A stretch of 27,961 nt of DNA from positions 1 to 27,961 of the IMG/VR virus record IMGVR_UViG_3300025289_000105; one strand, 5' to 3'. Made by a program: the position numbers and the translations under genes. The stretch is from a virus. Positions 1-27,961 of the stretch are shown here, in pieces (position 1 is the stretch's first letter; the number at the start of each line of letters is the position of its first letter). A model generated the notes under the pieces. That model ran no database searches. It worked only from the letters and a program-made list of their open reading frames with translations, and was not told the origin of the DNA.

Positions 1-300
1 CCTAATTGGGTTTGCAAAATAAGGTATTGTACAATGACAAACCCCACTCCAATTTGGGCTTAATCTAACAGGACAGTTTTCACAAGGGTCATAATTTTTT
101 GATGGTAAATTATTTTCTCTTTGGGGTAAATTTGTTAATGGGGAATATGGTAAATTATTAGGAACATTATCCCAAAGAATGCCTTTACCATCACAAGATC
201 TACATGGTTCCATCATCCCTGTTCCTGTAGTATCGTTATAAAAATTAAAAGGAACTTTGCCTGTTCCTTCACATACAGGACATTTATGTGGTATATTCAT
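1..300 (-). CDS. Partial CXXCXGXG zinc-finger-like protein
   Basis: The first 100 residues of a minus-strand gene that runs off the left edge of the window. The start ATG at 300 is preceded by AAAAAAGGAGAATAAAA, a good ribosome binding site. Two DnaJ-type motifs are visible: CPVCEGTGKV at residues 8-17 and CRSCDGKGIL at about residues 33-42. Further cysteines follow in a CENC context and a CHC context. Such motifs normally bind zinc. Small phage proteins of this kind are common but of unknown role. It is the last visible member of a minus-strand run of small Cys-rich genes and starts 3 bases after the stop of the FmdB-like gene, so the two are probably co-transcribed. Function not assigned. 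Confidence 0.75.
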   Translation of the reverse strand, partial: MNIPHKCPVCEGTGKVPFNFYNDTTGTGMMEPCRSCDGKGILWDNVPNNLPYSPLTNLPQRENNLPSKNYDPCENCPVRLSPNWSGVCHCTIPYFANPIR

Positions 301-302
301 TT

Positions 303-527
303 TTATTCTCCTTTTTTCTTATAATCATTTTTATAAAATCCAGAACCTTTAAAAATTATTCCACCAATATTGGCAATAATTCTGTTTGCTATGTTTTGAC
401 ACTGAGGGCACATGCTGATAGAAGAGTCCCCACCTTCTACCATAAATTTTTCATCTCTAACGATCCAATCTCTGAACTCATCAAATATATAGTTACATTT
501 ATCACAGCGATATGAGTAATATGGCAT
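303..527 (-). CDS. FmdB-family zinc ribbon protein
   Basis: A 74-residue protein with the full pattern of the FmdB family of putative regulators: N-terminal MPYYSYRCDKC, a second CPQC pair near residues 40-43, and the C-terminal GSGFYKNDYKKK typical of the family. The two CxxC pairs should bind one zinc ion. The family is widespread in bacteria and phages; its molecular role is not established, and regulation of transcription is only a presumption. AGGA lies 9 bases before the ATG. The stop codon is 3 bases from the start of the next small zinc-finger gene, suggesting one transcript. Confidence 0.85.
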   Translation of the reverse strand: MPYYSYRCDKCNYIFDEFRDWIVRDEKFMVEGGDSSISMCPQCQNIANRIIANIGGIIFKGSGFYKNDYKKKGE

Positions 528-538
528 TTTAAAAAATC

Positions 539-1648
539 CTAGTGGAAATCAGAATTATTTTTTAATAACAAATATTCATTATTAATACTTTTTAAACAAG
601 TACGCCCAGTATAAGGATTTGTCCTTTCAGGACTTGTTTTAATAATACAGCCTTCCCTGATCGTCTGTTCATTTGGGCATAAAACAGAAGGGCCTTGTGT
701 ATGTTTTTCAACAATTTCTTTGCTGTAAGGTCCATCATATAATAAAGGAACTTTGGGGATTCCTCTTAAATAACATAAATTACTAAAATCATGTGGATCT
801 AACCATTTGTCCTCTTTTAATATGTCATAGGCATAAAATTTAATCTCACCTTCTTTACACCCATAGGAGTAATTTTTTTGTATCCCAAATCCCACAATTT
901 CTCCATAAAGAACTTCCCCAGGCAGTAATTTATTTTTTAGATTATACTGCTTTGCTATTCTTGCATAAACATTTTCATCATAAAAATAATCTTTTTTATT
1001 ATGAGAAGAATTTAACTGGACATTTCTAGACCCCACCAAGAATTCATACGCAGGGAAATAGCCAAAAAATTTCTTTATCTTTTTCCATATAGTATTTGGT
1101 TCATTTAATACCCATCCTAAACGCACAGAGCTACCATGCAATTTTTCAGTGATATTTACTTGTTCCCCATCTTTAAATACTTGTGGATGATTCTTTATAT
1201 TTTCAATATCTGTGTATTTATGAAAATTACTATTAATATACATTTTTTTAATCTTATTTATCCGACCATAAATATTGGGGAGTTCCTGTGGGGGTTCATA
1301 TTTTTTTATTCCTAAAGATTCGGTAAAATCTTGACCTTCTTTATAAGAAGTTATCCCAACTGTTTCTGGTAAAACAACCAAACCTTGGCTTATTACTTTT
1401 CTCAATTTTACAGTTTTTATCCTCCGTTTCTCTAACTTAATTTTAGAATCAGGCCCAAAAATTTTAGACTCCAATTCTTCTGATAATAGGCTGTCTATAG
1501 GAATATATAATGCCAAATCCCCTTTTTTAAAAGAACCTTTTTGAACCACACATTGCCAACCTTTAATTTGAACAATATCTAATCTATTTGCCCCTATATG
1601 ATGTTCCACTTTTTCTATTCTACAAATCTCTACTTTTAATTCACTCAT
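539..1648 (-). CDS. RNA ligase, Rnl5 (DraRnl-like) type
   Basis: A 369-residue nucleotidyltransferase expected to seal RNA or RNA-containing nicks through ligase-AMP and RNA-adenylate intermediates. The N-terminal ~100 residues form an OB-like domain (GWQCVVQKGSFKKGDLALYI), the arrangement of the Deinococcus Rnl5 family. The ligase core follows: motif I EKLHGSS with nucleophile Lys169, VGSRNV, motif IIIa VLYGEIVG, FYAYDI, motif IV REGCIIK (about 331-337) and motif V CLKSIN (about 351-356). I chose the ATG at 1648 because AGAGGAAAAA precedes it and it overlaps the upstream stop as ATGA; an in-frame TTG at 1681 has no such site. Possible roles are repair of tRNA or other RNA cut by host defence nucleases, or nick repair; the substrate cannot be read from sequence. 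Confidence 0.88.
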   Translation of the reverse strand: MSELKVEICRIEKVEHHIGANRLDIVQIKGWQCVVQKGSFKKGDLALYIPIDSLLSEELESKIFGPDSKIKLEKRRIKTVKLRKVISQGLVVLPETVGITSYKEGQDFTESLGIKKYEPPQELPNIYGRINKIKKMYINSNFHKYTDIENIKNHPQVFKDGEQVNITEKLHGSSVRLGWVLNEPNTIWKKIKKFFGYFPAYEFLVGSRNVQLNSSHNKKDYFYDENVYARIAKQYNLKNKLLPGEVLYGEIVGFGIQKNYSYGCKEGEIKFYAYDILKEDKWLDPHDFSNLCYLRGIPKVPLLYDGPYSKEIVEKHTQGPSVLCPNEQTIREGCIIKTSPERTNPYTGRTCLKSINNEYLLLKNNSDFH

Positions 1649-1851
1649 TTTTTCCTCTGTAATAATTGTTGAATTTCCCAAATTAAATTATTTACTTTAT
1701 TTAAATTTATGTCAACAGTACAATCACAAGGTTTACTTAATTCCAAATCTTCTAATCTTTCCTCTATATTTCCAAGTGTTTTATCTATATCAGATAATAG
1801 GCTTTTAATTTCATCCACAGTATCCATAATATTATTTATATTAGTTTTCAT
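1645..1851 (-). CDS. Small coiled-coil protein
   Basis: A 68-residue acidic protein with heptad-like spacing of I, L and V over residues 5-40 and again over 48-65, separated by a short KPCDCTVD segment. This predicts two helices that could form a coiled coil. AAAGG lies 7 bases before the ATG. The stop overlaps the start of the RNA ligase (ATGA), so the two are translationally coupled and may be functionally linked, although no family is recognised. No membrane segment or signal peptide is visible. Confidence 0.65.
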   Translation of the reverse strand: MKTNINNIMDTVDEIKSLLSDIDKTLGNIEERLEDLELSKPCDCTVDINLNKVNNLIWEIQQLLQRKK

Positions 1852-1852
1852 A

Positions 1853-1963
1853 TCAAGCCTTTCGTATATTCCCTGTATGAATTAAGTAAAAGAGTGTTTT
1901 CTGAAAATCATCTAATTTGGTATAATCTACTTTATTTAGAAAATTTTGTATTTTTTTAAACAT
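1853..1963 (-). CDS. Very small hypothetical protein (36 aa)
   Basis: A 36-residue reading frame, beginning MFKKIQNFLNKVDY and ending HTGNIRKA. Support comes from context: its ATG overlaps the TAA of the upstream gene as TAATG, GAAAGGG lies 9 bases upstream of the ATG, and it fills the only gap between two coupled genes. The composition (amphipathic, many K, F, L) is plausible for a short helical peptide. No family is recognised. Confidence 0.55.
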   Translation of the reverse strand: MFKKIQNFLNKVDYTKLDDFQKTLFYLIHTGNIRKA

Positions 1964-2166
1964 TACTTTAACCCTTTCAATTTAATTTGTTTCATTTTTT
2001 CTTCATCAAAATATAATTTTAAATATTCACAAGTATCATGACAAGAGTTACATCCCACTGGAGAATAAGAACCAAAACCACTATTACAATATAAACAAGG
2101 ACTTAGACCTAATTCTAAAGCACCTTGCCTATTTAAAGGAATATGCTTTATATTTTGGCTATTCAT
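1963..2166 (-). CDS. Small Cys-rich protein
   Basis: A 67-residue protein with five cysteines and a histidine in a compact cluster: SPCLYCNSGFGSY, then GCNSCHDTC. The spacing CxxC ... CxxCHxxC suggests a zinc-binding fold. The tail is a charged helix. AAAGGGG precedes the ATG by about 8 bases, and the gene begins one base after the upstream stop. It belongs to the run of small Cys-rich genes in this arm. No function can be assigned. Confidence 0.65.
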   Translation of the reverse strand: MNSQNIKHIPLNRQGALELGLSPCLYCNSGFGSYSPVGCNSCHDTCEYLKLYFDEEKMKQIKLKGLK

Positions 2167-2167
2167 T

Positions 2168-2365
2168 TCAGAACCCCTTTAATTTCTTCCATTTTTGTTC
2201 CTTTTCATTCCATATTCTTATTTTTGTTATATCTTTAGCCCCTATTCTCATATAATCATTGCCACCATCAGTAAAAGAACCATTGGGACATTTACAACTA
2301 ACAAAGTCGTGTCTATGTTTGGATTCAAGTTCTACGTTACATTCTAAACACTTGATTTTATTCAT
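2168..2365 (-). CDS. Small zinc-ribbon-like phage protein
   Basis: A 65-residue protein starting MNKIKCLECN. The pattern C-x2-C ... ESKHRHDFVSCKC ... DGGNDYMR looks like a small family seen in many phage genomes in which RHDFV, a CxC pair and DGGxDYxR are conserved; that recollection is from general knowledge and untested here. The four cysteines probably hold zinc. The ATG at 2365 is preferred because AAGGGGATAATA precedes it; a TTG 24 bases upstream in frame lacks a site. Function unknown. Confidence 0.68.
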   Translation of the reverse strand: MNKIKCLECNVELESKHRHDFVSCKCPNGSFTDGGNDYMRIGAKDITKIRIWNEKEQKWKKLKGF

Positions 2366-2379
2366 TATTATCCCCTTTC

Positions 2380-2535
2380 TTAATTCCAATGAGTCTTATC
2401 TTGAAAATTTTTAACAAAGAATCCTTGACAAATCAAACTTCTAATAGAACTGTCTAATTTTTTGTCATAATAGTCAATATCCTCAGAAGTTAATTGCTCC
2501 AATATATAATAAAAAATTACTATTGATAGATTCAT
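2380..2535 (-). CDS. Small hypothetical protein (51 aa)
   Basis: A 51-residue reading frame, beginning MNLSIVIFYYILEQL and ending FQDKTHWN. The ATG follows the upstream stop immediately, and the ribosome binding site (GGGGGAAAATGA) lies in the last codons of the truncated HNH-type gene upstream. The ORF closes the gap between two accepted genes, which supports it. The N-terminus is hydrophobic, but short and interrupted, so a membrane segment is uncertain. Family not recognised. Confidence 0.5.
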   Translation of the reverse strand: MNLSIVIFYYILEQLTSEDIDYYDKKLDSSIRSLICQGFFVKNFQDKTHWN

Positions 2536-2697
2536 TCATTTTCCCCCATGTTTTAAACAACCACAAGATTTTTGTTTATATCCATTGCTTAATCGTCTTT
2601 CAACCTCTTGTAAACAATCAGGGCATTTAAATATAGCCCATTTAATTTTGTGCCCTCTTTTATCTATTCTACTTTCTATTTCTCTAAGAAATTCCAT
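2536..2697 (-). CDS. Stand-alone zinc module, probable truncated HNH endonuclease
   Basis: A 53-residue protein matching the N-terminal module of the HNH proteins at 2955-3551, 10366-10980 and 21120-21863: [17 protein letters not shown] then KSCGC, with CxxC and CxC pairs likely to bind zinc. The module ends at KHGGK and is followed directly by TGA, whereas the 2955-3551 protein continues into its nuclease core after the same KHGGK. On DNA the two share AAAACATGGGGGAAAA up to the stop. The ATG at 2697 is chosen because GAGGGAAATA precedes it; an in-frame upstream extension is hydrophobic and overlaps the neighbour. It may be the remnant of a deleted homing endonuclease, or a working zinc peptide. 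Confidence 0.6.
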   Translation of the reverse strand: MEFLREIESRIDKRGHKIKWAIFKCPDCLQEVERRLSNGYKQKSCGCLKHGGK

Positions 2698-2953
2698 TAT
2701 TTCCCTCATATTTAAAAAAACAAGACCAACAAAAATAAATATAAGAACCATCTTTTTGAAATAGATTGCAAACAGAATTTTGCCCACAATCACATTTTTG
2801 ATTATTTGACCAACAATCCTCTTTATTATGCTTTAATTCCACCAAAGCATTTTGTAAATTATCCCTAATAATAGGGGGGTCTACTGCATATTCATCCATT
2901 GAATTTAAGGCATTATTTATATATTCTATAGCTTTTCTATTTTTATTTTCCAT
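2684..2953 (-). CDS. Small Cys-rich protein with helical N-terminus
   Basis: An 89-residue protein. Residues 1-45 look helical and acidic, and residues 46-84 carry six cysteines: CWSNNQKCDCG, SVC, then CWSC near the end. The second half resembles a zinc ribbon. The ATG at 2953 begins one base from the upstream TAA and is preceded only by a weak GGAAA, so coupling to the HNH gene is likely. Its 3' end overlaps the following truncated HNH module by 14 bases. No family recognised. Confidence 0.6.
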   Translation of the reverse strand: MENKNRKAIEYINNALNSMDEYAVDPPIIRDNLQNALVELKHNKEDCWSNNQKCDCGQNSVCNLFQKDGSYIYFCWSCFFKYEGNNGIS

Positions 2954-2954
2954 A

Positions 2955-3551
2955 TTAATTTTTCCATATAGTATTGTTTATAATTAAAGAAATATTTCCT
3001 TGATGTACACCATATTTTATAGCTAATTCTTTTTGGGTATAATTTCCAGTATTATATAAGACTCTGATTTCATTAGCTATTTCTATATTTTTAATCTTTT
3101 GCCCTCTTCTATTTCTTGCATTTTCTTTAGCAGTTACAAAATTACAATTAGATGGTTCATAATTATCTTCATTTTCTATTCTATTTATTTGTAGATTTTC
3201 TAAGTATCCATTGTTTAGTGCCCAATCCCTGAAAACTATATAATCATTTGCCCATTCTGGGCAAATAGTAATCCCTCTACCACCATAATTGGGATAATTA
3301 CAATTTTTAGGATTAAAAATTCTTTGTTTTATTTGTGTCCAAATATGATATAATCTTGTTCCTTTTCCCCCATGTTTTGTAATAGCTTTTGCAGATAATT
3401 TATATTGTACACACCCACAGGATTTTGCTATTTTTCCTGAACTTAGGTATCTTTCAACTTCTTGTAAACAATCAGAACATTTAAATAAGGCCCAACTTTC
3501 CAATCTCCCTGATTTACTTAATCTTCTTGGTAAATTTTTAATTAGTTTCAT
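2955..3551 (-). CDS. HNH-type endonuclease with N-terminal zinc module and C-terminal HTH
   Basis: A 198-residue protein with three parts. Residues 1-47 are the zinc module (CSDC at 25-28, CGC at 45-47). Residues ~67-150 match the phage HNH/AP2-like family: LYHIWTQIKQR, YGGRGITICPEW, then INRIENEDNYEPSNCNFV and AKENARNRR. Residues ~155-197 look like a helix-turn-helix (TQKELAIKYGVHQGNISLII). Such free-standing genes generally act as homing endonucleases that nick or cut DNA to spread themselves. AAAGGAAA lies before the ATG. It is a close paralogue of 10366-10980. No split host gene is seen, so it is not obviously intron-borne. Confidence 0.8.
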   Translation of the reverse strand: MKLIKNLPRRLSKSGRLESWALFKCSDCLQEVERYLSSGKIAKSCGCVQYKLSAKAITKHGGKGTRLYHIWTQIKQRIFNPKNCNYPNYGGRGITICPEWANDYIVFRDWALNNGYLENLQINRIENEDNYEPSNCNFVTAKENARNRRGQKIKNIEIANEIRVLYNTGNYTQKELAIKYGVHQGNISLIINNTIWKN

Positions 3552-3567
3552 TTTCCTTTTGCTATAC

Positions 3568-3744
3568 TCATTTTCCCAAAACTTCTTTTATATATTTTTG
3601 TAAATTTTTATTAGCTTCTTCCCAAGTATTATAAGGACCATAATTAAGTTCTGTCTCATCATACCAGAACCATTTTTTACTAAACTCATCTATATAAGGA
3701 TTTCCCCCTTTTTTACTAAATTCATCAAAATAGATGTTTTCCAT
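3568..3744 (-). CDS. Small hypothetical protein (58 aa)
   Basis: A 58-residue reading frame starting MENIYFDEFSKKGG and containing WFWYDETELNYGPYNTWEEA, a pattern that recurs in small phage proteins of unknown function (general knowledge, untested). It is acidic and rich in aromatic residues, with a helical C-terminal third. The ATG overlaps the upstream stop as TAATG, which implies translational coupling, and only a weak GAG precedes it. The coupling and the protein-like composition make it credible despite its size. Confidence 0.6.
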   Translation of the reverse strand: MENIYFDEFSKKGGNPYIDEFSKKWFWYDETELNYGPYNTWEEANKNLQKYIKEVLGK

Positions 3745-3860
3745 TATTTTCTCAATAATTTCATAAGGTTAGAACAGATGGGGCAATAAACATATCCTCT
3801 GATTATATCAAAACTTTTCTTTATGTACGAACATTTTGGGCATTTCCATTTATAAATCAT
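3744..3860 (-). CDS. Very small zinc-ribbon protein (38 aa)
   Basis: A 38-residue protein made almost entirely of one zinc ribbon: MIYKWKCPKCSY, a short turn, then VYCPICSN. Two CxxC pairs separated by about 18 residues are the minimal rubredoxin-like knuckle pair. It has no visible ribosome binding site, but a promoter-like element ends 6 bases before the ATG, so the message may be leaderless. Its stop overlaps the next start (TAATG). Role unknown. Confidence 0.6.
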   Translation of the reverse strand: MIYKWKCPKCSYIKKSFDIIRGYVYCPICSNLMKLLRK

Positions 3861-3866
3861 AATATA

Positions 3867-3895
3867 ATATTATCATTTATATTTAATTTAGTCAA
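3867..3895 (-). promoter_or_regulatory. Sigma70-like promoter candidate
   Basis: On the minus strand TTGACT (3895-3890) and TAATAT (3872-3867) are separated by exactly 17 bases. The -35 overlaps the last codons and stop of the radical SAM gene. The expected start of transcription is about 3860, the A of the ATG of the small zinc-ribbon gene, so it could give a leaderless message and drive the run of small genes to the left. In so AT-rich a sequence a chance match is possible. Confidence 0.35.
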
Positions 3896-4802
3896 ATAAA
3901 TTTTGTTGCCCAATTATGTTAGTTTTTTTCCATTGTTTTTTCTTATAATCTTTCCATGCTACAGATTTAAAAATAGCTTTATGATTAACCCACCTACTAA
4001 AATCTTTTTGATATTTATCAAATTTATTATATGGCATAACAAAAGGATTTATTTTTAATTTTCTGCATAATTCAACTCTATATAAGTCTTCTTCCAGAGT
4101 TGTATTATAACCAATTAGGACGAAACAAAACATTTTAGAAGAAGATAAACCAAAATTATTTAATAATTTAACTTTTTCAATAATTTGCTTATCCAAAAAT
4201 ACCCAATCAAAAGAAAACCTATAATAAGAATGCCATTTAATTCCTGCTAATATTTTAGCATTTTCTTCAGTAACTAATCTTATATCTGTTGCTTGATTGA
4301 AATCTATAATCATTTTCTTTTCACAAATTTCTTTTAAAATATCTATATGGTTATCATAGGCAAGTATATTATTATCTAAAAATATCCAGTATTTCCCCTT
4401 TGGATTTTTAAAATTTTCCCAAGATTGATTAAATTTAATTTTACCTTCTTTTTTAGGGACTTTGCAAAATGAACAATTTCTGCTACACCCTCTTGTGATG
4501 AACCCTATAGAATAATCACAATTTGGGTATAAAGTATAATCAGGGCACAAATATTCAATTTCATTTGGTAATTTAATGTTTAAATCATAACCAGTTCCAC
4601 CAATAATTGTTTTTGTATCCAAACCCTTTGGTAATGAAGAAAAATCAAAAACTTTAGAAGCATAAATTTTATCATATTCATCATTAAAAAATACCCCTTT
4701 CCAAAATTCAACTGCATCTCCTTTATTTTTATGATAAGCAGATAATTTCATCAATGCTATATTTGGAATTTTAGAATCTATATCTATTAAAGCTATTTTC
4801 AT
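3888..4802 (-). CDS. Radical SAM protein with B12-binding-like N-terminal domain
   Basis: A 304-residue enzyme. Residues 1-90 look like the Rossmann-type domain of cobalamin-binding radical SAM proteins (KIALIDID, NIALMKLSAYHKNKGD, KVFDFSS, IIGGTGYD), though the cobalamin signature DxHxxG is not visible. GFITRGCSRNCSFCKVP carries Cys106, Cys110 and Cys113 (CxxxCxxC), which would bind the 4Fe-4S cluster that splits S-adenosylmethionine. The barrel follows (YWIFLDNNILA). The C-terminus is IGQQNLFD, like a beta-clamp binding motif, and the upstream methyltransferase ends similarly. The ATG at 4802 is preferred to a TTG 9 bases upstream; it lies one base after the methyltransferase stop, so the genes are coupled. 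The substrate is unknown; modification of DNA or a nucleotide is a hypothesis. Confidence 0.82.
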   Translation of the reverse strand: MKIALIDIDSKIPNIALMKLSAYHKNKGDAVEFWKGVFFNDEYDKIYASKVFDFSSLPKGLDTKTIIGGTGYDLNIKLPNEIEYLCPDYTLYPNCDYSIGFITRGCSRNCSFCKVPKKEGKIKFNQSWENFKNPKGKYWIFLDNNILAYDNHIDILKEICEKKMIIDFNQATDIRLVTEENAKILAGIKWHSYYRFSFDWVFLDKQIIEKVKLLNNFGLSSSKMFCFVLIGYNTTLEEDLYRVELCRKLKINPFVMPYNKFDKYQKDFSRWVNHKAIFKSVAWKDYKKKQWKKTNIIGQQNLFD

Positions 4803-4803
4803 T

Positions 4804-6294
4804 TTAATCAAATAATTTTTGTTGACAATTAACAGATTTTATTCGTTGTTCAGCTATTTTAATATAATCTTCTTCTCTTTCAATCCCAATAAATTTTCTA
4901 TTCAATAATTTAGCAGCAATTCCTGTAGATCCACTTCCCATAAAAGGATCTAAAACCATATCTCCTTTTCTACTACCCAAGGTTATTAAATAACTCATTA
5001 ATTTTATTGGCTTCACGCACGGATGATTATTTTTATTTAGATTATTTCTTTCATTTCCACTACCTGTTTTTAATGATTTATCTTCAGTTCCTTGAATTCC
5101 CCCACCAACTTTATATTTCTCAAAATCAAGTCCTTTATTTTTTTCAGATTTAGGTGCTTTAGATTCTATTATAAAAGGAAAAGTTTTTTGTATATTTTCA
5201 GGTAATTCTTTTATTTTATTTTTCCACCAAGCATCAAGATCAAAGTATCTACTGAAAGAACCAGCATCATTATAATAATTTTTTACAACTTGTCTATTCA
5301 ACTTATCATCAAAACCACCACCCCCACCATATTTTTTAGGGCCACCACCGGAAACACCTTTTCTATCAATCCCATCATTTAATATATCATCTGAAACCAA
5401 AAGATTTGCTGGAAATCTTCCAGTATTGTTTCTAAATCCACTTTTTATGTTGCCATTATTAGCAAAACCATAAATTTCCCTACTTTCACTTCTATCTAAA
5501 TTTCCTTTTCTTTCATTATCCTTTTCATCCACATAAGGAATTCTACAATCATCCAACCAAGTAATTCCATGCCCATTATTTAATGCTTGTTCAGTAAAAG
5601 TTTTTTCTGGTAAAGGTTTCATAACTACTAATATAATTTCTATAGCTGGTTTGGGTTGGAATCCTGCAAAAGACCCAGAAAATTCTTTTACTTGATCTGA
5701 TATTGGAGTATCATCTAAAATTTCCCCTGTGCAATAATTATCTTTTAGTCTTGGTTGTTTTGGATACCCTTGTTTATTAGAATTAACTTTACTCATTTCT
5801 GCCATATTTTTTGTTACTTTTCTATTTTCTATAACTTCTCTTTCATATCCCAATCTTTTATCTAAAATTTTACTTATATTAGTTGCTTTTGGGAAGCCGG
5901 ACGAATATGTCCAATAAATACTACTAAAGTCTGTTCTAAATCCTGCCTGAGTAATATCCATTAATATTTGACACAAACTGTCCTGCCTTGATGTAGTCAT
6001 TATAAAAGCAAAAGCCCCTGGCTTTAAAACTCTTAAGCATTCTTCCCAAACTTCAATTGGAGGTAAAACATCCCATTCTTTCCCCATAAACCCTTTCCTT
6101 GCCTGAACTCTATAGAAAGGGTTAAAAGAATTACCTTCCTCATCTACTTGATCCAATCTTGGTTTAGTAATACTTGATAATTGATATGGTGGATCGGTTA
6201 CAATACAATCAATACTATTATTGGGGATATTTTTTAACTCTTCTAAACAATCCCCTAAATACAATGTTGAAAAATCATCTCTATAATGTTCCAT
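4804..6294 (-). CDS. DNA methyltransferase, beta-class N6-adenine/N4-cytosine
   Basis: A 496-residue site-specific DNA methyltransferase. Motif IV DPPY is at residues 34-37 and the SAM-binding motif I DPFMGSGSTG begins near residue 449, the circular order of the beta class. The long middle part (about 180-430) includes GITWLDDCRIPY and TGRFPANLLVSDDI, seen in phage methyltransferases, and probably holds the target-recognition region. DPPY is more often linked with adenine, but the base cannot be decided here. The ATG at 6294 gives the family-like start MEHYRDDFSTLYLGD; the in-frame extension upstream looks non-coding. The C-terminus CQQKLFD resembles a sliding-clamp motif. It overlaps the upstream gene by 14 bases and is coupled to the radical SAM gene. 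No cognate restriction enzyme is visible. Confidence 0.88.
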   Translation of the reverse strand: MEHYRDDFSTLYLGDCLEELKNIPNNSIDCIVTDPPYQLSSITKPRLDQVDEEGNSFNPFYRVQARKGFMGKEWDVLPPIEVWEECLRVLKPGAFAFIMTTSRQDSLCQILMDITQAGFRTDFSSIYWTYSSGFPKATNISKILDKRLGYEREVIENRKVTKNMAEMSKVNSNKQGYPKQPRLKDNYCTGEILDDTPISDQVKEFSGSFAGFQPKPAIEIILVVMKPLPEKTFTEQALNNGHGITWLDDCRIPYVDEKDNERKGNLDRSESREIYGFANNGNIKSGFRNNTGRFPANLLVSDDILNDGIDRKGVSGGGPKKYGGGGGFDDKLNRQVVKNYYNDAGSFSRYFDLDAWWKNKIKELPENIQKTFPFIIESKAPKSEKNKGLDFEKYKVGGGIQGTEDKSLKTGSGNERNNLNKNNHPCVKPIKLMSYLITLGSRKGDMVLDPFMGSGSTGIAAKLLNRKFIGIEREEDYIKIAEQRIKSVNCQQKLFD

Positions 6295-6505
6295 TTTTCT
6301 TTTTATCCCCTGAATCCGATAAATATACAACAAGACCAAATTCTAAATCTGCTAAAACTTTCTTCATGTCTTTCAAATGTTGTTGTGCTTCTTCGTATTG
6401 TTTATTTTCAATTAAAGCAATGGAGTTGTCTATTACTAAGTTAATTCCTTGATTTAATTTAATTATTTGGGAAAGTAAAAATGTAATCGTTTGAGAATTA
6501 TTCAT
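6281..6505 (-). CDS. Small helical hypothetical protein
   Basis: A 74-residue protein, probably all helical (residues 1-60) with a charged tail. The sequence IENKQYEEAQQHLKDMKKVL resembles a TPR-like helix pair or a small coiled coil. Both ends overlap neighbours: its ATG lies within the 3' end of the NUMOD4-HNH gene (8 bases) and its last 14 bases lie inside the methyltransferase start. GGAATC precedes the ATG at a longish distance. No family recognised. Confidence 0.6.
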   Translation of the reverse strand: MNNSQTITFLLSQIIKLNQGINLVIDNSIALIENKQYEEAQQHLKDMKKVLADLEFGLVVYLSDSGDKKKNGTL

Positions 6506-7028
6506 TTAAATGATTCCAACTTTTCCCATATAAAATATTTTCAAGATTCCTATAATTTTGTATATTTAATTTTTTGGCAATTTGTTTCAATGTTAAAGAA
6601 GTTTCTTTTCTTAATTTTTTAATTTGAATAACTTGTTCTCCATTCAATTTAGCTTGTGAAGTTTTTTCCCCATATTGTATTTTTTGCAATCCTATTTTAT
6701 ATGCATGTATTTGATTTTCTGTTCTTGTAGCCCATTCTAAATTTTGTACCCTATTATCAGTTTTTATACCATTAATATGATTTATATCTGGTTTATTATT
6801 ACTATTTTCTATAAAGGCTTTAGCTACCAATCTATGAACTAATTTTGTATATATCTTATTATTTTTACTCAAACCTATATAAAGATATCCTGTTTTTTGT
6901 TTTTGTTGTTTTCTTAATAAAGGAAATTCTCTTATTTTATTATGTGAATCTATTAAACTTCTAATATTCCCAAAATTACTAACTTCATAATTTTCAAAAT
7001 CTGTTATTTCTTTCCAAATTTCTTTCAT
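6498..7028 (-). CDS. NUMOD4-HNH homing endonuclease
   Basis: A 176-residue homing endonuclease of the HNH_3 group. Residues 1-45 are a NUMOD4 domain (IWKEITDFENYEVSNFGNIR), the DNA-binding module of many phage homing nucleases. Residues ~60-110 hold the HNH core (VHRLVAKAFI, INHINGIKTDNRVQNLEW, ATRTENQIHAY). Residues ~125-175 look like a helix-turn-helix related to intron-encoded nuclease repeats (LKQIAKKLNIQNYRNLENIL). It should cut DNA at a specific site and promote its own spread. The ATG at 7028 lies one base after the metallophosphoesterase stop; a GTG at 7037 is an alternative. It is a different nuclease family from the three zinc-module HNH proteins. Confidence 0.85.
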   Translation of the reverse strand: MKEIWKEITDFENYEVSNFGNIRSLIDSHNKIREFPLLRKQQKQKTGYLYIGLSKNNKIYTKLVHRLVAKAFIENSNNKPDINHINGIKTDNRVQNLEWATRTENQIHAYKIGLQKIQYGEKTSQAKLNGEQVIQIKKLRKETSLTLKQIAKKLNIQNYRNLENILYGKSWNHLNE

Positions 7029-7029
7029 T

Positions 7030-7782
7030 TTAAACACTCACATGAATGTCAAACTTGTCCCCAGAAAGTTTCACTTTTGGGCTACCCATCTTTGTCAAAG
7101 AATACCCTTTTTCCTGTGCATACCCACCATAATTATAATAATGCCCAGTAACAATTACATAAGATTTCCTTATATCTATTGTTTTCCTTTTTTTATTAAC
7201 TCTTTGGTATTCTGCACTATCTATTATTATATCATGTACATGCCCACAAGTAACTATATCTGCTTCAAAAGATTTGGCTATATCAAGTATAGCTTTCAAT
7301 TTTGTATGTTTTAATGTAGCCGAAGAAGCCCCATGTGTGGAATACATGGAATAACTTTGGTTACCGACATAGAATAAAGACCAACCAGCATACCCAAGAT
7401 AAGGTATTTTTAATTCTTTACAAATAATTTTGGATATATCTATACCTAATTCTTTATTCACCCTGGACTCGTGGTTCCCTTGGAGATAGCCCACAATTAA
7501 ATTCTTTTCTGCCAAAGGTCTAAGATATTCTGAAATATCCTCTATTTGCTTCTGGGGGGATATTTGTTCATAAACTCCTGCACCAACAGAGTGTCTTGAA
7601 TTAGCTTCTATCATATCCCCCATACAGAATACATATAAATTATTTTCTAAACAATATTGTAACATTTTTTCAAATTTTTCAACATTACATTGTTTTGATC
7701 CATAATGCACATCCCCAATAAAAACCATCTCTGCATAATTTTTATCTTTTTTTATCTCTAATCTCTGTTTATTAAGTAACAT
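7030..7782 (-). CDS. Calcineurin-like metallophosphoesterase
   Basis: A 250-residue hydrolase with the full two-metal set: GDVH (Asp24, His26), GDMIE (Asp56), GNHE (Asn103, His104), His151, and GHVH (His182, His184). These would hold two divalent metals that hydrolyse phosphomono- or diesters. Proteins of this size in phages are described as phosphoesterases acting on nucleotides, nucleic acid ends or cyclic phosphates; the substrate cannot be read here. AAGGAAAATA precedes the ATG. Its end is directly followed by the NUMOD4-HNH gene. An end-healing role together with the RNA ligase 6 kb downstream is possible but only an inference. Confidence 0.85.
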   Translation of the reverse strand: MLLNKQRLEIKKDKNYAEMVFIGDVHYGSKQCNVEKFEKMLQYCLENNLYVFCMGDMIEANSRHSVGAGVYEQISPQKQIEDISEYLRPLAEKNLIVGYLQGNHESRVNKELGIDISKIICKELKIPYLGYAGWSLFYVGNQSYSMYSTHGASSATLKHTKLKAILDIAKSFEADIVTCGHVHDIIIDSAEYQRVNKKRKTIDIRKSYVIVTGHYYNYGGYAQEKGYSLTKMGSPKVKLSGDKFDIHVSV

Positions 7783-7810
7783 TATTTTCCTTTCCTTTCA
7801 TTTTTAAGCA

Positions 7811-8134
7811 TTAAAATCTTGTTTCCCACTCCTCAATAACAAAACTAAGTTTTAATAATTTTGTTTCTTTTAAATAAAAAAATTCAGCTGTAAAACCCCC
7901 CGTAGAAACAAAAAAATCTTCCTTTGCTTTCATTCCCTCAGAAGAAGCTTGTTCCAATAATTGTTTTGCACATTTCTTCAATTCAAGAATATCTGGAAAA
8001 TACCTAGTATCTCCTTTTACCCATGTCCAATTTAGAGAATCCATAACTTTATATACTTTAATAAAATCAAAATTGTCTAAAATATTTTCTATTTCTTTTG
8101 TATACTTATTTACTTTCTGGGTTTTCTTTTTCAT
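7811..8134 (-). CDS. Conserved-looking phage hypothetical protein
   Basis: A 107-residue soluble protein. Residues 30-50 contain MDSLNWTWVKGDTRYFP, and residues 78-105 contain STGGFTAEFF and LSFVIEEWETRF; the combination NWTW ... STGGF ... EEWE occurs in small phage proteins of unknown function (general knowledge, untested). The start ATG overlaps the upstream stop as ATGA and is preceded by AAAGGGGGGGG, so it is coupled to the diphosphohydrolase-family gene. A part in nucleotide metabolism is conceivable only from position. Confidence 0.7.
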   Translation of the reverse strand: MKKKTQKVNKYTKEIENILDNFDFIKVYKVMDSLNWTWVKGDTRYFPDILELKKCAKQLLEQASSEGMKAKEDFFVSTGGFTAEFFYLKETKLLKLSFVIEEWETRF

Positions 8135-8832
8135 ACCCCCCCCTTTAAAATTTTAAATAGCCATGCTTGAGTGTTAAAAAGTATTGCACATAAAGCTGTC
8201 TCTAAATCTTCCCTAGCTTCATTTTTAAATCCTTTATTGATTAACCACACATCCATTAAATGCCTAAATAAACTATCCATACACACATCTTCATGCTTAT
8301 CACCGAACAAACTCATCCAGTTATCTGGTTCTCTAAGATTCCCATCTGTTTGTTTTCTGTGCAAATCCATGTATTCGGCATATCTTTTAATAACTATTGG
8401 ACTCATGAAACGAGCAAATTCTAATTTACCCTCACTTGTGTCTCTTGTTGCTCCTGTAGCAAACTGCCTAATTTGTCCTTTTTCATAATTCCCTGTTATT
8501 TGCCCATTTTCATATAATTTTGAGTTATTTTCAATTGTATCAAAATTTACATTTTTTTCCTCAAAAAAACCACCTGTTTGTATTATTTTTTGTTCTGGAT
8601 TTATCTCCGTAATAGAATTAAAATGTGCAAAATTAGAATAATCTATATAACATCCATCCTCACCATCATCTTCTATTTCTATTTTCTTTAATGGAAAACA
8701 AATTGGGCAATTTTCAAATTTTTCATTATGTTTCATCTTCTTTCCCCCATCATCCTTTTCTAACCCTTGATTAATTTCTTTATCTGGACAAAGACAAGGA
8801 TTATATTTATTCCAAATATTACACATTTTCAT
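8131..8832 (-). CDS. dATP/dGTP diphosphohydrolase-family protein (DUF5664/MazZ-like)
   Basis: A 233-residue protein whose residues 121-230 match the dATP/dGTP diphosphohydrolase N-terminal family (former DUF5664): RQFATGATRDTSEGKLEFAR, FMSPIVIKRYAEYMDLHR, NWMSLFG, and LFRHLMDVWL with His191 and Asp194. In phages with diaminopurine DNA such enzymes (MazZ) remove pyrophosphate from dGTP or dATP; many relatives lie in phages with normal DNA. Residues 1-120 are poorly conserved in appearance, with Cys pairs CLC and CPIC. The ATG at 8832 follows GGGGGAAA, but Met33 (8736) follows GGGGGAAAGAAG, so a shorter product is possible. No PurZ or DatZ gene is seen in the window, so a base-replacement pathway is not shown. 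Confidence 0.75.
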   Translation of the reverse strand: MKMCNIWNKYNPCLCPDKEINQGLEKDDGGKKMKHNEKFENCPICFPLKKIEIEDDGEDGCYIDYSNFAHFNSITEINPEQKIIQTGGFFEEKNVNFDTIENNSKLYENGQITGNYEKGQIRQFATGATRDTSEGKLEFARFMSPIVIKRYAEYMDLHRKQTDGNLREPDNWMSLFGDKHEDVCMDSLFRHLMDVWLINKGFKNEAREDLETALCAILFNTQAWLFKILKGGV

Positions 8833-8843
8833 TTTCCCCCAAT

Positions 8844-9788
8844 TTAAACCATTTTTATTTGAATTTTTTCTAACTTTCTTTCCTGTATATCTTTATATCC
8901 CAAATCAATTCCTATTGCTTTTCTTCTATTTTCAATAGCTACTTTAAGTGTAGTTGCTGAACCACAAAAAGGGTCAAGTATAATATCATTTTCTTTTGTG
9001 GAGCATAGTAGCATTCGTTCCACTAATTTAAAATTCCACATAGCATAATGTTTTTCAGATGAAGGGGTTGTATTAATATTCCAAACATCCCCAGGATTCT
9101 TAAAATCATAGTTATTTTCCTTTAACCCCATCATTTTAGCCCTTCCAGGGGTATTGTTTAATTTTGTTGTTTCTCTATCCCTAACAATATTGTCTTTTGT
9201 TTTTGTTGGTTCTTTTACAGCAACCAAGTCAAAATAATATTTCGTATTCTTTACAAACATAAAAATTGATTCCCATTTTTTACTAAATCTATCCTGACAA
9301 CTTTCTGGCATACAATTTCCTTTGGTCCACACAATATCATTTCGTAATATCCAACCTTCATCTATCAAAGCTATGGCGATTCGATGAGGGATAAGCATTT
9401 TACATTTATTTGCTAAACTTTTTTCTTTAGTTGGTGGAGAATATTTTTCAATATTAAAAGGTTTTCCAAATTCTGTATGTTTTTTAGCATATTCATAATT
9501 TCCAGATTTACCACTACCATTATAATTATCTCCAATATTTAGAAAAAATATACCATCGTCTTTTAAAACTCTCCTAGCTTCTTTTACCCATAATAAGGTA
9601 TGTTTGATATAATCTTTATAAGATGACTCAAGCCCATATTGTCCTTTCCAATCATCAATAACGATATCAGGAATATTATATTTTCGTAAACCCCAATATG
9701 GCGGGGAAGTTATAATTGCTTGAATACTATTATCTTCTATTGGCCATTTTTCAAACACAGATTGATGATATATTTCATAATTTTTCAT
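8844..9788 (-). CDS. DNA methyltransferase, beta-class (TSPPYW type)
   Basis: A 314-residue DNA methyltransferase. The catalytic motif IV TSPPYWGLR is at residues 27-35, and motif I DPFCGSATT begins near residue 272, the beta-class order. SPPY with W next to it is common in N4-cytosine enzymes, though adenine enzymes also carry it. Between are NIGDNYNGSGKSG, WILRNDIVWTKGNCMP and GDVWNI, typical of phage and restriction-system members. The gene starts immediately before the HAD gene's stop with only a weak site, so coupling is likely. It is not closely similar to the methyltransferase at 4804-6294 and probably has a different target. No restriction endonuclease is adjacent, so self-protection or regulation is likely. 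Confidence 0.88.
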   Translation of the reverse strand: MKNYEIYHQSVFEKWPIEDNSIQAIITSPPYWGLRKYNIPDIVIDDWKGQYGLESSYKDYIKHTLLWVKEARRVLKDDGIFFLNIGDNYNGSGKSGNYEYAKKHTEFGKPFNIEKYSPPTKEKSLANKCKMLIPHRIAIALIDEGWILRNDIVWTKGNCMPESCQDRFSKKWESIFMFVKNTKYYFDLVAVKEPTKTKDNIVRDRETTKLNNTPGRAKMMGLKENNYDFKNPGDVWNINTTPSSEKHYAMWNFKLVERMLLCSTKENDIILDPFCGSATTLKVAIENRRKAIGIDLGYKDIQERKLEKIQIKMV

Positions 9789-10403
9789 TTATTTTATATT
9801 ATCCAAAAATTCTGCTACACTGTAAACAGGAATAATATTTTTGAACTTATGTGAATCAGCAATAAATTGAAGAAAATATTGGTTATAGGGGCGAACCAAA
9901 AGAAATGACTTACATCGTGGTGCTTCTACAACCGCTTCAATAAGGTTCTCAGGGTAATCATCAATAAAATAATCAATTTTTACTCCATCTAAAATTTTAC
10001 CTTTTTTCTCCGTAGGGATAACACTAAAATGTTCAAGAGAAGAATATTTTTTAACCCATTCGTTTGTTTGTTGCAAAACATTTTTGCCTGCTGTATTTCT
10101 CCTAGAAGTAATAAAGTAAATACTGTTATTTTCTTTTTCAAGTATTACTAATTTATGGAAAGTTTCAGAAGAAACTAAAGGCTTCAAATTTAACCAAAAA
10201 TCTACAACATTTTTATCAATTTCACGCCATACCAATTTGTGTTGTTCCTTAGTTAAAGGATAGCCCCAATCCCACCAATTATACTTTCTAACTTCCTCTA
10301 TATCTTCAATTATTGGGGTTCCAAATAGTTTATTAGCTACCTTGGAAAACCCATAATGAAAATTACTAAGGCAACCATCCAAATCTAGTGCTATATTTGA
10401 CAT
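9789..10403 (-). CDS. HAD-type 5'(3')-deoxynucleotidase-like phosphatase
   Basis: A 204-residue HAD-superfamily protein of the NT5C-like group. Motif I is ALDLDGCLSNF (nucleophile Asp7, acid/base Asp9), motif II YFITSRR, the lysine is in the PTEKKGK segment, and motif III is YFIDDYPEN with two aspartates. The cap between motifs I and II (NWWDWGYPL) is typical of phage relatives that dephosphorylate deoxynucleoside monophosphates. Next to the diphosphohydrolase-family gene, it fits control of the dNTP pool. The ATG at 10403 is preceded by only a weak GGA and lies 38 bases inside the 3' end of the HNH gene. Confidence 0.8.
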   Translation of the reverse strand: MSNIALDLDGCLSNFHYGFSKVANKLFGTPIIEDIEEVRKYNWWDWGYPLTKEQHKLVWREIDKNVVDFWLNLKPLVSSETFHKLVILEKENNSIYFITSRRNTAGKNVLQQTNEWVKKYSSLEHFSVIPTEKKGKILDGVKIDYFIDDYPENLIEAVVEAPRCKSFLLVRPYNQYFLQFIADSHKFKNIIPVYSVAEFLDNIK

Positions 10404-10980
10404 TATTTATATTTTTCCATTGTTTTTTATTTATAATAAAAGAAATTGTACCTTGACTTACACTATATTTTATAGCCAGTTCTTTTTGTGTATAATTTCC
10501 TGTAGCATGTAAGAATCTAATTTCATTAGCTATTTTCATATTTAACTTTATTGGTCTTTTATTATTACAATTTTCTTTTGTTGTAACAAAATTACAATTT
10601 TCTGGACAATAATTACCATTATTATTTATTCTATTTATTTGTAATCCTTCTTGATAACCATTACTTAATGACCAATCCCTGAATACAATATAATCATTTG
10701 CCCATTCAGGGCAGATAGTAATGCCTCTACCGCCATAATCTTTATATCGTTTATTATTTGGATTTGTACATCTTGTCTTTATGTTTGTCCAAACGCCATA
10801 CAATCTTATTTTTCTATCCCCATGTTTTATATTTTTATTACATCCACAAGATTTGGCTTTTACCCCTGAATCCAATCTCATTTCTACATAAATTTTGCAA
10901 TGTTCACATAAAAATATTGCCCATTTTCTTAACCATCCTTTTTTATCTCTTCTTGATTCTATTTCTTTGATCAATTCCAT
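10366..10980 (-). CDS. HNH-type endonuclease with N-terminal zinc module and C-terminal HTH
   Basis: A 204-residue paralogue of the protein at 2955-3551. Residues 1-47 are the zinc module (CEHC, CGC), followed by LYGVWTNIKTRC, YGGRGITICPEW, QINRINNNGNYCPENCNF and TKENCNNKR, then the helix-turn-helix TQKELAIKYSVSQGTISFII. Stretches such as ANDYIVFRDW are identical between the two. It carries a 14-residue C-terminal tail (NNVKYSTRFGWLP) missing in the paralogue; this tail is encoded by the 38 bases overlapping the HAD gene, as if the gene had been inserted just before it. The start has no clear ribosome binding site. Expected activity: homing endonuclease. Confidence 0.8.
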   Translation of the reverse strand: MELIKEIESRRDKKGWLRKWAIFLCEHCKIYVEMRLDSGVKAKSCGCNKNIKHGDRKIRLYGVWTNIKTRCTNPNNKRYKDYGGRGITICPEWANDYIVFRDWSLSNGYQEGLQINRINNNGNYCPENCNFVTTKENCNNKRPIKLNMKIANEIRFLHATGNYTQKELAIKYSVSQGTISFIINKKQWKNINNVKYSTRFGWLP

Positions 10981-10987
10981 AAATAAT

Positions 10988-11680
10988 TTATTCTTCGTCT
11001 TTTTTAGAGTATAAACTTTGTATCCTTGAAGCTGAATCTTTTTTCATCCCACCCTTTTTTGCTGAAGGTTTCATTGCTATAATTTTCTGTAACTCTTTAA
11101 GAATCTGTATATATGTCTTTGTAAAACTTAAATAATGCCGTGAAACGGCTGTGTGCATTTTGATATCCCCTGCATCATCTTTATATAAAATATTGCTTTC
11201 TTTATCGCATAATAAATAATCATTTACCATTGAACTAAATAATAATAACCTACAAGCTTCATCTAACATGCTCATTTCTATACTGTTAAGATTTTCTTCC
11301 CCGCCAAGTTCTTGGAGCCATTTCTCTCTTTCTTTATGAACAAATTCAAGCAGATATCTTTTCTTTTTGGGAACTCTGCCACTGGATAAATAACTGTAGG
11401 CCCCATGCTCCTCCCAGGGTTCTTTCTCAATTAAACCTTCTTTCAGTTTTCTTTGATATTCTTTTGCGGCCTTTGATACAGCATCTTTTTGTGCTTGTGA
11501 AGCAGGAATACCTAATGGGCGTCCTACGGGATTTTTTGTTTGAGGCTCCGTATCTATTTTATTTTCTTCCATAATTTCAGAATCTTCTTGAACAGAGGTT
11601 CCTTCTAATACAACATCTTCTTTATCTTCCCCAACATCTTCTTTATCTTCCCCAACATCTTCTGGATATTCCTCTTCCAT
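10988..11680 (-). CDS. Possible terminase small subunit
   Basis: A 230-residue hydrophilic protein. Residues 1-45 are strongly acidic, with a repeated GEDKEDV. Then come NPVGRPLGIPASQAQKDAVS, a basic GRP-type motif followed by helices as seen at the N-terminus of some small terminases, and a helical core (RYLLEFVHKEREKWLQELGG, SMLDEACRLLLFSSMV, YLSFTKTYIQILKEL). The tail is basic (SAKKGGMKKDS). Small terminases bind DNA as rings and load the large subunit; the position in the same transcript as the large terminase fits, but it lies downstream of it, the reverse of the usual order. AGAGGGGTGTGA precedes the ATG. Identification rests on context and composition. Confidence 0.45.
   Translation of the reverse strand: MEEEYPEDVGEDKEDVGEDKEDVVLEGTSVQEDSEIMEENKIDTEPQTKNPVGRPLGIPASQAQKDAVSKAAKEYQRKLKEGLIEKEPWEEHGAYSYLSSGRVPKKKRYLLEFVHKEREKWLQELGGEENLNSIEMSMLDEACRLLLFSSMVNDYLLCDKESNILYKDDAGDIKMHTAVSRHYLSFTKTYIQILKELQKIIAMKPSAKKGGMKKDSASRIQSLYSKKDEE
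11612..11661 (-). repeat. 21-bp tandem repeat in acidic coding region
   Basis: A 21-base unit (AACATCTTCTTTATCTTCCC plus C on the plus strand) occurs at 11612-11632 and 11633-11653, with a partial third copy after it. It encodes the repeated acidic GEDKEDV of the possible small terminase. Such in-frame repeats can vary in copy number by slippage. Confidence 0.85.
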
Positions 11681-12076
11681 TCACACCCCTCTTTTTATAA
11701 TATCAATTATTTCCTCAAAAGTCAACAAACTTTTTTGATATTCTAACCACTGTTTTCTTTTTTTAATCTTTTTGCGGTCTTTTCTTCTTCTTCTTTTTGC
11801 TTTAATCTTTTTAATTTCGATTTGTAATTGTTTAATTTCTTCTTTAATTTTCGTAATCTTGTTTTTTGTGCATAAAGTTTGTTCCTGTATAAGGAGAGGT
11901 CTGATAAGAGTGTTATATTTTTCAATTTTACTCCTGCTTATTTTTATACAATTTTCTAATTGTTTAATTCTTCTTTCAAGTTCTGGAATTGGGGATTTAA
12001 AAAAATGTTTTTGAATATCCTTTTCTTTTTGTTCCTTAGTTTTAGTAAGCCATGTTCTCCCATCTGGATTCCCCAT
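11681..12076 (-). CDS. Basic coiled-coil protein next to terminase
   Basis: A 131-residue, very lysine-rich protein. Residues 30-115 are predicted to be a long helix with coiled-coil spacing (IPELERRIKQLENCIK; ITKIKEEIKQLQIEIKKIKA) containing a strongly basic stretch AKRRRRKDRKKIKKRKQW. The start MGNPDGRTWLTKTKEQKEKD resembles the beginning of small phage proteins near terminases. Such charge suggests DNA binding. The gene starts one base after the large terminase stop and ends directly before the possible small terminase, so all three should be made together. It could itself be the small terminase or a packaging accessory. Confidence 0.6.
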   Translation of the reverse strand: MGNPDGRTWLTKTKEQKEKDIQKHFFKSPIPELERRIKQLENCIKISRSKIEKYNTLIRPLLIQEQTLCTKNKITKIKEEIKQLQIEIKKIKAKRRRRKDRKKIKKRKQWLEYQKSLLTFEEIIDIIKRGV

Positions 12077-12077
12077 T

Positions 12078-13655
12078 TTAAAATTGTCGTTTTATAAACT
12101 GATGCAATTTTGGGGATTCAAAGAATTCTTCCTTCTTAATACTTTTTGGATTTTCTATAACCTCAATAAAATCCCTTTTTCCCCCTGCTCTGAAAATTGA
12201 GGATTGATCAAGAAATCCTAAATCCGCTAAATCTTTACCAGTAAATTGATCCATCATTCTTTGCATTGCGATTACGGCAGCCATACCAAGGCCCATTGTG
12301 ATGTCGCTACTTGTATCCTCACTATGATCAATTCTCCAACCATAATTTTTTTCCACAACTTGTAAACCTTTTAATTCATCTTCAAGTTTTGGATATCTTG
12401 GTGAATCTATGCTTTGATTTTTAAATAGATAAAACAAATTTCTACTAAGTTTACCAATATTTTCTGCTGTTAAATAATATTCAATAACTTCAATACCAGA
12501 TGCCCTAAATCTTTGAATAGTACCCATCAATTGCCAAGGGTCACATACCAATACGCAAGCATTAAAATTTGTAAGAATCATTATTAACTCTTTTTCAATT
12601 TCAGATATTTCTACAGGATTTTCAGAACTTCCTAACCATCTTCTATAAAGATCTACAACTAATTTTTTATGTTCTCCATGTAGAACAGTAAGAGCTGCTG
12701 CATCTTTTTTCAATCCAAGATCAACTCCTACATAATGAGGCCCATTATAACATATTGATTTTTCTGACATAAAATTTTTAAAACATCCCCAACCCTCTTC
12801 TGGCATAAAAGGGTTTTCCCCCTCATCAACCCAGAGGTTTTTCCTAAATCTATTGAATACTTTTGGTGGCATTGATTTACGTTCTATCTCAAGCCATTGC
12901 TCAGATATCCAAGGAGTTTTTAATGAATCAAGCAATACACCTGTGGGTTCAAAAAAATAGAAATTTTTGAATTCTTGTGACTTACATAACTCGTGGACTT
13001 CCCAGCAAATAGATTTTTTATCATAACCAGCGTTTGTAATTATTATTCCCTGAGAACTTGGTTTAGCTGCTTGCCCAAGAAACATGGTATCAAATAAATC
13101 TCTATTGGGTTGATTCCAAAACTCATCAAATATGTAAAAATCTGGGTTACGTCCTTGTTTAGAAGATGCTTCTGAACTCATTACTTGAATCATCGCTCCT
13201 GTTGATTCTACAATTATCTCATTTTTATATATTGTAAATAAATCAACAAAATTAGGATTACGAGCAATAAAATCCTTAATTTTTTGCAATAAGTATGTGG
13301 CTTGAAATTTGTCCCCTGCTAAGATATAATTCTCTTCGGTGGGTCTGGGGGAAAGTAATAATTGAACAAGACCTTCCCCTCCTAGGAGAGCTGTTTTCCC
13401 CCACTTTTTTGGTAAACCTATATATAATAATCTATATGTAGGAAAGCCATCCTCATCTCTTTTATCAATAGGCTCATATATATAATCTATCTGCCATTGT
13501 TGACATAAATCTCCGAAAAGTCCCCCATTTGGGAAATCTATAGAAGGTTCTAGTACAAATTGCTCCTTGCGGAAGGTCATACGATTACTCATATATTCTT
13601 TGAGTTTAGCATCTGTTAATTCGGGGGGGGCAACTTTTTTCTTTTTAATAAGCAT
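12078..13655 (-). CDS. terL: Terminase large subunit
   Basis: A 525-residue packaging motor of the Terminase_1 type. The ATPase holds a deviant Walker A GLPKKWGKT (80-88), Walker B YIFDE (174-178) and coupling motif TNAG (207-210). The nuclease has VGVDLG (Asp312), CDPW (Asp372) and HSEDTSSD (Asp447 and Asp451). It pumps DNA into the prohead through the portal and cuts concatemers. AAGGAAGAAA precedes the ATG. It is the first gene of the minus-strand transcript, behind a promoter-like element at 13689-13718, and is oriented away from the portal gene, which is unusual because the two are normally neighbours on one strand. Confidence 0.93.
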   Translation of the reverse strand: MLIKKKKVAPPELTDAKLKEYMSNRMTFRKEQFVLEPSIDFPNGGLFGDLCQQWQIDYIYEPIDKRDEDGFPTYRLLYIGLPKKWGKTALLGGEGLVQLLLSPRPTEENYILAGDKFQATYLLQKIKDFIARNPNFVDLFTIYKNEIIVESTGAMIQVMSSEASSKQGRNPDFYIFDEFWNQPNRDLFDTMFLGQAAKPSSQGIIITNAGYDKKSICWEVHELCKSQEFKNFYFFEPTGVLLDSLKTPWISEQWLEIERKSMPPKVFNRFRKNLWVDEGENPFMPEEGWGCFKNFMSEKSICYNGPHYVGVDLGLKKDAAALTVLHGEHKKLVVDLYRRWLGSSENPVEISEIEKELIMILTNFNACVLVCDPWQLMGTIQRFRASGIEVIEYYLTAENIGKLSRNLFYLFKNQSIDSPRYPKLEDELKGLQVVEKNYGWRIDHSEDTSSDITMGLGMAAVIAMQRMMDQFTGKDLADLGFLDQSSIFRAGGKRDFIEVIENPKSIKKEEFFESPKLHQFIKRQF

Positions 13656-13688
13656 TTTCTTCCTTATATATAATTGACAATTAAATTA

Positions 13689-13718
13689 ATTATATCACAG
13701 ATAACAACAAAAAATAAA
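13689..13718 (-). promoter_or_regulatory. Promoter candidate for the terminase transcript
   Basis: On the minus strand the element TTTATTTTTT (13718-13709), 14 bases, then TATAAT (13694-13689) precedes terL. TGA stands directly upstream of TATAAT, giving an extended -10 (TGATATAAT). The same box and the same spacing occur at 13731-13760, 15006-15035 and 23156-23185 on the plus strand. With the plus-strand copy it forms a divergent pair. Confidence 0.6.
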
Positions 13719-13730
13719 AAGTATTTTCTG

Positions 13731-13760
13731 TTTATTTTTTATGAGTTTTTATGGTAATAT
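13731..13760 (+). promoter_or_regulatory. Promoter candidate for the right arm
   Basis: TTTATTTTTT (13731-13740), 14 bases, then TAATAT (13755-13760), the least perfect of four copies of the repeated element. It lies 32 bases before the ATG at 13793, leaving room for the AAGGAG ribosome binding site in the leader. It would transcribe the zinc-ribbon gene and the structured block after it. Confidence 0.55.
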
Positions 13761-13792
13761 AAGTTTATATTAGTTTATATAAGGAGTCTCTT

Positions 13793-14101
13793 ATGAACAC
13801 TAAATGTAGTAATTGCAACACATATATAGAAACTTTAACATTTTATCCACATCTTAAAGAAAATTTCTTTAAATCAAATATTGATATTTCTTCTGTCCCC
13901 ATTGAAATAATGGAGGATCTGCCTAAGTCACATCTTCATGTATTTTATGAATGCCCAAAATGTAAACGAAAACAAGCACTTGAAGATATTACATTATTAG
14001 AAGAAGATGAAATTGACAAAGTAATAAATAAAGGATATACTGTATCTGAAAAAAGAACTGTGCTTTATTGGCAAGAATGGTTGAAGAATAAAGAGAAATA
14101 G
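13793..14101 (+). CDS. Zinc-ribbon protein, first gene of the right arm
   Basis: A 102-residue protein with an N-terminal zinc ribbon split over the first half: CSNCNTYIE (Cys5, Cys8) and YECPKCKRKQ (about residues 53-62). The C-terminal part is acidic and helical (LLEEDEIDKVINKGY) and ends YWQEWLKNKEK. ATAAGGAGTCTCTT gives a strong ribosome binding site. Being alone between the divergent promoters and the structured RNA block, it might regulate or bind nucleic acid, but this is inference; no family is recognised. Confidence 0.75.
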   Translation: MNTKCSNCNTYIETLTFYPHLKENFFKSNIDISSVPIEIMEDLPKSHLHVFYECPKCKRKQALEDITLLEEDEIDKVINKGYTVSEKRTVLYWQEWLKNKEK

Positions 14102-14118
14102 TAAAATGGGGTCTTGGC

Positions 14119-14299
14119 ATGGAAGAAATAAAAGTAATAAGCAAAGAAGGAAAACAAAACTATATAAATACACAAAAAGTTCCCTTTCTAATGAAATTAT
14201 TAACGAATCAAAAAAGTAGAAAAACCTTTTTTAATAAAAAAAGATGAAAAACAAGAAAGGATAGAAGCACAAACAAAAGGGCTTTCTTACAAAGATTGA
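14119..14299 (+). pseudogene. Small gene with apparent frameshift
   Basis: From the ATG at 14119, behind TGGGG, a frame reads MEEIKVISKEGKQNYINTQK and on to about 14210, then ends in a poor Lys-rich tail with TGA at 14245-14247. In the +1 frame, a protein-like stretch KKVEKPFLIKKDEKQERIEA continues to TGA at 14297-14299 but has no start of its own. The switch falls at the run AATCAAAAAAGT (around 14206-14217), so one base change in the A-run would join them into a peptide of about 60 residues. It may be a broken gene, a sequencing error, or true frameshifting. An overlapping 37-codon frame starts at 14106. Confidence 0.35.
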
Positions 14300-14506
14300 A
14301 ACGGCAGCTAACATCCATAGCATTCAATTTTAAGAAGAATACCCACCCCGATAGCATTTAGTAAATGTGACAAGGCAAAGGAACCCAAAAGGGTAGAGGG
14401 ACTTCGGGGACAATAGCTTTTATATTGTAGGTGGACTAATGTTTCCACTAAAACAGCAAAAACATATATGTCCTGACTAACTATCTATTTTTGAAATCAT
14501 TCCTTC

Positions 14507-14672
14507 TGAGGTTGAGTTTGGCTTCTGGGGTTTGGCTGGGTTGAATGGGTAGGAAAGATTAAACAAGTGGAATCTCTTTTAGGGAAAGGCATTTCTAAAA
14601 GGGATAAACTGTGTGATATGTCAGGTACTACTTGAGGGTTTCAAGGAAAATAACTAAATAATTTCAACCTCA
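14507..14672 (+). other. Multibranched RNA domain closed by a 9-bp long-range helix
   Basis: TGAGGTTGA and TCAACCTCA are perfect complements 148 bases apart, extendable by one G-U pair inward. Between them lie the hairpin ATCTCTTTTAG/CTAAAAGGGAT (11 pairs, one U-G, 12-base loop) and a CTTGA/TCAAG hairpin. This nesting is the best single sign of RNA structure in the block. The direct repeat TTTGGCT occurs twice on the 5' side (14517-14523 and 14531-14537). Confidence 0.55.
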
Positions 14673-14711
14673 CTTCCATTTATGTTTTTTATGGGGGGTA
14701 AGGGGGGTTGC

Positions 14712-14745
14712 CCTTAAACTGTTTCATTCTGAAACATTATTAAGG
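14712..14745 (+). other. Two-part nested RNA stem
   Basis: CCTTAA (14712-14717) pairs with TTAAGG (14740-14745) and encloses TGTTTCA-TTC-TGAAACA (14720-14736), giving 13 pairs broken by a small internal loop. There is no U-tract after it, so a terminator role is unlikely; it looks like part of the structured RNA. Confidence 0.55.
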
Positions 14746-14753
14746 AAATAAAA

Positions 14754-14818
14754 CGATTCAGGTTTGGTTCGTTTCACTCACCTTCTGAATCGTGACGCAC
14801 AGAAGTACCGTGCGTCAC
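14754..14818 (+). other. Two abutting perfect RNA hairpins
   Basis: CGATTCAG (14754-14761) pairs with CTGAATCG (14785-14792), extendable by GT/AC after a bulged T. It is followed with a one-base overlap by GTGACGCAC (14792-14800) and GTGCGTCAC (14810-14818), a 9-bp stem with a 9-base loop. This second stem is the most GC-rich helix in the block. The two would stack end to end. No U-run follows. Confidence 0.6.
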
Positions 14819-14874
14819 ACAACGTAGTTGATTTACACTAAATACACTAAAACATAATTTATATTTTAATTTGA

Positions 14875-14894
14875 AGTCCTGAAAGGACTATTTT
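14875..14894 (+). terminator. Weak terminator candidate after the structured block
   Basis: AGTCCT-GAA-AGGACT is a perfect 6-bp hairpin followed by ATTTTAT. The stem is short and the U-run is only four, so it could be a weak intrinsic terminator or just the last stem of the structured RNA. The next 115 bases up to the portal promoter are AT-rich with no gene. Confidence 0.35.
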
Positions 14895-15005
14895 ATAAGC
14901 CATTTTTATATCTTTACCCCCTGTTCCATTTTGGAGCATATCTATTTTTTAAAAATTCCCCAAAAAATTCAAATTTTTATAATTTTATAATTTTATAAGA
15001 AATTG

Positions 15006-15035
15006 TTTATTTTTTATGGTTTTTTATACTATAAT
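15006..15035 (+). promoter_or_regulatory. Promoter candidate directly before the portal gene
   Basis: TTTATTTTTT (15006-15015), 14 bases, then a perfect TATAAT (15030-15035); an exact copy of the repeated element. The portal ATG at 15043 is only 8 bases after the last base of the -10 box, about where transcription should begin, and no ribosome binding site is present. The portal message may therefore be leaderless. Confidence 0.6.
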
Positions 15036-15042
15036 ATAGTAT

Positions 15043-17103
15043 ATGGCAAAATACAAACATTCTGAAAATTTTATAAAAAAACAAGAAATAAACCAATTAT
15101 TTGGCAAAGACCCCACATTGCTTGCTGATTTTACTAATTTTTTGGATAAAAAAGTTGGTAAAGTTGATTCAAGTGAACTTGCTAAACATGGGGGGCCTTT
15201 ATCTAATATATATGGTTTTATTGCAGAGCATATTGGACAATACAATCCCGATGAAATATCTATAGATACATATAATAAAATGAGGATGAATGCCCAAATA
15301 GCTGCTGGGCTTAAAGTTATAAAATTACCCATAATTGGCCAGCAATGGACAACTGTTTGTGATGATAAGGATATTGCAGAATTTATTGACCAATTATTAA
15401 GACCTTTATGGTATAACTTATTAACTTCTACACTAAGTGCTGTGGATTTTGGTTTTGCAGCTCATGAAATAGTTTATGATATAGAAGATATAAGTCTGAA
15501 TAGAAAGTATGAAAATAAGCCTTTCTATAATGGCAAGGCTGTTGTGTGGAAAAAGTTTAAATCTTTATATCCTGATACAGTTACTATTAAATTAGATGAA
15601 AAAGAGAATTTTAATGGTATTGTTCAAAAATGGGTAGGTAAAGATGTAATTCTTCCGGTGGAAAAATCTTTTATATTTACACATGATAAAGGTGATAGTT
15701 TTGGGAATTTGTTTGGAGTTAGTCGAATGAAACCTGCTTATGATGTTTGGTTCTTCTGGATAAATCTTTGTCAATTCATGATGAGATATTTTGAACGAAA
15801 AGGAACCCCTCCTACAATCATAGGTTTTCCTTTGGGGCAAACAAAAGATGGAACAGATCATGCCGACATTGCTTTGGAGATAGGGAAGGCATTACAGGGG
15901 GAGAGCGTTGTTGCTGTGCCAAGTACAACGTATGAAAACACGCCAAAAAAGTGGACGGTTGATTATCTTCTTGACGATAAACGTGGGGAAATGTTCATTT
16001 CAGCACTAACTTTTTTTGAAAATAAAATCCTCCGTGCTATGTTTGTCCCTGAAAGAACAATTACGCAAGATTCTTCATCTAAAGCAGGGTCTTATTCTTT
16101 ATCTCAGACCCACGCAGATATGTTTCTTTTAGGTGAAGAAGCTTTGTTGGTAGATATAGAAAATCAAGTAAACAAATATGTGATTAGACGCCTTGTTGAA
16201 TATAACTTTGGTGCTAAAGCACCCGAATGTTATATAAAAATTGAACGTATCACAGAGGCACGAAAAGGTTTTTTAAAAGATGTATTTATGGAAATGATAA
16301 AAAATGGATCTGCTATTCCTGCTGCAAGGGAGATTGCTGATGTTGTGGGAGTACCCCTTGATGATGATGGAAATCCAAATACAACTAATGATGATGGTCA
16401 AGGAAACCTTGACGGTTCAAATAAAAATAAGAAAGGTTCTGTAAAAGGTAACAAACCTGTTAAGAAAGAAGGAACAGATAATAAAAAATTTGGTGAAATT
16501 ACTTGGTGGAGAGAACCCAATAAATTTGAAGACCCAAAAATGTTTTCTGAAATAGAAGAAAAATCAAATAAGATTGAAAAAGAATATTTAGATAATTTAG
16601 TAAATGAAATATGGATTAAACAGAGGGAACAAGTTATAAATAAGATAATAAAGATGTTATCTGATAAAGGTTCAGTAGAAGATATTTGGTATAAAAAAGT
16701 TATTGACCAAAATGATACTGAAACTGTTACTTTATGGAGACCTTTAAACACAAAAATATTGGGGATATTTTCTTCTTTGATGAAAGAGGGGTATCTTTTT
16801 GGGCAAGCTACAGCGATTCAAGAATTGGGTATTGAAGATAAACCTATTTTGGATAAAGAAGGAAAATCTTTTATACAAGATAGAGCAAGAGTTATAACAG
16901 ACCAATATTTTTCCAACATGAAGTATAAAACGGAGATTGCTTTACTTTCAGCTTCATCTGAATTGAAAGAACAAGCAATTATAAATGATGTAAAAGCTCA
17001 ATTTGATACCATAAAAGATAAAAATTTAGTGGATATTGTTAATTCTGAATGGATGTTGTTCTTAAATAAAGGTAGAGCAAAAATTTCAAAGGAGTTTATT
17101 TAA
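15043..17103 (+). CDS. Portal protein (DUF935/Mu gp29-like) with MuF-like helical C-terminus
   Basis: A 686-residue protein. Residues 1 to about 430 are portal-like: MRMNAQIAAGLKVIKLPI, the region before FKSLYPDTV, WVGKDVILPVEKSFIF, SFGNLFGVSRMKPAYD, and FVPERTITQDSSSKAGSYS. Twelve copies form the DNA channel at one capsid vertex, where terminase docks and tails attach. A linker rich in N, D, G and K (about 440-475) leads to a helical region (about 500-686: NLVNEIWIKQREQVINKI, TDQYFSN, EWMLFLNKGRAKI) resembling the N-terminal part of MuF/SPP1 gp7-type minor head proteins. The Cys-rich half of that family is the next gene, so the fusion looks split. No ribosome binding site precedes the start. 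Confidence 0.85.
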   Translation: MAKYKHSENFIKKQEINQLFGKDPTLLADFTNFLDKKVGKVDSSELAKHGGPLSNIYGFIAEHIGQYNPDEISIDTYNKMRMNAQIAAGLKVIKLPIIGQQWTTVCDDKDIAEFIDQLLRPLWYNLLTSTLSAVDFGFAAHEIVYDIEDISLNRKYENKPFYNGKAVVWKKFKSLYPDTVTIKLDEKENFNGIVQKWVGKDVILPVEKSFIFTHDKGDSFGNLFGVSRMKPAYDVWFFWINLCQFMMRYFERKGTPPTIIGFPLGQTKDGTDHADIALEIGKALQGESVVAVPSTTYENTPKKWTVDYLLDDKRGEMFISALTFFENKILRAMFVPERTITQDSSSKAGSYSLSQTHADMFLLGEEALLVDIENQVNKYVIRRLVEYNFGAKAPECYIKIERITEARKGFLKDVFMEMIKNGSAIPAAREIADVVGVPLDDDGNPNTTNDDGQGNLDGSNKNKKGSVKGNKPVKKEGTDNKKFGEITWWREPNKFEDPKMFSEIEEKSNKIEKEYLDNLVNEIWIKQREQVINKIIKMLSDKGSVEDIWYKKVIDQNDTETVTLWRPLNTKILGIFSSLMKEGYLFGQATAIQELGIEDKPILDKEGKSFIQDRARVITDQYFSNMKYKTEIALLSASSELKEQAIINDVKAQFDTIKDKNLVDIVNSEWMLFLNKGRAKISKEFI

Positions 17104-17105
17104 TT

Positions 17106-17768
17106 GTGAAAATGCTTTCTTTAGATAGATTAAAAAACATGAAATTAGTAGACATAATTTCTCCAAGAATTGTTAGATTTAAATGGGTTGCAAAAGATGA
17201 TCCAAAGACTTGTGTTTATTGTGCAAGCAGATCTGGGATGGTTGTGGAAGCCACCGACCCAGAATATACTATTTATATGCCCCCGGCCCACCCCCATTGT
17301 AGATGTCTCTGGCAATCCCTAACTTCTGATGAAGAGTTTATCCCTGAAAGATCATGGATTAAACCTACTGAAAGTATGATAACAAGATATGCCCCTTTTC
17401 TTTTACTTGTTCCTTTTCTTAAAGGAAAAAAAGAAGAAATAATTGATATTATTCCTTTTTTACCAGAAGTACCAGAACCAAAATTTAATCCAGAAGAAAT
17501 TTTGGTTATTAATAATATAGAAAATACGAAAGAAAAAGTTAAAGATTCTTTAGTAAATAATATTATAGAAGTGGTTTTTATTGGTAAGAAAGGTGAAACA
17601 GTCCTGGATAAAGAATTTGAAATTGATTCTTCTTTTGATTTAACTATTAGGGAGGAAAAATTAGTTAAGGAAAAAGCCGTTGCATACATAATGGATACAA
17701 ATTTTGAAGCATTTTCTATATGGGAAGATGAAATAAAAAAGAAGTATTATTTGAAAAATAAATTTTAA
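17106..17768 (+). CDS. Minor head protein, MuF C-terminal domain
   Basis: A 220-residue protein whose residues 20-75 carry the signature of the phage Mu F family: RFKWVAKDDPKTCVYCASRS, then MPPAHPHCRC. This Cys/His cluster is diagnostic. MuF-type proteins sit inside the head near the portal and help assembly or travel with the DNA. The helical N-terminal half usual for the family is missing here and is found at the end of the portal. The C-terminal ~140 residues are of no recognised family. The start is GTG at 17106, with AAGGAG in the last portal codons; an ATG at 17112 is possible. The frame differs from that of the portal. Confidence 0.8.
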   Translation: MKMLSLDRLKNMKLVDIISPRIVRFKWVAKDDPKTCVYCASRSGMVVEATDPEYTIYMPPAHPHCRCLWQSLTSDEEFIPERSWIKPTESMITRYAPFLLLVPFLKGKKEEIIDIIPFLPEVPEPKFNPEEILVINNIENTKEKVKDSLVNNIIEVVFIGKKGETVLDKEFEIDSSFDLTIREEKLVKEKAVAYIMDTNFEAFSIWEDEIKKKYYLKNKF

Positions 17769-17792
17769 CATTTAAAAAGGAGTTTGATAAAC

Positions 17793-18743
17793 ATGCCTTG
17801 GACTTCTGGGGACGTTGATGGTCATTACAAAGGTCTTGATAAAAAAGGGAAGGATTTGTGGGTAAAAGTTGCCAATTCTGCTTTAAGTCGTTGTGTGGAA
17901 AAAGGTGGGGATCAAAAAGAATGTGAAGTTTCTGCTATACGCCAAGCCGCTTCCGTTGTAAAAAAGAATTTAGAAGATCCTGAAAAATCTTTTTATTATT
18001 TAACAGATATTTCTGATATTCAATTGGAAGAAAAAGAAGGGAAAAAGTCTTCTTGGATAGAAATATTTCGTATTGGTAAATGGTCCCACCCGAAATATGG
18101 AATAATAGAAGGCACAACTAAGTTATTTGGTGATTTTATCAAAAATTGGAAAGACAGGGTTTTGGGGAGGGATATTTCTTTGGACAAGACCCATGAACCC
18201 TCTGATGGGGCTACTGGTTGGATTCAGGAGTTAAAAATAAAAGGTGATAGATTATTGGCTTTGATAGAATGGACCCCTTGGGGGATTGAACTCATTGAGC
18301 AGAAAGGCTTCAAATATTTTAGCCCAGAATATCGTGATTCTTATACTGATAAAGAAACTGGGAAAGAATATAAGAATGTACTTTTCGGCGGTGCCTTGAC
18401 TAATCGCCCATTTTTAACAGACCTTGCCCCAATAATCCTTAGTGAAGATATGGATATATTTCAAAAATATGAAGATTCAACTTTAAACAATGAATTAAAA
18501 GAAGAACTTTGGATTGCATTAGAAGAATATGCAAACCATGATGAAGAAAAGATAAAAAATATTATGAATGTTATGAAAGAACACATGCAGGAAATGATGG
18601 ATGAAATGAAAACCAAGAATGGGGAAATGATGGTTAAGTCCATAATTAAAACTCACATGCAACAAATTATGAATGAAATTATGAACAATATGGATTGGGT
18701 AAAAAGTATGAATAATCCAAACGAAGTAAAATCTAATTATTAA
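17793..18743 (+). CDS. Prohead protease (Mu I-like) with ChaB-like N-terminus
   Basis: A 316-residue protein. Residues 1-60 form the small ChaB-like domain often found on phage head proteins (MPWTSGDVDGHYKGLDKKG, ALSRCVEKGG, AIRQAASVVKK). Residues ~80-225 match the Mu I protease: SHPKYGIIEGTTKLFGDFIK, DISLDKTHEPSDGATGWI, ERDRLLALIEW-like strand, KGFKYFSPEYRDSYTD, and NVLFGGALTNRPF. It should cleave scaffold and itself during head maturation. Residues 240-316 are Met-rich helices. The usual scaffold tail is absent and appears as a gene 4.5 kb downstream. The ATG at 17793 is 10 bases after AAGGAG; a TTG at 17784 is too close. Confidence 0.82.
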   Translation: MPWTSGDVDGHYKGLDKKGKDLWVKVANSALSRCVEKGGDQKECEVSAIRQAASVVKKNLEDPEKSFYYLTDISDIQLEEKEGKKSSWIEIFRIGKWSHPKYGIIEGTTKLFGDFIKNWKDRVLGRDISLDKTHEPSDGATGWIQELKIKGDRLLALIEWTPWGIELIEQKGFKYFSPEYRDSYTDKETGKEYKNVLFGGALTNRPFLTDLAPIILSEDMDIFQKYEDSTLNNELKEELWIALEEYANHDEEKIKNIMNVMKEHMQEMMDEMKTKNGEMMVKSIIKTHMQQIMNEIMNNMDWVKSMNNPNEVKSNY

Positions 18744-18759
18744 GGAGTTGTTTTAAAAC

Positions 18760-19557
18760 ATGTCCCATACAATTAGAAGAAAAGAAAATTGGGTTTTGTC
18801 GAATGCTGTTGAGGATGAAATAGCTCGTGGTTCTATAGAAGGTATATCAGAATTTTTAGGTTTTGGTGAAAGGGATGCTATTCAAGTTGTTGCTGGTGGT
18901 TCAGATTTATGGAGAGGTTCTTCAGTTACACAGCCTTGGCCTAATCAATCAGGAGGGGAACAAATGATGGTTTTATCCTCTTCTTATGATGATAGATTAA
19001 CTGGTACAGGGATTCAAAAAGTAGAAATAGATTATTTAGATGCTATTGGGAATGAGCAATATGAAACTGTAAATATGAATGGAACAGCATGGGTTAGGGC
19101 TTTGGGAACAAATATAAGATTTGTGAATGCTATTCATGCAATACAAGTTGGTTCAGGTACAGTTGCTCAAGGGGATATTTCTATATGTGCAAATGGAACA
19201 TTGGCTGCTGTTTACAATATGATTTCTGTTGGTGGTAATATGTCTTTAAGTTGTCAAAGAATGGTCCCTTTTGGGAAAACTTTTTATTTGCATGAATGGT
19301 CTACTACTGGGGCTTCTTTAGCTACTGCTAATGGTGCAAGGGTTCGATTAAGAGCAACGACAATACATGGAACAAGGATAGTAAATGTTTTTTTATTTAC
19401 TGATACTGCAATGCTTCAAAATTCCACATATAATAAAATATTCCATATACCAAAGAAAATACCACAGCTTTCAGTTATTAAAGCAAGTTGCGAAGTTAGT
19501 GGTGCTGGTCCTTATGTAGCAGCAAGTTATTCTGGAACATTGGAGGAGAATGAATAA
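18760..19557 (+). CDS. Putative virion structural protein
   Basis: A 265-residue beta-rich protein. Features include MMVLSSSYDDRLTGTGIQKV, IDYLDAIGNEQYETVNMNG and TNIRFVNAIHAIQVGSG, a pattern found in phage structural or spike-like proteins in which a strand-rich domain repeats TG, NG and GSG turns (general knowledge, untested). No signal peptide or membrane segment. AAGGAG precedes the ATG by 13 bases. It lies between protease and lysis genes. It could be a capsid-surface or baseplate protein; I cannot say which. Confidence 0.65.
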   Translation: MSHTIRRKENWVLSNAVEDEIARGSIEGISEFLGFGERDAIQVVAGGSDLWRGSSVTQPWPNQSGGEQMMVLSSSYDDRLTGTGIQKVEIDYLDAIGNEQYETVNMNGTAWVRALGTNIRFVNAIHAIQVGSGTVAQGDISICANGTLAAVYNMISVGGNMSLSCQRMVPFGKTFYLHEWSTTGASLATANGARVRLRATTIHGTRIVNVFLFTDTAMLQNSTYNKIFHIPKKIPQLSVIKASCEVSGAGPYVAASYSGTLEENE

Positions 19558-19751
19558 TGGATAAATTTAAAGAGATTCTTAAATATGTGTTTTTAATAAG
19601 CATAGTTTGGTGTATTGTTGGTGGTTTAATTGTGTTTCACTTCTCAAAAAATGTGGAAGTTAAAAATTTACAAATAAAGACATTGGGTGTAGTCATTGGG
19701 GAGCTTACGAAATCCCCATGCATGGAGCAAGAGAGGAAAGTAAATGAATGA
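19557..19751 (+). CDS. Single-pass membrane peptide, holin or spanin candidate
   Basis: A 64-residue protein with one clear membrane segment at residues 10-29 (YVFLISIVWCIVGGLIVFHF), a short positive N-terminus and a polar C-terminus. Placement directly before the endolysin (8-base overlap) suggests a holin, which would open the inner membrane for the enzyme, although most holins have two or three segments. A spanin-like role is also possible. GGAGGAGAATGA precedes the ATG, which overlaps the upstream stop (TAATG). Confidence 0.6.
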   Translation: MDKFKEILKYVFLISIVWCIVGGLIVFHFSKNVEVKNLQIKTLGVVIGELTKSPCMEQERKVNE

Positions 19752-20265
19752 GGGTTTTGATAAAGCTTTTGAATTTACAATAGGGGTTGAGGGTGGTTAT
19801 GTAAATGACCCTTCCGATCCTGGTGGGGAAACAAAATTTGGGGTCAGTAAAAAATCTTATCCAAATTTAGATATTAAAAATTTAACAATAACTCAGGCCA
19901 AAGAAATTTATTATAAAGATTATTGGATTCCTGCAAATTGTGACAAACTTGTTTCGGCTGGATACCCCATGTTAGCCAAGGTTTCTTTTGATGCAGCTAT
20001 TAATTGTGGTGTTTCTACAGCCAAGAAATTTATACAAAAATACCTTGGGTTGTTGGATGATGGGATAATTGGATCTCAAACATTTAGAGTACTATCTTTA
20101 CAATCTGATTTAAAAGTTTCTATTGGAGCTGTATTTGAACGTGAAGATTATTATGATGAGATTGAGAAAAAGAATGAGAAGCTTTTAAAATATGAAAAAG
20201 GGTGGGAAAGAAGAATAATAGATTTACTTGTAACAGAAATTGAAACATTTTATGTTAAAAAATAA
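19744..20265 (+). CDS. Endolysin, GH108 N-acetylmuramidase family
   Basis: A 173-residue lysin that cuts the glycan chain of peptidoglycan. The catalytic motif VEGGYVNDPSDPGGETKFGV holds Glu16. YYKDYWIPANCDKL and FDAAINCGVSTAKKFIQK match the rest of the glycosyl hydrolase 108 domain, followed by the small peptidoglycan-binding region (LLDDGIIGSQTFRVL). No signal peptide is present, so a holin is needed for export. It overlaps the membrane peptide gene, forming a lysis pair. Its position between head genes is unusual. The family is more frequent in phages of Gram-negative hosts, which tempers the Gram-positive host guess. Confidence 0.88.
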   Translation: MNEGFDKAFEFTIGVEGGYVNDPSDPGGETKFGVSKKSYPNLDIKNLTITQAKEIYYKDYWIPANCDKLVSAGYPMLAKVSFDAAINCGVSTAKKFIQKYLGLLDDGIIGSQTFRVLSLQSDLKVSIGAVFEREDYYDEIEKKNEKLLKYEKGWERRIIDLLVTEIETFYVKK

Positions 20266-20277
20266 TGTATATATAAT

Positions 20278-20688
20278 ATGCAGACTCGTTTTGAAACAAA
20301 GGGGCAATACTTCTATTTTGACCTAATTCTGGATGATACTTTTTATTATAATACTTATAGTGATGTTGAAATAGATGCTTTCCCTGTAATAGATATTGAC
20401 CAACTTTGGATAAATATTCTTTCAGATATACCTTCTTCTTTTTCCATACAAATATTTGATACATGGCCTATTCCAGAAGATTCGATAGAATCCTTAAATC
20501 TTATAGGGGCACATTATTTTACTTCTTTTGACAAGATAGATGAAGATCTCTTTAGCAAGGAGAGAGACGCTTTATTTTTTTATCAAACAGGATTTATTCT
20601 AAGAGGAATTAGAATTAAAAGATTGGGTAAAACTGGTGAACAAGACTGCATGGTTAGATTAAAATTTATTTGTAGAAAAACACAATAA
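20278..20688 (+). CDS. Hypothetical protein in the fibre region
   Basis: A 136-residue beta-rich acidic protein (YFDLILDDTFYYNTYSDVEI; FPVIDIDQLWINIL; FILRGIRIKRLGK). No family recognised, and no membrane or signal segment. It has no ribosome binding site; the 12 bases after the endolysin stop contain TATATATAAT, which might be a -10 box for a nearly leaderless message, though chance is likely in AT-rich DNA. Its position next to fibre-like genes suggests a virion or host-contact protein. Confidence 0.6.
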   Translation: MQTRFETKGQYFYFDLILDDTFYYNTYSDVEIDAFPVIDIDQLWINILSDIPSSFSIQIFDTWPIPEDSIESLNLIGAHYFTSFDKIDEDLFSKERDALFFYQTGFILRGIRIKRLGKTGEQDCMVRLKFICRKTQ

Positions 20689-20689
20689 A

Positions 20690-21118
20690 ATGGCAATAAT
20701 CTTACCAAGAACTTTTATGGCAGCTTCTTACGATTTTTTGGAAGCAAGGGTAGCACAAAGTATTATTACTAGGTTCATCACAGCAGATGATAATTTAGTA
20801 ACTTATGCAGGGACAGCTTGGGCTGAACAGAAGGAATTGAGGTTTGTTAGGAATACTTCAGAAATGGAAAGTAATACTTTGATTGTAAAAGCAGAAGCTA
20901 TGGCTTCTGTAGGTACAACCAATATAGGATTTTTTATTAATTCAGAAAGTAATCCAAGAAAGGTTCTTTCCACAGTTGGAACAGCTTTTACTTTGTTGGA
21001 AGGAACTTGTTATATAGGGGATTTACTAAACGGAATTAATTCTATAAAAATTAACTTACAGAATTTAGAATATGGGACATCTTATCAACAATTGATAGAA
21101 ATTTGGGAGAAACGCTGA
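20690..21118 (+). CDS. Fibre-like structural protein
   Basis: A 142-residue protein. Residues 45-142 align by eye with the C-terminal domain of the repeat-bearing fibre at 21883-22551: KELRFVRN against [18 protein letters not shown] against TTLITKTEM, and SYQQLIEIWE against [10 protein letters not shown], in the same order and spacing. The two therefore share a domain, probably a beta-sandwich at the tip or base of a fibre. The N-terminus (MAIILPRTFMAAS) differs and lacks the decapeptide repeats. It starts two bases after the preceding stop, without a clear ribosome binding site. Confidence 0.65.
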   Translation: MAIILPRTFMAASYDFLEARVAQSIITRFITADDNLVTYAGTAWAEQKELRFVRNTSEMESNTLIVKAEAMASVGTTNIGFFINSESNPRKVLSTVGTAFTLLEGTCYIGDLLNGINSIKINLQNLEYGTSYQQLIEIWEKR

Positions 21119-21119
21119 A

Positions 21120-21863
21120 ATGGAATTAATTAGAAACTTACCAACAAGAAGAGATAAAAATGGATATGCAGTATCCTGGGCCGTTTTTAAATGCCTTGCT
21201 TGTTTACAAGAAGTTGAAAGAAGATTAACTAATGGTTTAAAACAAAACTCTTGCGGTTGTGTTCAATACAAATTATCTTCTGAATCAAATAAAGGTCAAA
21301 AAAGAACAGAAGAGTCAAGACAAAAAATGAGAGAAAGTCATTTAGGTAAAAAATATACAGAAGAAACTAAAAAAATATGGTCTAAGCAAAGAAAAGGTGA
21401 GAATAATCCCATGTATGGTAAAATAGTATCTGAAGAAACAAGACAAAAGATAAGAGAAAAAGCTATAGGTAGAAAACATACAGAAGAGGAGAATAGAAGG
21501 AATTCTGAAAGAAATAAAGGAGAAAATAATCCTATGTATGATACTCATAGATTTGGTGAATTATCAACTAATTGGCAAAATGGAAAATCCTTTGAAATAT
21601 ATCCCCCTGAATTCAATAAGGGATTTAAACAACAAATATTGGAAAGAGATAACTATACATGTCAAGACCCAAATTGTGAACATAAATCAAATACTTTAGA
21701 TGCACATCATATAGATTATGACAAAAAGAACAATATACCAGAGAATGTTATAACTTTATGTAGAAGTTGTCACATGAAAACTAATGGCAAAAATAAAAGG
21801 CAATATTTTACAGAATTCTACCAAAATATAATGATGGGTAAATTAATGGAATGCTTACTATAA
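21120..21863 (+). CDS. HNH homing endonuclease with zinc module and NUMOD3 repeats
   Basis: A 247-residue protein. Residues 1-47 are the same zinc module found in three minus-strand ORFs ([17 protein letters not shown], then SCGC). Residues ~58-145 are NUMOD3-like repeats ([35 protein letters not shown]; two copies of KGENNPMY). Residues 175-225 hold the HNH core with zinc knuckles: [40 protein letters not shown]. It should cut DNA at a homing site. GGGAGAAACGCTGAA gives a ribosome binding site at the end of the preceding gene. It is inserted between two genes that share a domain. Confidence 0.88.
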
Positions 21864-21882
21864 TAGAAAGGGGGTGATTTTC

Positions 21883-22551
21883 ATGGCTTTAAACTTAAGA
21901 CGAGTGGGGGAAGTAGCTGACGGGTCTGTGACATCTGCCAAATTAGCAGATGGGGCGGTTATTACAGTTAAACTTGCAGATGATGCAGTTGTAACAGGAA
22001 AAATAGCTCCTGGAGCAGTTGGTTCAACAGATTTGGCTGATGATGCCGTAACCTCAGCTAAGATTGCTGCTGATGCAGTAACCTCAGCTAAGATAGCGGA
22101 TGGTGCAGTAGGTTCTACTGAAATAGCGGATGATGCTGTTATTGGGGCTAAAATTGCTTCTGGGGTTGTTGATGCGGAATTGTCTTCTAAGCACAAAACT
22201 TCTTTAGTTATTGGTGATGATTCTGAAGTTTCTGTAACAGGGGTTACTCCAAGTATACAGAAAACACTTAGATTTGTGAAAGCATCAAATCTTCCAGGAA
22301 CTACTTTAATAACTAAAACTGAAATGAAAAGCAATAATGCTCTTTACACAGCTACAGTAAGATACAAAATTGATGGTGTTACAGTAGGTTCTGATGAGAC
22401 TTCGGTGGCTACAACTTATGAATTAAAAGAACAGGAAATAGATATTTCTGCAATAGCTAATGGAAGGCATTTGTTAGATGTAGAATTAGTTTCTGATGAC
22501 GCTGCTGGAATTTCTTACAATCAGTTAGTTGAATTACATTTAGGGGGATAG
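21883..22551 (+). CDS. Head-fibre-like protein with decapeptide repeats
   Basis: A 222-residue protein. It starts [11 protein letters not shown]; residues 12-100 are nine decapeptide repeats of the form AD(G/D)AVTSAK(I/L), the kind found in phage head fibre and tail fibre shafts such as the phi29 head fibre, which form an intertwined trimeric rod. Residues ~122-222 are a beta domain shared with the protein at 20690-21118 (KTLRFVKA ... [10 protein letters not shown]). It may decorate the capsid or bind the host surface. AAAGGGGGTGATTTTC precedes the ATG at 21883; a GTG inside this site is not a likely start. A terminator-like hairpin follows at 22576. Confidence 0.8.
21916..22182 (+). repeat. 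Nine in-frame 30-bp fibre repeats
   Basis: Nine successive 30-base units encode the AD(G/D)AVTSAK(I/L) decapeptides. Conserved positions are A at 1, A-V at 4-5 (S-V in the first unit), and in most units K or D/E at 9 and I or L at 10. Adjacent units differ at the DNA level, but units around 22041-22110 are nearly identical (GTAACCTCAGCTAAGAT occurs twice), which would allow copy number to change by recombination. Confidence 0.85.
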
Positions 22552-22575
22552 TTTTCTATTTAATCTCACAGTTTT

Positions 22576-22604
22576 TTGGGTTTCTGCCAAAAACCCAATT
22601 TTAT
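22576..22604 (+). terminator. Intrinsic terminator candidate after the fibre gene
   Basis: TTGGGTTT (22576-22583) and AAACCCAA (22591-22598) form an 8-bp stem with a 7-base loop, followed directly by TTTTAT. It lies 25 bases after the fibre stop codon, a normal place for a terminator. Read-through would be needed for the next gene unless it has its own promoter, which I do not see. Confidence 0.6.
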
Positions 22605-22635
22605 ATAACTATTTGATAATAAAGGAGTTTTTAAT

Positions 22636-23118
22636 ATTTTAAACCTAAGACGCACGTTTTGGAAAGAAAATTTATACTCTTGCTCCTTTAGATGGGGGAC
22701 AGATGTCCCCCTTTTTTCTAATATCCTTGCTTTATGGAACCCATTAGGCAGTGGTAAAAACTTAAATATTTTGGAAATAAGTATGGGTGCTTCCGCAAGT
22801 GGAAGTATTACAGTTATATCTCAAGCAGTTTTATTTACAAGCATCGGCAGTGGGCCTACTGATTTAACAGGAAATATAATTAAATATAATCCTAATTCTC
22901 CAAATTCAGTTGCCCAAATATATGCCGGGGGATCTTTGACTTTAGGGAATGTTGTTGATAGAAGAACTTTCAATTTTTCTAATGGTTCACCACCACAAAG
23001 CATTGATTTTAAACAGGAATTTGAACTTTTGCCGGGGAATGGGGTTTGTATAGTCCATGAATCTGAAACTTCTGGCAATGTTTTTTTACCCTGGAGCACT
23101 TTTTCTTGGTTTGAATAG
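22636..23118 (+). CDS. Fibre or structural protein, apparently with AUU start
   Basis: A 160-residue frame running from ATT at 22636 to TAG at 23116-23118. No ATG, GTG or TTG lies in frame before TTG 22771, yet the upstream codons are clearly coding: LNLRRTFWKENLY (LNLRR as in MALNLRR of the fibre), then LWNPLGSGKNLNILEISMGA, which reads as one beta domain across the later start candidates. AGGAG stands 8 bases before the ATT. AUU is a rare but known start codon (infC). A shorter product from TTG 22771 or ATG 22783 is possible, but these lack good ribosome binding sites. The rest (TDLTGNIIKYNP, FKQEFELLPGNGVCIVHE) suggests a virion protein. Confidence 0.6.
   Translation: MLNLRRTFWKENLYSCSFRWGTDVPLFSNILALWNPLGSGKNLNILEISMGASASGSITVISQAVLFTSIGSGPTDLTGNIIKYNPNSPNSVAQIYAGGSLTLGNVVDRRTFNFSNGSPPQSIDFKQEFELLPGNGVCIVHESETSGNVFLPWSTFSWFE
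22694..22717 (+). terminator. Terminator-shaped hairpin inside a coding frame
   Basis: GGGGGAC (22694-22700), loop AGAT, GTCCCCC (22705-22711) and then TTTTTT (22712-22717). By shape this is the strongest intrinsic terminator in the window, but it lies inside the frame starting at 22636 (coding WGTDVPLFS). It may act as an attenuator when that frame is not translated. Confidence 0.5.
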
Positions 23119-23155
23119 AGATTTTGGTTATAACTCCTTGTTTTTAAAAGAAAAG

Positions 23156-23185
23156 TTTATTTTTTTTAGGTTTTTGTACTATAAT
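23156..23185 (+). promoter_or_regulatory. Promoter candidate for the scaffold and capsid genes
   Basis: TTTATTTTTT (23156-23165), 14 bases, then TATAAT (23180-23185), another exact copy of the repeated element. It lies in the gap after the 22636-23118 gene and 32 bases before the scaffold ATG, with AAAGGGGGTGA in the leader. It would boost expression of scaffold, decoration and major capsid proteins, which are needed in large amounts. Confidence 0.65.
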
Positions 23186-23217
23186 ATATTATAGGATTGA
23201 TATAAAGGGGGTGAAGT

Positions 23218-23922
23218 ATGGCTATTTTAGAGGAACAAAAAGTTAAATTTTTTCAATTTTTAGATAATATATTAAAAGAAAAATCAACTGCTTTGGTTGA
23301 TGGGGGAGACCTCAAAACAAAAGATTTGAAAAAAGAGGGGGGTGAAGATAATATGGCGGAAGAAAAGAGATTAGAGGATATGGAAAAGAAACTACAAGAA
23401 CTTTCAGATACTTTTGCAAAGGATAAGAAAGCTATGGAGGATGCTCATAAGGCTTCTATTGCTGAAGTTGAGAAAAAGCTTTCTGAAGAAAATTCAAAGA
23501 AAATGGAAGAAACTAATAAAAAATTGGCTGATGCTGAAGCTAAACTTGCTGAAAGGGATAAAGACCTTCACACAGAAAAGGTTAAAAATACTTGTTCTGC
23601 TCTTGTAGAAAAAGGTTTTTGGCCCGCAGTGATTGCCAAGGTAGAAAAGGTCATGCTTTCAGATGTTGATGGAAAGTTTGCCACTATTAAACTTGATGAT
23701 AAGTCAGATATGTCAATAAGTGAAGTATTGGTTGATATTCTTGAAACTATTCCAACAGAAGTTAGGGTCAATCTTGAAGAAATTGCTCATAACAAGAAAA
23801 ATGAAGACCCTAATAAGAAATATATGAGCGATAAAGAAGTAGAAGAATATGCAAAGACAAATAAACTTTCTTATCAAGAAGCTTGTTCAGTTCTTACAAA
23901 AGAAGGTAAAATAGAATTATAA
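23218..23922 (+). CDS. Scaffold-like protein
   Basis: A 234-residue, highly charged protein. Residues ~45-125 are a long coiled coil (KRLEDMEKKLQELSDTFAKD; KKLADAEAKLAERDKDLHTE), then a compact region (CSALVEKGFWPAVIAKVEKV, DDKSDMSISEVLVDILETIP) and a C-terminal YMSDKEVEEYAKTNKLSYQE. This matches the scaffold part that normally follows the protease domain in Mu I-type proteins; here it is a separate gene just before the decoration and capsid genes. It should guide capsid assembly and then be degraded. AAAGGGGGTGAAGT precedes the ATG. Confidence 0.75.
   Translation: MAILEEQKVKFFQFLDNILKEKSTALVDGGDLKTKDLKKEGGEDNMAEEKRLEDMEKKLQELSDTFAKDKKAMEDAHKASIAEVEKKLSEENSKKMEETNKKLADAEAKLAERDKDLHTEKVKNTCSALVEKGFWPAVIAKVEKVMLSDVDGKFATIKLDDKSDMSISEVLVDILETIPTEVRVNLEEIAHNKKNEDPNKKYMSDKEVEEYAKTNKLSYQEACSVLTKEGKIEL
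23353..23922 (+). CDS. Possible nested shorter scaffold product
   Basis: An in-frame ATG at 23353 is preceded by GAGGGGGGTGAAGATAAT, a ribosome binding site of the same type as those of the neighbouring genes. Initiation there would give a 189-residue protein beginning MAEEKRLEDMEKK, that is, the coiled-coil scaffold without the first 45 residues. Phage lambda makes Nu3 from within C in a comparable way. Whether both forms are made cannot be told from sequence. Confidence 0.4.
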   Translation: MAEEKRLEDMEKKLQELSDTFAKDKKAMEDAHKASIAEVEKKLSEENSKKMEETNKKLADAEAKLAERDKDLHTEKVKNTCSALVEKGFWPAVIAKVEKVMLSDVDGKFATIKLDDKSDMSISEVLVDILETIPTEVRVNLEEIAHNKKNEDPNKKYMSDKEVEEYAKTNKLSYQEACSVLTKEGKIEL

Positions 23923-23949
23923 AAAATTTATTGAAGGGGGTGATTTTTA

Positions 23950-24579
23950 ATGCCACAGTTTTCTACAGGGGATAATAAAGGTGGTCATAGATCAGCAAAG
24001 TGGGTTCCTTCAAGTTATGGGTTTGAAGGCCATGTTGTTAGAACTGCTATAGGAACTGCTGAAGCTGCTGAATATTGTCATACTGCTGCTGATATACCTT
24101 GGGGTATTTTAGCAAATGATGGAACACAGAACAATCTTGTTACTGTTGCTACTGAAGGCGTAATTAATATGAGGAATTCACTTAATGGCACGGTTGCTTT
24201 AGGTGATCCTATTATATTGGATTATACAAATAGTGGGGGTACAACTGGTTTTGTTCGTAGTGGTTATACATCTCAAGCTATTGCATCTATAGCCGCAGGT
24301 GGGGATATAGGTACACATGTTATACCACATGCAGGACTTAGTTTCAAGGCTGTTCCTGGGTCAGTAAGAGAGACAGGGACAAATTCTTTCTTGGTATTAC
24401 AAGCAAGTGGGACTGTTCTTATGTCAGTTGATGCAGGTGCTTTCGGTGGTGGGAATTTCTATTATCAAATTGATCAACCTGTGCTTGGTTTTGCTAAGGA
24501 AGTTGCAACTACGCCAAGACAGTTGTTTAAGGTTGAAATAGTTAAAGATAGATTTATTAAAAATAATACAGTAAATTAA
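23950..24579 (+). CDS. Capsid decoration-like protein
   Basis: A 209-residue beta- and glycine-rich protein directly before the major capsid gene, a usual place for head decoration or DUF2190-like proteins. Recognisable parts are FEGHVVRTAIGTAEAAEYCH, DIPWGILANDGTQNN, GVINMRNSLNGTVALGDPII and VLGFAKEVATTP, the last resembling the closing strand of such small barrels. It would bind the outside of the expanded capsid. GAAGGGGGTGATTTTTA precedes the ATG. No cysteine-rich or membrane segments. Family assignment is by pattern and context only. Confidence 0.68.
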   Translation: MPQFSTGDNKGGHRSAKWVPSSYGFEGHVVRTAIGTAEAAEYCHTAADIPWGILANDGTQNNLVTVATEGVINMRNSLNGTVALGDPIILDYTNSGGTTGFVRSGYTSQAIASIAAGGDIGTHVIPHAGLSFKAVPGSVRETGTNSFLVLQASGTVLMSVDAGAFGGGNFYYQIDQPVLGFAKEVATTPRQLFKVEIVKDRFIKNNTVN

Positions 24580-24598
24580 TGAAAGGTGGTGGAAATGA

Positions 24599-25534
24599 AT
24601 GGCTATAACAATTCAAACAGGGAAGATAAAGACTAATCAGCATTTGTCCAAAATTGCGGTTCAGTATAGTAATGCCGCTTTTGTGGCTGAAAAGCTTGCA
24701 CCTTCCTTTTTTGTAACAAAAGAATCTGATATATATAGGAAGTATAAGAAAGATGGTTACTTCTCTGGTGCTCCTAAACGGGCTGATGGTGCTCCTGCTG
24801 AGGAAGCTTCTTTAGCGTATGATGAAGATACATATTCAACATACGAAAGAGCACAGAAGGATATGGTAACTGACCGTGCAATGAACAATGCTGATAATGT
24901 ATTCAATTTAAAGGCAGATGTTACTAAATTCCTTGCTGAGAAAATAAAGCTTGGTGTGGAGATTGACGTTGCAACACTCCTAACAGGTGCTTCTGGTGGT
25001 ATTTCTGCTGCTGCTCCTGATTTCATAGTTACTCCTTCAAATCTTTGGGATGATTACACAAACTCAGACCCAGAGAGCGATATAAGCACTGGGAAGGAAG
25101 CTGTTACTGCAAGAACTGGTAGGGTTCCAAATGTAATTTTGGTTCCTCCCCACGTTGAGCGGTATCTTGCACATCATCCACAGGTGAAGGAATTACGGAA
25201 ATATGTGGATCTAACCATGCTTACAAAAGGTGGATTGCCAAAAACCCTTTGGGATATGGAAGTTGTAATTGCTCCCGCTATTTACAATAGTGCTGTTCAA
25301 GGGCTTGCTCCTTCTATGGCTTATGTATGGGGTAAAAATTGCATCCTTGCTTATGTGAACCCTGCCGATACCATTACTCTTGCAAGAACATTTGTATTGT
25401 CAAGCCGTAATATGCAGGTTTCATCCTGGAGGGATGAGGAACGTGAAGGGGATTGGATCAGAGAGGTCCATAACTATGTTCCTAAAGTAATCTGTAATGA
25501 TTGCGGATACTTACTTTCAGGTGTCATAACCTAA
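24599..25534 (+). CDS. Major capsid protein
   Basis: A 311-residue protein in the position and size range of HK97-fold major capsid proteins of the Mu-like/E-like group. Features include an N-terminal arm (MAITIQTGKIKTNQHLSKIA), FFVTKESDIYRKYKKDGYF, the helix FLAEKIKLGVEIDVATLLTG, RVPNVILVPPHVERYLAHHP, LTMLTKGGLPKTLWDMEVVI, and the C-terminal strand VWGKNCILAYVNPADTIT. It forms the shell. GGTGGTGGAAATGA precedes the ATG. A strong hairpin follows at 25556, and a short copy of its N-terminal arm occurs at 26495. Confidence 0.87.
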   Translation: MAITIQTGKIKTNQHLSKIAVQYSNAAFVAEKLAPSFFVTKESDIYRKYKKDGYFSGAPKRADGAPAEEASLAYDEDTYSTYERAQKDMVTDRAMNNADNVFNLKADVTKFLAEKIKLGVEIDVATLLTGASGGISAAAPDFIVTPSNLWDDYTNSDPESDISTGKEAVTARTGRVPNVILVPPHVERYLAHHPQVKELRKYVDLTMLTKGGLPKTLWDMEVVIAPAIYNSAVQGLAPSMAYVWGKNCILAYVNPADTITLARTFVLSSRNMQVSSWRDEEREGDWIREVHNYVPKVICNDCGYLLSGVIT

Positions 25535-25555
25535 TTTTAGTTTTATTAAATTGAT

Positions 25556-25585
25556 GGGACCTCTATAAAAAGAGGTCCCTATATT
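25556..25585 (+). terminator. Hairpin after the capsid gene, partial terminator or RNA stabiliser
   Basis: GGGACCTCT (25556-25564), loop ATAAAA, AGAGGTCCC (25571-25579): a perfect 9-bp stem 21 bases after the capsid stop. It is followed by TATATT, not a pure U-run, so termination would be weak. Hairpins here often lower read-through into head-completion genes or protect the capsid message. Confidence 0.5.
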
Positions 25586-25600
25586 ATTGAGGGAATTTAA

Positions 25601-25852
25601 ATGCTTGTGCGATGCAAACATTATAGCACCTTATATCCCAACGGTCCCCAAAATTTAGGGGATATTTTTGATATTACTAAAAATTTAGCAGAATATTATA
25701 AAGAACTTGGTTGGATCGAAATTCTTCCACAAGAGTTGCAGCCCAAAGGGAAAGTTGGTAAACGGAAAAAGGAAATAAATTTTGTAACAGATTTATCAAA
25801 AAGTGTTCTTGTTGATAAAAATTTAATACACAATTTTTCACATAAGAAATAA
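25601..25852 (+). CDS. Small hypothetical protein after the capsid gene
   Basis: An 83-residue basic protein starting MLVRCKHYSTLYPNGPQNLG, with a mid-part FDITKNLAEYYKELGWIEIL reminiscent of small phage proteins that follow capsid genes. The C-terminal 30 residues are lysine-rich (KGKVGKRKKEINF). GAGGGAATTTAA precedes the ATG, just after the hairpin at 25556. Likely a virion or head-completion accessory; no family identified. Confidence 0.65.
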   Translation: MLVRCKHYSTLYPNGPQNLGDIFDITKNLAEYYKELGWIEILPQELQPKGKVGKRKKEINFVTDLSKSVLVDKNLIHNFSHKK

Positions 25853-25869
25853 AGGGGGTTAGATAATCA

Positions 25870-26133
25870 ATGGCTGATGTGATAGATAATAGTCAGTTTG
25901 GAATATATAGAGTTGGTCGGGTTCAATTGATGAGAGATAAGAATGTGGATGGATCATGGCTTATAAAAGTTCCCCAACATGTAATAACAGCTTTAAATAA
26001 ATCAACTGCTCATACATACGGAACTTCTTTTGATAATATGAAATCAGTGACTATATGGCAAGTCGGAGGCGGAACCTATGCTGGAGTTGCTGGAACCGCA
26101 ATCGGAATTTTTATTGGGACTGGGTTGATATAA
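25870..26133 (+). CDS. Small hypothetical protein with glycine-rich hydrophobic C-terminus
   Basis: An 87-residue protein. Residues 1-55 are strand-like and polar (MADVIDNSQFGIYRVGRVQL; LIKVPQHVITAL). Residues 60-87 are glycine-rich and hydrophobic (VGGGTYAGVAGTAIGIFIGT), possibly a membrane segment or a buried strand. AAAGGGGGTTAGATAATCA precedes the ATG. Its stop is followed at once by the next ATG (TAAATG). Role unknown, likely structural from context. Confidence 0.6.
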   Translation: MADVIDNSQFGIYRVGRVQLMRDKNVDGSWLIKVPQHVITALNKSTAHTYGTSFDNMKSVTIWQVGGGTYAGVAGTAIGIFIGTGLI

Positions 26134-26493
26134 ATGCCAAGAGACTTTGATCAAATTATAAGATCCAAGGAAACGGATTCATGGAATCGTAGATGGCATG
26201 GTTCTATAGGAACTGTTAGCGGTGGAACAGTTAGTTTATCTGTTGCCCCTACTTCTGGAAGAGATATTCAATTTATCACTGGTTTATCTTTTTCAAGTAA
26301 TTTGGCTGGTTGTTCTGTTCAGTTCTTAAATGGTACAGCATTTTTATATTTTATGCAATTACCTACTGCTGATAAAATAAATGAATTTTTTGTAACCCCA
26401 TTGAAAACTTCAGAAGGCACTGCTTTGAATATAAAACTAAGTAATTTATTTGGCACAGCTTTTTTGAATTCACAAGGTTACACAGTTAAATAA
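26134..26493 (+). CDS. Small structural-type hypothetical protein
   Basis: A 119-residue beta-rich protein (RRWHGSIGTVSGGTVSLSVA, GRDIQFITGLSFSSNLAGCS, PLKTSEGTALNIKLSNLFGT) that reads like a small jelly-roll or immunoglobulin-like virion domain, with an N-terminal tail MPRDFDQIIRSKETDSWN. It begins directly after the preceding stop. No family recognised. It might be a capsid-surface protein or a fibre head similar in style to the 22636-23118 protein. Confidence 0.6.
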   Translation: MPRDFDQIIRSKETDSWNRRWHGSIGTVSGGTVSLSVAPTSGRDIQFITGLSFSSNLAGCSVQFLNGTAFLYFMQLPTADKINEFFVTPLKTSEGTALNIKLSNLFGTAFLNSQGYTVK

Positions 26494-26494
26494 A

Positions 26495-26572
26495 ATGGCT
26501 ATAACAAAACAAACACCTAAGATCAAAACAAATACATATTTAACAAAAATAAAACCTAAAAAGAAAAAATAA
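26495..26572 (+). CDS. 25-residue minigene resembling the capsid N-terminus
   Basis: MAITKQTPKIKTNTYLTKIK followed by PKKKK and a stop. Compared with the major capsid start (MAITIQTGKIKTNQHLSKIA), 13 of the first 19 positions are identical, and the DNA is alike (ATGGCTATAACAA and CAAACA shared). It sits between two genes with one-base gaps on both sides. It could be a partial duplication of the capsid gene whose end drifted into a lysine tail, or a real small capsid-binding peptide. No ribosome binding site is visible. Confidence 0.5.
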   Translation: MAITKQTPKIKTNTYLTKIKPKKKK

Positions 26573-26573
26573 T

Positions 26574-27062
26574 ATGTCAATAAATTATTCAACTGGGACA
26601 CAAACCATTGAACGTATTTTAAGAATAGCCTATGGGAATCTTTCGATAGGCACAGCTATGACAGATTCGTTAGGAACTTCTGATGTAAGAGCTTACATTG
26701 AAGATGGGGAACGCTACATAAATTCTCAACTTGAAGATACTGTTTCTTCCATTCCAGTAAGTCCTGCCCCAAATTCCCTTCAGTTTGCTTCAGATTATAT
26801 GGGGGCATTTTTGCTTTACAGTGCAGTATTCAGTGCAAATAAGCCAGGTGAGTTATCAGACGTAGTGAAGTCTTGGAAAGAAATGGTGGATAAAACTATC
26901 GAATCTTATAAGAAGGGTTACATCTCAGGAGCCAGTGGGGATACTTCTAATATGGCTGGATACACAAGTGCTACAAGGATTTTCAAAGATCGTGGTGTGC
27001 AAGGAATCGGAGACGGATTGCTTGAAGATTCCAAGGACATAAAAACTCATTATAAAAAATAG
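26574..27062 (+). CDS. Putative head-tail connector protein
   Basis: A 162-residue, mostly helical protein: TQTIERILRIAYGNL, TSDVRAYIEDGERYINSQLE, FASDYMGAFLLYSAVF, SDVVKSWKEMVDKTIESYKK. The arrangement of helices, the size and the position between capsid and gpG-like genes fit the gp36/gp6-type adaptor proteins that form a ring under the portal. No strong ribosome binding site; it begins one base after the minigene stop. Assignment is by context and helical pattern, so moderate. Confidence 0.6.
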   Translation: MSINYSTGTQTIERILRIAYGNLSIGTAMTDSLGTSDVRAYIEDGERYINSQLEDTVSSIPVSPAPNSLQFASDYMGAFLLYSAVFSANKPGELSDVVKSWKEMVDKTIESYKKGYISGASGDTSNMAGYTSATRIFKDRGVQGIGDGLLEDSKDIKTHYKK

Positions 27063-27064
27063 TT

Positions 27065-27574
27065 ATGATAACTTGGAAAGTAGAAATTGATGGTGCAACC
27101 GAAATTATAAGAGATTTTGAAGGATTAGATGAGGCACTAAAAAATAAAACTTTTACTAATGCTTTATGGAAAAATGTATTTGAACAAATTAGTGTTTTTA
27201 TTAAGAAGCGTTTTGAAGAGGGGAAGTCTAATTGGAAGCCACTTACACCAATGTATAGAAAATGGAAAACAAGAGCAGTTAGCAAAGGATACAAAGTTAA
27301 GGTTGGTTCTTTTGGAAAAAGAGTATGCAAGTTAAACGAATTGGGACGCTTAACTAATACCATGTACACATCCGCAACAGAACGAGAGAAAGATGCTAAC
27401 ATATTTGAAGTTGATAAAATAGCAAATGGGGTTCAATTCAGGTATGCTATTTCTGGATCGAAGTTGCCCTATGCTAAATTTTTTAACAATAAAAGAGAAT
27501 TTTTCTTCATCACGGAAGAGGAAGCCGAGCAAGTATTTCAAATTATGGAAAAAGCTGTAGAGACTAATATATAA
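27065..27574 (+). CDS. Virion morphogenesis protein, Mu gpG-like
   Basis: A 169-residue protein resembling the phage virion morphogenesis family (Mu gpG/tail completion). The core runs SVFIKKRFEEGKSNWKPLTP, MYRKWKTRAVSKGY, LNELGRLTNTMYTSA, with the typical W-x-PL-x-Y-x-W-K and L-x-x-x-G-x-L-x-x-x-M signatures, then VQFRYAISGSKLPYAKFFNN and a helical tail. Such proteins complete the head-tail joint. The stop overlaps the next start as TAATG. Confidence 0.75.
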   Translation: MITWKVEIDGATEIIRDFEGLDEALKNKTFTNALWKNVFEQISVFIKKRFEEGKSNWKPLTPMYRKWKTRAVSKGYKVKVGSFGKRVCKLNELGRLTNTMYTSATEREKDANIFEVDKIANGVQFRYAISGSKLPYAKFFNNKREFFFITEEEAEQVFQIMEKAVETNI

Positions 27575-27961
27575 TGTCAAATCCTTCAGATACCACAAAT
27601 TACATTGAAGACCTAATCACAAATGTGCACACAGTTATAAGTAATTATAAAGATTACTTAGCTGTTGCAGATATTGCAAAAACTGAGGATAATTTCATCC
27701 CCAAATACCCCTATATCACAATAGAATTGGATAGTATTACAGAAGCATGGAAGGAAATGCCTAGAAGAAAAACACTTTCTATGCAACTTTCCATAACATA
27801 TTGGTATGCAAATTTAAATGACCGAAATTCCCGCCAGGGGTTAAGGACGGGGCTTTCAAAATTGGGGAACGTTTTAAGGGAAAATTGGGACATAAATGAT
27901 TATTGTCCTCAATTAGGATCTGAAATTCTATCCATAACCCCTTATGTTTTGGCACGAGACC
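27574..27961 (+). CDS. Partial tail-terminator-like protein
   Basis: The first 129 residues of a gene cut by the right edge. It begins MSNPSDTTNYIEDLITNVHT and contains FIPKYPYITIELDSITEAWK, KTLSMQLSITYWYANLNDRN and LGNVLRENWDINDYCPQLGS, consistent with the alpha/beta tail terminator or neck proteins that usually follow gpG-like genes. The start ATG overlaps the previous stop. Identity is inferred from order and fold-like pattern. Confidence 0.6.
   Translation, partial: MSNPSDTTNYIEDLITNVHTVISNYKDYLAVADIAKTEDNFIPKYPYITIELDSITEAWKEMPRRKTLSMQLSITYWYANLNDRNSRQGLRTGLSKLGNVLRENWDINDYCPQLGSEILSITPYVLARD

Follow-up and report, generated by a model that had tools for sequence, protein, structure and literature searches.

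Clamp-like C-terminal tails on a phage DNA methyltransferase and a neighboring radical SAM enzyme: putative tethers for post-replicative DNA modification

Two adjacent genes in a fragment of a phage genome (virus record IMGVR_UViG_3300025289_000105; the 27,961 nt analyzed are termed here the window) encode a DNA methyltransferase and a radical SAM enzyme whose C-termini, QQKLFD and QQNLFD, resemble bacterial clamp-binding motifs. From sequence comparisons we consider it probable that a C-terminal end of this kind tethers its enzyme to the sliding clamp, for modification of DNA after replication, the binding being putative. The two peptides would act as bacterial-type clamp-binding motifs (Q-x-x-[LM]-[FL]) in which the Phe is followed by an acidic residue and the free carboxylate. 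Carried on flexible tails, they would keep the methyltransferase attached to a sliding clamp on phage DNA during replication, most likely to the DnaN-like clamp of the phage itself; in this clade the radical SAM enzyme would be attached in the same way. Both enzymes would then work on DNA freshly synthesized behind the fork. The grounds for this reading are the tail sequences and the fact that they recur in DNA-modification families unrelated to one another, a tail predicted to be disordered, and an operon of clamp, polymerase and loader genes in a relative; from these we infer tail binding, the identity of the clamp and an action of the radical SAM enzyme on DNA. The reading appears well supported for the methyltransferase, whose tail is most likely such a tether, and moderately supported for the radical SAM enzyme.

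Two adjacent genes and the form of their C-termini

The first gene of the pair (4804-6294, minus strand; 496 aa) encodes an N6/N4 DNA methyltransferase (PF01555, E 1.2e-34; phrog_67, E 9.6e-66), and the second (3888-4802, minus strand; 304 aa from ATG) the radical SAM enzyme (phrog_9298, E 6.7e-82; Pfam Radical_SAM, E 6.5e-5). A single nucleotide separates the methyltransferase stop codon from the radical SAM ATG on the same strand, which makes translational coupling probable and agrees with the initial annotation, where the genes had been described as adjacent and coupled. Translation of both genes also confirmed the ends given there, GQQNLFD and CQQKLFD: the methyltransferase terminates in ...VNCQQKLFD, with the putative clamp-binding peptide QQKLFD at 4807-4824 (minus strand), and the radical SAM enzyme in ...IIGQQNLFD, with QQNLFD at 3891-3908 (minus strand). 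Among all listed gene ends of the window, no other likely gene has such a C-terminus; an antisense ORF ending SFQFCMF (7042-7314) was rejected as not credible as a gene.

A second DNA methyltransferase gene (8844-9788, minus strand; PF01555, E 2.7e-52) ends IQIKMV, and the ends of its orthologues in relatives L260 and L261, IQIKML and IQIKLL, fit the canonical clamp pattern; by sequence it is a weak candidate for a comparable tail. In relative L262 this methyltransferase is reduced to a C-terminal remnant. Elsewhere in the window, ORFs 2955-3551, 10366-10980 and 21120-21863 are related repeats with a Cys-rich start, two of them containing GGRGITICPEW and the third being HNH-like at its end. 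Their appearance is that of homing-endonuclease-type elements dispersed in this genome and its relatives.

In the bacterial beta-clamp-binding motif, Gln occupies position 1, [LM] position 4 and [FL] position 5, and position 2 is canonically aliphatic, with Leu best, but tolerant (PMC11139829); the consensus of Dalrymple 2001, reviewed in the same article, is QL[SD]LF. The earlier claim that both tails fit the clamp pattern stands: at positions 1, 4 and 5 the translated QQNLF and QQKLF agree with this definition. Position 2 is Gln in both tails, where an aliphatic residue is favored, and with this Gln the window tails fall short of the motif at its strongest.

The radical SAM enzyme itself appears typical of its superfamily in its CX3CX2C cysteines (C105/C109/C112, alignment numbering), which are invariant in 46 homologues. 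Its AlphaFold2 model has a mean pLDDT of 92; about 16 residues past the conserved W-x-x-Y end are of low confidence, the tail bearing QQNLFD has a pLDDT of about 45-54, and the last 6 residues fall below 50. A tail of such low confidence on so confident a model is predicted to be free or disordered. A fold search with the model returned mostly radical SAM enzymes as best matches (SuiB, lipoyl synthase) at low TM-scores, and matches so weak and general do not indicate the substrate.

Recurrence of the tail among modification enzymes

Homologue C-termini were taken from viral and bacterial contigs, and a tail was scored as Q..[LIM]F in the last 9 residues. This pattern occurs in 24 of 89 methyltransferase homologues (27%) and in 11 of 1586 other ORFs on the same loci, and all but one of these 11, a small unassigned ORF, are methyltransferases of other families (PF02086; phrog_799) or PAPS-reductase-type proteins. 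A background rate came from the viral contigs recovered in a scan of the collection for QLxLFD-stop and for a scrambled control pattern, matches that are essentially random: 6 of their 1,828 ORFs bear the tail. Three of the six owe their retrieval to the pattern, so that the rate among unselected viral genes is about 3 in 1,825, and one of these approximately three is, by eye, a methyltransferase C-terminus in sequence. The QLxLFD-stop scan was rejected as evidence in its own right, its matches being almost all chance (open frames of at least 80 aa: 3, versus 1 for the scrambled pattern). The excess among methyltransferase homologues is marked whether they are compared with the same loci (Fisher p 3e-24) or with the unselected genes (1e-30), and persists after merging at 60% identity, where 11 of 51 clusters have the tail (p 7e-16; a merged cluster is positive if any member is tailed, and the comparison sets are unmerged in the Fisher tests). 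Among genes outside recognized modification families, merged at 60%, the tail is found in 1 of 1322.

These rates bear directly on chance, which the initial annotation had raised as a caveat. The pattern has only three fixed positions, and the genes are A/T-rich (GC 31.5%), with CAA, TTA and TTT common as codons; such a motif might arise at random. Set against this are the frequency of 27% in methyltransferase homologues versus about 3 in 1,825 unselected viral genes, a rate of 0.13% for the same pattern in internal 9-residue blocks, and the rarity of scrambled patterns at gene ends. We regard chance as a very improbable explanation; two such ends on adjacent genes would not be expected from it, and the two are linked at the level of DNA (see below).

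Positions that the search pattern leaves free are informative in their own right. In 37 tail-bearing proteins, among which related sequences are counted more than once, position 2 is Leu in 18, and the Phe is followed by Asp or Glu in 23 and by the end of the chain in 11 (34 of 37 together), features that fit published clamp-peptide chemistry. Q, L and F/L are constant among the ends QQKLL, QGKLL, QQSLF, QQKLF, QTKLF and QQTLFD of one methyltransferase clade, which differ at positions 2 and 3. A homologue 52% identical to the window methyltransferase (L018) ends NNEKK, without the tail. We note also that a methyltransferase of a cultured phage, Bacteroides phage BI-TP1 gp90 (L006, 1977-2645), ends VQTNLFDK; a radical SAM homologue without a tail is encoded two genes downstream of it.

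PAPS-reductase-type proteins bear the tail in 7 of 24 cases, a rate not used as an independent test because the seed sequences were found via the motif; some of the tail-bearing members weakly match BrxP or DndC. In one cluster (L151, 1824-4535) three genes, encoding a methyltransferase (QERLF), a radical SAM enzyme (QIGLF) and another methyltransferase (QVSIF), all have clamp-like ends. A near-identical cluster is present in L210, and in L151 the radical SAM end QIGLFGGTE and the phrog_799 methyltransferase end QVSIFGGTA both have GGT after the motif. Like ends on neighboring genes are seen again in a Lentisphaerae prophage (L179, 2008-3906), in a PAPS-reductase-type protein (QQQEFIFD), a small ORF (QQQFNF) and a radical SAM enzyme (QLQFNF) encoded in that order. 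By sequence, clamp-like ends are strongly over-represented in homologous phage methyltransferases and recur in radical SAM and PAPS-reductase-type proteins, and not in other phage genes.

Copying between gene ends and the status of the radical SAM tail

The last 24 nt of the radical SAM and methyltransferase genes match at 20 positions, the next-best of the 666 gene-end pairs of the window reaching 17. The likeness includes a 21-nt repeat present as copy 1, CAACAAAATTTATTTGACTAA (3888-3908, minus strand), and copy 2, CAACAAAAATTATTTGATTAA (4804-4824, minus strand), identical at 19 of 21 positions and confined to these gene ends in the window and the near relatives searched. Relatives L002, L096 and L258, whose radical SAM enzymes are 94% and methyltransferases 100% identical to those of the window, have the same two ends, QQNLFD being identical in L002/L096. 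A further group (L003, L017 and L262; radical SAM 86%, methyltransferase 69% identical to the window) has QQKLI at the end of both genes. In L262 this end results from a 1-nt insertion, relative to the window, common to both gene ends; both genes terminate in CAACAAAAATTAATTTGACAT, and the identity runs for 21 or more nucleotides across and past the stop codon. The radical SAM enzymes of L004 and L259 end QQKLI without that methyltransferase upstream, the methyltransferase of L261 ends QQKLI without a radical SAM gene, and in L259 the likeness of the radical SAM gene end to that of the methyltransferase in L261 and L262 extends about 10 nt further upstream.

Within the clade, the likeness of the two gene ends is best read as copying between them, a form of concerted evolution, and the radical SAM tail was probably gained by copying of the 3' end of the neighboring methyltransferase gene and then kept. 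The warning in the initial annotation that the ends are alike in DNA, and that gene-end conversion should be considered, was well placed, as the 20 of 24 matching nucleotides and the joint insertion in L262 attest. Since the window tails are DNA-level copies, the two matches count once and are not independent evidence.

The copying raises the alternative of an effect of DNA only, in which what was copied is a gene-end sequence of 20 nt, perhaps a promoter -35 element with an A/T-rich upstream element, and the peptide is a functionless by-product. Such an effect could account for the identity past the stop codon and the shared insertion in L262, for the longer likeness of the L259 end to the methyltransferase ends, and for the restriction of the sequence to these gene ends in these genomes; a -35-like TTGAC also lies over the radical SAM stop codon, followed after the gene by an extended -10-like TGATAATAT. 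The complete promoter-like site, TTGACT-N17-TAATAT (3867-3895, minus strand), has 9 of 12 matches and a TG before the second hexamer; its -35 hexamer overlaps the radical SAM gene at the stop and final codons, a like site is found at the equivalent place in L262, and the hexamer may add a DNA-level constraint. This site lies a few nucleotides upstream of the next ATG, so that a transcript from it could be leaderless. Against an effect of DNA only, promoter-like sites in the region are not commoner than in shuffled sequence, the tail is retained in both the window and L258 despite differing DNA 3' of the radical SAM stop, and unrelated methyltransferases, radical SAM and PAPS-type proteins share the same type of peptide with other codons and other downstream DNA. 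We judge this alternative distinctly unlikely. For the same reason, an explanation by recent short DNA duplication alone, which the initial annotation held would undo its proposal, does not suffice: copying is real within the clade, but the same type of peptide recurs far outside it.

The radical SAM homologues give a more divided picture, and the search for the motif in homologues, as first suggested, found it enriched for the methyltransferase and sparse for its neighbor. The window radical SAM enzyme is a member of phrog_9298, but most members of this family are without the tail, which is present in 5 of 158 homologues (4 of 49 clusters at 60% identity) as QQNLFD, QIRMFT, QIGLFGGTE and QLSIF. 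The excess over same-loci genes has p 0.01 unmerged and 8e-4 merged, and that over unselected genes 1e-5 merged; with the window lineage removed, the values are 0.007 against the same loci and 3e-4 against unselected genes. The nearest tail-less homologues are 61-68% identical to the window enzyme. By sequence, three other radical SAM lineages (L112, L151/L210 and L221) have gained such tails independently. As a separate observation, an 83-aa ORF directly after a tail-less radical SAM gene (L193, 3895-4146, plus strand) ends NQLSLF, the strongest form of the motif.

One could hold from this that, of the two tails, only that of the methyltransferase is a genuine clamp-binding motif, the radical SAM copy being a functionless passenger of gene-end copying. 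The weaker enrichment among radical SAM enzymes than among methyltransferases, the closeness of tail-less homologues and the visible copying of DNA all favor a passenger; the independent tails of the three other lineages, significant with the window lineage set aside, weigh against one, and we find it doubtful. Those three gains tip the balance toward a real function of the radical SAM tail; such a function would mean that DNA is the target of this enzyme.

A clamp in the clade, and comparison with known systems

A 73-kb relative, G011, carries both the QQKLI pair and a protein of 334 aa (L512, 7057-8061) that matches the DNA polymerase processivity factor family phrog_947 (E 2.7e-23). Its genes run in the order DnaN-like clamp, family-A polymerase (PolA) and AAA+ clamp loader (phrog_5846, E 2.2e-66), with a primase and a helicase near this operon; Edwardsiella phage ZHS and Vibrio phage KF4 also have clamp, polymerase and loader annotated in this order. 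The G011 clamp, identified from ORF inspection and PHROGs, is divergent: Pfam DNA_pol3_beta scores E 0.023, below the cut-off, a search of the clade for the Pfam clamp domain gave no match, and alignment shows 13-18% identity to the ZHS and KF4 clamps. An AlphaFold2 model of it from two sequences had a pLDDT of 31 and was unusable. The phrog_947 match occurs in 1 of 49 contigs (G011 only); the other 48 searched, many of them fragments, contain no clamp gene, and the host clamp would have to serve there. The window, a fragment without the clamp region, likewise holds no clamp gene; presumably its phage has the same clamp as G011, and the clamp concerned may be that of the phage rather than of the host. 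PolA tails IKEIFDI (G011) and IKEIFE (L514) slightly resemble the window tails but have no Gln, and PolA of ZHS and of KF4 ends differently; we set these aside as a hint only. Adjoining the G011 clamp gene is a match to phrog_842, a beta-glucosyl-HMC-alpha-glucosyltransferase (L512, 8079-8906, minus strand), hinting at a glycosylated base.

Counting against a clamp tether are the QQKLI ends of L262 and L259, with Ile for Phe, together with the Gln at position 2, the tail-less radical SAM homologues, the NNEKK end of L018 and the lack of a clamp gene in the window. The tether nevertheless remains our preferred reading. A broader proposition, possible though short of an even chance, is that clamp tethering through C-terminal peptides is widespread in phages and extends to chemically unrelated DNA-modification enzymes (several methyltransferase families, PAPS-reductase/DndC-like proteins and radical SAM enzymes), and that gene-end copying can carry the tails from one gene to its neighbor; if so, possession of the tail would identify phrog_9298, an orphan radical SAM family of phages, as acting on DNA. 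Clamp tethering, if true, would give phages a simple means to modify DNA during synthesis, before host nucleases arrive. It would also provide a test of guilt by tail, in which orphan enzymes such as this radical SAM family, and PAPS-reductase-like phage proteins usually listed as auxiliary metabolism, are predicted to act on DNA.

Searches confined to the open-access literature turned up no description of clamp-binding tails on the DNA methyltransferases of phages, and the text of the review of clamp-binding motifs (PMC11139829) does not mention methyltransferases. The window tails are like the bacterial motif in having Gln 1, Leu 4 and Phe 5 on a C-terminal tail, and like the end of Pol III alpha in the acidic residue and free carboxylate that follow; as predicted motifs they depart from the bacterial one in their Gln at position 2 and their location on phage DNA-modification enzymes. 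Insertion sequence (IS) transposases bind the host beta clamp through a short motif (PMC4549789) and thus resemble the reading proposed here, as mobile-element enzymes with a short clamp motif, but serve transposition and not DNA modification. The plasmid methyltransferases M.EcoGIX/M.BceJIII are reported to associate with DNA polymerase I, and the authors suggested that another host protein, e.g. the clamp, might mediate (PMC7736820); these are again mobile-element methyltransferases linked to replication, unlike the window enzymes in that the partner is PolI and a C-terminal clamp motif is not known to be described for them. A further functional likeness is to DNMT1, which, held by PCNA, was shown experimentally to methylate newly replicated DNA (PMC9690074): there a DNA methyltransferase rides on a sliding clamp with new DNA as its substrate, but the enzyme and the position of its motif are unrelated and the clamp is PCNA and not of DnaN type. 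If the binding predicted for the window proteins is true, they would constitute a phage parallel to DNMT1/PCNA built from unrelated enzymes.
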